Source of the DNA: Bacteriovoracaceae bacterium
GTDB lineage: Bacteria; Bdellovibrionota; Bacteriovoracia; Bacteriovoracales; Bacteriovoracaceae
Assembly (NCBI GenBank): GCA_028101965.1
Contig: JAOHMI010000001.1
Span: 62,001-126,000, forward strand
DNA length: 64,000 nt
Direction of reading: 5' to 3'
Below are positions 1 through 64,000 of this stretch, in pieces. Below the pieces are notes generated by a model, which saw only the letters and a program-made list of their open reading frames with translations, did no database searches and was not told where the DNA came from. The translations under genes and the position numbers were made by a program. Every line of letters begins with the position of its first letter. Position 1 is the stretch's first letter.

Positions 1-60
1 ATTTCAGAAAATAGTGAATATCTTTATGGGAGCACATTTGATTTCAGAGAATTTGATTAA
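1..60 (+). CDS. C-terminal end of a truncated gene
   Basis: An open frame runs from the first base to a TAA at 58-60 and encodes 19 residues ending FREFD. It faces the next gene tail to tail, which suits the end of a real gene whose body lies left of the window. Nothing can be said about function, and a chance open frame of this length is possible. Confidence 0.4.
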   Translation: MSENSEYLYGSTFDFREFD

Positions 61-99
61 ATAATCTTTGCCTCGTCCCTGAAGCAAATAATTAATTTT

Positions 100-669
100 T
101 TATTGCTTAACTAAATCAAGAATTTTTTGATTTTGCGTTTTTTCACAACTAAAGCTGACTGCAGTAAAAGAATCAGTAACATTTAACTTGTTTTCTTCTG
201 CTTCAACTTTGTATAGCTCATATTTATCACCTTCTGCTGTATTACTGGCAATTGGTTTGTCTCCGCTGCAATCAACTTCGAGATTGGCCATATTAGCATC
301 AGTTTGCGCATCAACACCTTCTTGAACACCTAATATTTTTTGAAGTTTAATTGAGGCATTAGTCAATTCAGCAATATTGTGTGAAGAATTGTACTTGAAT
401 AGATTTTCTGATGTTACTTCGCCATTTTGATCCACATATTGAACGAAATAAGCTCTATCTCCTTGATTGATGGAGTAGCTTAGTCCATCGACTTTGAAGC
501 TAGTGATAACAGTTGATTTGATTCTTACTTCAGCAGGAATATCTTCTTGCGAATCATCAGTACGTGTACAGTTTGAATAAATTGTTGGCTCTAAATCACG
601 ACAAGTATTTGAATATACTGAGCTGAATGAGACTAGTGAGAGGAGGAGTGCTGTTCTTGTAATTTTCAT
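100..669 (-). CDS. Secreted protein of unknown function
   Basis: A 189-residue protein with a Sec signal peptide: Lys/Arg near the start, a hydrophobic core (residues 7-16) and a likely cleavage after SVYS-N. The mature part is acidic and hydrophilic with four cysteines (residues 23, 34, 134 and 175), which may pair in the periplasm or outside the cell. No family is recognised. It is a single gene, transcribed away from the 363-bp gap at 670-1032. An AAGG-like ribosome site lies a short distance upstream of the ATG. Confidence 0.75.
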   Translation of the reverse strand: MKITRTALLLSLVSFSSVYSNTCRDLEPTIYSNCTRTDDSQEDIPAEVRIKSTVITSFKVDGLSYSINQGDRAYFVQYVDQNGEVTSENLFKYNSSHNIAELTNASIKLQKILGVQEGVDAQTDANMANLEVDCSGDKPIASNTAEGDKYELYKVEAEENKLNVTDSFTAVSFSCEKTQNQKILDLVKQ

Positions 670-1032
670 GTATTTAACCTTTGTTAAGTTCCTTGGCGTG
701 GTCTTATTTTTGAATTGATTTTTTTTAAACAGTGAAAGTAAAATTTATAGAAAACTAATGTTGACACAGTTTCGTTCGAAGACTTTGAAACAGTTTTGTT
801 TCATAGTTATAAGTTTGGTTATTAACCTCGATCATTAAGTAGACTTTTTGTCAGGATAAGTGGCTTTATGCAATCGATTTGTTTTTCATCTAAACTTTTT
901 GATATAGATTGAATTGTTTTAACTATTTCTATTTTTGCCAACTTTTATCAAAAAATATTACAAAAATTTAAGATTAAAAACACAAAGCTTATTTATTGAG
1001 TATGTTAGCTTTTTAACCAAAATATATAAATT
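670..1032. other. Divergent intergenic region
   Basis: The gap separates two divergent secreted-protein genes and must carry promoters for both. It holds a perfect 6-bp inverted repeat, GAAACA-gttt-TGTTTC (787-802). Overlapping it on the plus strand is a weak sigma-70-like pair, TTGAAA (786-791) and TATAAG (808-813), 16 bp apart. The rest is AT-rich with no open frame of note. Confidence 0.4.
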
Positions 1033-1665
1033 ATGATTAAATTTAAAATTATTTTACTTTCATTATATCTTTTGTCTTTTAGCTTTAAACTATCAGCTAT
1101 GGATGAAGTTCAAATTGAGCAGATTCATGTTAATTCCCTTAAATTTACTTATAAACAGGCATCAAAAATTCTCTTAAGTTGTTATGGAGAATTGCCCGTT
1201 AAAAAATACTTTACCTCTTTGGATAAAGTTAAGTTATACAAAGAGCATAAAAATGAGCAAAAGAGCTATGAAGCCTATTTTTATTTAAGCAATATGAAAA
1301 AGAAGGGCCCATTTTTTATCAGTTTTAATTCTAAGGGTGATATTGTATGCGATCATGCCCAATCTATTTTTGCTCCAAAAGGGAAAGAGATTATAAATGT
1401 GAAATTTGAAAGTAGCGATTGGGTTGGCTCTTACTTAAAAGAACTTTTAGGCTGCTGGTGGCGAAAAAATAGAATTAAAGAAACTAGTGTAATTAGAAGA
1501 ATTGATCACTTTCGCTATGACCTAATACCCAATGCAGAGACTCTAGTAAAATTAAAATTCTTTTTTTATGATCCCAAAAACCTTAATGAGCTTGACGGGA
1601 CTGCAACTCTAAGCGCGAATCGTGATAGTAGTATTTCATGTGATATTTCTGATGGGGAAAATTAA
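1033..1665 (+). CDS. Secreted protein of unknown function
   Basis: A 210-residue protein with an N-terminal signal peptide (hydrophobic residues 5-20, likely cleavage after KLSA). The mature part is basic. It has single cysteines near residues 50 and 109 and a CWWRK motif in the middle. No known domain is recognised. No clear Shine-Dalgarno sequence precedes the ATG, but the signal peptide supports this start. It stands alone between a divergent secreted protein and the acyl-CoA synthetase, which has its own promoter. Confidence 0.7.
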   Translation: MIKFKIILLSLYLLSFSFKLSAMDEVQIEQIHVNSLKFTYKQASKILLSCYGELPVKKYFTSLDKVKLYKEHKNEQKSYEAYFYLSNMKKKGPFFISFNSKGDIVCDHAQSIFAPKGKEIINVKFESSDWVGSYLKELLGCWWRKNRIKETSVIRRIDHFRYDLIPNAETLVKLKFFFYDPKNLNELDGTATLSANRDSSISCDISDGEN

Positions 1666-1765
1666 ACTTTCATTTATCCACTAAAATTGAATATTAAAAG
1701 TTTAAAATATTTATTTAATTAAATTTTTTTATCTATAAAACTAATTATCGATTCAAAGATTCAAA

Positions 1766-1795
1766 TTGATATCCTTTTTAATAATGTTTTATAAT
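1766..1795 (+). promoter_or_regulatory. Sigma-70-like promoter for the acyl-CoA synthetase
   Basis: TTGATA (1766-1771) and a consensus TATAAT (1790-1795) are separated by 18 bp, about 50 bp upstream of the ATG at 1844. Base agreement is good, but AT-rich DNA yields such matches by chance. Confidence 0.55.
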
Positions 1796-1843
1796 AAGTT
1801 AAAATACAAATAATACAATACCGTATTAATCGGAGAAACTGAT

Positions 1844-3487
1844 ATGGACAAATCTATATTGAGCCACTTTTATCAATTTGAAAAAGCAAATTCGAATCGC
1901 CCCTTTTTAAAACAACCACTCAAAGGAAAGCCAAGCGTAATTTTAAGTTGGAGTGAAGCAGCCAAAGAGGCAAGGATTTTGGCGAATAAAATAAAATCTC
2001 TCGGGTTACCTGAAAAAAGTAATATTGGGATTCTGTCTAAAAACTGTGCTCATTGGATTATTACTGATTTGGCCATAATGATGAGTGGACACGTTAGTGT
2101 TCCTTTGTATCCAACTCTTCAAGCAGACACCATTAACTATATTCTTAAGCATAGTGAATGCAAATTATTATTTGTGGGGAAGCTAGATACATGGAATGAT
2201 CAAAAAACAGGAAATCTCGATCTTTGTCCTTTGGTTTCTTATCCCTATTGGGAAAATGAGGAGACTACTTCTTGGAATGAGTTTATTAAAGATGCCTCTC
2301 CCTTAGAAGGAGATCTAATTCCAGAAGAGGATGAAATTGCCTCGATTATATATACATCAGGAACCACAGGTAACCCAAAGGGAGTGGTCCATACTTTTAA
2401 AAGTTTATATATTCAAGTTCACGATGCGCTTCAGGAGTTTAAATTAGGAATTGATGATCGCTTTTTTTCTTACTTGCCTTTATCTCATGTTGCTGAAAGG
2501 GCCTTAGTTGAATTTGGAGCAATATATGCAGGAGGTTCAATATCTTTTGCAGAAAGTTTAGAGACTTTCAAGGATGATTTAGTTGAAGCAAAGCCAACTA
2601 TATTTATGGCCGTCCCACGAATTTGGACAAAATTTCAGCAAGGGATTCTGCAAAAGATCCCAGAGAAAAAATTATCTTTGTTTCTTAATATTCCACTTCT
2701 CAATAATATTATCCGCAACAAAGTTAAAGCGGGATTAGGTCTAGATGAAACAATATATTTCTTTACCGGAGCGGCCGCCATTTCAAAAGATTTGCTTCAA
2801 TGGTTTGATCAATTAGGAATTCGTATTTATGAATGCTATGGGATGACGGAAAATTTTTGTATCACTACGATTAATACACCCAGCAATATTAAACTAGGAA
2901 CAGTGGGGAAACAGTTAGGTGCAGGTGAAGCCAAGATTGCTGATAATGGTGAAATCCTCTATCGCGGTCCTGGTGTCATGCAAGGATATTATAAAGACTC
3001 AGAGAATACCACCGAGACAATCGATCAGGATGGATGGCTCCATACAGGGGATAAAGGACAATTTAATTCGGAAGGTTACTTAAATATTACTGGACGAGTA
3101 AAAGATTTATTTAAAACCAGTAAGGGAAAGTATGTGGCTCCAGCACCTATTGAAAATCTTTTTGCTAAAGCAACTATTATAGAGCAAGTTTGCGTAGTGG
3201 GCTCAGGCTTACCCAGCCCTATTGCTTTAGTTATTTTAAGTGAAGATGCAAAAAAACTTAATGAAACTGAAGTTCAAAAGACTCTTAATGATTTATTAAA
3301 ATTGATTAATAATGAAGTGGAAAACTTTGAACGATTAAAAAAGATTGTCATCCTAAAAGATGAATGGTCCGTTGAAACTGGATTGATGACTCCTACTTTA
3401 AAAATTAAGCGTAGTCTAATCGAGAAGAAATATGAACCATATATACACAAGTGGAATAATGAAAATTATACAATAAGTTTTAAATAG
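1844..3487 (+). CDS. AMP-forming long-chain acyl-CoA synthetase
   Basis: A 547-residue member of the ANL (acyl-CoA synthetase / adenylate-forming) superfamily. It should activate fatty acids with ATP to acyl-AMP and then transfer them to coenzyme A at the inner face of the membrane. Visible motifs are the P-loop YTSGTTGNPKG (170-180), a YGMTE adenine-binding motif in the middle, GWLHTGD with the ATP-binding Asp, and the hinge region GRVKDLFKTSKGKYVAP. The last is typical of the long-chain (FadD15/AMP-binding) subgroup. Length is slightly short of the usual 590-600 residues. CGGAGAA lies just upstream of the ATG. The chain-length preference cannot be read from the sequence. The gene is not in an operon with other fatty-acid genes. 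Confidence 0.9.
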   Translation: MDKSILSHFYQFEKANSNRPFLKQPLKGKPSVILSWSEAAKEARILANKIKSLGLPEKSNIGILSKNCAHWIITDLAIMMSGHVSVPLYPTLQADTINYILKHSECKLLFVGKLDTWNDQKTGNLDLCPLVSYPYWENEETTSWNEFIKDASPLEGDLIPEEDEIASIIYTSGTTGNPKGVVHTFKSLYIQVHDALQEFKLGIDDRFFSYLPLSHVAERALVEFGAIYAGGSISFAESLETFKDDLVEAKPTIFMAVPRIWTKFQQGILQKIPEKKLSLFLNIPLLNNIIRNKVKAGLGLDETIYFFTGAAAISKDLLQWFDQLGIRIYECYGMTENFCITTINTPSNIKLGTVGKQLGAGEAKIADNGEILYRGPGVMQGYYKDSENTTETIDQDGWLHTGDKGQFNSEGYLNITGRVKDLFKTSKGKYVAPAPIENLFAKATIIEQVCVVGSGLPSPIALVILSEDAKKLNETEVQKTLNDLLKLINNEVENFERLKKIVILKDEWSVETGLMTPTLKIKRSLIEKKYEPYIHKWNNENYTISFK

Positions 3488-3553
3488 TTTTTTTAATAGT
3501 TAATATTAGACTAAATTAACTCAATTTATTTATCTAGTTTGGTAGCAGAGTTA

Positions 3554-3871
3554 ATGAATATTGAGAAATCTTTAATTTTAATTGATGATGATATCTTAGT
3601 TCATAAAACTTGGAAAATGATGGCCGAAAAAAAAGGTCAAATACTTTTTTCATATTTTGATGTGGAATCGTTTATGAATGATCTTTATTGTTATGATAAA
3701 GATATAAGAATTTTTATTGACTCAAATTTAAAGAACGGTAAAAAGGGTGAAAGAGAAGCTGAAAGAATCACTAAAGTTGGGTTTTTTAATATACATTTAG
3801 CATCTGGGGAGATATTGGATAAACTTCCTCCTTGGATTTTATCGCAAAATGGTAAATGTTTTCCTGATTAA
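3554..3871 (+). CDS. Small receiver-like protein (orphan response regulator)
   Basis: A 105-residue protein that reads like a short CheY-type receiver domain. It has an acidic pair in LIDDDILVH after beta-1 and a candidate phospho-acceptor Asp in FIDSNLKNG after beta-3. A short beta-4 with LASGE (Ser at the usual Thr/Ser position) follows, and a Lys near the C-terminus (NGKCFP) could be the conserved lysine. The alpha-3/alpha-4 region looks shortened, so it may be a degenerate receiver. I chose ATG 3554 over the upstream TTG at 3539 because the fold begins there. No kinase is adjacent. The identification is moderate only. Confidence 0.5.
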   Translation: MNIEKSLILIDDDILVHKTWKMMAEKKGQILFSYFDVESFMNDLYCYDKDIRIFIDSNLKNGKKGEREAERITKVGFFNIHLASGEILDKLPPWILSQNGKCFPD

Positions 3872-3886
3872 TATATCTGTATATTA
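3869..3886. terminator. Possible bidirectional terminator between convergent genes
   Basis: A perfect 7-bp inverted repeat, TAATATA-tctg-TATATTA, sits in the 21-bp gap between two convergent genes and includes the stop codon of the left gene. The stem is purely A/T and therefore weak, and there is no clear U-tract. Confidence 0.3.
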
Positions 3887-3892
3887 CACTTT

Positions 3893-6800
3893 CTACTGAC
3901 AAGACTCACCAAAAAAATCACCTGTTCCTGGATCTCCTCCTTGATCACAGAAGATGTTTATTTCTGAGTTCGTTCCAGTTAATACTTGAGTGCTTCCCGC
4001 AGCAAGAGATAAGTCCCAACCCATAGTATTTAATGTTTCTAGTGCACTAGTCGAATTAAACATATTATCCATATTTATAACGTTACTTGTGTCAAAGTGA
4101 GATAAATCTAAGGATGTAATCGAATTTGAATGTCTAAACATACTATACATAGACGTTACATTAGATGTATCAAAATTACTAATATTCAAAGAGGTGAGAG
4201 CATACATGGCTCCAAACATTGATGCCATTGTATCGACTTTTGAGGTATCAAAATGGGAAAGATCTAAACTAGGCAATGAAATAACGGCCATAAACATCCA
4301 ATCCATATGTGTCACATTTGATGTATTAAAACTTGATATATCCAAATAACTTAATTCGTGCATTGAGGAAAACATGCTCCCCATAGTAGTCACCTTACTG
4401 GTGTCGAAGTGTGATAAATCTAAACTAGTTAATGCTGTACTTGAAAACATTGAGCCCATTTTAGTAACTTTACTGGTATCAAAACTGGAAATATTTAAGC
4501 TGGTTAGTGCATCCATCCCTGAAAACATACCTTGCATGGAAGTTACTTGGGAAGTGTCAAAGTGTGATAAGTCTAAGGATGTGATTTTTTCTAATCTACT
4601 AAAAAGGCTGGACATTGTAGTAACATTACTCGTGTTAAAGCTGGATACATCTAAGTAAGTTAGATTTTCTAAATTATCTAACATGGCTATCATTGAAGTT
4701 ACATTGCTGGTATCAAAGTGAGATAAGTCTAAGGTTGTGAGTTTTTTTAGATTACCAAACATAATATCCATTTTGGTGACAGAACTTGTGTCGAATGAGG
4801 ATATATCAAGAAAAGTTATTTCTTCACAACCATAGAACATCCAACTCATATAAGTCACATTTGAAGTGTTAAAGCTTGAAAGATCCAGACTTGTTAGAGA
4901 GACAGCATTTTCAAACATGCCACCCATGGAGGTAACATTTGATGTGTCAAATGATGAAAGGTCAATATTTTCTAAGGATATTGCTAACTCAAACATTCTG
5001 CTCATAGACGTCACTTCGCTGGTATCAGTAATACCTGCAGTAAAGTCGGTTAAATTTTGCGCTCCTTTAAAAGAGTGTTTTAAATCAGTCCATCCAACTG
5101 TTCCTAGATTGACCACTTCTATTAGTTTGTTTCGATCATCATGGTTATATAAATAAATCGTTTGGAATAATCCGCTAATTGTAATTGTATATTGACCTGG
5201 GTTCGTAAAAGTATGAACCTTATCAGGGTCAGATGAACTTGTGACTGTTCCTACTGGCGATCCATCTCCCCAGTCAACTGTGAAATTATAACTGTATCCT
5301 GCTTTTAGAGGGAGTTCGATGTCTTCATTACTGGAAGTTGTTTGCCAGATTGATATAAAATCACTTGAATTTGCCTCAATGGTAAAACTGCTTGAGGCTG
5401 TGTTTGAGGTTTCACCATTTGCTGTAACAGTATAATTAAAACTCGCCGATCCTGAGTATCCAGGGCTTCCTGTTACTCCAGCGGTACAAACTCCTGAACC
5501 ATTGCAACTACAACTGGTTGTTTCACTTACGTTAATTAGTCCTGATAATGAACATGTCGTGGCCAAATCAATTTCCGGATCAGAGTAACTTAAGGTAATG
5601 ATACTTTCAGTATCTTGGTTAAAGCTCGATGGTGTTATATTGTTTGATACAGGTGGATCATCTACACTGCTAACTGTGATACTTGCACTGGCTGGCGGAG
5701 AAGTTTCTCCATTTGCCGTAACAGTATAATCAAAATCTGCATTTCCATTGTAATTAGAATTCCCTGTTACTCCAACTGTACAAACACCACTACTACAAGC
5801 ACAAGAAGTGGTTACACTGAGATTATTTTCATTACTTATATTACATGAACTAGCTGGATCATTTTCAGGATCACTATATGATAATGTGACTATGGTTTCT
5901 TCATCTTCATTTACTGCTGGCGGGCTAATTGGATCTGACATTGGTGGATCATCCACGCTGCTAACTGTGATACTTGCACTGGCAGCCGGAGATGTTTCAC
6001 CGTTTGCAGTCACTGTATAATCGAAATTGGCAACTCCATTATAATTTGAATCCCCGGTAACTCCAACTGTACAAATACCACTACTACAATCACATGCCGT
6101 ACTAACACTTAAGTTATTTTCTCCGCTAATGGTACAAGAGTTAGCGGGATCATTTTCTGGATCACTGTATGATAGTGTAACTATCGTTTCTTCATCTTCA
6201 TTGACAGCAGGAGGTGATATTGGATCCGACACTGGTGGATCGTCGACACTACTAACAGTGATACTTGCACTGGCAGAAGATGATGTTTCACCATTGCTGG
6301 TTACCGTATAATTAAAGGTTGCATTACCATTATAATTGTTATCGCCAGTAACACCAACTGTACAGATTCCACTGGCACAAGCGCAAGAGGTGGTTACACT
6401 AAGATTACTTTCTCCGCTAATAGCACATGATGTGGCAGGATCATTTTCTGGATCGCTGTATGAGAGAGTAACTATCGTTTCTTCATCTTCATTGACGGCC
6501 GGAGGTGCGATTGGGTCACTCACCGGAGGATCATCAACACTACTTATATTTAATGTTGCAGAACCAGTATTAGAATTTGATCCATTTGTATTAACTTGAT
6601 AGTCAAAACTTCCAACCCCATTATAGTTTGATATTCCAGTTACGCCCACCGTACAAACACCAGAACCATCACACGCACATGGTTGGCTAATCGAAATTTG
6701 ACTAAGGTTAGTGACAGAGCATGATGCTCCTAGGTCCCCATCGGGATCTGAATAATCGAGAGTAATAATACTTTGACTATCCTCCGCTAAATTTGGTGGA

Positions 6801-8098
6801 GTGAAGTCATTGGCAACAGGAGGATCAGGAGTGTTGGTTATATCAAGATTAATCGTACTTGGAGCAGAAGTTTCACCGCCAGCAGTAATGGTGTAGTTTA
6901 ATCCACCTGTCCCACTAAAATTTAATTGGCCAGTAACTCCTACGGTACAAACGCCAGCTCCATCACAACTACATGGAGTTGAAACAAATACTTGAACTAG
7001 GTTATCTACCTGACAGCTTGTAGCTAAGTCTCCCTCTGGATCATCATAGGCAAGGGTTAGAATATTTTCACTTTCCTCTGCAAATGAAGGGTTTGATGCT
7101 GGGGGAACTGGAGTTGGAGCATCATCAATCGAATTTATCGCTAAATTTACTGAACCGATGTCTGAGTCTTCTCCATTAGCATTTACAGTATAGTCAAAAG
7201 AACCATTTCCATTATAATTTGAATCCCCTGTTACTCCAACCGTACATAGACCACTGTTACAAGAACAGGCCGTCGAAACCATAAGGTTTGATAGATTTGA
7301 GATATTACAAGAAGTGGCTGGATTAGACTCATTATCTGTGTAGTTTAGAGTAATAATACTTTCAGAATCTTCGTTGACCGCACTTGGGTTTGTAGCAACA
7401 ACAACCGGTGGGTCATCAATTTGTTGAACATTAAGGCTTGCAGTTGCAGTATTTGTGACTGTGCCTTGATCGGTTTCAATGGAATAATCAAATGAGGCGG
7501 GGCCGGAGTAATTTCCAGGTGCAGTAACCCCAACTTGGCAATACCCAATACCACAAGAACATGGAGTCGTTATATTTAAATGATTGAGGTTTGATATAGA
7601 GCAATTTTCAGGAATCTCTTCTCCATTTCCTGCATAGCTAAGAGTAATTATATTTTCAGCTCCATCGTTAAGAGGCATTGCCGAGTTAATATCCATACTT
7701 GTGGGTTGTTCACTCTCTTCACTACCCAATTCTAATTCAATATTCGCATCAGGTGTGGCTACTTTTTTTTCAGATATTATTTTATAATCGAAATTACCTA
7801 GTCCTTCGTATCCAAAATCACCAGTGATTCCAACAACACAGACATTGATACTACAAGTGCAAGCTGTAGTTACTGATAAATTTACTTCATTCATTATTTC
7901 ACAAGACTTTGCAGGATCGTTCTGATCTCCATTATAATTTAATGTTACAAATCTTTCTTTTGGTATATGCTTTGTTTCTTGTTTTTGTGGTTTGTTAGAA
8001 TTTAACACATTCTGTGCAGAACCTTTGCGCTTCTTCTTCTTTTTAACAGTACTGACTCTAGGTCCACAAGCGCTTAACAATAGAAGGGACAATAGCAT
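3893..8098 (-). CDS. Giant surface lipoprotein with Ig-like and BspA-type repeats
   Basis: A protein of at least 1,401 residues with the lipobox LSAC near its start, so it is probably acylated and sits on the outer membrane. Then come a short Lys/Arg-rich linker and nine tandem units of about 97 residues (about 36-900). Each unit has the shape of a cadherin/Ig-like beta-sandwich and a recurring four-Cys pattern (SC ... CxC ... C) before VGVTG. A PKD-like segment (VDWGDGSPVG ... HTFTNPGQYTITISG, about 905-975) follows. Then come 13-14 BspA-type (DUF285) repeats of 25-26 residues built on LDLSxFDTSxVTSMxxMF, and a Cys-containing tail. Such architectures mediate adhesion or contact. A role in prey or surface attachment is inference. 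The printed start (8098) has no ribosome site; see the finding on ATC 8131. Confidence 0.85.
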   Translation of the reverse strand: MLLSLLLLSACGPRVSTVKKKKKRKGSAQNVLNSNKPQKQETKHIPKERFVTLNYNGDQNDPAKSCEIMNEVNLSVTTACTCSINVCVVGITGDFGYEGLGNFDYKIISEKKVATPDANIELELGSEESEQPTSMDINSAMPLNDGAENIITLSYAGNGEEIPENCSISNLNHLNITTPCSCGIGYCQVGVTAPGNYSGPASFDYSIETDQGTVTNTATASLNVQQIDDPPVVVATNPSAVNEDSESIITLNYTDNESNPATSCNISNLSNLMVSTACSCNSGLCTVGVTGDSNYNGNGSFDYTVNANGEDSDIGSVNLAINSIDDAPTPVPPASNPSFAEESENILTLAYDDPEGDLATSCQVDNLVQVFVSTPCSCDGAGVCTVGVTGQLNFSGTGGLNYTITAGGETSAPSTINLDITNTPDPPVANDFTPPNLAEDSQSIITLDYSDPDGDLGASCSVTNLSQISISQPCACDGSGVCTVGVTGISNYNGVGSFDYQVNTNGSNSNTGSATLNISSVDDPPVSDPIAPPAVNEDEETIVTLSYSDPENDPATSCAISGESNLSVTTSCACASGICTVGVTGDNNYNGNATFNYTVTSNGETSSSASASITVSSVDDPPVSDPISPPAVNEDEETIVTLSYSDPENDPANSCTISGENNLSVSTACDCSSGICTVGVTGDSNYNGVANFDYTVTANGETSPAASASITVSSVDDPPMSDPISPPAVNEDEETIVTLSYSDPENDPASSCNISNENNLSVTTSCACSSGVCTVGVTGNSNYNGNADFDYTVTANGETSPPASASITVSSVDDPPVSNNITPSSFNQDTESIITLSYSDPEIDLATTCSLSGLINVSETTSCSCNGSGVCTAGVTGSPGYSGSASFNYTVTANGETSNTASSSFTIEANSSDFISIWQTTSSNEDIELPLKAGYSYNFTVDWGDGSPVGTVTSSSDPDKVHTFTNPGQYTITISGLFQTIYLYNHDDRNKLIEVVNLGTVGWTDLKHSFKGAQNLTDFTAGITDTSEVTSMSRMFELAISLENIDLSSFDTSNVTSMGGMFENAVSLTSLDLSSFNTSNVTYMSWMFYGCEEITFLDISSFDTSSVTKMDIMFGNLKKLTTLDLSHFDTSNVTSMIAMLDNLENLTYLDVSSFNTSNVTTMSSLFSRLEKITSLDLSHFDTSQVTSMQGMFSGMDALTSLNISSFDTSKVTKMGSMFSSTALTSLDLSHFDTSKVTTMGSMFSSMHELSYLDISSFNTSNVTHMDWMFMAVISLPSLDLSHFDTSKVDTMASMFGAMYALTSLNISNFDTSNVTSMYSMFRHSNSITSLDLSHFDTSNVINMDNMFNSTSALETLNTMGWDLSLAAGSTQVLTGTNSEINIFCDQGGDPGTGDFFGESCQ
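3990..5045 (-). repeat. BspA-type (DUF285) repeat block
   Basis: Thirteen to fourteen repeats of 75-78 bp encode the DLSxFDTSxVTSMxxMF consensus near the C-terminal end of the large lipoprotein. The repeats keep protein identity better than DNA identity, which suggests an older expansion than the Ig-like units. Confidence 0.85.
5650..6540 (-). repeat. Near-identical 291-bp tandem repeats
   Basis: Three neighbouring Ig-like units repeat with an exact 291-bp (97-codon) period. The same DNA string CTATCGTTTCTTCATCTTCA begins at 6181 and 6472, with a two-mismatch version at 5890. High DNA similarity points to recent duplication and makes this block prone to unit gain or loss. Confidence 0.85.
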
Positions 8099-8306
8099 AT
8101 AGCTTATTGTTTTTGAAAATGAAGTTTTGATACTTCTCTCCTCTGTCCCCTTACCTCTGACAGATAGATATAGTTTAATGTAAAAGATGAATGATTTTAG
8201 TTAATTTCAGTAACTCTAGCCGGTTATATCTCGGAAATTAAAGAATTTGTGCCAATAATAATTGCAAGAAAATGAATCATTCTGTGAGACGAAAGTAAGG
8301 AGCCTA

Positions 8307-9770
8307 TTATTTGAGGTTTAGAGTATCCTCGACCTTCTTTTGATATTGAAGAGTTAATTTTTTAATTTTTTTGTCTTTAACTAAGTTTGTTTCATTTGAT
8401 TGCATAATGGAGTTATATTTATTTTCATACCAATTAGATAATTCTTCTTCTTTTATTAAATAGTCTTCTTTCTTGCTCTCAATAGTTGGTTTTTTGAATT
8501 TATTTAGATTGTTATCTGAGTAATTATAATGATCTTTTCTTTCATTAATTTGAGGAAAAAAATGATTACTTATTTTTTTTATATTTTTTTCATATATTTT
8601 AACTAATTTTTGGATTGTTCGAGTTTTATATTTTACTTCAAGATTTAAATGCATAATTCTCTTGGCCTCGGCTTCATACCAGGTGGAGAGCTTACTAATT
8701 TCTTGTTCAAATGTTAGGTCGCTTCCCTCTGCTAGCTGAGGAGGGTTTTCAATATTATAAAAACTTGTATCTGCATTCTCACTTTCCTTAATTCTATTTT
8801 CTTGATTAGATTGTTTTTGATTATAGTTTGGATCTTTTTGAAAAGGTTCCTTTTCGCTTGGAAAAATATATTGATGATCAATTTGTGTTTTTTTTGTTTT
8901 CCCCCATTCCGCCATATAAGAAAAGCCGGGAAGGTCAAATACGACTCCTATGGCGAAGAGAATTGTAAATAAAAAATACACGCGTGGAATGATACAAAAA
9001 AAAGTAAAAGTGGAAGACTTTGCCATATAAAGTATAATTGAAGCAAAAATACTTCCGAGAGTTAAGTAGGGTAAAAAAATCAGAAGAAAATATAAGAAAC
9101 CATTATTCCAGTTAGGAATTAGATTTGCTTCATGCCCAATTAAAAATCCACTAAAAACTCCCAAAAAAGCCCAAATGACAATAAGAAAAATGTTTATGCC
9201 CACATGAACGGCCAAATTCATTATATGAAAAACTTCATCATCAACTTTGTTACCTTCAATGATTGGAGGAATTTCATTTTGATTGTACTGCTTAACTTGA
9301 AGATCAATTGTTTCTTTTTCGAGAGTATGAACGGCTTTTTGCAAATCATGATTAGAGTTGAATCGAATCACATAATAGTAAGGGTGATTATTGATTTTTA
9401 TACTTAATCGGGAAGGATCAATTTGTGATATTTGGTTTATTTCAGTATACGTTATTAATTCATTTTTAATGATATTTAATAATAATCCGTTTTCAAAAAT
9501 ATAAAATTTGGGATTCATACTGTTGTGGGTGGCGCCATGTACACTCCAGTCAGTATCCCGATTAATAAATGTATTAACTTTTAATTTTTGATGACACTTA
9601 TAAATAGACTTAGTTTCAATATGAAATAAAGAAGATGATAGATTTATATCTGATAGTTTAATGATGAATTTTTGCCCTGCCTTAAATATTGGATAAATTT
9701 TCTTGATGCTACTGGTCGCTAATAAAACCAGTGCAACTAAAAATATTATTAAAGGAAAGTATTCAACCAT
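8307..9770 (-). CDS. Membrane protein with C-terminal repeated helical domain
   Basis: A 487-residue protein. It has an N-terminal membrane anchor (residues 6-20), then a soluble beta-rich region (about 35-165) that resembles DUF3592-type domains, with ATHNSMNP and YYYVIRF segments. A cluster of three membrane helices follows (about 188-212, 224-248, 258-280), then a hydrophilic linker. The C-terminus has two related amphipathic segments (357-400 and 441-484), both with LSxWYE at the front and a Lys/Gln-rich helix behind. Function is unknown. It starts 4 bp after the stop of the 108-residue secreted protein, so the two are probably co-transcribed. The DUF3592 similarity is from pattern only. 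Confidence 0.7.
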   Translation of the reverse strand: MVEYFPLIIFLVALVLLATSSIKKIYPIFKAGQKFIIKLSDINLSSSLFHIETKSIYKCHQKLKVNTFINRDTDWSVHGATHNSMNPKFYIFENGLLLNIIKNELITYTEINQISQIDPSRLSIKINNHPYYYVIRFNSNHDLQKAVHTLEKETIDLQVKQYNQNEIPPIIEGNKVDDEVFHIMNLAVHVGINIFLIVIWAFLGVFSGFLIGHEANLIPNWNNGFLYFLLIFLPYLTLGSIFASIILYMAKSSTFTFFCIIPRVYFLFTILFAIGVVFDLPGFSYMAEWGKTKKTQIDHQYIFPSEKEPFQKDPNYNQKQSNQENRIKESENADTSFYNIENPPQLAEGSDLTFEQEISKLSTWYEAEAKRIMHLNLEVKYKTRTIQKLVKIYEKNIKKISNHFFPQINERKDHYNYSDNNLNKFKKPTIESKKEDYLIKEEELSNWYENKYNSIMQSNETNLVKDKKIKKLTLQYQKKVEDTLNLK

Positions 9771-9774
9771 AAAG

Positions 9775-10101
9775 CTAGTTTTTGGAAAAAAACTTATCTC
9801 TTGAATCTTTAAGCTTTAGCTTTGGAGTTTCAACTTCAACCCGGCCTCTTTGAGTTGAAACCACATGACATGTGCTTCCTTTCGATCCGATCCAGGCCAT
9901 ATAATAAGCTTCAGACTTTCTATTTTTATCCACTGTAATATTGACAGGGATTGGGTTTTTAGGTGAGGGGGTTAGCTTGAAGCAAACTTCTGCTGTCATA
10001 TCCATATTATTTGAGCGGTCTAATCGGTACCAATTTAAAATTTTCATTTCATAGCTATAAGATAATTGGCTTAAAAGCATAAGTAGTGCGATATATTTCA
10101 T
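9775..10101 (-). CDS. Small secreted protein of unknown function
   Basis: A 108-residue protein with a signal peptide (KYIALLMLLSQLSYS, cleavage near residue 16). The mature part is about 90 residues, basic, with two cysteines (in EVCFKL and STCHVV) that could form a disulfide. The start at 10101 is chosen over the in-frame ATG at 10119 because AAGGA lies 6 bases upstream of it and the signal peptide then begins correctly. It lies between the MoxR cluster and the downstream membrane protein, all on the same strand. Confidence 0.7.
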   Translation of the reverse strand: MKYIALLMLLSQLSYSYEMKILNWYRLDRSNNMDMTAEVCFKLTPSPKNPIPVNITVDKNRKSEAYYMAWIGSKGSTCHVVSTQRGRVEVETPKLKLKDSRDKFFSKN

Positions 10102-10230
10102 TGTAAATCCTTTTATCAATTAATTTATTTAAGTTTAAACCAGTTGATAATCATTGTCGTTAATTAAATGCTCACAACCAAATACAGTTAAAGTTATTTA
10201 AATGAGTGGTGTTTTTAAATAGGATTGTCT

Positions 10231-12231
10231 TTAGTTTCTTCTAATGTAAATCTTAAATTGATGGAATTGATGTCTAAAGTTTTTCTGATCTTTGGAGTTG
10301 AAATCGAGTATCTTTCCAAATTCAATTTTAGTGTAAATATCTCCAAGGGAGAGAGAAATCTCACGTAAAACTTTGATGTCGATCGCACTATTTTTAGTGG
10401 GAAGAATTAAGGGGGGGGGAGCTAATTTATTTTCATAGTAAATTTTTTGAATGCTGGAAAAAAATACTTGGTATTTTTGTTTTGCTTCAGAAACAAATGA
10501 ATCAGTATTGGGGATTGCATTCAGGTCTTTTAAAATTTCTTTTTTTAGTTCGGGACTAATTTTAATTTTATCTTCATCTAGGTATTTTTTTTGTTTAAAT
10601 TTTTGAAAAAAGTAGAAAAAGGCAATTAGAGCAAAGATATAGGGAATCGAGTTAGCAATTTTTAGTAACATTTTTTTTATTTTTAATAGAATTCTGTCCA
10701 AAATGCTAATTTTTTGTTGTGAATTGATAGGCTTGGGAGGGTTATTTCTAGTATCTTCTCTAGCCCTCGTGTCGTTTCGGTCTTTTTCTTTTTCTGTGTT
10801 CCCTATGTCCTTCGTGCTACTTATCTTATTTGTATCCTTTATTTCTTTTTCTTTTTGGAGTTCTCGCACAATTTTGTTAAATTGTTTGTTAGTATTTTCA
10901 TGAATATCTTTAGAGTTTTTCATAAGTGAAGGATTTGAATTGTTTTTTTCATTTTTACTTTCAGATTTTAAAAATTTTTTTGCAAGAGATGCTTCTTGAA
11001 TTTGTTTAACTATGTTACGAAGGTTCCTTTGTTTTTTCTTTAGTTTACTTTGCATTGATTTAAGTTTTTCTTTTTGGACTTTATATTTCGTTACCGACTT
11101 GAAGTTTTTAAAAACCGTATCAGGTTTAATTTGCAAGTCATGACTCAATTGATTAATAGCATTACTAGATAAATCCATATCCATTTTTAAATTAGCCAAT
11201 TCTTGTTTTATTGAACCTGAATCTATGTTTTGATTTGATCTAATTTTTTTTTGCAATTCATTCATTCTATTTTGGTTTCGCTTTAAGGTACTATTTAAGC
11301 TACCAAGCTTGATATTGATATTTTTCATCCCTTTTAATTCCATAGATCTTAACAATTTAATGGATTCTTCACTTAGTAGATCTTTATTAATATCAGGGTC
11401 ATTACTTAAACTTATTTCAGATTTTTTATGTTCAGGAAAAGCTTTTATGAGGTAATCAAAAAAAGACTGATCTTTATTTTCTACAATTTTATCAATAAGT
11501 AGAAAAAGAGTTAGGAAGATGATGAAGCTAGGAAGAATTTTTTTGAATGAATGAACAATATTTAATTCAAAACTTAGGTTAAAGTTTTGAGAAAATTTTA
11601 ATTTTTGGATTAAGCTGAGGCCAATGAAAAAGAGGAGGATGATAGAAAAGACAATTAAATAAGAGAATAGGTTATTGCTACTGCTTAATATACAGGTGTA
11701 AATGAGTATATAATACAAATTAAAAATTAAAATATTCCAAACAGGGAATGCATAAAAAGTTACAATTAATGGTAGTACAACGGCGCTTGTTAAAATTACT
11801 GAATTAATATCATTTTGAGATATGAAATTAGAAATGAGAGGAAAAATCAAAATAATCAAAAAGATTGGTATAACCTTCCTTGCCAATCTTAACTCATGGA
11901 TTAAACCTTTAACATGCTCAATTTGATTTTCTTTATCTTTAGAGTTGTATTTAAAGCCTATTCCTGCGATATTTAAGTTGTTCTTGTCTTCTTCAAATAT
12001 ATCTTCATTTAACAAAAACTTTGGTTTCTCAATTGGGTTGGTTAGTTTTAGATCCTTCGTGATAATTCCGCTTGCTCTGATTACTAGAGGAATGAAGATC
12101 AAATTAAAAAGAGCCAATCGCGTATTACCATTCGGAAAAGATTTAAAGAAGAAATAGAAAAAGAGAAGATTGAAAATTATTAAAAAAAAGGCAATTTCTT
12201 CAATCTTAAATTTTTTATTTTCTACTTTCAA
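10231..12231 (-). CDS. Membrane protein with long coiled coil, partner of the MoxR/DUF58 pair
   Basis: A 666-residue membrane protein. Two N-terminal hydrophobic segments (about 12-30, 40-55) are followed by a bundle of membrane helices (about 118-250). A long charged coiled-coil and low-complexity stretch (about 290-500) comes next, then one more membrane helix (about 527-543) and a helical C-terminal domain of about 120 residues. In MoxR/DUF58 operons this third position is often a transglutaminase/DUF4129-type membrane protein. The C-terminal domain has the size and place of DUF4129, but no transglutaminase Cys-His-Asp triad is visible. It overlaps the DUF58 gene by 17 bp, which supports translational coupling. 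Confidence 0.75.
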   Translation of the reverse strand: MKVENKKFKIEEIAFFLIIFNLLFFYFFFKSFPNGNTRLALFNLIFIPLVIRASGIITKDLKLTNPIEKPKFLLNEDIFEEDKNNLNIAGIGFKYNSKDKENQIEHVKGLIHELRLARKVIPIFLIILIFPLISNFISQNDINSVILTSAVVLPLIVTFYAFPVWNILIFNLYYILIYTCILSSSNNLFSYLIVFSIILLFFIGLSLIQKLKFSQNFNLSFELNIVHSFKKILPSFIIFLTLFLLIDKIVENKDQSFFDYLIKAFPEHKKSEISLSNDPDINKDLLSEESIKLLRSMELKGMKNINIKLGSLNSTLKRNQNRMNELQKKIRSNQNIDSGSIKQELANLKMDMDLSSNAINQLSHDLQIKPDTVFKNFKSVTKYKVQKEKLKSMQSKLKKKQRNLRNIVKQIQEASLAKKFLKSESKNEKNNSNPSLMKNSKDIHENTNKQFNKIVRELQKEKEIKDTNKISSTKDIGNTEKEKDRNDTRAREDTRNNPPKPINSQQKISILDRILLKIKKMLLKIANSIPYIFALIAFFYFFQKFKQKKYLDEDKIKISPELKKEILKDLNAIPNTDSFVSEAKQKYQVFFSSIQKIYYENKLAPPPLILPTKNSAIDIKVLREISLSLGDIYTKIEFGKILDFNSKDQKNFRHQFHQFKIYIRRN

Positions 12232-13630
12232 CGGTAAACCCCTGGTTTATTGTTGTTTTATAATCGGTTCTTAAATCTAGTTTTATAAGAGATAGATCGA
12301 TCCCATTTGAATTACAAAACTTCTTTAGATGAGGGATATAGTTTTTAACATTTGTTGAGAGTTGAAGTAAGGCTACTCTCTCTTTTTCATCAGCAAAAAG
12401 AAATAAGTCTTTGAAACCATAAACACAAATTAAATGAATTCTTGCAACTCTCTTTTTTAATGAAACGAGAAGTTTTAAATAATTTTCAAAATTTTTACCA
12501 GGAACTAAACCTGTAAAAACAAAAAGGTTTGTACTTAAATCAACATAGTGAAAGATCTTTCTTTCTAGCTTCTTTAATTCATTAGGGAGTACTCTCTCCC
12601 TTCGTTTAGACACTATTTTGGGAAATACTAAAGGAGACATTTTTGTTATGAGGTACTCAAGATAAAAAAGATGGTTTAAAGAATTTTTCGCACCTATAAT
12701 CCTTTGATGAGATGTAAATCCAATATCATTGTTAGTTTTAATTTGTGTGTGAAAAAGTGATAAAATTAAATCTTTGCAATACTCAAATGAGCTAAATTCA
12801 CCAAAGCCAAAGTGCATTCGATCATCATCAACGAGCACTGCCATAGTTTTTGCATTTGTATTGTTCTCAAATACATTCACGATGGTTTTGTGTGTTTTAA
12901 GACTTAATTTCCAGTTTATAAATTTTACTGGGTCACCGACTTGATACTCTTTGGTTGAGTAGAAGTTTGAGGAGTATCCTTTTTGTATGCTATCAAAACT
13001 CCCATAGGACATACTTCGGTCATTGCGTATTAATTTAGGAGAGTGTGTGGGCATAACTTTTGGGAAAATTCTAATTATTTTTATCTCGGAGAAAATAAAC
13101 TCGTATTGAGATAAGCCAAGTGAATCAATAAAATATCCACAAATGGGGCCGATTTCTTTATCCCCCATACCGTTGTTAATGAGCATATTATAAGTCCGCT
13201 TATTTATTGAATGGGGCATAAATGAATCGATATAAAAGCTATGATCTATGTTCCAATCTTTATTTTTTGAGCATTCAAGTGTGTCAAAAATGACCATGGA
13301 GTCAACAACACTACCGGTTAAGTTTTTTATTTTATAGGTCAGCTCCTCTTTATTTCCTTCTTTACTTTTTTTTGTCAGTTCTCTTTTTATGAAAAAACTT
13401 TGTGCAAATTTTTGACTGGTTAATTTCGAATACCAATAGATGACAATGAAGGGAATAAAGAATTTTAAATAGTGATAATCAAGGAGACTCTTGAAAGCCA
13501 GAATTATGAGTATTGTTTTAAAGAATAGAGGCGAATCTAATAGTTTAAGGTTGTTGAAGAAAAAATGTTTTAAAGGAAAAAGTTTTAAATTTCGAAATAG
13601 ATAATTTTTAAGCTGAGTTTCTTTTGACAT
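12215..13630 (-). CDS. DUF58 (vWA-like) membrane-anchored protein
   Basis: A 471-residue protein with two N-terminal membrane segments (about 34-50 and 57-68) and a DUF58 domain. The diagnostic motif STKEYQVGDPVKFINWKLS (225-243) fits the family form REYxxGDxxRxIxWxxSA. AVLVDDD (264-270) follows where the vWA-like fold starts its first strand. DUF58 proteins work with MoxR ATPases, probably as substrate adaptors or chaperone clients in envelope assembly. The gene begins 2 bp after the moxR stop. The missing Arg in the motif (VKFINW) is a mild variation. Confidence 0.88.
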   Translation of the reverse strand: MSKETQLKNYLFRNLKLFPLKHFFFNNLKLLDSPLFFKTILIILAFKSLLDYHYLKFFIPFIVIYWYSKLTSQKFAQSFFIKRELTKKSKEGNKEELTYKIKNLTGSVVDSMVIFDTLECSKNKDWNIDHSFYIDSFMPHSINKRTYNMLINNGMGDKEIGPICGYFIDSLGLSQYEFIFSEIKIIRIFPKVMPTHSPKLIRNDRSMSYGSFDSIQKGYSSNFYSTKEYQVGDPVKFINWKLSLKTHKTIVNVFENNTNAKTMAVLVDDDRMHFGFGEFSSFEYCKDLILSLFHTQIKTNNDIGFTSHQRIIGAKNSLNHLFYLEYLITKMSPLVFPKIVSKRRERVLPNELKKLERKIFHYVDLSTNLFVFTGLVPGKNFENYLKLLVSLKKRVARIHLICVYGFKDLFLFADEKERVALLQLSTNVKNYIPHLKKFCNSNGIDLSLIKLDLRTDYKTTINQGFTVESRK

Positions 13631-13632
13631 TA

Positions 13633-14583
13633 TTATTTGTAATCTAATTTTGGAGAGGGAACTGAATGAAGTATTTCTTCGATGATCTTATCTGGAGAGT
13701 GTCCATCAAAGAGTGCATCTTCTGTTAAGCTAATCCGGTGGCACATAACTGGTTTGGCTAATTTAAAAACATCAGATGGGATGACATAATTACGATTTTG
13801 AACTAATGAGTAACCTTGAGCCAATTTTGTAAAAGCAAGTGATGCCCTGGGAGAGATTCCATGTTTTAAGTTGGGGTGATTTCGAGAAGCTTCAGCGATA
13901 TTAACAATGTACTCCAAGACAGATGGATCTATGGCAATGGATTTAGCTTGATTCCTTAATTGAATTAAATCTCCACCTTCTACCACAGGAATAACTTTAG
14001 CTAATGGGTTATTATGTATCTGGTCTTTAATCATTTTAATCTCAAGTTCATTTGATAAGAAACCTAATGAAATTTTGATCATAAATCGATCCAGTTGAGC
14101 TTCGGGTAAAGGGAAAGTTCCCTGCTGTTCAATTGGGTTTTGAGTTGCCACGACAAAAAAGTTATCTGAAAGTTTTGTTGTGTGGTTTTCGATTGTAATT
14201 TGATTTTCGGCCATGGACTCTAAGAGTGCGGATTGAGTTCGAGGCGTGGCGCGATTTATCTCATCAGCTAAGAAGAAATCTGTGAATAGAGGGCCTCGGC
14301 GAAAGTAGAACTTCTTTTTTTCTTGATCGTAAATTGTATTTCCTAAAATATCACTTGGGAGGAGGTCTGGAGTAAACTGAGCTCTCGTAAATTTAACGTG
14401 ACAAGCTTGGGATAGAGCTTTAGCTAGCATCGTCTTTCCTGTTCCTGGAAGATCTTCTAGAAGAACGTGTCCTCCAACAATCCAAGTAGCTAGTATTATT
14501 TTAATTTCTTCATTTTTACCAAGAATAACTTTATTTGCTTCATTTAAAATAGATTCAATCTTTCCAGTTGCGGAGCTGTTCAT
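13633..14583 (-). CDS. MoxR-family AAA+ ATPase
   Basis: A 316-residue AAA+ ATPase of the MoxR family. Walker A is LPGTGKT (45-51), Walker B FFLADEIN (103-110), sensor-1 VVATQNP (about 148-154), with the typical GTFPLPEAQLDRF segment and the C-terminal SPRA motif (sensor-2 Arg). MoxR proteins act as chaperone-like ATPases that mature metal- or cofactor-containing or envelope complexes, usually with a DUF58/vWA partner encoded next door, as here. AAGGA precedes the ATG by a good distance. It is the first gene of a run on this strand that may reach 8307. Confidence 0.95.
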   Translation of the reverse strand: MNSSATGKIESILNEANKVILGKNEEIKIILATWIVGGHVLLEDLPGTGKTMLAKALSQACHVKFTRAQFTPDLLPSDILGNTIYDQEKKKFYFRRGPLFTDFFLADEINRATPRTQSALLESMAENQITIENHTTKLSDNFFVVATQNPIEQQGTFPLPEAQLDRFMIKISLGFLSNELEIKMIKDQIHNNPLAKVIPVVEGGDLIQLRNQAKSIAIDPSVLEYIVNIAEASRNHPNLKHGISPRASLAFTKLAQGYSLVQNRNYVIPSDVFKLAKPVMCHRISLTEDALFDGHSPDKIIEEILHSVPSPKLDYK

Positions 14584-14670
14584 TTTTCGTCCTTGAATTC
14601 AAAAAACCCTAATCAGAAAATTTTAATTTATTTGGAATGCGATGGATATGAAAGTTTCTTAAAGTTTATT

Positions 14671-15645
14671 TTAGTCAGTTATGGCCAAAATATCACTGGA
14701 AGGACCACCATTAGAATAGGCTTGATTTATGTCATTGCATAATCTGGCCAAATGCTCACCATGACCTTTCATACTTTTGGAGTCAACAATAACTTTACCT
14801 TCATGAATGTATTTATCAATAGGAAAGTGATCGTCTGTTTCTTTGGACATTGAAAATAATTTTCTACATTCTTGTAACTCATCTTTACTTATACGAGGAT
14901 TAATAAATTCACCATTGGTAAAAAGAGCGGAACTAAAGTTTAAGTGAGCAACGGTTGAAATGAGTTTTTTTATATCATTAACATTACTGGAGTCGATTAA
15001 GTTATCTTTACAGTAATTTAGTGAAAGAAAAAAGCATGTTGGGGTATCTTTTTTCCCTGAATAGCAGGAGAAATATGCCATCGTCTGAGCATCATCTTTA
15101 ATATGATCAGCTTTGAAGTAGCCTTCACACCTATAAAGTGTTGTTTCATCAACTTTATTATTAATTTTAGCCGTAGTTATTTTCTTTGTTGTTTTAATGC
15201 CTATAGGGAACCCACCTACGATTTCTCCAATTCCTAAATTCTCAAAATTAGAAATGTCTTTATATTTATTCATTCCAAGAACAGAAAAGAAGTCGAATGC
15301 TTTAAAATCTTCCTTATTATAATGATAGTATGAAAATGATACTTTCTCTTTACCTTGGTTAGATTGATAGACATAGGTTTTTTTTCGGTCAAAGGCTCTA
15401 CCAAAGTGTTGAGCAGATTCTGATAAATTTATTGGAACTTGCCTCACTCTAGCTTCAGCATTCACTGCTTTTTCGATCGAGCCATATCCTGAAGGCAAGT
15501 GAGAGTATGAATATTGTTTATGATAGTTTTTCTCCGTCAGGCTATCACTTAAAGTTTTTGTGTACTCCTTAAAGTGTTTAAACTTATAGCTTTGGGAGAA
15601 AAGACCAGTATTGAGGATAAGTAATGATATTATTATTGTTTTCAT
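14671..15645 (-). CDS. Secreted protein of unknown function
   Basis: A 324-residue protein with a signal peptide (hydrophobic residues 3-16, cleavage near LFSQS). The mature protein has several cysteines, among them YRCEGYF, FSCYSG, TCFFLSLNYC and QECRKLF, which suggests disulfides in the periplasm or outside the cell. No family is recognised. It is divergent from the papain-like protease gene. A 10-bp inverted repeat lies in their shared promoter region, which may coordinate the two. Confidence 0.75.
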   Translation of the reverse strand: MKTIIISLLILNTGLFSQSYKFKHFKEYTKTLSDSLTEKNYHKQYSYSHLPSGYGSIEKAVNAEARVRQVPINLSESAQHFGRAFDRKKTYVYQSNQGKEKVSFSYYHYNKEDFKAFDFFSVLGMNKYKDISNFENLGIGEIVGGFPIGIKTTKKITTAKINNKVDETTLYRCEGYFKADHIKDDAQTMAYFSCYSGKKDTPTCFFLSLNYCKDNLIDSSNVNDIKKLISTVAHLNFSSALFTNGEFINPRISKDELQECRKLFSMSKETDDHFPIDKYIHEGKVIVDSKSMKGHGEHLARLCNDINQAYSNGGPSSDILAITD

Positions 15646-15674
15646 AAAAAACTTATCGTGGAACCATGGGCATT

Positions 15675-15707
15675 CTTTAATTGACCGAACATACTTTTCA
15701 ATTAAGG
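15675..15707. promoter_or_regulatory. Inverted repeat in a divergent promoter region
   Basis: CTTTAATTGA (15675-15684) and TCAATTAAGG (15698-15707) form a 10-bp inverted repeat with one G-T position and a 13-bp spacer. It lies between two divergent secreted-protein genes. Size and place fit a dimeric repressor or activator site; a chance AT-rich palindrome is the alternative. Confidence 0.35.
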
Positions 15708-15769
15708 AATATTATTCTAGAGTATTTTCCTCGATTTATTTAGTTCTTCTGTATGTCCGACTATAAACT

Positions 15770-16996
15770 ATGAGAGTTTTTCTTCTCCTTATTTTTTCTT
15801 TTTCTTTTGCTTTTGGTCAAAATCAAGGAATGTTCCTTACTAAGGAATGGGTTCGAGCAACTGTGAATAAAGAGCTTTTGGAGAGCAGGGCTAAGTTAGT
15901 CAAGGTTGAAGCTATTCTTATGGAGAATGAGAAAAATGGGAAGACTGTCATCGACCCAAACCTTCTTGAAAGTGTAAGAAATGAAGTTAAGAGATGGGAG
16001 CGAGCTCTACTGAGGCTGGAAAAATTTAATGAATTTATAGTAAATACATATATTTTTAAGCATTATTCAAGCGAAGAAGCGATGAGTAACATGAAGAACT
16101 TTAGTTACCTTGATTCTAAGTGGGACTATTTTCAGATATGGTTGAGACTAGAAGATCAAAAAGAAGAAGAAAGTAAAATCAAGCTAAGTGGAGTTTTTGA
16201 TCAATACAAAGGGGTTTGTCTTGATCTTTCTGAAAAGTTTAACAAACCTGTTTACCAAAAAAATAGCTGGTCTTGTGTTCCTCAAGCGATAACAGCAGTA
16301 ACTGAATTTCATATAAATAACGACAAAGAAAATTCGAGTAAACCTATTCAGCTTTCACCTTATTACGCTTTTGCTCAAATTCAAGAAAAGCGAATGGGAG
16401 ATCTTGGAGGTTGCAGTGGTGAGTTTAAATTCACAGGTTTTCATATTACTGATTTTATTGAGCCTCTTACTACTTTGGAGGAGGAAGGGATTTGCTTAAA
16501 AAGTTATTTTAATCTCTATGATTCTGAAGAGAATCCAAGCTTAAAGGGCGGAGAAATTTCTTCAATCCCAAAATTTCCACCTTATTACAAATACAAGTTA
16601 GATTTATCAAAAAAGAAAGGCACATCGTACTTTTATCCTAAATATGAATCTGGGTATGAAGTTAAAAATAATAGTAATGAAAAAATATTAAAAGATTTAA
16701 TTGGCTATTTAATGGCCGGAAAGCCACCAGTACTTGGAATTAAAACTGAAAGTCGAGAAGTTCTCAATAATAATTTTGCTAATTATATTCCTGGAAGTAT
16801 GCGACATGCTGTAACTTTGATGGGGTTTTGTTATCCAGAAGGAAGTGATGAGCCTTATTTCACTATTTGGGATTCAAAAAGTAAAAGCTCAGACTTTATT
16901 AAAGTTAAAGCTAGTGATCTTATTTATAATCTTCTTCAAGTTCATATTATTTCAGGGGCGGAAGAAAAACTTTTTGATCCGTCGCGCGGAAATTGA
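15770..16996 (+). CDS. Secreted papain-like (C1-type) cysteine protease
   Basis: A 408-residue protein with a short signal peptide (1-16). A helical, charged region (about 25-140) could be a propeptide. The rest carries a papain-like catalytic pattern: oxyanion Gln163 and Cys169 in QKNSWSCVPQA, with the Q-x5-C spacing of papain. His346 lies in RHAVTLMGF, and WDSKS (Asp368) replaces the usual Asn in the NSWG motif. Asp at the third catalytic place is seen in other cysteine peptidases, so it may still be active. It would act in the periplasm or outside the cell. No clear ribosome site is seen before the ATG, but the signal peptide supports the start. Confidence 0.75.
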   Translation: MRVFLLLIFSFSFAFGQNQGMFLTKEWVRATVNKELLESRAKLVKVEAILMENEKNGKTVIDPNLLESVRNEVKRWERALLRLEKFNEFIVNTYIFKHYSSEEAMSNMKNFSYLDSKWDYFQIWLRLEDQKEEESKIKLSGVFDQYKGVCLDLSEKFNKPVYQKNSWSCVPQAITAVTEFHINNDKENSSKPIQLSPYYAFAQIQEKRMGDLGGCSGEFKFTGFHITDFIEPLTTLEEEGICLKSYFNLYDSEENPSLKGGEISSIPKFPPYYKYKLDLSKKKGTSYFYPKYESGYEVKNNSNEKILKDLIGYLMAGKPPVLGIKTESREVLNNNFANYIPGSMRHAVTLMGFCYPEGSDEPYFTIWDSKSKSSDFIKVKASDLIYNLLQVHIISGAEEKLFDPSRGN

Positions 16997-17187
16997 AATA
17001 AATTTATTTTGTTTTGTAATTTTTTCAATGAAATTAGTCATTTAAATATTTTCTTGCCATGCTGCTCTGCTTGATATATTCTCGGGGTTTAAAATATTTC
17101 AATATTTTATTTACAATCATAGCTTTTTTCGGTTATGGAAATTTGTTGCAACAAAATATTTAATACTAGTAATAATTAAGGCGCTTT

Positions 17188-17574
17188 ATGTCAACTTCAG
17201 TCAATCGAGACGAAAAGAAATGGATCCAAACCTCCGTCGCAATCCTATGTATGATCGTAGGATACATTCTGATCTTGTTTTTTGATCAGATGGGTGAATG
17301 GTTCGAGCTAGAATCTAAGATTCCTTATTATGTTTTAGGTTCAAGAATTATTTCTGTTTTAGCGGGAATTGGTGTTTTTTCCACGATCATGATTCACCCA
17401 GAATCATCGAGCTATTTAAGAGAAGTTTTTCAAGAAGCTGTTAAAGTAGTTTACCCAGATAAGAACGAAACTGTTCGTCATACTTTTCAAATTATTATTT
17501 TGGTCACAATAATTGGTTTTCTGCTCTATTTATTTGATGTCATCGCCAATTATTTATTGAGCATGATTAGGTAA
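17188..17574 (+). CDS. secE: Preprotein translocase subunit SecE
   Basis: A 128-residue SecE with three membrane helices, like the E. coli form (127) rather than the one-helix minimal type. The conserved amphipathic helix and Pro turn (YLREVFQEAVKVVYPDKNE) precede the last helix. SecE clamps SecY (gene at 44438) in the translocon. The usual tuf and tRNA-Trp genes are not upstream; only a weak TTGCCA (17054) / TATATT (17075) promoter candidate is. AAGG lies 8 bases before the ATG, and nusG follows after 36 bp. Confidence 0.93.
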   Translation: MSTSVNRDEKKWIQTSVAILCMIVGYILILFFDQMGEWFELESKIPYYVLGSRIISVLAGIGVFSTIMIHPESSSYLREVFQEAVKVVYPDKNETVRHTFQIIILVTIIGFLLYLFDVIANYLLSMIR

Positions 17575-17610
17575 ATGGATTTAACTAATATTACAGAGTG
17601 AGAATAGAAA

Positions 17611-18339
17611 ATGAGCGATGAAAACAATAATACTTCTGAAGAAACAGTAACTGAAGAAGCAGCAAACCAAACTCCTGCAGAGAGTGCAGAGTCTGAAAAA
17701 GAAGAAACCTCTTCTGTTGAAGCGGCGACTGAAGATACTCCTGTTGAAGAAGAAACCCCTGAAGAGCCAACAACTCCTGGATTAGTTAAAGTATCGAATA
17801 ATGATTCTCCTGATTTTAAATGGTTTGTTGTTCACGCACTTAGTGGGTTTGAGCATCGAGTATCTAAGACTCTTAAAGAAAACATTTTAAACCACAAGTT
17901 AACAGAGTATTTTTCGGACATATTGGTTCCTGAAGAAACAGTTGTAACCTCAGTTAATGGTAAGAAAAGAAATATTAAAAAGAAATTCTACCCGGGCTAT
18001 GTATTAGTAAAGATGATTTTAAATGATCAAACTTGGCATGTAGTGAAAAACACAGACAAAATTACTGGTTTTGTTGGTGGGAATAAAAATAGACCTTCTC
18101 CGATTTCTGATGAAGAAGCTAATTTCATGATTAATCAACAAGAAGGTGGATCTAAGAGTACTCGATCTGTTTCATCCTACAGCATGGGGGATTCGGTTAA
18201 AGTTATTGAAGGTCCATTTGCCTCTTTTGTTGGAACTGTTGAAAGTGTTAACGAGAAGGGTAAGTTAAAAGTAAACGTATCAATTTTTGGTCGACCGACT
18301 CCTGTAGAGTTGGAAGATACTCAAGTAGAAAAAGTTTAA
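17611..18339 (+). CDS. nusG: Transcription factor NusG with acidic N-terminal extension
   Basis: A 242-residue NusG, about 60 longer than the E. coli protein (181). Residues 1-66 are a Glu/Thr/Ser-rich, almost lysine-free, probably disordered extension. The NGN domain then begins at KWFVVHALSGFEHRVSKTL and includes FYPGYVLVKM, and a C-terminal KOW domain (VKVIEGPFASFVGTVESV) ends the protein. NusG binds RNA polymerase beta-prime, suppresses pausing and links to Rho or S10. The extension has no internal Met with a ribosome site that would remove it, so it looks real. The gene lies between secE and rplK as in most bacteria. Confidence 0.95.
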   Translation: MSDENNNTSEETVTEEAANQTPAESAESEKEETSSVEAATEDTPVEEETPEEPTTPGLVKVSNNDSPDFKWFVVHALSGFEHRVSKTLKENILNHKLTEYFSDILVPEETVVTSVNGKKRNIKKKFYPGYVLVKMILNDQTWHVVKNTDKITGFVGGNKNRPSPISDEEANFMINQQEGGSKSTRSVSSYSMGDSVKVIEGPFASFVGTVESVNEKGKLKVNVSIFGRPTPVELEDTQVEKV

Positions 18340-18365
18340 TTCTATTTGAAGAGACATTAATAACA

Positions 18366-18400
18366 CGGGAGGCATGATGATAAGCATGTCGTTTGAACCG
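18366..18400 (+). promoter_or_regulatory. L1-type operator upstream of rplK
   Basis: CGG (18366-18368) pairs with CCG (18398-18400). Inside, GGCATG (18371-18376) pairs with CATGTC (18385-18390) around an 8-base loop. The internal loop is uneven, GA on the 5' side and GTTTGAA on the 3' side. Two helices around such a loop are the known fold of L1 binding sites on mRNA. The same plan recurs at 18855-18891. Confidence 0.5.
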
Positions 18401-18411
18401 AGGAGCAAATT

Positions 18412-18849
18412 ATGGCTAAAAAAGTCACTGGATTTATCAAATTACAAATTGAAGCAGGTAAAGCCAACCCAGCACCACCAATCGGTCCAGCTCTTGGACA
18501 GAAAGGTGTTAACATTATGGAGTTTTGTAAGGCTTTTAATGCAAAAACCCAAAAAGAGTCTGGAACTATTCTTCCAACGATCATTACAGTTTATTCTGAC
18601 AGATCATTCAGCTTTGTTACTAAGACTCCCCCTGCAACTTATCTTCTTAAAAAAGAATTAAAGTTGAAGTCAGGATCTAATAAGCCTGGTCACGAAGTGG
18701 CTGGTACGGTTCCTGAAAAAGTAGTTGAAACCGTAGCAAAAGTTAAAATGCCTGATTTGACAGCGGCAGGTCTTGATGCAGCGAAGAGAACGATTGAAGG
18801 TTCTGTTCGTTCTGCAGGTTTAAACTTAGATTACAAAGAGTATAAATAA
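18412..18849 (+). CDS. rplK: 50S ribosomal protein L11
   Basis: A 145-residue L11 (E. coli 142). The N-terminal domain has [20 protein letters not shown], the proline-rich switch that contacts GTPase factors. The C-terminal rRNA-binding domain includes [13 protein letters not shown]11 is the substrate of PrmA, which is encoded in this window at 56209. GAGGAG precedes the ATG. It lies just downstream of an L1-like operator, which would allow L1 to control L11 and itself. Confidence 0.97.
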
Positions 18850-18854
18850 AATCA

Positions 18855-18891
18855 GCGGGAGATAGTTTTAAGTAACTATTGTTATGACCGC
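18855..18891 (+). promoter_or_regulatory. L1-type operator upstream of rplA
   Basis: GCGG (18855-18858) pairs with CCGC (18888-18891) and ATAGTT (18862-18867) with AACTAT (18874-18879). Between the helices lie GAG (5') and TGTTATGA (3'). Shared with the site before rplK are CGGGAG on the left and a GTT..TGA stretch before CCG on the right. The fold ends a few bases before the rplA ribosome site, so L1 binding could block initiation. Confidence 0.55.
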
Positions 18892-18904
18892 ATGTGAGGA
18901 AAAT

Positions 18905-19612
18905 ATGGCTAACAAAATTTCAAAAAGATTAGTGGAAGCAGCTAAAAAAGTCGAAAAAGACAAATTATACGCTGTAAAAGAAGGCGTAACTTTAGTTAAA
19001 GAAACTGCATGGGCTAAATTTAATGAGTCTATTGATGTTTCATTTAGACTGGGAGTTGATCCCCGTCACGCAGACCAAATGATCAGAGGCGCTTTAGTTC
19101 TTCCTGCCGGTACTGGAAAGTCATCTAAAGTTGTCGTTATAACTTCAGGTGAAAATATTTCTAAGGCTGAAGCTGCTGGTGCAGATGAAGTTGGTTCTGA
19201 TGAATTAATTGCAAAAATCCAAGGTGGATGGCTTGATTTTGATCGAGTTATCGCGACTCCAGATATGATGGGAAAAATTGGACGAATTGCTAGAATTCTT
19301 GGACCTAGAGGTCTTATGCCTAACCCTAAGCTTGGAACTGTTACAACAGATGTTACTAAGGCAGTTGAAGAGCAAAAGAAAGGTAAGGTTGAGTACAGAA
19401 CTGATAAAACAGGAATCATTCATATCTTAATCGGTAAAAAATCATTCTCGAATGAGCAATTAGAGGAAAACTTCAAAGCAGTTGCCAACGCGATTGTTAG
19501 AGCGAAGCCTTCTACAGCTAAGGGAATTTACCTTAAGTCGATCACTTTAGCTTCTACAATGGGGCCAGGGGTTAAACTTGATACAAATGATGTTGTTGCT
19601 TTAACAACTTAA
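18905..19612 (+). CDS. rplA: 50S ribosomal protein L1
   Basis: A 235-residue L1 (E. coli 234). Typical parts are FNESIDVSFRLGVDPRHADQ, the domain II block GRIARILGPRGLMPNPKLGT, and GKVEYRTDKTGIIH. L1 forms the mobile L1 stalk on 23S rRNA and represses its own mRNA. The start is ATG 18905 with GAGGA 4-5 bases upstream. An earlier in-frame ATG (18884) lies inside the operator fold and lacks a ribosome site. Confidence 0.97.
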   Translation: MANKISKRLVEAAKKVEKDKLYAVKEGVTLVKETAWAKFNESIDVSFRLGVDPRHADQMIRGALVLPAGTGKSSKVVVITSGENISKAEAAGADEVGSDELIAKIQGGWLDFDRVIATPDMMGKIGRIARILGPRGLMPNPKLGTVTTDVTKAVEEQKKGKVEYRTDKTGIIHILIGKKSFSNEQLEENFKAVANAIVRAKPSTAKGIYLKSITLASTMGPGVKLDTNDVVALTT

Positions 19613-19621
19613 TTAACTGAT

Positions 19622-19680
19622 GGGGTTGATGAAAGCAGGTACTCAAAAATTTGAGGTAAAGCCAGCCGAAATCCACCTCC
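19622..19680 (+). promoter_or_regulatory. Ribosomal protein L10 leader
   Basis: Nested pairing is visible: GGGTT (19623-19627) with AATCC (19670-19674), GCAGG (19635-19639) with CCAGC (19662-19666) around an A-A mismatch, and CTCAA (19642-19646) with TTGAG (19651-19655). Place (just before rplJ) and the AAAGCAGGT ... CCAGCCGA core fit the L10 leader family, where the L10-L12 complex binds its own mRNA. Confidence 0.6.
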
Positions 19681-19710
19681 AACAATAACTAATTTTAGGA
19701 GGTCATGATT

Positions 19711-20214
19711 ATGCTAACTAGATCGGAAAAAGATCAAATCATTAATGATCTTCGCGACAAAATTGACAAGTCAGAAGGAATTTTTCTGACTAATGTTGTG
19801 GGGATCTCTGCAAACGAGTCGGTTGAACTTCGTAAACAAATCCGTGAGAAAAACGGTGCCTTAGTCGTTACCAAAAATAAACTTTTTGGTGTTGCTGCTA
19901 AAGGGACTAAAGCGGAAGAAGTATTATCAAATCTGAAAGGAACTAACGCAGTTGCTTTCGCTTATGATGATGCTCCTGGTGTTGCGAAAGCTATCAACGA
20001 TTCTGCAAAAGAATTAGAAGCTGTTGAATTAAAAGCTGGTTTACTAGAGGATAGAGTTCTCGATGCTGCTGAGTTAGTCTCATTAGCGAACTTACCATCC
20101 AAAGAGCAAATGCTTGCAACTTTACTTGCTACATTCAACGCACCTGTATCTGCTTTTGTTCGTACAGTCGAAGCAATTCGAGCGAAAAAAGAAGAAGAAG
20201 AGGGCGCAGCTTAA
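19711..20214 (+). CDS. rplJ: 50S ribosomal protein L10
   Basis: A 167-residue L10 (E. coli 165). It opens with LTRSEKDQIINDLRDKI and carries the rRNA-binding N-terminal domain and a C-terminal helix (FNAPVSAFVRTVEAIRAKKE) that holds L7/L12 dimers. ATG 19711 is preferred over ATG 19705 because the strong AGGAGGT (19697-19703) is 7 bases from 19711 and too close to 19705. Confidence 0.96.
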   Translation: MLTRSEKDQIINDLRDKIDKSEGIFLTNVVGISANESVELRKQIREKNGALVVTKNKLFGVAAKGTKAEEVLSNLKGTNAVAFAYDDAPGVAKAINDSAKELEAVELKAGLLEDRVLDAAELVSLANLPSKEQMLATLLATFNAPVSAFVRTVEAIRAKKEEEEGAA

Positions 20215-20255
20215 ACTTAAAACAAAAATTATTTAAAATTTTAGGAGAATAAATT

Positions 20256-20627
20256 ATGAGTATTACAAATGAACAATTAGTAGAGCACGTATCAAGCATG
20301 TCAGTTTTAGACTTAGCTAACTTGGTAAAAGAGTTAGAGGAAAAATTTGGTGTTTCTGCTGCTCCTGTTGCAGTTGCTGGTGGAGCTGCTGCCGGTGGAG
20401 CTGCTGCTGAAGAGAAAACAGAATTTACTGTTGTTCTTGCTGAAGCAGGTGCTAAGAAAATTAATGTTATTAAAGAAATTAGAGCTATAACTGGTAAAGG
20501 TCTTAAAGAAGCTAAAGATCTAGTTGAAGGCGCACCTCAAACTGTTAAAGAGGGTGTTGAAAAAGCTGAAGCTGAGGAGCTCAAGAAGAAACTTGAAGCT
20601 GCAGGCGCTAAAGTAGAGCTTAAATAG
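20256..20627 (+). CDS. rplL: 50S ribosomal protein L7/L12
   Basis: A 123-residue L7/L12 (E. coli 121). The N-terminal dimerisation helix ([20 protein letters not shown]) is followed by an Ala/Gly-rich hinge (about 35-52). The C-terminal factor-binding domain has [20 protein letters not shown]. It recruits EF-G, EF-Tu, IF2 and RF3 to the ribosome. TTAGGAG precedes the ATG. A strong hairpin separates it from rpoB, as an attenuator does in E. coli. Confidence 0.97.
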
Positions 20628-20646
20628 TATTAATTTACATTTTATG

Positions 20647-20678
20647 CTAAGCCTAGTTACATTAGTGTCTAGGCTTAG
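20647..20678 (+). terminator. Hairpin between rplL and rpoB (attenuator or processing site)
   Basis: CTAAGCCTAG (20647-20656) and CTAGGCTTAG (20669-20678) form a perfect 10-bp stem with a 12-base loop, followed by ATTTGTTTAG, an imperfect U-tract. It could be a partial terminator that lowers rpoBC expression below that of rplJL, or an RNase III site, as in other bacteria. The rest of the 264-bp gap to rpoB shows no clear promoter. Confidence 0.55.
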
Positions 20679-20891
20679 ATTTGTTTAGTGATGTAGAATG
20701 TCGTACATTGATATGATGAAAATCATTTAGACGTTGGAATCGAACTTGAGGTGGGAGAGAAAGCTGGAATTAGAGCCTAAGTTTGGATGTTTTGAAACTT
20801 TACGAAGATTAAAAATAAGTTAAATAAAAATATATATTTATAGAATTTTATATAAATTACTGATCAAAATCTAATTTTGAGGAGACACCAA

Positions 20892-23800
20892 ATGGCCCAA
20901 GCATTTGTCCCTAATCAATGGCTAAGAAAGAGCTTTGGAAAGACTCAAGAAATAATGAGTCCACCAAGTTTAATGAACCTTCAAATTCAATCTTTTGAAG
21001 ACTTTTTGCAGAACAAAATTGCTCCTGCACAAAGAGAACTTAAAGGATTGCAAGGTGTATTTAACAGTATCTTTCCTATTTTCGACTTTCACAAAACGAT
21101 TTCTCTTGAGTTTGTTAATTACTCTTTAGAGAAACCGAAGTACTCAGTTCGCGAGTGCCGAAGAAGAGGTTTGAGTTATGAATCTCCCTTAAAGGTTACC
21201 GTTCGCTTAGTGTTTTATGATGTGGATGAAGAGGATGAGGAAAACCGAACTGTTTCTTCCATAAAAGAACAAGAAATTTATTTAGGGAACATCCCCTTGA
21301 TGGCCGAAACAGGTTCTTTCATCTTTAACGGGACTGAAAGAGTTATCGTTTCCCAGCTACACCGATCTCCAGGGATTATTTTTGAGCATGATGGTGGTAA
21401 GAAGCATAGCTCAGGTAAGCTTCTTTATTCGGCTCGAATAATACCTCATCGAGGTTCGTGGTTGGATTTTGAATTTGATCATAAGAACGTTTTATATGCT
21501 CGAATAGATAGAAAAAGAAAGCTTCATGCAACAGTCATTCTTAAGGCACTTGGTTACTCTGAAGCTCAAATTTTAGAGTTATTCTACAAGCCAGAGATAC
21601 TTCACTTTGGAAAAGATAATACCTTTGAAAGAGAGTTAGATTTCTCTTTACTTCAAGGTGCTCGAGCTGAAGAAGATATTGTTAACCCGAAATCGGGAGA
21701 AACTCTTCTACGTAATGGTAAGAAAATTACCAAGATGAGTGTTAAAAAACTTATTAATTCAAAGCTTAAGAGCATTCCAATTTCTCTTGATTTTGTTGTT
21801 GGTAAAATTATTATGGATGATATCTATAATGAAGAAACTGGAGAGGTTCTTTATCCAGCAAACACAGCATTAACGGAAGAGATTATTTATGATCTTCAGA
21901 ATGCAGGGTTTAAGTCTATTAAATGTTGTTACATTGATATGGTTAACTACTCTGATCAAATTAGAAATACTATTCTTTTAGATAAAACAGATACATCTGA
22001 AGAGGCTTTAGTCAAAATTTTTGAAAGACTAAGACCTGGAGAGCCGCCAACAATTGAGGCAGCACAAACTCTATTTAATAGTCTATTTTTTGATTCTTCA
22101 CGATATGACTTATCTCGTGTTGGTCGAATGAAAATTAATTATAAATTTGGATTAGACGTCCCTGTTGAAAATACAACTCTTACTAAAGATGATATTTGCC
22201 GAACTGTTAGTTATCTTCTTGATCTAAACAACGGTAAAGGTAAAGTTGATGATATTGATCACTTGGGGAACCGACGAGTTAGAGCTGTTGGTGAACTACT
22301 CGAGAATCAATTTAGAGTTGGTTTAGTGCGAATGGAACGAGCTGTAAAAGAAAGAATGGCCATTCAAGAAATCGAAACGATGATGCCACATGATCTCATT
22401 AATCAAAAGCCAGTGGCCGCAGCAATAAAAGAATTCTTTGGTTCATCTCAACTTTCTCAGTTTATGGATCAAACGAACCCACTTTCTGAAGTTACTCATA
22501 AAAGAAGATTATCTGCGCTCGGGCCAGGTGGTTTGACTAGAGAAAGAGCTGGTTTTGAGGTTCGAGATGTTCACGCAACTCATTATGGACGTATGTGTCC
22601 GGTTGAGACTCCTGAAGGACCAAACATTGGTCTCATTACTTCACTCGCAACATTTGCTCGTGTTTCTGAATATGGATTTATTGAAACTCCTTTTAGAGAT
22701 ATCGGTGAAGATGGAACAATCGGAAAAGATATAAAATATTACACCGCCTTCGAAGAAGAAGGTAAGATTATCGCTCAAGCGGATAATCTTGTTTTTAATA
22801 CGACTGATGGGAAACTATCAGGAAGTCTTATTCCTGTGCGGAAACAAGGTGAACTTGCACTTGTTGCTGAAACAGACATTGACCTAATGGACGTTTCTCC
22901 GCAACAAATGATTTCCATTGCAACTTCATTAATTCCTTTCCTTGAGCATGATGATGCTAACCGTGCCCTAATGGGATCAAACATGATGAGACAAGCTGTT
23001 CCAGTTATTAGAACTGATGCTCCTTATGTTGGAACTGGAATCGAGTCAATCGTGGCCAGAGATTCTGGTGCGATTCTTTTCGCAAAATATGATGGGAAAG
23101 TTATTTTTGTTGATTCAACTCGAATAGTTATTCAGAGAGATAAATTCTCTGATGAAGATTCTGGAGTTGATATCTACAGACTAGTTAAATATCAAAGAAC
23201 TAACCAAAATACATGTGCAAACCAAAGAGCTCTTGTTCGAGAAGGTGATCGAGTTAAGTCTGGTGATGTTATCGCAGATGGACCTGGTACTCAATTGGGT
23301 GACTTGGCACTTGGACAAAATGTGCTTGTAGCATTCATGCCTTGGGGTGGTTATAACTATGAAGATTCAATTCTTCTTAGTGAATCAATGCTCCATCGAG
23401 ACATCTTTACTTCGGTTCATATTGAAAGCTACGAAATAGAAGCTCGAGATACTAAACTTGGGAAAGAAGAAATTACTCGTGATATTCCAAATGTTTCAGA
23501 AGAAGCCTTAAAAGATCTTGATGAGGCCGGTTGTATTAGAGTTGGAGCTGTTATTAAGCCAGGCGATATTTTAGTCGGTAAAATAACTCCAAAGTCTGAA
23601 ACTCAGTTATCACCAGAAGAGAAACTTTTAAAAGCAATCTTTGGTGATAAAGCTGGAGATGTTAAGGATACTTCATTAAGAGTTCCTTCCTCGGTTAGAG
23701 GAACTGTCATTGATGCTCACGTTTTCACTCGAGAAGGTGTTGAGCTGGATGCACGATCAAAAGATATTATTGAAAGAGAAACATCAATTGTTCGTCGTGA

Positions 23801-25016
23801 TGAAGCGATTGAGATCAAAGCGCTTCAAAGCTCAGCTATTAAATCAATAGCCAAAATGCTTAAAGGTGAGAGCTTATCAGACTCACTTGTTTCTGAAGAT
23901 GGTTCTGAAGAACTATTAAAGAAAGGTGATGCGATTACAGAAGACTCTCTTAAGGATATTCCTTTTGAACTTCTTGGTTTCTTACCATTAAGAGCTGAAC
24001 TTGAAGAAACTCTTGCAGATTTCTTTGCTGAAGTCCGAAACAAAATCAACTTTGTTCGAACGAACGCAAATGAAGAGATTGCCAGACTTCATAGAGGGGA
24101 TGATTTACCTCCAGGTGTTATTAAGAAAGTTGTTGTTTACATAGCTATTAAGCGGAAACTTCAAGCTGGTGATAAAATGGCCGGTCGACATGGAAACAAA
24201 GGGGTTATCTCCCGAGTTCTTCCAAAAGAAGATATGCCATACTTAGCTGATGGTGATCCTGTCGAAATCGTATTAAACCCACTTGGGGTTCCTTCGCGGA
24301 TGAACATTGGACAACTGTTAGAACTTCACCTTGGTTGGGCAGCACGTGGTCTTGGTGACAAGATTGGTGAAATGATGGCCCAAAGAAGAGAAATCGATTC
24401 AATTAAGGATCTTATTTCTAAAATATATAAAAAACCAGAAGTTGATGAGTGGTTGAAAAAAGCAAGCGATGCTCAAGTTAAAAAGTTATGTGATGATTTA
24501 AAAACTGGTATCCGTTTCGCAACCCCAGCTTTCGATGGTTGTTCTGAGAAGAATATTGAAGAAATGCTTGATCTTGCTGATCTTGATAAGTCTGGTAAAA
24601 CCACACTATTTGATGGAATTAGCGGTGAAGCATTTGCTGAAGAAGTTACTGTTGGATCCATGTATATGTTGAAACTTCACCATTTAGTTGATGAGAAAAT
24701 TCATGCTAGATCCACGGGACCATATTCACTTGTTACTCAGCAACCTCTAGGTGGTAAGGCTCAGTTCGGTGGACAGAGACTTGGAGAGATGGAAGTTTGG
24801 GCACTTGAAGCTTATGGTGCTGCTTATTCTCTACAAGAGTTCTTAACAGTAAAATCTGATGATGTTGTGGGTAGAACAAGAATGTATGAATCCATTGTTA
24901 AGGGTGAAAAAGTTCTTGAGCCAGGTCTTCCTGAATCTTTCAACGTTCTAATTAAAGAGCTTCAAGCGCTTGCATTAGACGTAAGATTAGAAGAGCCAAA
25001 AATAGAAACATTTTAG
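20892..25016 (+). CDS. rpoB: RNA polymerase beta subunit
   Basis: A 1,374-residue beta subunit (E. coli 1,342). The rifampicin pocket [20 protein letters not shown] is intact, with the sensitive-type Asp, His and Ser at the usual resistance sites. [20 protein letters not shown] follows, with Ala where E. coli has Pro552. [13 protein letters not shown] near the active site and the C-terminal [10 protein letters not shown] complete the pattern. ATG 20892 is chosen because GAGGAGA sits 7 bases upstream; the TTG at 20877 would include the ribosome site. rpoC follows 40 bp later. Confidence 0.98.
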
Positions 25017-25056
25017 GAATATAGATTTAAATATTAAAATATAAAGGAACAGGTTA

Positions 25057-28000
25057 ATGAAAGATTTATTAAACTTTTTTGATAAACCAAAAGATCCAGT
25101 TAGCATTGAAGCTGTTAGCATTCAAATGGCTGCTCCAGACACGATTCGTGAATGGTCTTTTGGCGAAGTTAAAAAGCCTGAAACAATTAATTACCGAACA
25201 TTCAAGCCGGAAAGAGATGGTCTTTTCTGTGCCAAGATTTTTGGCCCGATCAAAGATTACGAATGTATCTGTGGTAAATATAAAAGAATGAAACACAGAG
25301 GTGTTGTTTGTGAAAAATGTGGAGTCGAAGTAACTCTCTCTAAAGTTAGAAGAGAACGTTGTGGGCACATTGAACTTGCTTCCCCTGTTGCTCATATTTG
25401 GTTTTTACGGTCATTGCCTTCAAGAATTGGTGCACTATTAGATCTTTCTTTAAAGGATTTAGAGCGAGTTCTTTATAATGAAGCCTATATCGTTATTGAG
25501 TCTGCATCTGATGGACAAGAAGGTGGTATTCAAGTTGGGTCAATTATTTCAGAAGCAAAAGCATATGAATTAAAAGATGCTGGTGTTGATTTTAAATGTG
25601 GAATGGGTGGGGAGGTTGTTCAAAATCTTCTTTCAAAATTAAATATTGATCAAATCAATAAAGATCTTCGAATTGGTTTAAGAGAAGCGACGACAGATCT
25701 TAGCCGAGTTAAAATTATTAAAAGACTTAAAGTTGTTGAGTCAATTTTAAAGTCTCAAAATAAGCCTGAGTGGTTTATGATGGAAGTAATTCCAGTACTA
25801 CCACCAGATCTTCGTCCCCTCGTGCCTCTAGAGGCGGGACGATTTGCAACATCCGATCTTAACGATCTTTATCGACGGGTTATTAACCGAAATAACCGAT
25901 TAAAAAGACTTAAAGAATTAAATGCTCCTGAGATTATCATTAGAAATGAAAAGAGAATGTTACAAGAAGCTGTTGATGCTCTTTTTGATAATGGAAGAAG
26001 AGGAAAAGTTTTTACTGGTGCAAACAAGCGACCATTAAGATCTCTTTCCGATATGCTCAAAGGGAAGCAAGGTCGATTTAGACAAAACCTTCTTGGTAAG
26101 CGGGTTGATTATTCTGGTCGATCGGTTATTGTTGTTGGTCCTAGTTTAAGATTACATCAATGTGGTCTACCTAAATTAATGGCGCTCGAACTTTTCAAGC
26201 CTTTTATTTATAATAAACTTATTGAGAAAGGTCATTGTACGACAATTAAAGTTGCCAAAAGAATGGTTGATCTTCAAAAGCAAGAAGTTTGGGATATCTT
26301 AGACGAAGTTGTTCAAGAGCATCCTGTGCTTCTTAACCGTGCACCTACTCTTCACCGTTTAGGGATTCAAGCATTTGAGCCAGTCCTAATTGAAGGTAAA
26401 GCTATTCAACTTCACCCTCTTGTTTGTACAGCTTTTAATGCTGATTTTGATGGTGACCAGATGGCGGTTCATGTACCTTTGTCTGTTGAAGCTCAAATTG
26501 AGGCTCGTTGTTTAGCCATGTCTACTAACAATATTTTATCTCCGAAAGATGGTTCGCCAATTATTGTTCCATCTCAAGATATCGTTCTTGGTATGTATTA
26601 CATGACAAGAATTCGTCCATACGCTCGTGGTTATGCGAAAACATTTTCCTCGAAAGCGGAAGCACAATTTGCTTATCATACTGGAAATCTTCACTTACAA
26701 GCTCCAGTAAAAATTCGAATTGATGGTGAAATGTGGGAAACAACTGTTGGACGTTCATTCGTTAGCGATATTATTCCTAGTTGCTTAGGTTACGAAGATA
26801 TCAATAAAGTTTTAGATAAAAAGCAATTAGCAAAAGTTCTTGATTTGGCTTACCGAAAAGGTACTGAAAAAGATGTTGTTCTGTTTGCAGATGCAATCAT
26901 GAGAACTGGTTACTCTTATGCGACCAAAGCTGGGATTTCTATTAACGTTAAAGACATGGTTATTCCGAAAGCTAAAGATTCAATTATCCAAGAATCTCAA
27001 GATGAAGTTGAGAAAATTACAGAAGAATATAATGAAGGTTCGATTACTAATGGTGAAAGATACAATAAGATCGTTGATGTTTGGGCTCAGACTAACGAGA
27101 AGCTTTCCAAAGTTATGATCGAGGGCCTTTCTAAAGAAGAATTTGTTTCAAATGATGGAGAGACTGCTATCGCTCCTTCTTTTAATGCTGTTTTTATGAT
27201 GGCAGATTCAGGTGCTCGGGGTTCTAATGCTCAGATTCGGCAGTTAGCTGGTATGCGTGGTCTTATGGCCAAACCATCTGGTGAGATTATCGAAACACCA
27301 ATTACTTCAAACTTTAGAGAGGGACTATCAGTTCTTCAGTATTTCGCATCTACTCACGGTGCTCGTAAAGGTCTCGCCGATACGGCCCTAAAAACTGCAA
27401 ACTCTGGTTATTTAACTAGAAGGCTTGTTGATGTTGCTCAAGACGCGATTATTCGCCAGCAAGATTGTGAAACTGAAGATGGAATCATCATGACCTCAAT
27501 TATTGAGTCAGGAGAGATTACAGAGCATATTTCTCGAAGAGTCTTAGGGCGAGTTACGGCAGTACCTGTTGTAACTGATGAAGGAAAAGAGTTATTTCCT
27601 GGAAGTCATTTACTAACAGAATCAGATGCTGAGTTAATTGAATCAGAAGATATCGATCAAATTAAAGTTCGATCAGTTTTAACTTGTGAAACTCGTTATG
27701 GTTTCTGTGCAAAATGTTTTGGACGAGATCTTGCTCGAGGAACTCTCGTTTCGGTTGGTGAGGCTGTTGGAATCATCGCTGCTCAGTCCATTGGTGAACC
27801 AGGTACACAGCTAACGATGAGAACATTCCACGTTGGTGGAACAGCAACTGCCGGTGCTCAAGTAAATAAAACTGAAGCAAAGACTGCCGGTAATATAAAA
27901 TATGAAAATGTAAAAACTGTAATAAATGAGCAAGGAACCAGGATTATCATGAATAAGACTGGTGAGATTGTTATTGTAACTGATCAAGGTGTTGAAAAAG

Positions 28001-29172
28001 AACGTTATCCTGCTCAGTACGGTGCGACTATTTTCTTTGAAGATGGTGGGAAAATTTCAGTTGGGGATAAAATCCTCGAGTGGGATCCCTTTGCGATGCC
28101 AATCCTATCTGAAGTTTCCGGAACGGTTAAATTTGAAGATCTTATTGTTGGTTCAACGATTCGTGAAGAAGTTGATGTCGTTACAGGGCTTGCAGCAAAG
28201 ATTGTCACTGATACGAAGTTAAAAGGTGATTTAAATAAACAACCTCGAATTGCCATTGTCGATGATGAAGGTAACCCGATTATGGTTCCTGGAACTCAAA
28301 GACATGCTATTTATCGCTTGCCTGTTGGCTCAATTGTTATGGTTAACGAAGGCGATAAGCTTGATTCAGGTGCTCCTGTTTCGAAAGTTCAACGTGAATC
28401 AACGAGAACTAAAGATATTACTGGGGGTCTACCGCGAGTTGCTGAATTGTTTGAAGCGAGAAAGCCTTCGGCTTCTGCTCAAATTGCTGATGTTGCTGGG
28501 ACAATTGAGTACGGCGCTGAAGTTCGTGGAAATAGAAAAATTTTGGTTAAGCCTGATGATGGATCTGAAGCAGTTTCATACACGATTCCTAAGGGAAGAT
28601 ATGTAATTGTTAACGAAGGCGATTATGTTCGACCTGGTGATCAGATTATGGATGGTTCTACTAACCCTCATGATATTCTTCGTGTTCTTGGTGATAAAGA
28701 ACTTGCTGCTTACATCACAAATGAAATCCAAGAAGTTTATCGACTTCAAGGAGTTAAGATTGATGATAAGCACATTGAGGTTATCGCTAGCCAGATGCTC
28801 AAAAAGGTAGAAATTACAGACCCAGGAGATTCGTTATACGTAACTGGTGATTCTATTCTTAAGGGTAATTTAAAAGAAATTAATGAAGAATTAATAGAGC
28901 AAGGATTTAAGCCTGCTCAAGCACAGCCGTTACTTCTCGGAATTACAAAGGCTTCATTGACCACTGAAAGTTTTATTTCTGCTGCATCCTTTCAAGAAAC
29001 CACAAAGGTTTTAACCCAGGCTACTTTAGAAGGGAAAAAGGATCATTTACGCGGACTTAAAGAAAACGTGATCATGGGTCGTTTGATTCCAGCTGGAACA
29101 GGTATTCCAAGATATCGAGATTTCGAAGCTCAAGTTGAGAATGACGATATCGATATGAGTATGTCTTTATAG
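25057..29172 (+). CDS. rpoC: RNA polymerase beta-prime subunit
   Basis: A 1,371-residue beta-prime subunit (E. coli 1,407). The N-terminal zinc site has Cys70, Cys72, Cys85 and Cys88. The catalytic [12 protein letters not shown] has Mg-binding Asp463, Asp465 and Asp467. The second zinc site lies in [13 protein letters not shown]. The bridge/trigger region has [17 protein letters not shown] and [18 protein letters not shown] precedes the ATG. The gene ends 170 bp before rpsL, and that gap has strong RNA structure. Confidence 0.98.
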
Positions 29173-29191
29173 GAAGAAGATAGTGAATAAA

Positions 29192-29224
29192 TTTGGACAG
29201 GGTAAATGATTTATCTTGTCCAAA
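29192..29224 (+). terminator. 15-bp hairpin after rpoC
   Basis: Bases 29192-29206 (TTTGGACAGGGTAAA) pair with 29210-29224 (TTTATCTTGTCCAAA) over 15 positions, two of them G-U, with a three-base loop. It starts 20 bases after the rpoC stop. No U-run follows, so an RNase III processing site or a 3'-end stabiliser is as likely as a terminator. Confidence 0.6.
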
Positions 29225-29240
29225 GTAGTTTCTCGTGTTA

Positions 29241-29322
29241 TTAGGCTAAGCTTACCAAAAGTTTTTGCTTAAAAAAGTGCACGATTTTGGGTCTAGGCAG
29301 TAACAATGTCGATAAGCCTAGA
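29241..29322 (+). promoter_or_regulatory. Possible switchable leader of rpsL
   Basis: The segment AGCCTAGA (29315-29322) can pair either with TTAGGCT (29241-29247) or with TCTAGGC (29292-29298), so the two stems exclude each other. It ends about 10 bases before the rpsL ribosome site. This arrangement suits a regulated leader for the str genes; no known class is recognised. Confidence 0.4.
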
Positions 29323-29342
29323 TAGATTTTAAGGAGTTTTTA

Positions 29343-29717
29343 ATGCCTACTATTAACCAATTAGTTCGAAAAGGACGCGAAGATAAGTTTTCTAAAACTA
29401 AATCACCAGCTTTAGTTTCATGTCCTCAACGTCGTGGAGTTTGTACAAGAGTTTATACAACGACTCCAAAAAAACCAAACTCGGCTATGAGAAAGGTTTG
29501 TAGGGTTAAATTAACATCTGGATTTGAAGTAACATCTTATATTGGTGGTGAAGGTCATAACTTGCAAGAACACTCTATTGTGCTGATTAGAGGCGGAAGA
29601 GTAAAAGATCTTCCTGGTGTTCGTTACCATACTGTACGTGGAGCTTTAGATGCTTCTGGAGTTGAGAAGAGACGTCAAAGACGATCTAAGTACGGTGCCA
29701 AGAGACCAAAAAAATAA
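29343..29717 (+). CDS. rpsL: 30S ribosomal protein S12
   Basis: A 124-residue S12, the same length as in E. coli. [19 protein letters not shown] holds the decoding-centre lysine (streptomycin-sensitive type), and [13 protein letters not shown] holds the Asp that RimO methylthiolates in other bacteria. AAGGAG lies 6-7 bases before the ATG. rpsG follows after 28 bp. Confidence 0.98.
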
Positions 29718-29745
29718 ATTAAATAAATTAATAAGGAATTAATAG

Positions 29746-30216
<471 letters not shown>

Positions 30217-30703
30217 TCTTTTAATAAGTCAATTTAATCATTAATATGTTTTTAAGAATCTTGATATCTTAAATGATTTATCCCCGACTAATTCTATTGA
30301 GAATTCATTTTATTACTTACTGCAATTCTATTTAGTTTATCGCTTTTTGCTCGTGAAATTAAGATTGTAGTTCCAAATGACGATTTTGATGAAATAACCG
30401 AAACCTTTAAAGTAAAACTAGTTAACAAAGAACACTACTAAATATTTAAGCCATTGAAGAAAGAGTATTTATGTGAATAAGTTTAAGTGATTATCTGGAA
30501 TGCATGCTTAGCTTACCTTTAAAAAGAAAGTACATTGTAAAAAGCATATGAGGATAGATAGATAAGGAAAGCTTCATTCCTAGAATTGACATTCAGATTC
30601 CTCTTTTCAAGGTATATATAATGAAAATGTTCCATATACCAATATGAATTTTTATTAATTCTAATAAGATGCAATTCACCAAAGTATTTTCAAAGGATTT
30701 ATT
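30217..30703 (+). other. Gap after rpsG with relic sequence
   Basis: The 487-bp gap begins with a 7-bp AT-rich hairpin, TTTAAGA (30251-30257) with TCTTAAA (30267-30273), which may end rpsG transcripts. It then holds the relic at 30301-30480. A TTGACA (30586) and TATAAT (30617) are present but 25 bp apart, too far for a normal promoter. Confidence 0.5.
30301..30480 (+). pseudogene. Relic of a secreted-protein gene
   Basis: One frame reads a signal-peptide-like start (FILLLTAILFSLSLFA) and then a charged stretch. It has no start codon, a TGA directly before it (30298-30300), an in-frame TAA at 30439-30441, and then 12 more sensible codons to a second TAA. This looks like a decayed gene end. 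It could instead be a chance hydrophobic frame. Confidence 0.4.
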
Positions 30704-31372
30704 ATGAATAAAGTCTTATTCAGCGTCTTATTAAGCACATTACTTTTAAATAGCAGTTCGAATGCGGGTATCTTAAGTCTATTTGAACTAACTAAAAGAA
30801 GCGTAGAAGTTTTAATCAAAATATCAAAAGACACCAGCAATTTAAATAGTAAGGAAGTAAGTGGAATAAAAATTAGAGAGTCCAAGAAAAATGATTTCTC
30901 CAAACTGGAGATCGATCCTAAAAAAGAAGAAATCTATAGTGGTGACCCAAAAGTTACTGTATTGCAAAATGATAATATTCATACATTCTTAGCTACAAGA
31001 ATATATACTGAGTATACGAGCTGTGGCTTACCTGGAATACATTCATTGTATTATTCAAATAATGAACGGAGTAAGTCAGAAAATACTCGAAAAGATTTTC
31101 TCTTTATTGTGACAAGTGTTTTAATGGATTTTTATAATAGTTCTTGGGATGTTGATAAGGTTGAGAAAGGAACGAAGAAAGAATTTATTCAAACCATATC
31201 AGATCTTGAAGAAACATCGAGATATGTTAAAGCAAGTCACATCGGAAACAATTCTATTGAATTAGGAATTGCAGGAGAGGATACTGAATGTAAGTTGGAA
31301 GTATCTTACGATGATGTTGTAAAAGGTGAAGCTCTAAGTGGCATCTCATATGACTCATATTCTTGTGATTGA
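30704..31372 (+). CDS. Secreted protein of unknown function inside the str region
   Basis: A 222-residue protein with a signal peptide (hydrophobic residues 5-16, cleavage near SNA-G). The mature part is rich in Lys, Ser and Glu and has three cysteines (TSCGLPG, DTECKLE and the C-terminal SYSCD). No family is recognised. AAGGA lies 9 bases before the ATG. The next gene starts 9 bp after its stop, so the pair is probably co-transcribed and perhaps works together in the envelope. Confidence 0.75.
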   Translation: MNKVLFSVLLSTLLLNSSSNAGILSLFELTKRSVEVLIKISKDTSNLNSKEVSGIKIRESKKNDFSKLEIDPKKEEIYSGDPKVTVLQNDNIHTFLATRIYTEYTSCGLPGIHSLYYSNNERSKSENTRKDFLFIVTSVLMDFYNSSWDVDKVEKGTKKEFIQTISDLEETSRYVKASHIGNNSIELGIAGEDTECKLEVSYDDVVKGEALSGISYDSYSCD

Positions 31373-31381
31373 TACAAAACT

Positions 31382-32599
31382 TTGAACTTAAATATACTGT
31401 CAATTATTTTAATAATATTTTTCTCATCGAAGCTGTATTCAGCTGAGGGCCTTTATCTTCGCGACTTTTCAAATATTTTGCCTATACCAAAATATAAAAG
31501 TCAGTTAAATGAAATAGTAGAATCCAATTATTTTAACTTTAGTAATTTTCGAGAAATTCCTTCAGTCCTAAGAGGGGAAATTTTAGAAATAATGAGCGAA
31601 GAACATAAAAGGTCGGAGCTAAAAGACTTCAAATTAGTGAGTTATCGTTTAGTTCCATGCAGAGAAATTAAGCAAGCAATTGATTGTGGCTATCCTGAAT
31701 TAAGATTAATTTTTCAGCCTATCGTTCCTGATCCTAGATCTGGAATGGTAAAGACTAGAGATGAGGCGATTCATTTATTCTATGGTTTAACAAAAAAACG
31801 GTTCAAGAAGCTAGTTTATAGGTTTAAGAATTTAAGACTTACTCAAAATGTAAACAGTTTAGATGAAAAAGAAAAACTATTGCTGGATCCTTTTTATTTA
31901 TTTGAATTAAAAAAAGATAGGTTTAAATTTAACTTGGAATATGGAAAAAAGCTTAATGCAATAATTCAAAAAGGAACCTCCTGGGGGAAAATTTATAAAC
32001 TGACTTTTTTTAAAACTTTGGAAGAAAATTTTTTAAATCAAAAAACATTTCAAAATGAGCAGAAGTTGACATGGATGTTTGGTGGGTTTGATATCGATAA
32101 GGGAAACTTTGAGAATTTTGATTTGATTGGTGGTGGTATTGAGAAAGAATTTGGTAAATCAAAAATAAAGATACAGGTAGCTAAGTCTCTTAATGGCGCA
32201 ATTACAGAAACTAATGGATTGGAAGATATATACCGTATTATGCAGGACTCTAGAAATCTAGCAGTGGAATTAAGGCGTAATCCGTTAAGGGTATATAAAG
32301 AGCTTTTACCCTTAGAAGATTCAAATATTCATCATTCTGGGACTACAAGTTGCTTGAGTTGTCATATGGCATCGGGAACAATTTTATCTGCGGAAAAAAA
32401 ATTATTAGACCGAGGGCAAGATTATGATTATCTCCCTAGCTTTCAAGGTAGTAAAAAACTCTTTACAGACTTTAATAATATTGAAAAAGAGATTACGACT
32501 TTCCATATGTTTAGTTATCTATTTCTTAAGCCTGTCATTTCTCAGCGTGTGATTAACGATACAATATTGAGCAGAGAATATTTTATTAATAATTACTAA
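31382..32599 (+). CDS. Secreted protein with one CxxCH heme-binding motif
   Basis: A 405-residue protein starting at TTG 31382. The start is supported by the signal peptide that follows (hydrophobic 5-15, cleavage near LYSA-E); no ribosome site is seen, so translation may be coupled to the gene 9 bp upstream. Near the C-terminus SCLSCH holds Cys324, Cys327 and His328, a c-type heme attachment motif, and later Met and His residues could be axial ligands. The first 300 residues match no family I know. A covalent heme is inference; a zinc-like CxxC site is the alternative. Confidence 0.7.
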   Translation: MNLNILSIILIIFFSSKLYSAEGLYLRDFSNILPIPKYKSQLNEIVESNYFNFSNFREIPSVLRGEILEIMSEEHKRSELKDFKLVSYRLVPCREIKQAIDCGYPELRLIFQPIVPDPRSGMVKTRDEAIHLFYGLTKKRFKKLVYRFKNLRLTQNVNSLDEKEKLLLDPFYLFELKKDRFKFNLEYGKKLNAIIQKGTSWGKIYKLTFFKTLEENFLNQKTFQNEQKLTWMFGGFDIDKGNFENFDLIGGGIEKEFGKSKIKIQVAKSLNGAITETNGLEDIYRIMQDSRNLAVELRRNPLRVYKELLPLEDSNIHHSGTTSCLSCHMASGTILSAEKKLLDRGQDYDYLPSFQGSKKLFTDFNNIEKEITTFHMFSYLFLKPVISQRVINDTILSREYFINNY

Positions 32600-32958
32600 T
32601 TCACTATTATATTTTCCACATATTTTTAGTGGTTAGCTCTAGGAAAATATAAGCTAATGATTATTGCAGATACGAGGGATAAAAAAGAGCATCCTTTTGA
32701 ATGCAATATTGTTGTCGCAGGAACCTCAATGACTAAGAAGTTTATTCTATTACCATCAAATGAGGGCTATGTTTTCATTAATATAAAAGATAAATAAGTC
32801 GAATGAGTTAATGTAACGACCATTTTTCCTCAATATCTCCCTTAATTTCTTTATTTTAGTTTAATAATTTATACATGAAAGCTGATTTAATTGGATAAAT
32901 AGCTGAAGATGTAGGATTATTCGTTTGGTTAATAAAATAAAAATTCAGGTAATTTTAG
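32600..32958 (+). other. Gap before fusA
   Basis: The 359-bp gap holds the relic frame at 32630-32797. A weak promoter candidate for fusA follows, TTGGAT (32891-32896) and GATTAT (32915-32920), 18 bp apart. A short AGGT ribosome site precedes the fusA ATG. Nothing else stands out. Confidence 0.4.
32630..32797 (+). pseudogene. Relic or tiny ORF before fusA
   Basis: An open frame from just after TAG 32627 runs to TAA 32795-32797 and reads like the C-terminal end of a beta-rich protein (KKFILLPSNEGYVFINI). Its only ATG (32657) has a poorly spaced AGGA and would give 46 residues. With the relic at 30301 it may mark an older gene that was broken up here. Confidence 0.35.
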
Positions 32959-35034
32959 ATGAAAGAAGTTAAAACAGAAGCAATTCGAAATATTGGAATT
33001 ATGGCTCACATTGATGCTGGTAAAACGACCACCACCGAGAGAATTCTCTATTATACCGGGAAAAATTATAAAATAGGTGAAGTTCATGATGGAACGGCCA
33101 CAATGGACTGGATGGTTCAAGAGCAGGAGCGTGGTATCACTATTACCGCAGCAGCAACTACTTGTTTTTGGGACAATCATCGTATTAACATTATAGACAC
33201 TCCGGGTCATGTTGATTTTACTATCGAAGTGGAAAGATCACTTCGAGTTCTCGACGGAGCAGTCGGGGTTTTTTGCGGAGTTGGTGGGGTTCAACCGCAA
33301 TCTGAAACGGTTTGGCGCCAAGCAGAAAGATATAATGTTCCTCGAATAGCGTATGTAAACAAGCTTGATCGTGTTGGCGCTAATTTTCTTAACGTTGTAA
33401 ATGAAATCGAATCAAAACTAAAAAAGAAACCACTTATTCTTCAACTTCCTATTGGTGAAGAAGAAAATTTCGTGGGTTTAACCAATCTCATCACAAAAGA
33501 AAAACTTATTTGGAAGGGAGAGGATCTCGGCGAAGATTTTGAGCTTTCTGCTTGGGATGAAACTGATGAAAACAAGGTCGCTCGAGAGTCACTATTGGAA
33601 ACGTTATCTGAATATGATGATGACTTACTTGAAAAACTTCTGGAGGGGGAAGAACCAACAGTTGAAGAAATTGAATCCTATATAAGAAAATTTACCATTG
33701 AAAATAAGATCATTCCTTGTCTTTGTGGAAGTTCGTTTAAAAATAAAGGTGTTCAGCCATTGATGGATGCTATCGTAAAGTTCCTCCCTTCCCCAATTGA
33801 TATAGGAGATACGGTAGGATTTGATATTAAAGACCATGATAAAGAGGTAAAAAGAAAACCAACAGATCAGGAACCTTTTTCTGGACTGGCTTTTAAAATC
33901 GCCACTGATCCTTTTGTTGGTTCTCTAACATTTGTGAGAATTTATTCAGGGGAGCTGAAGACTGGTGGGATGGTCTATAATCCGATTGAAAAGAAAAAAG
34001 AAAGAGTAGCTAAAATACTACTAATGCATGCAAATAAAAGAGAAGAAAGAGCCGTTGCGAAAGTTGGAGATATAGTAGCTTTTGTCGGGATGAAAAATAC
34101 AGTAACTGGACAAACTCTTTGCCAAGAAAATAAACCAATAATATATGACTTAATGGAATTTCCTGAGTCTGTTATATCTATAGCGATTGAACCAAAAACA
34201 AGTGCTGATGAAGGCAAGCTTGATTCTGTACTTAAGCAACTGTCTTTTGAAGACCCAACTTTTAGGTTTCAACAAAATAAAGAAACTGGACAGCTACTTA
34301 TTTTTGGTATGGGAGAGTTGCATTTGGAAATATTGGTTGATCGTATGCAGCGGGAACATAATGTTAAAATTAATGTGGGTCAGCCGCAAGTAAGTTTTAG
34401 AGAAGGTGTTTTATCGGAGGCCGTAGGTGAAAATAACTATGAAAGAGAAGTCGGCGGTAAAACACAAACAGGTCATTGTAAATTAATAGTAAAACCAAAT
34501 AATACTGAGAAGAATAATTTAAAAATAACGGTTACAGAAAGAGAATACCCAAAGGAAGTTCTTCAAGCGATAAAAGATGGTATTGAGGACTCCTACCTTT
34601 CTGGCATTAAGGCAGGTTATTCAATTATTGGTGTGGATATTGAAGTAACACATGTAAAATTTATAGAGGAATCTGCAAATGAAGTAGCTTACAAGATCGC
34701 TGCTTCTATGGCTTTTAAAGATGCCTGTATGAATTCTACATACACTTTAAAAGAGCCTGTCATGACTCTAGAAGTAATGACGCCTTCAGATTTTTCAGGT
34801 GACATAATTTCGGATATTTCAGCCAAAAGAGGGAAGATACAGAATATAAGTTCAAAAGAAGCAGAAGAAGTAATTAAAGCTGAAGTTCCGCTTATTGAAT
34901 TATTTGGTTACAGCACTACAGTGAGAAGCAAGAGCCAAGGAAGAGCTTCTTTTACAATGATTTTTGATCACTATGAAGATATGGATATAAAAATTTATAA
35001 ACCTTTGCTTGAAAAGAAAGGAATTTATATATAA
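32959..35034 (+). CDS. fusA: Translation elongation factor G
   Basis: A 691-residue EF-G. The P-loop AHIDAGKT (16-23) and switch region with QEQERGITI are followed by [16 protein letters not shown] and [11 protein letters not shown] for guanine recognition. Domain II has VGDIVAF and the C-terminal domains reach [15 protein letters not shown]. The loop after AATTCFW is shorter than in E. coli by several residues. It drives translocation and, with RRF, ribosome recycling. It lies before rpsJ rather than tuf. A second EF-G elsewhere in the genome cannot be excluded, so this could be the specialised paralogue. Confidence 0.92.
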
Positions 35035-35057
35035 TTGAATCTTTTTTTAAATATGAA

Positions 35058-35086
35058 TTGACTTTTATTTGAATAGGGCATATTCA
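35058..35086 (+). promoter_or_regulatory. Possible sigma-70 promoter for the S10 operon
   Basis: TTGACT (35058-35063) and TATTCA (35081-35086) are 17 bp apart, 25 bp upstream of the rpsJ ATG at 35111. The -35 is good and the -10 poor. It lies in the 76-bp gap between fusA and rpsJ. Confidence 0.35.
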
Positions 35087-35110
35087 GGATAGAATTTCGG
35101 AGTTATATTA

Positions 35111-35419
35111 ATGAAAAACAATAGACTGAGAATCAAGCTACGCGCTTATGATTTTAAATTATTAGATCATTCGGTACAAGAAATTGTGCTTACCGCCAAG
35201 AATACTGGGGCGAGAGTAGCTGGACCTATTCCTCTGCCGACAGAGATTAATAGATACACAGTCTTACGATCTCCGCATATCGATAAGAAATCTCGAGAAC
35301 AGTTCGAAATGAGAACTCACAAGAGATTAATTGATATAGTTGACCCTACTCAACAAACCGTTGATAGTCTTATGAAATTAGACTTATCTGCCGGTGTTGA
35401 TGTAGAAATAAAATACTAA
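35111..35419 (+). CDS. rpsJ: 30S ribosomal protein S10
   Basis: A 102-residue S10 (E. coli 103). It shows [20 protein letters not shown], the loop [20 protein letters not shown], and the end [24 protein letters not shown]10 also binds the NusG KOW domain and NusB. CGGAG precedes the ATG. It is separated from rplC by a 117-bp structured gap, which is unusual because these genes are normally adjacent. Confidence 0.98.
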
Positions 35420-35474
35420 AGAATAAATATAAAAATATTTATTTATATATATTAATAATTTAATAACCATGTAT

Positions 35475-35524
35475 GCATCCCTTTGGCATATTCTCATTTG
35501 AGAAATTAATAAAAAGGGTGATGC
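35475..35524 (+). promoter_or_regulatory. Structured leader upstream of rplC
   Basis: GCATCCCTTT (35475-35484) pairs with AAAGG (35513-35517) and GATGC (35520-35524), leaving GT bulged. Inside, TTCTC (35491-35495) pairs with GAGAA (35500-35504). The outer stem ends four bases before the rplC ribosome site (GGAGGT, 35528-35533). A separate 9-bp A/T hairpin lies at 35422-35443. This may be an autoregulatory site for an S10-operon protein, shifted from before rpsJ to before rplC. Confidence 0.45.
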
Positions 35525-35536
35525 TATGGAGGTAAA

Positions 35537-36199
35537 ATGTCTGAAGCTAAGTCAATAGCGCTAAAGAGCTTTTTTGGTGTTAAAGCAGGAATGACCCGAA
35601 TCTTTGATTATGACAAAGGTATTCAGGTTCCCGTAACAGTTATCAAGTTAATCCCAAATATTGTCACTAGAGTAAAAACCAATGAAAAAGATGGTTATGC
35701 TGCTTACCAAATTGGTTATGGTGAAAAAAGAGAAAAGCTCGTTAAAAAACCAGTCTTAGGCTCTTTAAAGAAAAACAATATTAATGAAAAAGTCACTCGA
35801 TTCTTCGAAATTAAAGATTCTGAAGCTAATACTGATAGTGTTGGCGCAAAGGTTAATTACGAAGATTTCGCGGTCAATTCAATTGTAGACGTAACTTCTG
35901 TATCTAAAGGTAAGGGATTTGCCGGTGTTATGAAGCGTTACGGATTCCAAGGTGGACCAGCTACACACGGCTCACACTTTCATAGAACTCCTGGATCTAT
36001 CGGTAACAGAGCAACTCCTGGGCGAGTTTTTGCTCAAAAGAAAATGCCTGGTCACATGGGTGCAGTCAAGAAAACTCAACAAAATCTACCAATCGTCGAA
36101 GTTAATCTTGAGGAAGGTTATTTATTAGTAAAAGGATCTGTACCTGGAGCTAAAAATAGTTTTGTTAAAGTTTCTAGAGCAGTGAAAACTAAAAGATAA
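35537..36199 (+). CDS. rplC: 50S ribosomal protein L3
   Basis: A 220-residue L3 (E. coli 209). GVKAGMTRIFD opens the globular domain. The loop reaching the peptidyl-transferase centre includes KRYGFQGGPATHGSHFHR, GSIGNRATPGRVF and KKMPGHMG. It is one of the first proteins to bind 23S rRNA in assembly. GGAGGT is 4-5 bases before the ATG. Confidence 0.97.
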   Translation: MSEAKSIALKSFFGVKAGMTRIFDYDKGIQVPVTVIKLIPNIVTRVKTNEKDGYAAYQIGYGEKREKLVKKPVLGSLKKNNINEKVTRFFEIKDSEANTDSVGAKVNYEDFAVNSIVDVTSVSKGKGFAGVMKRYGFQGGPATHGSHFHRTPGSIGNRATPGRVFAQKKMPGHMGAVKKTQQNLPIVEVNLEEGYLLVKGSVPGAKNSFVKVSRAVKTKR

Positions 36200-36214
36200 T
36201 AAAGGTAAAAGATA

Positions 36215-36832
36215 ATGAAACAAGTAACACTCTTTAATAAAGATTTTACCAAGAAAGAAGACTTGGCTATACCTTTTGAGTTGAATAATGACTCAATTAG
36301 TACACCAGCTGTTCACCAAGTTGTGGTTAGCTTACTAGCTCGGCGACGACAGGGTAATGCATGTACTAAAAATAAAGCCTTGGTTCAAGGTGGAGGCGCA
36401 AAGCCATTTAAGCAAAAAGGAACTGGACGAGCTCGTCAAGGATCTACTCGATCTCCTTTAATGCCAGGTGGTGGAACAGTTTTTGGGCCCACTCCACGGT
36501 CTTACTATAAAAAAGTTAATAAGAAAGTTATGAATTTGGCCGTTAAGTCAATTCTTGCAGATAAATTAAACGCAGGTAAACTTTTTGTTTTTGAATCATT
36601 TGATTTTACAGGAAAAACTAAAGACATGGCAGCATTCCTTGGTGAAAGAAACTTAGAGTCAACTCTTTTGGTTTGCGAGTCTAAAGATAACCCAGGAATC
36701 AGAGGAATAAAAAATCTTCGAAAATGCCGAGGTCTTGGTGTTGAAGGTTTCAGTGTTTACGAAGCTGTGAAATATGAAAATTTATTAATCGACCAGAAAT
36801 CGTTCAACAAGTTAATTGAGAGATTGGGGTAA
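36215..36832 (+). CDS. rplD: 50S ribosomal protein L4
   Basis: A 205-residue L4 (E. coli 201). The extended loop lining the exit tunnel has GGGAKPFKQKGTGRARQGST and GGGTVFGPTPRSY. In E. coli L4 also represses the S10 operon through the rpsJ leader, so it is a candidate binder of the fold before rplC. It begins 15 bp after rplC. Confidence 0.97.
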   Translation: MKQVTLFNKDFTKKEDLAIPFELNNDSISTPAVHQVVVSLLARRRQGNACTKNKALVQGGGAKPFKQKGTGRARQGSTRSPLMPGGGTVFGPTPRSYYKKVNKKVMNLAVKSILADKLNAGKLFVFESFDFTGKTKDMAAFLGERNLESTLLVCESKDNPGIRGIKNLRKCRGLGVEGFSVYEAVKYENLLIDQKSFNKLIERLG

Positions 36833-36835
36833 GAT

Positions 36836-37123
36836 ATGCAAACAAATAATGTAATTTTAAAACCATTGTTAACGGAAAAAACTTCTGTGCAAACAGAGTT
36901 AAGAAATAGATATGCTTTCAAAGTTAATCCGAAAGCAAATAAGTATCAAATTAAAGATGCAGTCGAAGCTATGTTTAATGTGAAAGTTGTAAATGTAAAA
37001 ACTTTGAATAATCCAGGGAAGATGAAGAGAATTGGAAGATTCATTTCGAAGACAAATGGAACAAAAAAAGCTTATGTCCAAATTCAAGAAGGGCAAAAAA
37101 TTGAGTTGTTTAAAGGTATTTAA
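36836..37123 (+). CDS. rplW: 50S ribosomal protein L23
   Basis: A 95-residue L23 (E. coli 100). It has ILKPLLTEKTSVQTE, YAFKVNPKANKYQIKDAVE and VKTLNNPGKMKR. L23 sits at the tunnel exit and docks trigger factor and SRP. It starts 3 bp after the rplD stop, so translation is likely coupled. Confidence 0.97.
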   Translation: MQTNNVILKPLLTEKTSVQTELRNRYAFKVNPKANKYQIKDAVEAMFNVKVVNVKTLNNPGKMKRIGRFISKTNGTKKAYVQIQEGQKIELFKGI

Positions 37124-37151
37124 GTAGAAAAATAATAATTAGGACAAGATT

Positions 37152-37982
37152 ATGTTAATTAAAAAGTTTAAAGCAACATCTCCTGTAAGAAGAAAGATGT
37201 CTGTACTTAGTGGTAAAGGGACTTTGACTGATAAAAAACCCGTCAAGCGACTAACTACTAAATTAAAGTACCATGCTGGCCGGAACTCAAATGGTCGAAT
37301 TACAACTCGTCATAAGGGTGGTCGTTTAAAAAGAAGATATAGAATAATTGATTTTAAGAGAAATAAATTCAATATTCCTGCAATCGTTGATTCTCTTCAA
37401 TATGATCCAAACAGAAACTGTAATATCGCTTTATTGAATTACGTTGATGGTGAAAAAAGATATATTTTAGCACCTCTTGGCTTAAAAGTTGGAGATAGTA
37501 TCGTTAGTAGTGACGATGCAGATATTAAATCAGGTAACTCAAAACTTTTAAAAGATATTCCAGTTGGTACACTGGTTCATAATGTAGAGCTTTATCCTGG
37601 AAGTGGCGGGCAAATGGCTCGTTCTGCAGGATCTTATGCTCAACTAATGGCTAAAGAAACCAAAGAAGCTCTTCTACGTTTGCCTTCGGGAGAACTTAGA
37701 AAAGTGAAAATCAACTGCCGAGCGACTATAGGTCAAGTTGGGAATCTTGAGTTTGAGCAAGTCGTGGTTGGTAAAGCTGGTAAGAGTCGTTGGCTTGGTA
37801 AACGACCTAGTGTTCGTGGTGTTGCAATGAACCCAATCGATCACCCTCATGGTGGTGGTGAAGGTAGAACATCTGGTGGACGTCACCCTGTGACTCCTTG
37901 GGGAACACCTACTAAAGGTTATAAAACTAGAAAAAATAAGCGTACGAATAAATTTATCGTAAAGCGCAGAAGTAGAAAATAA
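37152..37982 (+). CDS. rplB: 50S ribosomal protein L2
   Basis: A 276-residue L2 (E. coli 273). [17 protein letters not shown], the SH3-like core, and [17 protein letters not shown] with the conserved His close to the peptidyl-transferase centre are all present. [20 protein letters not shown] closes the protein. AGGA precedes the ATG by about ten bases. Confidence 0.98.
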
Positions 37983-37997
37983 TATTGGAGAATATTG

Positions 37998-38273
37998 ATG
38001 GCTAGATCAATTAAAAAAGGACCATTCGTAGATAACTCATTGTATAAAAAAGCAGATGAGGCTAAAGCGGATAAGAAAGGCAATAAAGTTATCAAGACTT
38101 GGTCGAGACGAAGTACGATAACCCCAGATTTTATTGGGCTTACGTTTGCTGTCCATAACGGTAAAAAGTTTATTCCAGTTTTTGTTACTGACAATATGGT
38201 TGGTCACAAGTTTGGAGAGTTTGCTCTCACTCGTACTTTTACGAAGCATTCTGGAGATAAAAAAGGTAAATAA
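37998..38273 (+). CDS. rpsS: 30S ribosomal protein S19
   Basis: A 91-residue S19 (E. coli 92), with [36 protein letters not shown] and [13 protein letters not shown]. It binds S13 in the 30S head. The start is ATG 37998 rather than the TTG at 37995: GGAG lies 8 bases upstream and the protein then begins MARSIKKG as in the family. Confidence 0.97.
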
Positions 38274-38275
38274 TT

Positions 38276-38611
38276 ATGTCAGTCGTAGTTAAGTTAAATG
38301 GTGTAAACAAATCTGCCTTTAAGGTTAGAGAAGTTTGTAATCTTATAAGAAATAAAACAGCTGAAGAAGCGTTACGAATTTTACGTTTTAATCAGAAAAA
38401 AGAAATAGCGATTATGTTAACTAAGCTTATTAACTCAGGTTTAACAATCGCATCTGACTCCGAAAAGGTTGATTTAGACAACTTAAAGATCGGAGAGTTA
38501 CTTGTTGACGAAGGGCCTACTGTAAAGCGGATTCAGCCTCGAGCTCAAGGACGTGCGTTTAGAATAAGAAAAAGAACAAGTAAAATTAAATTAGAATTAA
38601 AAGAAGGATAA
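38276..38611 (+). CDS. rplV: 50S ribosomal protein L22
   Basis: A 111-residue L22 (E. coli 110). The beta-hairpin that reaches the exit-tunnel wall includes DEGPTVKRIQPRAQGRAFRI, and the N-terminal helices hold VREVCNLIRNKTAEEAL. It starts 2 bp after rpsS. Confidence 0.97.
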   Translation: MSVVVKLNGVNKSAFKVREVCNLIRNKTAEEALRILRFNQKKEIAIMLTKLINSGLTIASDSEKVDLDNLKIGELLVDEGPTVKRIQPRAQGRAFRIRKRTSKIKLELKEG

Positions 38612-38614
38612 AAA

Positions 38615-39244
38615 ATGGGTCAAAAAGTACACCCCTACGGATTTAGACTTGGTTATATTAAAGACTGGCATTCAATATGGTTCGCTAATAAGAGTGACTA
38701 CGCTAAGACTTTAAAAGAAGATACTAATATTCGTAAGTATATTGCTAAAGAGTTAAAAAACGCCTCTATCGCAAAAACAGAAATCACTAGAACATCTGAT
38801 CAAGTGAAAGTTACTGTTTATTCAGCTAAGCCAGGTGTTGCAATTGGTAAAAAAGGTGCTGGAATTGATAAAGTTCGGGCAGACTTAAAGAGATTAACTT
38901 CAAGCAATTTGATCTTCAACATCGCTGAGGTTAAGAGACCAGAAGCTGATGCAAAGTTGATTGCTGAAAATATAGCAAGTCAACTTGAAAAAAGGGTTGC
39001 CTTTAGAAGAGCGATGAAAAAAGTGATGACTTCTGCTTTTCGTTCTGGAGTTAAAGGGATCAAAGTTAAGTGTTCAGGAAGACTTGGTGGAGCTGAGATG
39101 GCTCGTGCTGAAGGGTATGCTGAAAAGAAAGTACCTCTTCATACACTAAGAGCTGATATTGACTACGCTACGGCTGAAGCTAAGACAACTTACGGTATTA
39201 TCGGGGTTAAAGTCTGGGTTTACCGTGGTGAAATTTACAAATAG
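38615..39244 (+). CDS. rpsC: 30S ribosomal protein S3
   Basis: A 209-residue S3, shorter at the C-terminus than the E. coli protein (233). The start GQKVHPYGFRLGYIKDWHS, the KH-domain loop AIGKKGAGIDKV, and GVKGIKVKCSGRLGGAEMAR are clear. S3 forms part of the mRNA entry tunnel. It starts 3 bp after rplV. Confidence 0.97.
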   Translation: MGQKVHPYGFRLGYIKDWHSIWFANKSDYAKTLKEDTNIRKYIAKELKNASIAKTEITRTSDQVKVTVYSAKPGVAIGKKGAGIDKVRADLKRLTSSNLIFNIAEVKRPEADAKLIAENIASQLEKRVAFRRAMKKVMTSAFRSGVKGIKVKCSGRLGGAEMARAEGYAEKKVPLHTLRADIDYATAEAKTTYGIIGVKVWVYRGEIYK

Positions 39245-39275
39245 GAAAGAATAAAAATTAAGAAAGGTTTATACT

Positions 39276-39752
39276 ATGTTGAGTCCAAAAAAAGTTAAGT
39301 GGAGAAAGCAGCAAAAAGGTCGAATGAAAGGTAAAGCCAACCGTGGTAATACCATGACTTTCGGTGACTTTGGTATAATTGCAACATCCGCTGGTTATAT
39401 AACTAATCGTCAAATTGAGGCTGCTCGTATCGCGATCTCAAGAAAGACTAAAAGAGGTGGAGACGTTTGGATCAAAATCTTCCCTCATAAATCTTTAACT
39501 AAAAAACCTGCAGAGGTTCGAATGGGTAAAGGTAAAGGTAGTCACGAGAGTTGGGTTGCAGTTGTTAAGCCTGGAAGGGTTTTATTTGAGGTTGGTGGTC
39601 TTGATAAAGACATAAGCTTTGAAGCTCTTCGTCTAGCTCAATATAAGTTACCAGTTAAGACTAAATTAGTAACGAGAGAGCAGATTAATAAAAATGATGA
39701 AAAAAGAGCTATTACAAAAACTAATACTAAAGAAGAACAAAAAGAAAAATAA
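39276..39752 (+). CDS. rplP: 50S ribosomal protein L16 with C-terminal tail
   Basis: A 158-residue L16, about 20 longer than in E. coli (136). The core has [38 protein letters not shown] and [14 protein letters not shown]. The extra tail (from about 138) is Lys/Glu/Thr-rich and probably disordered. L16 helps place A-site tRNA. AAAGG lies before the ATG. Confidence 0.97.
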
Positions 39753-39770
39753 GGTTTCAGTAGGTTTATT

Positions 39771-39962
39771 ATGTTGAAAATGACAGAACTAACAAAATTA
39801 TCTAAAGAAGAGTTAGGAAAGAAAGAGTCTGATCTTCGAAAAGATCTTTTTGATTTAAAAATTCAAAAGACTTTAGGGACGTTAGAGAAAAGTGCGACCT
39901 TAAAAAAACTGAGAAGAGATATCGCTAGAGTAAAAACAGCTCAAAATGCGGCTAAGGCATAA
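39771..39962 (+). CDS. rpmC: 50S ribosomal protein L29
   Basis: A 63-residue L29 built of two helices, with LSKEELGKKESDLRKDLFDL and LKKLRRDIARVKT. It lies next to L23 at the tunnel exit. The ATG at 39771 has TAGG about 7 bases upstream; an in-frame ATG at 39780 would remove three residues and is the alternative start. Confidence 0.96.
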   Translation: MLKMTELTKLSKEELGKKESDLRKDLFDLKIQKTLGTLEKSATLKKLRRDIARVKTAQNAAKA

Positions 39963-39974
39963 GGTATAAAGGCT

Positions 39975-40232
39975 ATGGAAAAACAAGCAGAGAAAAAATT
40001 TAGAAGAAAATTATCTGGGATAGTTACCAGTGATAAAGGTGATAAAACGATTGTAGTAAAAGTTGAAACTCGTTTTAAGCATCCTAAATATAGTAAGTAT
40101 GTAACTAAATCAAAGAAATACCATGCTCATGATGAAAAGAATGAAGCAGCTTCAGGATCAGCGGTAACGATTATTGAATCTAAACCATATTCTAAGCTTA
40201 AAAAATGGGAATTACTTTCGGTAAGAAATTAA
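39975..40232 (+). CDS. rpsQ: 30S ribosomal protein S17
   Basis: An 85-residue S17 (E. coli 84). The OB-fold shows [39 protein letters not shown] and the end [14 protein letters not shown]. It is a primary 16S rRNA binder. It follows rpmC after 12 bp. Confidence 0.97.
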
Positions 40233-40242
40233 GGAATAAGCA

Positions 40243-40614
40243 ATGATACAAATGCAATCAAGATTAATTGTAGCGGATAACTCAGGAGCAAAAGTTGTTC
40301 AGTGTTTTAAAGTTCTGGGTGGCTCCAAGAGAATGTCTGCAGGTTTGGGAGATGTGATTGTCGTTTCCGTAAAGCAAGCTCTACCTGGTGGTAAAGTTAA
40401 AAAAGGCGATGTTAAAAAAGCAGTTATCGTTCGAACTAAATACCCAATTAAAAGAGCCGATGGTTCAACCATTCAATTTGATGAAAATTCAGTGGTTATT
40501 CTAGGTGCGCAAGGGCAAGAGCCTATTGGTACTCGGATCTTTGGACCAGTTGCAAGAGAATTAAGAAATAAAAACTTCACTAAAATTTGCTCTTTGGCAC
40601 CAGAGGTTTTGTAA
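40243..40614 (+). CDS. rplN: 50S ribosomal protein L14
   Basis: A 123-residue L14, the same length as in E. coli. [39 protein letters not shown] and [13 protein letters not shown] are diagnostic. L14 forms an inter-subunit bridge and is the target of the silencing factor RsfS. AAGGAA precedes the ATG by six bases. Confidence 0.98.
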
Positions 40615-40626
40615 ACAGGATATATT

Positions 40627-40935
40627 ATGAATAAACTAAAATTAAATGACGAAGTTATTGTTACGGCTGGCTCTGAGAAAGGAAAAAAAGGCAAGCTCCT
40701 AAAGATTAATGCTAAAACAAATAGAGTAATGATCGAAGGTGTAAAGATGCTGAAAAAATCAGTAAAGCCCACTCAAGAAAATCCAAGTGGTGGTTTTGCT
40801 GAAGTTAATGGATATATACATATAAGTAACATCTCTCTTGTAAGTCCTAAAACAGGCGCTGCTTCGAGAGTCAGAATTGAAACAAAAGATGGAAAGAAAG
40901 TTAGAGTTTTAACTAAATGTAATACAGAACTTTAA
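40627..40935 (+). CDS. rplX: 50S ribosomal protein L24
   Basis: A 102-residue L24 (E. coli 104). The KOW motif lies in VIVTAGSEKGKKGKLLKI, and MLKKSVKPTQENPSGGF and HISNISLV follow. It starts 50S assembly near the tunnel exit. CAGGATAT precedes the ATG. Confidence 0.97.
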   Translation: MNKLKLNDEVIVTAGSEKGKKGKLLKINAKTNRVMIEGVKMLKKSVKPTQENPSGGFAEVNGYIHISNISLVSPKTGAASRVRIETKDGKKVRVLTKCNTEL

Positions 40936-40953
40936 AAATTAAAGAGAAAATAT

Positions 40954-41493
40954 ATGAGTAGATTAAAAGAAAAATACAACAAAGAAATCAAGAAAGCTCT
41001 TCTGGATCAATTTAAATATAAAAATCCAATGCAAGTGCCAAAGCTTGAAAGAATCACATTAAACTGTGTTACTAGAGATTGCGTATCGAATGGTAAACTA
41101 GCTGATAATATTATGGGTGATTTAGCTCAGATTACTGGCCAAAAAGCTGTTATCGCTAGAGCAAAAAATTCGATTGCAACTTTTAAAGTGAGAGAAGGAC
41201 AGGCTCTTGGGGCATATGTTACTTTACGCGGTAAGAATATGTATGAGTTTCTTGATAGATTAATTAATCTTTCACTTCCAAGGGTAAAAGACTTTAGAGG
41301 ACTTTCCCCTAAGGCTTTTGACGGAAGAGGAAATTATAACTTAGGAGTTAAAGAGCAGATTATGTTTCCAGAAATCAATTATGACAAAATTGATAGAGTT
41401 AGGGGTCTAGGTATTACAATTACCACAACTGCAAATACTAACGAAGAAGGAAGAGCTCTTTTAAAAGAATTTGGAATGCCTTTTAAAAATTAG
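40954..41493 (+). CDS. rplE: 50S ribosomal protein L5
   Basis: A 179-residue L5, the same length as in E. coli. [20 protein letters not shown] is a variant of the usual NMGVG segment. [20 protein letters not shown] and [20 protein letters not shown] match well. It binds 5S rRNA in the central protuberance. Confidence 0.97.
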
Positions 41494-41507
41494 TTAAGGA
41501 AATAAAC

Positions 41508-41813
41508 ATGGCAAAAATTAGTACGATTGTTAAAGATCAAAGAAAAAGAAAACTCGAGTTACGCTATAGAACTAAAAGAGCAGAGCTTAAAAAAATCATT
41601 ATTGATGAAAATAAGAGTGATGATGAGCGCTTTGAAGCTTCGGTAAAGTTAAACAAGCTACCTCGAAATAGTTCAAGAGTTAGAGTTCGTAATAGATGTA
41701 TCCTAACTGGGCGTGGCCGTGCTGTTTATCGCCAGTTTGGTCTTTCACGGATCAAGTTTAGAGAATTAGCTCATCAGGGATTAATCCCAGGTGTTACTAA
41801 GGCAAGTTGGTAG
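41508..41813 (+). CDS. rpsN: 30S ribosomal protein S14, zinc-free form
   Basis: A 101-residue S14 of the long, zinc-independent type, as in E. coli. The zinc CxxC pairs of the short form are absent; [20 protein letters not shown] and [18 protein letters not shown] are typical. L36 in the same cluster keeps its zinc ligands, so the two differ in zinc need. Confidence 0.97.
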
Positions 41814-41844
41814 AAAAATAAATAAATCACAAGGAATATAGATT

Positions 41845-42228
41845 ATGATGACAGATCCAATTTCAGATATGCTTACAAGAATTCGTAATGCAAACATGGT
41901 AAATCACCCTAAGGTTGATATACCAGCATCTCGAATGAAAGCTAATATTTGTAAGGTTTTAAAAGAAGAAGGATATATTAAGTCCTTTAAATTGATTGCG
42001 AAGTCTACAACAGATTTTAAAATTAGAGTTTCATTGAAAGATGGTGCTTTAAGAGGTCTTAAGAGAGTTAGTCGTCCTGGTCTAAGACAATATAGTAAAT
42101 ATGATAATTTTCCTCGTGTTATTTCAGGACTTGGTATTTCAGTTGTTTCAACTTCACAAGGTATCATGTCTAGCCGTAAAGCAAAGAATATGAAAGTGGG
42201 CGGAGAAGTTCTCTGTAATATTTGGTAG
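41845..42228 (+). CDS. rpsH: 30S ribosomal protein S8
   Basis: A 127-residue S8 (E. coli 130). MTDPISDMLTRIRNAN opens it, and LGISVVSTSQGIMSSRKAK holds the conserved Ser-rich rRNA contact. Two ATGs are adjacent; AAGGA is closer to the ideal distance for the first. In E. coli S8 represses the spc operon at the rplE start; no obvious copy of that site is seen here. Confidence 0.97.
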   Translation: MMTDPISDMLTRIRNANMVNHPKVDIPASRMKANICKVLKEEGYIKSFKLIAKSTTDFKIRVSLKDGALRGLKRVSRPGLRQYSKYDNFPRVISGLGISVVSTSQGIMSSRKAKNMKVGGEVLCNIW

Positions 42229-42237
42229 GAGCAAGTA

Positions 42238-42780
42238 ATGTCAAGAATTGGTAAACAAGAAATTAGTGTTCCAAAAGGTGTCGATTTAAAACTTGATGGT
42301 TCAACACTAACAGTTAAAGGACCGAAAGGAACTTTAACCAGAACTTTTGAAACAAAATATGTATCAATAAATATTGATGGTGGAATAGTTAAGGTTGCGA
42401 ATACTAGTAATGATGCAAAGTCTAGATCCTTTTGGGGGTTAACTCGTACATTAGTAAATAATATGGTTGTTGGTGTGAGTGATGGATTTAAAAAATCACT
42501 TGAATTTAACGGCGTTGGTTATAGAGCAGCTGTAAGTGGAAGTACTTTAACTTTAAACTTAGGTTACTCTCATCCAATCGATTATAAAATTCCAGAGGGA
42601 ATCAAAGCTGCGGTTACTAAAAACGTAATTGACTTTGAAGGTTGTGACAAAGAGTTAGTAGGTTTTGTTGCTGCAAAAGTTAGATCATTTAGAAAACCTG
42701 AGCCATACAAAGGTAAGGGGATTAAATACACTACAGAAACGATTATCAGAAAAGCTGGTAAGACTGGTGGTAAAAAATAA
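42238..42780 (+). CDS. rplF: 50S ribosomal protein L6
   Basis: A 180-residue L6 (E. coli 177) with two related domains. SRIGKQEISVPKGVDLKLDG opens the first; LEFNGVGYRAAVSGSTLTLN and PEPYKGKGIKYTTETIIRKA lie in the second, near the sarcin-ricin loop. AGGAG precedes the ATG. Confidence 0.98.
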   Translation: MSRIGKQEISVPKGVDLKLDGSTLTVKGPKGTLTRTFETKYVSINIDGGIVKVANTSNDAKSRSFWGLTRTLVNNMVVGVSDGFKKSLEFNGVGYRAAVSGSTLTLNLGYSHPIDYKIPEGIKAAVTKNVIDFEGCDKELVGFVAAKVRSFRKPEPYKGKGIKYTTETIIRKAGKTGGKK

Positions 42781-42796
42781 GATTTAGGTTAAAACT

Positions 42797-43171
42797 ATGA
42801 GAAAAAAATTAGGCAAAATTAAAAACGCTTCTAAAGCGAAACAATACAGAAGAAAACTTTCAATTCGTAATAAAGTTGAAGGGTCAACAGAGCGACCTCG
42901 ATTGTGTGCAACTAAAACAAATAAAAACTTATTTGTTCAAGTAGTTGATGATTCAGTCTCTAAGACACTATTCTCTGTTAGTACTTTTGGGAAAAATAAA
43001 GTTGGAAAAGGTGCTACCATAGAGAGTGCAAAGGTTGTTGGTCAGAAAGTTTCCGAGCTTTGCAAAAATGCAAAGATTGAATCAGTTGTCTTTGATCGAA
43101 ATGGAAACGTTTATACAGGTGTTTTAAAGTCCTTAGCTGATTCAATTCGAGAAAATGGAATAACTATCTAA
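42797..43171 (+). CDS. rplR: 50S ribosomal protein L18
   Basis: A 124-residue L18 (E. coli 117). RRKLSIRNKVEGSTERPRLC and VVFDRNGNVYTGVLKSLAD are recognisable, though the usual FDRGGY is altered to FDRNGN. It binds 5S rRNA with L5. It starts 16 bp after rplF. Confidence 0.95.
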   Translation: MRKKLGKIKNASKAKQYRRKLSIRNKVEGSTERPRLCATKTNKNLFVQVVDDSVSKTLFSVSTFGKNKVGKGATIESAKVVGQKVSELCKNAKIESVVFDRNGNVYTGVLKSLADSIRENGITI

Positions 43172-43204
43172 AGATTAAACTTGGTTTAATAAGGAAATAA
43201 TTAA

Positions 43205-43741
43205 ATGAAAGATGAAAAAAAATCTAATAACAATGTAAAGAAAGAAAGCGATTTCGTACCTGAAACTGAAGAAAGAGTGGTTGCTGTTAATCGAGTTGCT
43301 AAAGTTGTTAAAGGTGGTCGACGGTTTTCATTTTCTGCGATTATGGTCGTTGGAGATAAAAATGGGAAAGTTGGATTTGGTTTAGGTAAGGCTAAAGAAG
43401 TTCCAGATGCTATTAGAAAAGCTTCACAAGAAGCTCAAAGAAAAATGATAACTGTCCCTGTTGATAATGGAACTATTCCTCACGAAATCTTAGGTGAATT
43501 TGATGCTGGAAAGATACTTTTTAAACCGGCGTCCGAGGGTACTGGGATTAAAGCAGCGGGTGCATGTCGTACTATTTTAGAATTGGCTGGTGTTCGAAAC
43601 GTCTTAACAAAATCATTAAGAGGTTCAAACCCACACAATATTGTGAAAGCAACATTTAAAGCTTTAGAAAAGTTAAGATCAGCAAGTGAAATTGCTAATG
43701 CTCGAGGAAAAGACATTAAATCAATAAGATTAAAACAATAA
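43205..43741 (+). CDS. rpsE: 30S ribosomal protein S5
   Basis: A 178-residue S5 (E. coli 167) with a charged N-terminal extension of about ten residues. [20 protein letters not shown] and [18 protein letters not shown], then [20 protein letters not shown], are typical. S5 helps keep decoding accurate and has mRNA helicase activity with S3 and S4. AAGGAAA precedes the ATG. Confidence 0.97.
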
Positions 43742-43759
43742 TAGGCAAAGAGTAATATT

Positions 43760-43948
43760 ATGAGTGCAGGAACGATTACAATTAAATTAAAGAAAAGCTT
43801 AGTCTCCACTACTGTCAAGCAAAAGGCTAATGCCGCGGGACTTGGTGTAAAGAAGATTGGTGATTTAAGAACTTTAGAAAATACTCCTTCTGTTAGAGGG
43901 ATGATCAAAAAAATGATCAATTTTATAGATATAATTGAAGAAAAATAA
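43760..43948 (+). CDS. rpmD: 50S ribosomal protein L30
   Basis: A 62-residue L30 (E. coli 59), with TITIKLKKSLVSTTVKQKA, a variant LGVKKIGDLRTLENTPSVRG, and MIKKMINFIDIIEE. Divergence from E. coli is larger than for its neighbours, which is normal for L30. It lies between rpsE and rplO, as expected. Confidence 0.93.
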   Translation: MSAGTITIKLKKSLVSTTVKQKANAAGLGVKKIGDLRTLENTPSVRGMIKKMINFIDIIEEK

Positions 43949-43963
43949 AAATATAGGTGAGTT

Positions 43964-44413
43964 ATGTTAAAACTAAATAATCTAAGTAGTCCTAAGGGTG
44001 CCAATCGTAAAAGAAAGAGGATTGGCCGTGGTGAAGGTTCCGGACAAGGAACTCAAGCTGGTAAAGGTCATAAAGGGCAAAAAGCTCGAAGCGGTGGTGG
44101 AACTCGTATCGGTTTTGAAGGTGGACAAACTCCACTTTACCGAAGACTTCCAAAACGTGGATTTAACAATACAGCGTTTGCGACAGAAGTTGTTTCACTT
44201 AGCTTGAAAGCTGTGGCTAATAAGTTTGAAGGAGATGAGGTAACGAGAGAGACTCTTATTTCTAAAGGACTTCTAAATGGACGAAAGAAAACTTTTGAAA
44301 TTAAAATCCTTAATGATGACACTGTGTCTAAAGCAGTTAATTTTAAAGGAATTGAGAAGTTTTCAAAGACGGCGAGAGAGAATATAATCAAGAACGGTGG
44401 TTCGATTAACTAA
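43964..44413 (+). CDS. rplO: 50S ribosomal protein L15
   Basis: A 149-residue L15 (E. coli 144). The Gly/Lys/Arg-rich N-terminal tail KRIGRGEGSGQGTQAGKGHK and RSGGGTRIGFEGGQTPLYRR threads into 23S rRNA. A small globular domain follows. secY begins 24 bp later. Confidence 0.97.
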   Translation: MLKLNNLSSPKGANRKRKRIGRGEGSGQGTQAGKGHKGQKARSGGGTRIGFEGGQTPLYRRLPKRGFNNTAFATEVVSLSLKAVANKFEGDEVTRETLISKGLLNGRKKTFEIKILNDDTVSKAVNFKGIEKFSKTARENIIKNGGSIN

Positions 44414-44437
44414 TCATTATCAAGGAAGGTATTCTCA

Positions 44438-45763
44438 ATGACAAATCAACAACCAAAGGGAAAGTTAGAAGAACTTTTTCGAAGGATTGCTTTTACGTTG
44501 ATTCTTTTAGCTGTCTATCGAATTGCAACTCAGGTTCCAATGCCTGGAGTTGATCCAGATGCTCTTTCATCTTATTTTAATAATTTAAGTGGAAATATTT
44601 TTGGAATATTTAATACCTTTTCTGGTGGTGCTCTCGAGCGTTTCTCAGTCTTGGCTCTTGGGATTATGCCTTATATTACGGCATCAATTATCTTTTCTCT
44701 TTTAACAGTTTCATTTCCAGCTTTAGAAGAAATTAAAAAAGAAGCTGATGGATACAAAAAAATTAATCAATGGACTAGATATTTAACCGTAGGTCTTTGC
44801 TTATTTCAAGGTTATATGCTTGCCATCGGTCTTGAAACTGCCAAAAGCGCAGAAGGAGCTTCTGTTGTACTCGATCCAGGAATGGGATTTAGATTGCTGA
44901 CTATTGTTTCTTTGTGTGCAGGTACAATGTTCGTTATGTGGCTAGGTGAGCAAATCACTGAGCGAGGGATTGGAAACGGAATCTCGCTTATTATTTTTGC
45001 GGGTATCGCGGCTAGTATTCCTAATGGTATTGCTAATACAATTAATCTATTTAGAAATGGTGAATTATCTGGACTTAGCCTCCTCATTATTATGTTGGTG
45101 ATGTTTGCTGCGTTTTGGATAATCATATATATTGAGAAAGCTTTTAGGAAAGTACCAGTTCAGTACGCAAAAAGAGTTGTTAATAATCGTGTATTCGGAG
45201 GTCAATCTTCACACCTTCCGGTAAAGGTTAATATCTCTGGGGTTATGCCTCCAATCTTTGCATCTGCAATTCTTGGTTTCCCCGCCACAGTGTCAAACTT
45301 TGTACCAGAAAGCTCGCCTATCAAGATTTATGTTGATGATATTACCCAGGCACTTTACCCTGGCGAAATGCTTTACAATGTAGTTTTTGTTGGATTCATT
45401 GTGTTCTTCTGTTATTTTTACGCTCAAATTCAATTTAAAACTGAAGATATTGCAGAATCATTAAGAAAGAATGGCGGATTTATTCCTGGGATTCGTCCAG
45501 GAGCAAAAACGGCAGAGTTTCTTGATAATGTTGTAAATAAACTTACACTCGTTGGGGCCATATATATTTCTATACTTTGTATTATGCCGACTATCTTACT
45601 CAATACAGCAAAAGTACCTTTTTATTTCGGTGGTACATCCCTGCTTATTCTCGTGGGTGTGGCAATTGATACTATGGCGCAAGCTGAAACTTTTTTGATT
45701 TCTCAGCGGTACGATAAGACTTATAAAGCCCGCGGCAAGCACAGTGGAGTAAAAAGGTTTTAA
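44438..45763 (+). CDS. secY: Preprotein translocase subunit SecY
   Basis: A 441-residue SecY (E. coli 443) with ten membrane helices. PMPGVDPDAL before helix 2, LGIMPYITASII, GNGISLIIFAGI and a cytoplasmic C-terminal loop with ESLRKNGGFIPGIRPG are diagnostic. It forms the protein-conducting channel with SecE (17188). AAGGAAGG precedes the ATG. Confidence 0.98.
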   Translation: MTNQQPKGKLEELFRRIAFTLILLAVYRIATQVPMPGVDPDALSSYFNNLSGNIFGIFNTFSGGALERFSVLALGIMPYITASIIFSLLTVSFPALEEIKKEADGYKKINQWTRYLTVGLCLFQGYMLAIGLETAKSAEGASVVLDPGMGFRLLTIVSLCAGTMFVMWLGEQITERGIGNGISLIIFAGIAASIPNGIANTINLFRNGELSGLSLLIIMLVMFAAFWIIIYIEKAFRKVPVQYAKRVVNNRVFGGQSSHLPVKVNISGVMPPIFASAILGFPATVSNFVPESSPIKIYVDDITQALYPGEMLYNVVFVGFIVFFCYFYAQIQFKTEDIAESLRKNGGFIPGIRPGAKTAEFLDNVVNKLTLVGAIYISILCIMPTILLNTAKVPFYFGGTSLLILVGVAIDTMAQAETFLISQRYDKTYKARGKHSGVKRF

Positions 45764-45764
45764 T

Positions 45765-46394
45765 ATGATTCACCTTGTACTCATAGGCTTACCAGGCTCT
45801 GGTAAAGGTTCACAAGCAACGAAGCTTATTGATGAGTATGGGTTTAATCATGTTTCAACAGGGAACTTATTAAGAGAAGAGGTCGCTAAAGCAAGCGAGC
45901 TTGGAAATGAAATAAAGTCTGTAATGGATTCCGGTAACCTAGTATCAGATGATTTGGTTATTAAGTTACTAAAGGCAAATATTAACGTTGATAGTTCATC
46001 TTACATTTTTGATGGTTTTCCACGAACTGGCTTGCAAGCCCAGACATTAGATGAGCAAATTTTAGTCGATCAAAAATATTATGCGGTCTATTTTGAGTTG
46101 GATCCTGAAATTGTAATTTCTAGGCTTTCTTCTCGCAGAATGACCAAAGATGGTAAATATATTTATAATCTTCAGACAAATCCACCTAAGAAAGATGGGA
46201 TTTGTGATGTTACTGGTGAAGAGTTGATTCAGCGGAAAGATGACCAGGAAGATGTAATTAAGAATAGGATTAGCGTGTTCTTTGAAACCGTTGATCCAAT
46301 ATTAGAATTTTATAGAACAAAAAATAATTTAATAACTTTAGACGCCTCCAAGAACTTGGAGGATGTTTACGCCGAAATAAGAAAATTATTGTAA
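45765..46394 (+). CDS. adk: Adenylate kinase
   Basis: A 209-residue adenylate kinase (ATP + AMP to 2 ADP). P-loop GLPGSGKG (8-15), AMP-binding FDGFPRTGLQAQ, and the long LID with PPKKDGICDVTGEELIQRKDD. The LID has only one Cys, so it is not the zinc-binding type. It starts 1 bp after secY, as in many spc operons. Confidence 0.97.
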   Translation: MIHLVLIGLPGSGKGSQATKLIDEYGFNHVSTGNLLREEVAKASELGNEIKSVMDSGNLVSDDLVIKLLKANINVDSSSYIFDGFPRTGLQAQTLDEQILVDQKYYAVYFELDPEIVISRLSSRRMTKDGKYIYNLQTNPPKKDGICDVTGEELIQRKDDQEDVIKNRISVFFETVDPILEFYRTKNNLITLDASKNLEDVYAEIRKLL

Positions 46395-46466
46395 ATAGAA
46401 TCATTTTATATTGATTTTTTATTGATTTTCGACTATATAACGAACTTTCGGCATTTATTGAGGCTT

Positions 46467-46700
46467 ATGAGCAGTACAGAAGATATTATTGAAGTTGAAG
46501 GCGAGGTCCTTGAGTTATTACCTAATACTAAGTTTAGAGTAAAGCTACCAAACGACCATGTAATTCTTGCTCATATAAGCGGAAAAATGAGAATGAATTT
46601 TATTAAAATACTTCCTGGGGATAAGGTAATGGTTGAAATATCACGTTACGACTTATCGAAAGGAAGAATTGTATTTAGAGGAAAGTCTAATAAGCAATAG
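46467..46700 (+). CDS. infA: Translation initiation factor IF-1
   Basis: A 77-residue IF-1 (E. coli 72), a single OB-fold with [38 protein letters not shown] and [15 protein letters not shown]-1 blocks the A site during initiation. ATG 46467 is chosen because GAGG lies 5 bases upstream and the family start fits; an open frame extends back to 46422 but has no ribosome site. Confidence 0.96.
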
Positions 46701-46709
46701 GAAAGAATT

Positions 46710-46826
46710 ATGAAAGTTAGATCATCTGTAAAAAAGATTTGTGGGAATTGTAAAATTATTAAAAGAAAAGGCATTCTTAGAGTAATTTGCAAATCAAACC
46801 CGAAGCACAAGCAAAAGCAAGGTTAA
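46710..46826 (+). CDS. rpmJ: 50S ribosomal protein L36, zinc-binding form
   Basis: A 38-codon gene starting [15 protein letters not shown] and ending KHKQKQG. The zinc ligands Cys11, Cys14, Cys27 and His32 are all present (C+ form). GAAAGA precedes the ATG. It lies 9 bp after infA and 21 bp before rpsM, the standard place. Confidence 0.95.
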
Positions 46827-46847
46827 AAGAATTATTAGGAGAATATA

Positions 46848-47228
46848 ATGGCTCGTATATTAGGTGTCGATTTACCAAGAAATAAAGCTATGAGAATAGC
46901 GTTGAGAAGTTTATATGGAGTTGGTCCAAAAGTGGCTGTCGACGTGTTAACTAAAGTTGGTATCGACCTCAAAATGAACTCAAATGAATTGACCGAGGAA
47001 AACGTTAATCAAATCCGTTCTGAACTGGATAACTATACAGTTGAAGGGGATTTAAGAAGAGAGATCGGTTTAAATATTAAACGTTTAAAAGATTTAGGTT
47101 GCTATCGAGGCATCCGACATAAAAGAGGACTACCAGTAAGAGGTCAAAGAACCTCCACTAATGCTCGAACTCGTAAAGGTAAAGCAGTAGCAATTGCTGG
47201 TAAGAAATCTATTAAATCAATGAAGTAA
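46848..47228 (+). CDS. rpsM: 30S ribosomal protein S13
   Basis: A 126-residue S13 (E. coli 118). [20 protein letters not shown], the helix-two-turn-helix with [11 protein letters not shown], and [20 protein letters not shown] are typical. It contacts P-site tRNA and bridges to L5. AGGAG precedes the ATG. Confidence 0.98.
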
Positions 47229-47244
47229 TTAAGGATATAATAAA

Positions 47245-47628
47245 ATGGCTAAAGCACCAACTAAGAAAAAAGTTAAAAAGAATATCACTCACGGAGTTTG
47301 TAGCGTATTGGCGTCATTTAACAATACAATCGTTACCTTCTCTGATCCTTCAGGAAATGTTGTTTCTTGGGCAAGTGCTGGTGGCCTAGGATTTAGAGGA
47401 TCCAAAAAATCAACTCCTTTCGCTGCGCAAATGGCTTCTCAGGAAGCTGCTAAAAAAGCAATGGAACACGGTATGAGTAGTGTTGATGTAAAGGTTAAAG
47501 GGCCTGGTGCTGGTCGAGAGAATGCAATTCGTGCTTTGATAGCTGCAGGTTTAAAGGTTACTTCAGTTGCCGATAAGAGTCCAATACCACATAATGGTTG
47601 TAGGGCACCGAAAAGACGTCGGGTTTAA
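47245..47628 (+). CDS. rpsK: 30S ribosomal protein S11
   Basis: A 127-residue S11 (E. coli 129). [55 protein letters not shown] and [13 protein letters not shown] are diagnostic. In most bacteria rpsD follows; here rpoA follows after 33 bp. Confidence 0.98.
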
Positions 47629-47661
47629 TTAAGAAACTAAATAGATGGAGTAATTTATATT

Positions 47662-48708
47662 ATGGATACTTATAAAGTAAAAAATTGGAATAATTTAATA
47701 CGGCCAGAGGCAATTGAAGTTGATAACGACGCCCTAAAGCCTAGTTACGGTAAATTCGTAGCAAAGCCACTTGAGAGAGGGTATGGTTTGACTCTTGGGA
47801 ACTCTTTAAGAAGAGTTCTTTTATCTTCACTTCAAGGTGCTGGTATCGTGGCTATCAAAATTGATGGTGTTGAGCATGAATTTGGTACAGTTGAAAATGT
47901 AAAAGAAGAAGTTCAGGAAATAATCCTTAATTTAAAAGAAATTCGTTTTAAAGTTCAAAACGTGGATGAAGTAAATTTGAGTATTATTAAGAACTCTGAA
48001 GGTGTTGTTTCAGCTGCAGATATTAGCGAAAATCCAAATGTTGTCGTTTTAAATAAAGAAGCAGTAATTGCTAATATTTCTTCCGGTGGAAAAATCTCAA
48101 TGGAGTTGAAGATTGTTCGTGGGAGAGGGTATGTTTCTGCTGCTGAAAATAAAGAACTTTACGATCTTCCCCTAGGCTATATTTACTTAGATACTCTATT
48201 CTCGCCTATCCACAGAGTTAATTATTCTGTAACGAATGCAAGAGTTGGGAAGAGAACCGATTTTGATAAATTAACTCTCGAGGTTTGGTCTGATGCAGGT
48301 GTTGATCCTGTTGATGCTGTAGCTTATTCAGCAAAAATTCTAAGAGATCAATTAAAAGTATTTTTAAACTTTGAAGATGAAGATACTCCAGTAGAAGTTA
48401 AATCTCAAAAAGTACAAACAAATAACACAACCAACGAAGCATTACTTAAGCCTGTTTCTGAGCTTGAGCTAAGTGTTCGTTCGGCAAATTGTTTACAAAA
48501 CGCAAACATCAAATATATTTACGAGCTTGTTTCGAAGACAGAAGGTGAAATGCTTAGAACTAAAAACTTTGGGCGTAAATCTCTTAATGAAATTAAAGAG
48601 ATTTTATCTCAAATGGGCTTAGGTCTAGGGATGAAAGTTGATAGCATCATGAAAGATGTGCAAAATCAAGCTAACCAAAATATGAGTGATTCAGTAATTA
48701 AGGAGTAA
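47662..48708 (+). CDS. rpoA: RNA polymerase alpha subunit
   Basis: A 348-residue alpha subunit (E. coli 329). The N-terminal dimerisation domain has KFVAKPLERGYGLTLGNSLR and DLPLGYIYLDTLFSPIHRVN. A linker and the C-terminal domain follow, with LELSVRSANCLQNANIKYIY and TKNFGRKSLNEIKEILSQMG for UP-element and activator contact. The C-terminal tail is longer than in E. coli. Confidence 0.98.
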   Translation: MDTYKVKNWNNLIRPEAIEVDNDALKPSYGKFVAKPLERGYGLTLGNSLRRVLLSSLQGAGIVAIKIDGVEHEFGTVENVKEEVQEIILNLKEIRFKVQNVDEVNLSIIKNSEGVVSAADISENPNVVVLNKEAVIANISSGGKISMELKIVRGRGYVSAAENKELYDLPLGYIYLDTLFSPIHRVNYSVTNARVGKRTDFDKLTLEVWSDAGVDPVDAVAYSAKILRDQLKVFLNFEDEDTPVEVKSQKVQTNNTTNEALLKPVSELELSVRSANCLQNANIKYIYELVSKTEGEMLRTKNFGRKSLNEIKEILSQMGLGLGMKVDSIMKDVQNQANQNMSDSVIKE

Positions 48709-48711
48709 GCC

Positions 48712-49065
48712 ATGAGACATGGTAAGCATAAGTATAAATTAAGTGTAAAACCATCACACCGTAAGAGTATGATCAGAAACTTAGCAAGTGATATAATTGC
48801 CCATGGGCAAATAAAAACTACAGTTGCTAAGTGTAAAGCTGTTAAGCCTTTTATTGAAAGACTTGTGACAATTGCTCGAACCGATACTGTTGCTAACCGA
48901 AGATTGGCTTTTAAAAAATTAGATAGTGCAAAAGCAGTTAAAAAACTTTTTGCTGATGTTGCTCCAAAATATACTGAGAGACCAGGCGGATATACTCGAA
49001 TAACCAAGCTAGCTGATAGAAGAGTTGGCGATGGTTCAGAGATGAGTTATATTTCATTCGTTTAA
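48712..49065 (+). CDS. rplQ: 50S ribosomal protein L17
   Basis: A 117-residue L17 (E. coli 127). MRHGKHKYKLSVKPSHRKSM and IKTTVAKCKAVKPFIERLVT are clear. It closes the ribosomal cluster. The 73-bp gap after it shows no convincing terminator. Confidence 0.97.
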   Translation: MRHGKHKYKLSVKPSHRKSMIRNLASDIIAHGQIKTTVAKCKAVKPFIERLVTIARTDTVANRRLAFKKLDSAKAVKKLFADVAPKYTERPGGYTRITKLADRRVGDGSEMSYISFV

Positions 49066-49138
49066 TTATTTAATTAACTTTTAATTCAAATTCCTATATC
49101 GTATCAGCTTATTACTAGATAAATTCAGGAAGGTCGAG

Positions 49139-49693
49139 ATGGCTTTAAAGTCTCTCATATTCTCAGCTTTAGTGTTGTTCACTTTTGCTTATATTAAATA
49201 TAATAAAAATAAGCTTGATGGTTTAATTGCGAAGCCTGATCAAATCGAATCGCTTAAAACGATGCCGCTTAATTATCCTTTAAAGTCCTTAGTTCGAGAT
49301 ACTAAGTCTAATTTAGGTACGACTAAATCTAAAAAGCTAAAAATAGTTCATTTTTGGGCAACTTGGTGTGCTCCATGTGAAAAAGAGTTTCCTTTGTTTA
49401 AGGATCTCTTTGAGTTATTAATAAAAAGTAAATGGGATATTTATTTTGTAGCAATCAACGATGATACAAAAAAAATTTATCGATTTCTGGATAAAATGTC
49501 GTTTCCTTTAAATTATATTTTCACAAATAATACAAATGAACATCAGACTATGTTTAATGTTTATAAAGTTCCTGAAACACTCCTTTTTGATGCTAATAAT
49601 AATCTAATAAAAAGGATTGTTGGCCCTCAATCATGGAATGATCCAAGAATGGTGAACTTTTTTAAGCAGATAGAAAAGAGAAGTCTAAAGTAA
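49139..49693 (+). CDS. Membrane-anchored thioredoxin-like protein (TlpA/ResA type)
   Basis: A 184-residue protein with one N-terminal membrane helix (3-18) and a thioredoxin fold facing the periplasm. The active site is WCAPC (76-80) in HFWATWCAPCEKEFPLF, and the cis-Pro is in YKVPETLLFD. Such proteins reduce disulfides in the periplasm, often in c-type cytochrome maturation. That would suit the CxxCH protein at 31382, but there is no direct link. GGAAGG precedes the ATG. The next small secreted protein starts 25 bp later. Confidence 0.87.
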   Translation: MALKSLIFSALVLFTFAYIKYNKNKLDGLIAKPDQIESLKTMPLNYPLKSLVRDTKSNLGTTKSKKLKIVHFWATWCAPCEKEFPLFKDLFELLIKSKWDIYFVAINDDTKKIYRFLDKMSFPLNYIFTNNTNEHQTMFNVYKVPETLLFDANNNLIKRIVGPQSWNDPRMVNFFKQIEKRSLK

Positions 49694-49718
49694 TTTTAGC
49701 TAACTAAAGGGGAGAATT

Positions 49719-50048
49719 TTGGTAAATACTTTTTTACTATTGGTAACTTTTTTATCATTTTCACTTTATTCATTTGATAACAAATGCACTTTTTCCAGTG
49801 GTTTTCATTGGGTAAAATTAAGTAAGGGAAAATTTGATGTCGAAGTAAAATCAACAATGTCTCCTTGGGTTAAATACTGTGCAAAAGACATTTTAGTAAT
49901 AGATAAGAAAAACAAAGACCAGGAACAAGTTTATGGCTTGATTAGAATTGGTAAATTTAATTTTATGGACATGGAAAGAAAACCTCAATATATATATGGT
50001 TGTGTCTATGCATCAGCAAGCAATCATATAATTTATTGCAGAAAGTAA
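49719..50048 (+). CDS. Small secreted protein of unknown function
   Basis: A 109-residue protein starting at TTG 49719, with AAGGGGAG a few bases upstream. A signal peptide follows (hydrophobic 4-15, cleavage near LYSF-D). The mature part has four cysteines (KCTF, YCAKD, YGCVY and the C-terminal YCRK), which suggests two disulfides. It lies just after the thioredoxin-like gene, which may act on it. No family is recognised. Confidence 0.65.
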   Translation: MVNTFLLLVTFLSFSLYSFDNKCTFSSGFHWVKLSKGKFDVEVKSTMSPWVKYCAKDILVIDKKNKDQEQVYGLIRIGKFNFMDMERKPQYIYGCVYASASNHIIYCRK

Positions 50049-50057
50049 TTTTGATAT

Positions 50058-50744
50058 CTAAAAATTATAAGTGAGGGCCGGGTAAAAGTTTATTTGTCCA
50101 TTTGGAGAAAAATTTTGGTTGAGACCAAAAATCAGCTTTTCTTCTTCACTTTCAAAATAGTAATTATAAGAAAATATAACCACATTCGTTCCGGCTAAAA
50201 AGTAAAAAATATTCTTTAGACTTTCCTCGGGTTTGCCGACATAAATATTTGTTAAGTATTGAAGTGTAAGGATTGAAGTAGTGGCAAGAATAGAGTTTCT
50301 TTTAGCTCTCTTCTTTATAGCTTTGGCTTTCAAATTATGAATGTAGAAATCATTTGCACTTAATAGTTTATTTTTTTTTGAAGTTTTTTTAGTTTTAATT
50401 TTCTTAGCAAATGATTTATTTAACTTATTCAGGTCTTTTTCGTAATATTCTTTTATTCCAGATCCAATATTAAAAACACCAATTGCTTGAACACCTGAAT
50501 AAGCAAGCTTTAACGTATAGGCATCAGAATTAAAATAGCCTAAATTTCCAATAATAGTTGCAGCTGATCCAGAAATTATTTTTTGTAGATAGCGGGGTTT
50601 ATCTTTATTCTCATATTCTTGAAAATAAATCCTCTCAGCAGCTTCTTCTAGGTTTTCTTTTTCAATTTTTTTCTCTTTGGCATTGATTTTTAGACTAATC
50701 GAAAGCCAGAGAAAAATAAATATAGGTAGATTGTTGATCCTCAA
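50058..50744 (-). CDS. Envelope protein of unknown function, last gene of the operon
   Basis: A 228-residue protein with a signal peptide (5-20). Residues about 57-100 are small-residue-rich and hydrophobic, then comes a Lys-rich stretch (about 108-150), and the rest is beta-like and ends LTYNF. A terminal Phe is common in outer-membrane barrel proteins. Its first 50 bp overlap the end of the upstream barrel-like gene, a strong sign of coupled translation. No family is recognised. Confidence 0.65.
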   Translation of the reverse strand: MRINNLPIFIFLWLSISLKINAKEKKIEKENLEEAAERIYFQEYENKDKPRYLQKIISGSAATIIGNLGYFNSDAYTLKLAYSGVQAIGVFNIGSGIKEYYEKDLNKLNKSFAKKIKTKKTSKKNKLLSANDFYIHNLKAKAIKKRAKRNSILATTSILTLQYLTNIYVGKPEESLKNIFYFLAGTNVVIFSYNYYFESEEEKLIFGLNQNFSPNGQINFYPALTYNF

Positions 50745-51783
50745 TATTAAATCCTATTATTTCTCGTTCATTACTGAATACGAGACCAATTTTTGAAAAT
50801 TCATTTCCAAAATTAATTGCCATCGTTTGAATATAGTCATTATAACTGGCCATTAGAGTTAGATATTCGATATTGTAAAAAACACTATAAACAATATAAT
50901 CTTCAAATATGAAATCCATATGATCTTTATGGGGTAAAGGAGAGCTTACTTCGACTCCAATATCACCATAGTTAATGTTATAGCTTTTCCCAAATCCTAG
51001 TTTTAGATAACTTGAATAATGATAGAGGCTTTCCAAAGATTCATCATCATTTATGAGATCTGATTTTTGTTGATAGTTACTTCCAAAGTTTTTAGCAACG
51101 ATAGACCAATTTGGTATAAAAGGTGAGGAAAATTCTCCAAGTAAACCAATATCACTCTGAAGATTATTAAATGATTCCTGTTCAAATAATTTTTGAGCAG
51201 AGTCGTTATCGTTGAAATCGAGAGAGTCAAATGATTGAATCAGTCTATTTCCAGAAATATACCTTACGCTTGCCCCGAGAGTGAAAGAGAAGTTTGGGTT
51301 AGTGAAAACTTCCTTTGAACTAGTTAAACTAAGTGTACTAAAATTTGAGTAATTAACATTTGCTTTTAAAATTGCAGGGTTAAATACAAGAAGATTCGAC
51401 ATTATATAGTTTGGTGAATAATTTAATGCAAAATATTTGTTTATAAGAGAAATTTCAGTATACGAACTAAAAGAATTAAAATTCTCTTGTTCAAGTATTT
51501 CTCGTAATTTATTCTCTTCAATTTTTTCAAAGAAAATGTTCTGAGTATTATCAATTGCATCTCCCTCAGCTTTTCCGAGGGCTAGAAAATTTAATACCCC
51601 TTTTTCTTTATACTTGTGTTGTAGGGCAGGATTACACTGGTAGGATGTTTGACCAATGTAGTTTACGGTACAAGCACTATTAAGACTAAGTGACTCAAAC
51701 GAAGAATTAGGCTTTATTAGATGTATCGTTTCGTATCCGAACGCATTATCGAACGAGAGCAATAAGAGTAGGACTAGTAGCAT
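50695..51783 (-). CDS. Outer-membrane barrel-like protein
   Basis: A 362-residue protein with a signal peptide (1-16). The mature region has many alternating polar/hydrophobic strands, aromatic-rich (LSLINKYFALNYSP-like segments, FSFTLGASVRYISG, YLKLGFGKSYNINYG, STYIYFSLAFD). This fits an outer-membrane beta-barrel of perhaps 10-14 strands. Two cysteines near the N-terminus (SACTV, YQCNP) may pair. It overlaps the upstream lipoprotein gene by 10 bp. No known transporter family is recognised. Confidence 0.65.
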   Translation of the reverse strand: MLLVLLLLLSFDNAFGYETIHLIKPNSSFESLSLNSACTVNYIGQTSYQCNPALQHKYKEKGVLNFLALGKAEGDAIDNTQNIFFEKIEENKLREILEQENFNSFSSYTEISLINKYFALNYSPNYIMSNLLVFNPAILKANVNYSNFSTLSLTSSKEVFTNPNFSFTLGASVRYISGNRLIQSFDSLDFNDNDSAQKLFEQESFNNLQSDIGLLGEFSSPFIPNWSIVAKNFGSNYQQKSDLINDDESLESLYHYSSYLKLGFGKSYNINYGDIGVEVSSPLPHKDHMDFIFEDYIVYSVFYNIEYLTLMASYNDYIQTMAINFGNEFSKIGLVFSNEREIIGFNIEDQQSTYIYFSLAFD

Positions 51784-52676
51784 AAGGCATTAACTGCTTT
51801 TTTCTTGGCAATTTGAAAGGAATAGCTATTTATTTGGCCAAGTTTTTCATCGAGTTCTTTATGGCTAATATAGTTATTGGTAAAAAGTTTAGATTTACTC
51901 TTTGAAAGCTTTGGATTCGAGGCTAGTATTTCGTAGACTCTAGATATTTTTGCATTAGCAAATTGAAGTTGATCATACTTTAAATTACAAACTATTATGG
52001 AAAAAACATCATTTGCTTTTTGTGGAAAGGCATCTTTTAAATAATTAATTATTAATACATGGGCGAGGACTTCTTTATAAAAAATAAACTTTTTGATTAG
52101 TTTGTTGTCATCTCGTGCAAGTTTAGATGATTCTTCATCGCATAAATTCATTGCTTGGAGGAGATCAAATCGTTGATCCGTTGACAGGTTTGGTATTTTA
52201 ACAAAAATTGGTAAGTGATTGTTTATAAATCTAGAATAGATATAAATTCTCTTAAATAACTCTCTAGTCGTTGGAGCCATTTTTTCATCCAAAAGATTTT
52301 GCATTAAGTTGTCTTCATAAAATGAATCAGGCTTCTCTTTTTCTTTTTCTTCGTCTTCACTAAAATTTAGTGAGATGAATGGTTTTTTAAAAATATAGTC
52401 TTTTAATATTGGGTATAAGGAGAAGACATCAATCCCTGCTCTTGAAGCGTAAGCGCTAGTTAATTCAAGCTTTACGTTAGGGTCGTCATTCTCAGTTAAG
52501 CTTTTTTCATAATAGTAGATAGACTTAGAATGTTTTCCTTCATTTTGAAATCTTCTGGCTAAAGTTAAGTCAGATATGTCTTCAGATCGAGATTTTCTTT
52601 CTCCGCATGAGAAAATGAAGATTGAAAGTAGGCAGACATTGATAAATGATTGACGATAATTATTTTTTAAATTCAT
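51774..52676 (-). CDS. Lipoprotein with TPR-like N-terminal region
   Basis: A 300-residue protein beginning at ATG 52676, with a lipobox IFSC at about residue 24. ARRFQNEGKHSKSIYYYEKSL resembles one tetratricopeptide helix pair, followed by mostly helical sequence with a Glu/Lys/Asp-rich insertion. The start at 52676 is preferred over an upstream ATG (52721) because it gives a normal signal peptide; GGAGAAG lies about 12 bases upstream. It overlaps the end of the preceding gene by 17 bp. Confidence 0.7.
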   Translation of the reverse strand: MNLKNNYRQSFINVCLLSIFIFSCGERKSRSEDISDLTLARRFQNEGKHSKSIYYYEKSLTENDDPNVKLELTSAYASRAGIDVFSLYPILKDYIFKKPFISLNFSEDEEKEKEKPDSFYEDNLMQNLLDEKMAPTTRELFKRIYIYSRFINNHLPIFVKIPNLSTDQRFDLLQAMNLCDEESSKLARDDNKLIKKFIFYKEVLAHVLIINYLKDAFPQKANDVFSIIVCNLKYDQLQFANAKISRVYEILASNPKLSKSKSKLFTNNYISHKELDEKLGQINSYSFQIAKKKAVNALCY

Positions 52677-53574
52677 TTTTAAACATAACTTCTCCGTCAA
52701 CAGAAGGAACCCATTTGTCACCTCTAAAGGTAGATCGATGGAGAGTTATTTTCTCAGGAGAAATATTTATAATGTTATGAAACATAAAATCTTCGAAAGA
52801 AACATATGTCATTATATAATCTTTATTAAATTTTAACCCTGTTTTTTCATTGTAAGTTAAGTCTAATGTATCGATTTTAATTTCATCATAATAGATACCT
52901 TCGTCAGATCTAAGAAGGGTAACGTTTGGTTTCGTTGATTTAATTTGAATAGACTTTGCAGTTTCATTTACCTCTGCAGATATATCCTCGCTAATAGTAA
53001 AGTTATAATTGCTTCGGTCTTTAATACTTAGAAGATATTTTATAATATTAAATATTTCGATTTTCGACTTCTGATTTTTAATTGTTAATACTCGGTAAGT
53101 ATCTTGTTTGTTTTGAATGTCGTAAGTTAGTGTTTCAATTTGGTTGAGATTATTAATATTCCCTTTAATCAGGCTACTCTCATATTCTTGATTATCCTCG
53201 ATACTGAAATTTCCCTCTGGGCTTAGCTGAAGTTTATAGTAAAGTTTTTCAATTAAGGCTTGAGTCTTAATCTTCTTTCCTTTCTTCACAGTTCGAAAAC
53301 TAGTGTTTTCGTCAAAGGAAATTTTAATGGCATAGTCAATTTGGTCAAAAATCTGATTTAAAGCATTTGAAACTTGTTCTATTGGGATAATTTGATCTCG
53401 AATATTTCTTTTGGCTGAATCTTTTTTTCCGATTTTCTCTTTATCTTTTTTGTCTACATAATCTTGATTGGGATTTTGTTCGACTTTTGAGCACGAAAGT
53501 AATCCAAGTGAGATTATTGTAAAGAAAAAGGTAGTAAAAAGGTTTTTATAATAGTTGTTTATTAAGAAAGACAT
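52660..53574 (-). CDS. Lipoprotein of unknown function, first gene of the operon
   Basis: A 304-residue lipoprotein with lipobox LLSC (about residue 28), a Lys/Asp-rich linker and a beta-rich domain. ATG 53574 is chosen over ATG 53616 because AGGGG is about 10 bases upstream and the signal peptide then starts normally. No family is recognised. It heads a four-gene run in which each gene overlaps the next, so all four proteins probably form one envelope assembly. Confidence 0.7.
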   Translation of the reverse strand: MSFLINNYYKNLFTTFFFTIISLGLLSCSKVEQNPNQDYVDKKDKEKIGKKDSAKRNIRDQIIPIEQVSNALNQIFDQIDYAIKISFDENTSFRTVKKGKKIKTQALIEKLYYKLQLSPEGNFSIEDNQEYESSLIKGNINNLNQIETLTYDIQNKQDTYRVLTIKNQKSKIEIFNIIKYLLSIKDRSNYNFTISEDISAEVNETAKSIQIKSTKPNVTLLRSDEGIYYDEIKIDTLDLTYNEKTGLKFNKDYIMTYVSFEDFMFHNIINISPEKITLHRSTFRGDKWVPSVDGEVMFKNEFKK

Positions 53575-53756
53575 GTTTCTGTTTCCCCTAGATAGGTATT
53601 TTCTTATGGTTAGCATAGACGATTAGAGGAAATCTTTAATAAGTTTTTGGTTTGAAATTTTTACTTATTACAAGGGTGTATCAGTGGATTGTTTCATTTT
53701 CTTTCGATGGTAATACAAATAGAATTAGACATTTAGTCGTAAGCTGGGAAAGATGT

Positions 53757-55412
53757 TTAATTAATATCGTTTAGGTATATTTTGGTTATTGGCTTTATGC
53801 CTGTTCCAGAAAAATATAACTTTCTAGTGGTTATTCGCAATTCTTCTTTGAACTTCTCACTATTATCAGTGGGTGAAAAACGAGCTCTAACTGTTTTAAT
53901 TATGGTTTTGATTCTTTTGGGAGTGAAGTCATCTGGGATTACTAGGCCAATTGTATCAATATGATGAAAGTTAAAACTTCGGTCTAAAAATAGTAAGATT
54001 ATTCCATTTTGGGCAACTTTTCTTCTCTCTCTAAGGGTTTCTCTCGAGATTTCAACTTGTTTACCATGCACTAGAATGGGTTCCATCGGTTCTGTTTTTT
54101 CGACTATAATCTTATTTTTTTGATTAAAGCGTATAATGTCGAAGTTGGTGATGAAGTCAGCTTTAATTTTATGGTAATTTTTGTTGATGAAATTTTTGTG
54201 ACGGCTGAGGAAATAAGTTTCTCCATGAATTGGATAGTAGTAATTTGGCTGAAATTCTGAAAGCAGTAGTTTTATATCACCTTGAGATGCATGACCAGAG
54301 GCGTGGATGTTATAATCTCTGGAGTCTATAACTTCTGCTCCAAGTTTTGTGAATGTGTTATAAAGGTGGTAAATGTTTTTTTCATTTCCTGGAATCACCT
54401 TTGAACTAAAGACGACGAGATCATTTGGTTCGACCTTAACTTCTTTAACCATTTCATTGGACAGTCTTGTTAAAGCAGAGAAAAAATCCCCTTGGCACCC
54501 AGATACCAAGAAGACACAGTTGGTTGGGTCATATTCTCCTGCTGGATACTCATCAAAGCGATGAATAGTTTTATTGCTTACAATATTTCCAGTATCTTTT
54601 GCGACTTGTATATAATCTTCAAGTGACCTACCTAAAACGAATAAATTTTTTTTAAGTTTTTCGCATAGGTCGATAATATTTCCAATCCTCTCTACGTTAG
54701 AGGCAAATAGAGTAATAAAAATTTTTCTTTTTTCGATTAATATTTTTTTTAAATCTGGTAGAAGCTCGACTTCTTCAGCTGTTTTATTTGGGTTTAGTGC
54801 ATTAGTACTATCTAAAAAATAAAATGAAGGTATTTTCGGGCTAAATAACTTTTTTATTTTATCAAATTGAAAATTATCTTTTCCAATAGGGTTTTGATTA
54901 ACTTTAAAATCGGATATAAACAAAATATCAAAATAGTCTTTCCTGCTTTTGATGATTAAGCCAAAAGTGTCAGGAATTGAGTGGTTGACATAGATGGGAT
55001 GAATATCAACATCTTTAAAATTAATGACATCATCTTTTTTAAATATTTCAATTGGGAAATTGCTATTCTTTAGTTTCTTCTTTCTAATTAACTCAGCTGC
55101 AAATTTTGGAGCATATATTTTGTCAATTTTTAAGTTTGTTATTAAGTGAAATATGCCACCAATATGATCTTCATGCCCATGAGTAATTATAAGGTTAATA
55201 GGCTTAGAGGTTTTGATGTAATTATAATTTGGAATTAAATAATTGATATTTAGAAATCCATCATTTGGAAAAAGTATTCCATAATCAATGATAAAGAAAT
55301 CATCCTTAGTTTCAAATAAAGTACAATTAGACCCAATTTGATTTACGCCGCCAACAGGAGTTAATTGGAAATGACATCTTTGAAAATTATATTCCGAAAG
55401 GGCTTGGCTCAA
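53757..55412 (-). CDS. rnj: Ribonuclease J
   Basis: A 551-residue metallo-beta-lactamase / beta-CASP nuclease of the RNase J family (usual length 550-560). The zinc motif HGHEDHIGG (78-86) and a second His in VNHSIPD are followed by the beta-CASP region with FLVSGCQGD and SSKVIPGNE. HASGHASQGD, PIHGETYF and a C-terminal domain complete the protein. It degrades and matures RNA by 5'-3' exo- and endonuclease action. Its start overlaps the end of the uridine kinase gene by 26 bp. Confidence 0.93.
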   Translation of the reverse strand: MSQALSEYNFQRCHFQLTPVGGVNQIGSNCTLFETKDDFFIIDYGILFPNDGFLNINYLIPNYNYIKTSKPINLIITHGHEDHIGGIFHLITNLKIDKIYAPKFAAELIRKKKLKNSNFPIEIFKKDDVINFKDVDIHPIYVNHSIPDTFGLIIKSRKDYFDILFISDFKVNQNPIGKDNFQFDKIKKLFSPKIPSFYFLDSTNALNPNKTAEEVELLPDLKKILIEKRKIFITLFASNVERIGNIIDLCEKLKKNLFVLGRSLEDYIQVAKDTGNIVSNKTIHRFDEYPAGEYDPTNCVFLVSGCQGDFFSALTRLSNEMVKEVKVEPNDLVVFSSKVIPGNEKNIYHLYNTFTKLGAEVIDSRDYNIHASGHASQGDIKLLLSEFQPNYYYPIHGETYFLSRHKNFINKNYHKIKADFITNFDIIRFNQKNKIIVEKTEPMEPILVHGKQVEISRETLRERRKVAQNGIILLFLDRSFNFHHIDTIGLVIPDDFTPKRIKTIIKTVRARFSPTDNSEKFKEELRITTRKLYFSGTGIKPITKIYLNDIN

Positions 55413-56049
55413 TATTTTCTTCTTTTCTAATTGGTTCTGATTTCTCTTGTATGAAATTTCGAATTTTAGCTGCGATTACATCCGCTGCCATATCTGTTTC
55501 CTCTCCTACTATTAAATCAGAGTATTGTTGCTGAGGCTCAAGGAATTCTTTATACATAGGACGTACAGTAGCATAGTATTGGTTTACCACTGAGTCTAGT
55601 GATCGATTTCTATCATTAAGGTCTCGTGAAAGTCTACGGGCAAAGCGAATATCAGCTTCGACATTTAGAAAAATTTTTAAGTCTAGCATCTCTCTAATCA
55701 TAGAATTGTAAAGTGTAAAAATACCTTCAAATAAGATCACATCCCCGGAGACGATCTCTGTGGTTGAATTAAGTCTTTTCGAACTTTTGAAATCATAGTT
55801 TGGACACTCTATTGAATGTCCCTCTCTAAGAGAGTAGAGATGATTCAAAAGCAGCTCCCAGTCAAAAGCCTCGGGGTGGTCAAAATTTAGTTTGGTTCCA
55901 CAAGGAGAAAGATTGGTCGGAATCTCATTTAGGTAATACGAATCTTGATGAATAATATGAATATTATTTTCGTTTGATCGTTGAATAATTTTTTGAGCGA
56001 AGGTGGTCTTTCCAGAGCCAGACCCTCCTGCTATTCCGATTAGATACAA
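55387..56049 (-). CDS. udk: Uridine kinase
   Basis: A 220-residue uridine/cytidine kinase. P-loop GGSGSGKT (8-15), QDSYY, NFDHPEAFDW, YDFKSSKR and VILFEGIF are the family's motifs, and DIRFARRLSRDLNDRNRS is the lid. It phosphorylates uridine and cytidine in pyrimidine salvage, which suits a cell taking up nucleosides from RNA breakdown. Divergent from prmA and coupled with the RNase J gene. Confidence 0.94.
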   Translation of the reverse strand: MYLIGIAGGSGSGKTTFAQKIIQRSNENNIHIIHQDSYYLNEIPTNLSPCGTKLNFDHPEAFDWELLLNHLYSLREGHSIECPNYDFKSSKRLNSTTEIVSGDVILFEGIFTLYNSMIREMLDLKIFLNVEADIRFARRLSRDLNDRNRSLDSVVNQYYATVRPMYKEFLEPQQQYSDLIVGEETDMAADVIAAKIRNFIQEKSEPIRKEENIEPSPFGI

Positions 56050-56148
56050 ATTGATTCTCCTGTCTCGAAAATAACATAATTGCAGTAAGAAAGGTAGCCA
56101 AAGTGTATAATATTTACTTGGTTTTACGATTCGATCTGTCTCGTTTGA

Positions 56149-56176
56149 TTGACTCGTTTCTGAGAAATAATATGAT
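56149..56176 (+). promoter_or_regulatory. Sigma-70-like promoter for prmA
   Basis: TTGACT (56149-56154) and TATGAT (56171-56176) are 16 bp apart, 33 bp before the ATG at 56209. Five of six bases match the consensus in each element. Confidence 0.55.
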
Positions 56177-56208
56177 ATATCTATTATAAATATTTAAAAA
56201 AAGAACAA

Positions 56209-57213
56209 ATGATGGACAATTCAAGTTATAGCTTTCATGTCAAAAAACTTCCAAAAATAATCGTTGATGACTTGACCTTAGAGAAACTAAATAAACTTAA
56301 CTGTATTGGCGTCAAGGAATTAGATATAGAAGAAGATGTCGTAGATGAAATCTTAGGTGATAAAAGTTATTGCGGTGGAGAAATAAGTGATGAGATTCTT
56401 AATTTAGTTGATGCTTATATCGAATCAAACTTAGAGTATGAGTTTTTTCTCAAAGAAAAAGTAGAGGATGAAGTAACATTTATCAATAATTTGTTTTCGG
56501 GGTATGAACATCTATTAAAGGATTTTAGAGAAGCTGGCTCGATTTCTCTTTGTGAATTAGAAGATAATGATTGGAATGAAGAGTGGAAAAAAAATTATCA
56601 TCCCTTATCAGTAACGGAACACTTATCAGTTATTCCTTCTTTTTATAAAGGAAGCGTTGAAGATGATAATCTAAAGAAGAGAAAGATATATATTAATCCA
56701 GGTCTTGGCTTCGGAACGGGTACACATCCTACCACAAATTTATGTTTAGAATATATCGACAATACATTTTCACTTATTGAAGGGATGAGAATAATTGATT
56801 ATGGATGTGGTTCAGGAATTTTAGGTTTATATTTTCTTAAATACGCAAAAGACGTACAAGTAGATCTATTCGATATTGATAAAGATGCTTTAGAGAATGC
56901 AAGAGACAACTTATCTTTAAATGAATTAAATTCAACAAATGTTTTTGATATTTATTTTGAAGTAAACAAGTTTCTTAATAACAAGTACGATTTAATTTTA
57001 GCTAATATTCTTTTACCAGTATTAAAAGATGAGCTATCTACTTTTATGCAAATACTAAAACCTAATGGAGTTATCGTTCTTTCGGGAATTTTGGAAGAGC
57101 AAGTTGAAGAATTACTTTCTTTCTACCAAGAATTTATTGAAAAGAAAAAATTTAAAATACATCGAAGTTCAAAAGAGGGTTGGGTTTGTCTTGTCTTAGG
57201 AAATGAACTTTGA
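56209..57213 (+). CDS. prmA: Ribosomal protein L11 methyltransferase
   Basis: A 334-residue PrmA-like enzyme (E. coli 293). NDWNEEWKKNYHPL begins the linker, NPGLGFGTGTHPTT (163-176) and DYGCGSGILGL (197-207) bind S-adenosylmethionine, and LANILLPVL carries the N-(I/P)-L catalytic segment. It trimethylates lysines of L11 (rplK at 18412). The N-terminal domain is longer and more divergent than usual. Two ATGs are adjacent and no strong ribosome site is seen. rsmE overlaps its stop. Confidence 0.92.
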   Translation: MMDNSSYSFHVKKLPKIIVDDLTLEKLNKLNCIGVKELDIEEDVVDEILGDKSYCGGEISDEILNLVDAYIESNLEYEFFLKEKVEDEVTFINNLFSGYEHLLKDFREAGSISLCELEDNDWNEEWKKNYHPLSVTEHLSVIPSFYKGSVEDDNLKKRKIYINPGLGFGTGTHPTTNLCLEYIDNTFSLIEGMRIIDYGCGSGILGLYFLKYAKDVQVDLFDIDKDALENARDNLSLNELNSTNVFDIYFEVNKFLNNKYDLILANILLPVLKDELSTFMQILKPNGVIVLSGILEEQVEELLSFYQEFIEKKKFKIHRSSKEGWVCLVLGNEL

Positions 57214-57920
57214 GATCCCTCTATATTCCTGAATTAAGTACACTTAATTTAAATGATAATTTTGAAATTAGAGATTTAGATTTTCATCATCTTGCCAGAG
57301 TTGCTCGTGTGAAAACAGGAGATCAGATTAAAATAATCTTAGGGCAAGGTCGTAGCTTTCTAGCGCAAATTGAAAAAATTTCTAAAAAAGAAATCTGTTG
57401 TCAAAAAATTGGATTAATTACTATTGAGGAAAGACTCCACCACATATCTCTAGCCGTTGGAATTAATCGTCCAGATACATTTAAATCATTGATTCAAATG
57501 TCATGTGAGTTAGGAATACAAAATATTTATGTTGTCCATACTGATCATAGCTCGAATAAATTAATTTCCATGTCAAAAATTGAGAATCTTCTCAAGATGG
57601 GAGTCGAGCAGTCAAATGCTGTTTTTGTGCCCCAACTTCATATTTTAGAAAATATTGAAAAGTTAATAGAAATTTCGTCGTCAATGGTTTGCTTCATTAA
57701 TGGTTTATCGAGCGACACTGAATCACAACTTAATGATATTAAAAATGATGGTCATATTATTATGTTAGTTGGGCCTGAAGGTGGTTTCTCTGAAAAAGAA
57801 AAAAGTATTTTATGGGAAAGCGGCTCTGTGCGTAAAGTATCCCTCAAAACTCCGATTATGAGAACAGAAACAGCAGTTGCCACATGTTTTGGCTTTTTAT
57901 TACAATTAAATAAGGATTGA
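57210..57920 (+). CDS. rsmE: 16S rRNA m3U1498 methyltransferase RsmE
   Basis: A 236-residue SPOUT enzyme. It starts at TTG 57210, which overlaps the TGA stop of prmA (57211-57213), so translation is probably coupled. FHHLARVARVKTGDQI is the N-terminal PUA-like part; LVGPEGGFSEKE and LKTPIMRTETAVATCF form the trefoil-knot SAM site. It methylates U1498 in the decoding centre. Confidence 0.94.
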   Translation: MRSLYIPELSTLNLNDNFEIRDLDFHHLARVARVKTGDQIKIILGQGRSFLAQIEKISKKEICCQKIGLITIEERLHHISLAVGINRPDTFKSLIQMSCELGIQNIYVVHTDHSSNKLISMSKIENLLKMGVEQSNAVFVPQLHILENIEKLIEISSSMVCFINGLSSDTESQLNDIKNDGHIIMLVGPEGGFSEKEKSILWESGSVRKVSLKTPIMRTETAVATCFGFLLQLNKD

Positions 57921-57940
57921 ATAATTATAGTCAATTTTAC

Positions 57941-57967
57941 TGAGTTTTCCTTTATGGATAACTCAGT
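57941..57967 (+). terminator. Hairpin after rsmE
   Basis: CTGAGTT (57941-57947) pairs with AACTCAG (57961-57967); inside, TCC (57949-57951) pairs with GGA (57957-57959) across a T-T mismatch. It starts 20 bp after the rsmE stop. No U-tract follows, so termination is likely but not certain. Confidence 0.5.
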
Positions 57968-58044
57968 CATCAGCTTGTATGCTTAGTCTAAGAATTCTGT
58001 ACTTTTGAGTTTTTAAAAGGCTAAAGTATACTTAGGAGTGAGCT

Positions 58045-58854
58045 ATGGATCAAGAAACACCAGATTATAAAGAAGAATTGGAAAATTTATCTGAGGAAGG
58101 TCTTGATGATTTTGAATCAATGTTAAAGCCATTAAGTAAGGGTTTGGGGTTTCATCACGCAGAGAAAACTTCTAATTTTAAAAAAGATGCCTCCGCAACA
58201 GTTTCTTTATCGCAGAAAGGAAAGATGCTAAAGCGAGATTTTGAGGAAGCTAGAAAAGAACAACCTGAGATTAAAACTTCAAATTTAAAGAACAATGAAA
58301 AGGAAAGCTTAAACATGGGTGAACTTTCTCCATTTTATCATAAAAAGAAAAATGAGAGTTCTATCAATAGAGTAGAGAATAAACTTAAGCCTAAATCTGA
58401 AAAAAGATTTATAGAAGATGAAGTTAAACAAGACATTAAGCAAGAAGTTATTGGGCAAGAAGCAAATATATTTTTAAGGTTTGTTGCTTATATTATTGAT
58501 TTGGTAGCGATTGCTTTTTTAGTCGGTTCATCGATCGCTCTAATAACTCTTTCTGCTCAAATCCCATTTAGTGAAATTAGATTATTTTTAGGGCGAGAAT
58601 TTGCTATATCTTTTGCCCCCATATTTTTTCTATTTTATATTTTCTACTTTATGTTGTTAGAAAAAACGTCTTTTTCTACTTTAGGGAAGCGTGTATTTAG
58701 TTTACAGGTCGTAGGTGAGAAAAATACGATACTAACACTTGGAACAACTTTTTTAAGATGCTTCATTTCTTTATCATCAATTATTACTTTAGGCTTACCG
58801 GTTTTTCTGAGCTGGCAAGATAAATTAACTTCTACTAGAGTTATAAAAAAATGA
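58045..58854 (+). CDS. RDD-family membrane protein with long cytoplasmic N-terminus
   Basis: A 269-residue protein. Residues 1-145 are charged and probably disordered. The RDD domain follows with FLRFVAYIIDLVAIAFLVGS (Arg and the two-Asp position reduced to one Asp), a second helix pair and TLGKRVFSLQVVG, then TTFLRCFISLSSIITLGLPV. RDD proteins are small membrane proteins, in some cases linked to ion transport. AGGAGTG precedes the ATG. The next gene overlaps its stop (ATGA). Confidence 0.85.
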   Translation: MDQETPDYKEELENLSEEGLDDFESMLKPLSKGLGFHHAEKTSNFKKDASATVSLSQKGKMLKRDFEEARKEQPEIKTSNLKNNEKESLNMGELSPFYHKKKNESSINRVENKLKPKSEKRFIEDEVKQDIKQEVIGQEANIFLRFVAYIIDLVAIAFLVGSSIALITLSAQIPFSEIRLFLGREFAISFAPIFFLFYIFYFMLLEKTSFSTLGKRVFSLQVVGEKNTILTLGTTFLRCFISLSSIITLGLPVFLSWQDKLTSTRVIKK

Positions 58855-59300
58855 GAGACAATATTTCTGAAATTTCAAAATTAAAACTAGAAGATAAAAA
58901 AATTGTTTTTACTAATGGATGTTTTGATATTCTCCATCGGGGGCATGTATCTTATTTAAATGAAGCTAAGAGGCTAGGTGATATTCTTGTTGTTGGTTTA
59001 AATAGTGATAGTTCTGTTAAGCGACTGAAGGGTGAATCTAGACCGATTAATCAAGAGAATGATCGAATGTTTGTCTTGGAAAATCTAAAATCAGTAGATT
59101 ATGTGGTGCTATTTCAAGAAGATACACCATTAGAAATAATTAAGACCATTAAGCCTAATATATTGGTTAAAGGTGGTGATTGGCCTATCGAGAAGATTGT
59201 TGGCCATGAAATTGTTATGCAAAATGGAGGCAAAGTTCTATCTCTCAACTTTGTAGACGGCTATTCAACGACAAAAATTATCGAAAAATCACAGAATTAA
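58851..59300 (+). CDS. hldE: Heptose-1-phosphate adenylyltransferase (HldE C-terminal type)
   Basis: A 149-residue nucleotidyltransferase matching the second domain of HldE (RfaE2). NGCFDILHRGH (22-32) holds the HxGH signature, VVGLNSDSSVKRLKGESRPI and ILVKGGDW follow, and VDGYSTTKII ends it. It makes ADP-D-glycero-beta-D-manno-heptose for LPS core synthesis. The kinase domain is not fused and is not nearby. ATGA overlap with the RDD gene. Confidence 0.92.
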   Translation: MRDNISEISKLKLEDKKIVFTNGCFDILHRGHVSYLNEAKRLGDILVVGLNSDSSVKRLKGESRPINQENDRMFVLENLKSVDYVVLFQEDTPLEIIKTIKPNILVKGGDWPIEKIVGHEIVMQNGGKVLSLNFVDGYSTTKIIEKSQN

Positions 59301-59365
59301 ACCCACTCAAGTTCTTAAAATTATAACTTTTTACTCTTTTTTTATTTAATTCCAGATCAATAAGC

Positions 59366-59392
59366 TCAAGTTTTCCTGGGAGGTTACGATAC
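59366..59392 (+). promoter_or_regulatory. Sigma-28 (FliA)-like promoter of flagellin
   Basis: TCAAGTTT (59366-59373) and TACGATAC (59385-59392) are separated by exactly 11 bp. The consensus is TAAAGTTT-N11-GCCGATAA. The predicted transcript would begin near 59400. It would open with a small hairpin, CCGA (59401-59404) with TCGG (59414-59417). Confidence 0.65.
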
Positions 59393-59441
59393 CAGAGTAC
59401 CCGATATTTTTTGTCGGATAACATCCATAAGGAGAAAGCAA

Positions 59442-60278
59442 ATGGGCTTAAGAATTAGATCAAACGTAGCTTCTCTTGCGGTTCAAAGAAACTTGCGAGG
59501 GGCAGATGAGGCTCAACAGCATGAATTTGCCAAATTATCATCTGGAAAGAGGATTATTAAATCGGCAGATGACGCTGCTGGTCTTGGTATTGCCAAGAAG
59601 ATGGAAGCAGAAGTTCGCGGTTTAAAGATGGCGCAACGAAATGCAAACAATGGTATTGCCATGATTCAAGTGGCAGAAGGTGGATTACAGGAGTCGTCAA
59701 ATATTTTGACCAGGCTTCGAGAATTATCCATTCAATCATCTTCAGATACCGTCGGACAAAGAGAAAAAGGTTATTTGGATTTAGAATTCCAACAGTTAAC
59801 ACAAGAACTGGACCGTATTTCTAAATCAACAACATTTTCCGGCCAGGCCATGTTAACTGGTGAGAATGAAAATGGTGTAATGGAGATTCAAGTTGGTGCA
59901 AGTGCAGGTGATATGAACCGAATATCATTTGACACTAGTTCAACAAATGCCACCTTAGAAGGTCTAGGACTAGAGGGAACAAATATTCTGGATAAAGAAT
60001 CATCTCTTGAAAACTTGGCCATAGTGGACGAGGCAATCGACCGAGTCGCTGGTTTTCGAGCGAACTTTGGTGCGATTCAAGCAAGATTACAAACAGCTGT
60101 TAATAACTTAGATGTTCAAGCTCTCAATCAAGAGAATGCTCGATCAGTTATTGAAGATGTCGATATTGCTGAATCAACTTCACGAGTAGCATCACAAGGT
60201 ATTATTAAGCAAGCCGGTATTCAAACATTGAGTCAGGCTAACAATATACCAAGAAGTGCTCTCCAGTTGATCGGGTAG
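59442..60278 (+). CDS. fliC: Flagellin
   Basis: A 278-residue flagellin of the short type, with D0/D1 domains and only a small central region. Conserved N-terminal parts are GLRIRSNVASLAVQRNLRGA, LSSGKRIIKSADDAAGLGIA and a C-terminal DVDIAESTSRVASQGIIKQA. It resembles Bdellovibrio flagellins in pattern. AAGGAG is 7-8 bases before the ATG. It sits alone behind a sigma-28-like promoter. A PilZ gene follows. Confidence 0.97.
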   Translation: MGLRIRSNVASLAVQRNLRGADEAQQHEFAKLSSGKRIIKSADDAAGLGIAKKMEAEVRGLKMAQRNANNGIAMIQVAEGGLQESSNILTRLRELSIQSSSDTVGQREKGYLDLEFQQLTQELDRISKSTTFSGQAMLTGENENGVMEIQVGASAGDMNRISFDTSSTNATLEGLGLEGTNILDKESSLENLAIVDEAIDRVAGFRANFGAIQARLQTAVNNLDVQALNQENARSVIEDVDIAESTSRVASQGIIKQAGIQTLSQANNIPRSALQLIG

Positions 60279-60350
60279 TATCTGGTATAACGAGAAATGA
60301 TAAACAAGTAGAAAGTAAATAGCTTACTGCTTTAATTTTTAACTTTAGCA

Positions 60351-60366
60351 AATGGGGTAACCCATT
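60351..60366 (+). terminator. GNRA-like hairpin after flagellin
   Basis: AATGGG (60351-60356) pairs perfectly with CCCATT (60361-60366) around a GTAA tetraloop. CATTTTAAG follows, a short U-run. It lies about 70 bp after the flagellin stop and probably ends or protects its mRNA. Confidence 0.5.
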
Positions 60367-60372
60367 CATTTT

Positions 60373-60440
60373 AAGCCCAGCCTCTTCTTTTTGTGTATAG
60401 ACAAACGAAGAGTCTCAAAGGGAAGAGGCATTTTGGGCTT
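60373..60440 (+). promoter_or_regulatory. Long stem-loop between fliC and the PilZ gene
   Basis: AAGCCCAGCCTCTTC (60373-60387) pairs with GAAGAGGC (60422-60429) and TGGGCTT (60434-60440), with four bulged bases: 15 base pairs. A second GAAGAG copy in the loop could compete for the same arm. It ends 23 bp before the ATG of the PilZ gene, so it may be a leader or a second terminator of flagellin transcripts. Confidence 0.5.
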
Positions 60441-60463
60441 AATTAAAAGAAGAGTGAAACGTA

Positions 60464-61204
60464 ATGGATCAAGCAGGTAACAAACTGATTCCAAATTCAG
60501 AGCAATGGGTGATATTTAATATCATCAATTCAGCCAAACTGAACGGAAGAGTTTTTATTGCATGGAAATTTATCGGTAAGGTTAAACTTACCGTTGAAAT
60601 CGAAGTGCTATCGATCCGAAAATTTCGTGACGAATTTAAAATTAAAGCTGTAGGAGCGAATAAGAAAAATCTCAAAGAGATTTTCTCTGGAGCAGAGGCA
60701 GTCAATATTTATGGGCCAGATGATTTAGTCTTATTTCAGTCGAAAATAAAGTTTTCAGATACTGATGGTGGCTATTATTTATCTTTTCCAAAAATGATTG
60801 CTCAAGTTGAGAGAAGAAAGTTCCTGCGATTGTTTATTCATGATAATCTTCAATGTTATGTAAACTTCCTAAAGAAAGGCCATGGAGTTAGGAGGGGTAT
60901 TCAAAGCTTTGAGAAAAAATGCTTTGATGTCTCAGCTGGAGGTGCTTCTTTTGTTGTTTCTAAAATCGAGTCACGATTTTTTGCAGTCGGGGACGACTTG
61001 TATGGTATGGAGCTGATTATTGATGATCAATCATTTCTGATAAATGGTAAAATTGTTAATATTATTGAACTCAAGCCAAATGAACGCAATCAGCTAGCTT
61101 ATCGAGGCTGGAAAATCTGTGTGAAATATACAGAAATAGAGAGAAGGGCGATGAAGGTTATTAACGAGTATGTTTTTAGGCATTCAGATATTCAAGCCGC
61201 TTAG
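60464..61204 (+). CDS. PilZ-domain cyclic-di-GMP receptor
   Basis: A 246-residue protein. The first 110 residues may be a YcgR-like N-terminal domain. The PilZ domain follows with RRKFLR (117-122; RxxxR part) and DVSAGG (155-160; DxSxxG part), the two c-di-GMP-binding motifs. Such proteins slow or steer the flagellar motor or regulate the envelope. The place after flagellin suggests motility control. GAAGAG precedes the ATG. Confidence 0.85.
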   Translation: MDQAGNKLIPNSEQWVIFNIINSAKLNGRVFIAWKFIGKVKLTVEIEVLSIRKFRDEFKIKAVGANKKNLKEIFSGAEAVNIYGPDDLVLFQSKIKFSDTDGGYYLSFPKMIAQVERRKFLRLFIHDNLQCYVNFLKKGHGVRRGIQSFEKKCFDVSAGGASFVVSKIESRFFAVGDDLYGMELIIDDQSFLINGKIVNIIELKPNERNQLAYRGWKICVKYTEIERRAMKVINEYVFRHSDIQAA

Positions 61205-61270
61205 ATTTAGGTAGTATATAAAATAAGAGATGATTGTGACAATACCAATTGCAGATTGTATTATGTGCTT

Positions 61271-62008
61271 ATGAAAACAGCTGTGATTTCCGATGTGCAC
61301 ATAAAAGACAACTCTTGCGAAAGAAATGATTTCTTTAAATCATTTTTGACTAAATGTATTGAGTTTGAAGTAAAGAATATAATTTTGTTGGGTGATATTC
61401 TTGATGTTTATCACGGAAATTATTCTCAATTTAATGATTTTTATAGTAACTACTTTAAGGCTCTTGAAAAATTTTCTCTAAACAATCCAAATATAACTAT
61501 ATATCTTGTGGATGGTAATCACGATATTCACTACTCTAAGAGTACAGTTTTAAGTGATAAAATTATTTCGAAGGGTATGGGGTTTGATTTAGAGCTGTTT
61601 GGAAAAAAAATAAATTTTTATCACGGTGATTATCTTGATTATCAAAACTCTTTTTATCGCCGATATCGAAAATTTATTAATAGTTCATTCTTTAAAAATG
61701 TTTTTCCTAGAGTTGTCCCATTTGGTTTCGTACAAAAGACGGCACAAAAAGCTTCTACTTCATCTAAAGACTCCAGCAAAAAATATTTTGACCGACAAAA
61801 ATATAAAGAAAAATATCGAAAGGCAGCTGAGACACTTTGTTACAACATGGTTACTGATTACTTAGTGACAGGTCATACTCATATTAAAGATAATTATGAA
61901 TTTGAAATTGATGGGAAACCGCAGATTTACATTAATAATGGTGATTCTTTTTATGAGAAAACTTTTTTAAGCATTAGTGATGAAGGAATAAAATTCGTTC
62001 AAATTTAA
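61271..62008 (+). CDS. Metallophosphoesterase, LpxH-like
   Basis: A 245-residue calcineurin-type phosphoesterase. The metal motifs are ISDVH (Asp8, His10), LLGDILD, DGNHD, FYHGD and TGHTH. An insertion with Arg/Lys/Tyr-rich helices (about 145-190) resembles that of UDP-2,3-diacylglucosamine pyrophosphohydrolase (LpxH), which acts in lipid A synthesis. I chose ATG 61271 over TTG 61256 because the family starts MKTAVISD. No strong ribosome site is seen. Another phosphoesterase function is possible. Confidence 0.8.
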   Translation: MKTAVISDVHIKDNSCERNDFFKSFLTKCIEFEVKNIILLGDILDVYHGNYSQFNDFYSNYFKALEKFSLNNPNITIYLVDGNHDIHYSKSTVLSDKIISKGMGFDLELFGKKINFYHGDYLDYQNSFYRRYRKFINSSFFKNVFPRVVPFGFVQKTAQKASTSSKDSSKKYFDRQKYKEKYRKAAETLCYNMVTDYLVTGHTHIKDNYEFEIDGKPQIYINNGDSFYEKTFLSISDEGIKFVQI

Positions 62009-62030
62009 GTAATCAATATATGTTCTAACT

Positions 62031-62927
62031 TTATTTTCCATAATTCATTTTATCTTTCAAAGTTTTAAAATAAGATTTTTCAGGGTTTAAGATTAAGCTA
62101 GAAGATTTATTTCGATATTTCTTGATCGTAAGTTTCTGAGAGTAATCGAAACCAAACTGCTCTTGTCCATCAAGAGTCACACTGGCTTTTTCATCTTTTC
62201 CATCCAATTTTATTTCGATAGTGCTATTGTCTGGGATAACGATAGGTCGTATTCCAATAATGTGAGGGCAGATGGGAGTGATAATAATTGCATTAACATT
62301 GTGATGAACAATAGGGCCACCTGCAGATAAACTATAGGCAGTTGAACCAATGGTCGATGATATAATTAGTCCATCTGAAGCAAGACTATAAATCTTTTCT
62401 TTATCGCATGTAACAGTTAGCCTAAGTAGTCTCGAAATGTTGCTTTTGTGAACAACAGCATCATTGAAAAATGGTTTTGAATAAAGTTTATTTTGATTAT
62501 TTTGAGTGTTTTCAATTTTAAATAATGATCTTTTTTGAAGCTGAAAACTTCCTTTAAGGATGTCTTCCATGTGGTCAAAATATTCATGCATGCTAAATTC
62601 GGTAATAAAGCCTAAGTTTCCTAGGTTGATCCCCATTATTGGGTTGGATTGATGGGAATTCCTGCAAGCACTTAAGAGAGTACCATCTCCCCCAAGGGAA
62701 ATAATCATGTCTACATTTTTATGATAGTTTATACTATCCGTTATTAGAATATTCTTTTTATTACTTATGATTTTATTTACCATCTCTTGATGTTGGTACT
62801 TGAAGACTAATTTTACATTTCTTTTTATTAGCCATTGAAATAAATTAGTGATCTGATTGATATTATCATCAGATAAAGTAGGGCGCAGGTGAAAGCCAAT
62901 AGATTTTATTTTTTGTGTCTTAGTCAT
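62031..62927 (-). CDS. nadK: NAD kinase
   Basis: A 298-residue ATP-NAD kinase. LGGDGTLL (78-85) holds the GGDG motif, INLGNLGFITEF follows, then ASDGLIISSTIGSTAYSLSA-like sequence (SDGLIISSTIGSTAYSLSAG), and PICPHIIGIRP. It makes NADP from NAD. Its start overlaps the response regulator gene by 8 bp, an unusual partnership. It is convergent with the LpxH-like gene. Confidence 0.95.
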   Translation of the reverse strand: MTKTQKIKSIGFHLRPTLSDDNINQITNLFQWLIKRNVKLVFKYQHQEMVNKIISNKKNILITDSINYHKNVDMIISLGGDGTLLSACRNSHQSNPIMGINLGNLGFITEFSMHEYFDHMEDILKGSFQLQKRSLFKIENTQNNQNKLYSKPFFNDAVVHKSNISRLLRLTVTCDKEKIYSLASDGLIISSTIGSTAYSLSAGGPIVHHNVNAIIITPICPHIIGIRPIVIPDNSTIEIKLDGKDEKASVTLDGQEQFGFDYSQKLTIKKYRNKSSSLILNPEKSYFKTLKDKMNYGK

Positions 62928-63291
62928 TCGTTACAACCCGTTCTAAAAAGCTATTCATATCTTTAATTGGTTTATTGTAAATATCTATCCCATACTGGCT
63001 TGCTTTTTGTAATACTTTATCGGAAACATAAGCGGTTATAAAGACAAATTTACTTTTAATTTTTTCAAGATCGTACTTAATCTTAATGGATTCTATCACC
63101 TCAAAGCCAGTGATATCACTCAGCATTATATCACAAATTACAGAGTCAAAGTTTTGGGATAATAGGATCTCAATTGCCTCTTTCCCGTTATCCACCAGAA
63201 CAACTTCTGCGGAATATTTTATTTCTAAAAGTTTTTTGAGACTTCTTCTAATAAGGGGTTCATCTTCAATGATGAGTATTTTCTTTTTCAT
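62920..63291 (-). CDS. Single-domain response regulator
   Basis: A 123-residue CheY-like protein: Glu9-Asp10 acidic pair, phospho-acceptor Asp54 in VICDIMLSD, Thr86 in FITAY, and Lys107 in YNKPI. It has no output domain, so it must act by protein contact, or by passing phosphate on to another regulator. It overlaps the kinase gene by 26 bp and nadK by 8 bp. Confidence 0.93.
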   Translation of the reverse strand: MKKKILIIEDEPLIRRSLKKLLEIKYSAEVVLVDNGKEAIEILLSQNFDSVICDIMLSDITGFEVIESIKIKYDLEKIKSKFVFITAYVSDKVLQKASQYGIDIYNKPIKDMNSFLERVVTND

Positions 63292-64000
63292 TATGTTGTC
63301 TTATCGTTTGTCCATGTAGAGGAAGAGTTAAAATAAATCGAGTTTTGTTATTTGTTTCTGGGCAATACTCCAAGCTACCAGATAATTTTTGTGCTAAAAA
63401 TCTAGAAATAGATAAGCCTAATCCGTTTCCATTTTCTTTGTTTGTGTAAAAAGGTTCAAATAATTTATCTAATTGAGTTACTTTAATTCCTGGCCCGTTA
63501 TCATCAATAATTACTTCAATACTCTTTTCATTACGATTTATAGATAATGATACTTTTGGCTCTTTGATATTTTCATTTAGTACAGCGTGTATACTATTGA
63601 TAACTAAATTAAAGATTATTTGAGAGATAAAGTTTGGAACAGTTTTGTAAATAAAGAAAACTTCATTTTTTAAATAATTAAATTCAAACTTTAGTTTCTT
63701 CAGTTCGCTCTTTAGGAGCATCAAGGTTTTTTCAATTACTTCAATTAAATTTGCATCCTCTGTTGTTATTGATTGAGTGTATATGCTGCTAAATGAATCA
63801 ATTAAGTCGGAGCATTTAATTGTATTCTGATCCATGATGTCTAGTTCATTTAATGTTTGAGGGTCTTCCCACTTTGAATTTTTAAGAATATTTATACCCA
63901 AACTAATACCAAATAAGGGATTACTTAGTTCATGTTTTAGTGTGTTGAGAAGCTCGCCAAGTAGCTGTATACGCTGCTGGTGAAAAAAAGACTTTGGAAT
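63266..64000 (-). CDS. Sensor histidine kinase, truncated by the window
   Basis: The open frame continues to the window edge (at least 244 residues). The H-box HELSNPLFGI lies near 63922-63951. The N-box has LVINSIHAVL, the G1 box DDNGPGI, and the G2 box GNGLGLSISRF. It should phosphorylate the receiver whose gene overlaps its end. The sensor part lies outside the window, so the signal is unknown. The TTG at 63901 is internal, not the start. Confidence 0.92.
   Translation of the reverse strand: MPKSFFHQQRIQLLGELLNTLKHELSNPLFGISLGINILKNSKWEDPQTLNELDIMDQNTIKCSDLIDSFSSIYTQSITTEDANLIEVIEKTLMLLKSELKKLKFEFNYLKNEVFFIYKTVPNFISQIIFNLVINSIHAVLNENIKEPKVSLSINRNEKSIEVIIDDNGPGIKVTQLDKLFEPFYTNKENGNGLGLSISRFLAQKLSGSLEYCPETNNKTRFILTLPLHGQTIRQHNEKENTHH

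Follow-up and report, generated by a model that had tools for sequence, protein, structure and literature searches.

The described systems closest to the locus analysed here all belong to the outer membrane. PorV, PorQ and PorP of the type IX secretion system (T9SS), which are members of the FadL superfamily, are 14-stranded barrels with an NPA-type N-terminal hatch, and the FadL/TodX channels (Toluene_X, PF03349) have the same fold and motif. BamD and BamA are a known case of an outer-membrane TPR lipoprotein that acts with a barrel. For transmembrane proteins and complexes of the outer membrane that are not barrels, the helical SlyB-type proteins provide a precedent (reviewed in PMC13067283). 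The strict eight-residue consensus of the beta-signal contains glycine (PMC10945584).

In this study, we analysed four genes (A, B, C, and D) in a window of 64,000 nucleotides, which is the whole stretch of DNA under analysis, from the metagenome assembly (2.78 Mb, completeness 66.6%) of a Bacteriovorax-like bacterium assigned to Bacteriovoracaceae and its order. Genes B, C, and D were found to recur as a linked cassette in Bdellovibrionota, with C as a predicted FadL/PorV-type barrel, B as a TPR lipoprotein, and D as a predicted helical envelope protein with an outer-membrane-type C-terminal strand.

Organization of the locus

The features of the locus are as follows.

53574-52660, minus strand: gene A, a predicted lipoprotein of 304 aa upstream of B (reading frame, lipobox, SD-like AGGGGA)
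52676-51774, minus strand: gene B, a lipoprotein of 300 aa with an N-terminal TPR-like region (alignment, TPR_19 in relatives)
51783-50695, minus strand: gene C, a predicted FadL/PorV-type 14-stranded outer-membrane barrel of 362 aa with a signal peptide (AlphaFold2, Foldseek against PDB)
51625-51672, minus strand: hatch motif of C, Cys38...Cys50-Asn51-Pro52-Ala53 (alignment conservation)
50744-50058, minus strand: gene D, a predicted helical envelope protein of 228 aa with a TTG start inside C (AlphaFold2)
50058-50090, minus strand: outer-membrane-type strand at the C-terminus of D, NFYPALTYNF followed by the stop codon (tally of the D family)

An earlier note on this DNA had described four overlapping genes of unknown families, two of them for lipoproteins, and the reading frames agreed with this description. 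The start codon of B (ATG at 52676) lies within A, whose end is at 52660, giving an overlap of 17 bp. The overlap between B (end at 51774) and C (start at 51783) is 10 bp, and that between C (end at 50695) and D (TTG start at 50744) is 50 bp. The two lipoproteins are A and B, both of which carry a lipobox. No significant match to Pfam, NCBIfam, or PHROGs was obtained for any of the four proteins, the PHROGs search returning nothing useful, and promoter and terminator scans of the locus gave matches at the level of shuffled sequence.

The four genes come after uridine kinase-like and RNase J-like genes on the minus strand. Next to D, two genes lie convergently on the plus strand, encoding a secreted protein of 109 aa and a thioredoxin-like protein; the former (window positions 49719-50048) showed a weak match to the PA3694 family (0.046).

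Among the 69 loci holding both C and D, and with the start of D taken as that of the longest reading frame, the two genes overlapped at 65, at 44 of them by exactly 4 bp, indicating that their coupling is not due to chance. Overlaps of 53-59 bp, similar to that in the window, were found at loci L119, L122, L123, L125, and L126.

Conservation and linkage of B, C, and D

Within the order, C was found in 21 of 129 genomes, representing 14 of 48 genera. When the survey was extended to the phylum (369 genomes), 72 genomes were matched by the D profile, and strong matches to D abutted a strong C at 72 of 74 loci; the remaining two were splits at contig ends, with D and C on separate short contigs of the same genome. 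Every strong B locus in this set abutted C (64/64), and all 71 genomes with D also contained C (hypergeometric 1e-65, uncorrected for relatedness). C stood without D at 15 places, three of which were contig ends, leaving about a dozen loci; accordingly, D is not obligatory for C. At the loci of the order carrying B or C, the three genes occurred together except at contig ends, and the genes flanking them varied from locus to locus.

The common gene order was B-C-D. In five loci of Bacteriovoracaceae, B had been moved or inverted and still adjoined C-D: it lay downstream and convergent in L053, L058, L059, and L062, and downstream in the same direction in L055. Linkage that persists after such rearrangement is stronger evidence of a shared job than a single inherited operon would be. 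Hence, the suggestion in the earlier note that the genes encode subunits of one complex gained support for B, C, and D from their co-occurrence in relatives and from their adjacency after rearrangement of B, and lost it for A, which has no relatives detectable by sequence. Its proposal of a machine peculiar to this lineage was too narrow, as the cassette was present in ten families of Bdellovibrionota. Bdellovibrio is one of the genera concerned, its genomes carrying the Bdellovibrio-specific 16S primer sequence.

Several loci were unusual in their composition. One contig (C49 of genome G128) held two complete B-C-D cassettes, L045 and L046, separated by about 18 kb. In genome G023 (L052, positions 3728-7446), genes for an ABC ATPase, an MlaD-type (MCE) protein, and an extra TPR lipoprotein preceded B-C-D on the same strand, a single case that hints at lipid transport. 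In genome G093 (L064, positions 1468-5616), two copies of B flanked a winged-helix (HTH_29) gene on the opposite strand, perhaps a transposase, and C followed the second copy.

The cassette of Bdellovibrio bacteriovorus

One of the genomes with the cassette, G132, is presumably that of B. bacteriovorus HD100. The gene beside D in this genome encodes 627 aa, of which residues 516-627 matched PDB entry 8oks (9e-74). The MAT fibre protein Bd2740 is also 627 aa long, and the structure of its residues 517-626 has been solved (PMC10769870). The size and the match together indicate that the cassette adjoins bd2740, a prey-recognition fibre gene, which is convergent to the D gene (L134, positions 2729-4612). 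The cassette is probably bd2741-bd2743, according to a numbering that we infer; among the papers searched, none named Bd2741-Bd2743 and none described the cassette. In G139 (L135), the 627-aa MAT gene was not in the same position beside the cassette. A link to MAT fibres based on one convergent neighbour is too weak to serve as evidence.

Gene C, a FadL/PorV-type barrel

The earlier note had also called one of the products barrel-like, which was borne out by the AlphaFold2 model of C: a barrel of 14 strands, each 7 to 23 residues long, was predicted (pLDDT 79.9, pTM 0.78), and the top folds found by Foldseek were PorV and FadL. Against the PDB, PorV of type IX secretion (8gl6_F) ranked first with E=9.6e-8, FadL (3pgu) was found with E=1.0e-7, and ranks 1 to 12 were all PorV or FadL. 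Since the TM-scores were about 0.5 with high rmsd, the assignment of the modelled protein to the FadL/PorV fold class is safe and a closer one is not.

The protein starts with a signal peptide. A CNPA sequence at residues 50-53 occupies the position at which FadL carries its hatch motif, and Cys38 lies twelve residues before it. Among 24 sequences from several families, Cys38 was invariant and Cys50, Asn51, and Ala53 were conserved in at least 90%; a CNPA-like motif was present in 70 of 80 relatives. A disulfide between Cys38 and Cys50 that staples the hatch is predicted from this conservation. C thus combines a modelled 14-stranded barrel and an NPA hatch with PorV and FadL as the nearest solved folds, which places it in the FadL/PorV superfamily.

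By sequence, the window copy of C gave no match to Toluene_X (PF03349) or to T9SS PorV above the curated cut-offs, and its relatives gave weak matches below them (Toluene_X, 0.044 at best; PorP_SprF, 0.0038), together with a faint TraF_2 signal. A search of PDB sequences with the C profile returned nothing useful.

Gene B, a TPR lipoprotein

B has the lipobox FIFSC with the lipid-bearing Cys24. In an alignment of 19 sequences, Cys24, Cys230, and Cys299 were invariant, and TPR_19 was detected in nine of 19 relatives (best, 8e-6); the window copy itself had no Pfam match. The first 75 residues of the B profile matched TPR proteins in a PDB profile search. B therefore carries the lipobox and, as seen through its relatives, the repeats of a TPR lipoprotein. 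A long insertion seen in most Bacteriovoracaceae is missing from the window copy, which is similar to the shorter B proteins found in other families.

A looser B-like family was present in 243 of the 369 genomes, and at least eight of its loci were located beside weak C-like barrels. Paralogous pairs of a B-like lipoprotein and a FadL-type barrel, with no D, were observed at L066 (positions 8557-10674) and L136 (positions 5190-8353), the latter having barrel-like genes on both sides of B; a paralogous barrel matched Toluene_X at 0.0028, below the Pfam cut-off. The pairing of a TPR lipoprotein with a FadL-type barrel is thus an older theme in the phylum.

Gene A, a predicted upstream lipoprotein

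A has the lipobox LLSC with the lipid-bearing Cys28, and an SD-like AGGGGA precedes its ATG at 53574. Neither Pfam nor NCBIfam gave a match. Lipoproteins of similar size in A-like positions were found at L053, L063, L119-L121, L123-L126, L154, L155, L172, and L173. At 11 loci of other families, a lipoprotein of about 270-345 aa was encoded immediately upstream of B, and the majority of these were recognisably related among themselves. A lipoprotein is also encoded at the equivalent place in the window, L053, and L063, and the C proteins of these three clustered in a tree.

Homology of A with the upstream lipoproteins of other loci was considered and rejected, because profile, pairwise, and profile-profile searches were all non-significant (hmmsearch against the A-like proteins of other families, 0.35 in a set of 178 proteins; hhalign probability, 0.5%); they are positional equivalents only. 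A is best read as an accessory lipoprotein present in some lineages only, and it may be either a fast-changing accessory subunit or an independent replacement.

Gene D, a predicted helical partner with a strand-like C-terminus

The AlphaFold2 model of D was all-helical (pLDDT 78), consisting of four glycine-rich helices, two of which extend into a long hairpin. It had no fold match in the PDB, and a search of PDB sequences with the D profile gave nothing useful. The maxima of Kyte-Doolittle hydropathy over 19 residues were mostly 0.8 to 1.5 for the helices, which are thus marginally hydrophobic. The signal peptide of the window copy ends at INA|KE, and an SPase I-like site was found in all 68 D proteins by a lenient regular expression.

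The last residue of D was Phe in 65 of the 68 proteins, and Phe together with alternating hydrophobic residues was found in 64; the same combination occurred in 12 of 312 further long reading frames taken from these loci, many of them spurious. A hydrophobic residue two positions before an aromatic last residue was found in 62 of 68 D proteins versus 3 of 67 proteins with a crudely defined signal peptide. The strict glycine-containing consensus (PMC10945584) was matched by only two of the 68 tails, and the tail of the window copy was poorly modelled (pLDDT < 50). D hence has both the signal peptide and the alternating C-terminus ending in Phe that mark BAM-assembled proteins. As its model is all-helical, D was not filed as a beta-barrel protein; we read the terminal Phe and alternation as a sign of delivery to the outer membrane.

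Discussion

We regard it as modestly probable that B, C, and D form a single complex of the outer membrane in which they have the roles outlined below and A is accessory. C would be a conduit or docking barrel whose N-terminal NPA hatch is stapled by the Cys38-Cys50 disulfide. B, anchored in the inner leaflet beneath C, would recruit or hand over cargo. D would be a Sec-exported protein that its beta-signal-like C-terminal strand directs to the outer membrane, where its glycine-rich helices would pack against C. The physical association, the outer-membrane site of D, and the disulfides are what we infer from these comparisons. An outer-membrane assembly or transport machine, as the earlier note had supposed, would be consistent with such an arrangement, and our guess is that it moves a hydrophobic molecule as FadL does rather than a protein as PorV does. 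It is a tentative and rather unlikely proposal that D represents a new class of outer-membrane protein, helical and glycine-rich with a BAM-type C-terminal strand, and that the conduit it would form with a FadL/PorV barrel and a TPR lipoprotein is specific to Bdellovibrionota.

Mere chance neighbourhood of unrelated envelope genes might be argued from A, which lacks sequence relatives, and from the flanking genes, which differ between loci; this reading is refuted for B, C, and D by their linkage across ten families and by the fact that B has been rearranged independently without losing its adjacency, and with A as its remaining case it is highly improbable. Another possibility is an envelope-spanning unit, in which C and B are in the outer membrane and are connected to D, a four-helix protein of the inner membrane, or receive cargo that D supplies from there. 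The four modelled helices of D are of membrane-spanning length, its first and second inter-helix loops are neutral to acidic, and its hairpin is basic. However, the hydropathy of the helices is low for Sec-inserted ones, cleavage of the signal peptide would leave the basic hairpin on the periplasmic side, against the positive-inside rule, and the C-terminal Phe pattern would serve no evident purpose in a protein of the inner membrane. We consider this unit unlikely.

That the cassette is a PorV-like module for protein export or surface anchoring, with C carrying exported proteins across or to the surface and the clients possibly including the Bdellovibrio MAT fibres, appears distinctly unlikely. 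It accords with PorV in the type IX secretion complex as the top fold match of C and with the position of the HD100 cassette next to the fibre gene (PMC10769870); however, the fibre gene and the cassette are convergent and do not form one operon, and the corresponding place beside the G139 cassette is not occupied by the 627-aa gene. SprA_N (PF14349) was found in none of 12 genomes, with the control genomes equally without a match.

Through this analysis, what were four anonymous genes in an incomplete metagenome can be seen as a recurring outer-membrane cassette, which is directly testable because it is present in the genetically tractable predator HD100. If D does prove to be helical, located in the outer membrane, and equipped with a beta-signal, this signal would no longer be specific to barrels. 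If C, B, and D move hydrophobic prey products or anchor prey-recognition fibres, the cassette would bear on predator feeding or attachment.

Comparison with known systems

With PorV, PorQ, and PorP, C shares the 14-stranded barrel and the NPA-type hatch, and its best solved folds fall within this branch (8gl6_F and 6h3i_F); it differs in showing no significant match to the T9SS family models and in the paired cysteines that bracket the hatch. To our knowledge, T9SS has no counterpart of B or D. The FadL/TodX channels are similar to C in fold, length class, and NPA motif, whereas FadL functions with neither a TPR lipoprotein nor a helical partner. B and C resemble BamD and BamA in that an outer-membrane TPR lipoprotein is paired with a barrel, and the B profile matched the BamD chain of F. 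johnsoniae (0.0016) within the lipobox and TPR region only; unlike BamA, C is not an Omp85 protein. D is comparable to SlyB-type proteins as a putative non-barrel transmembrane component of the outer membrane, a likeness with no sequence similarity shown; D differs from SlyB in not being a lipoprotein and in its beta-strand-like C-terminal tail.
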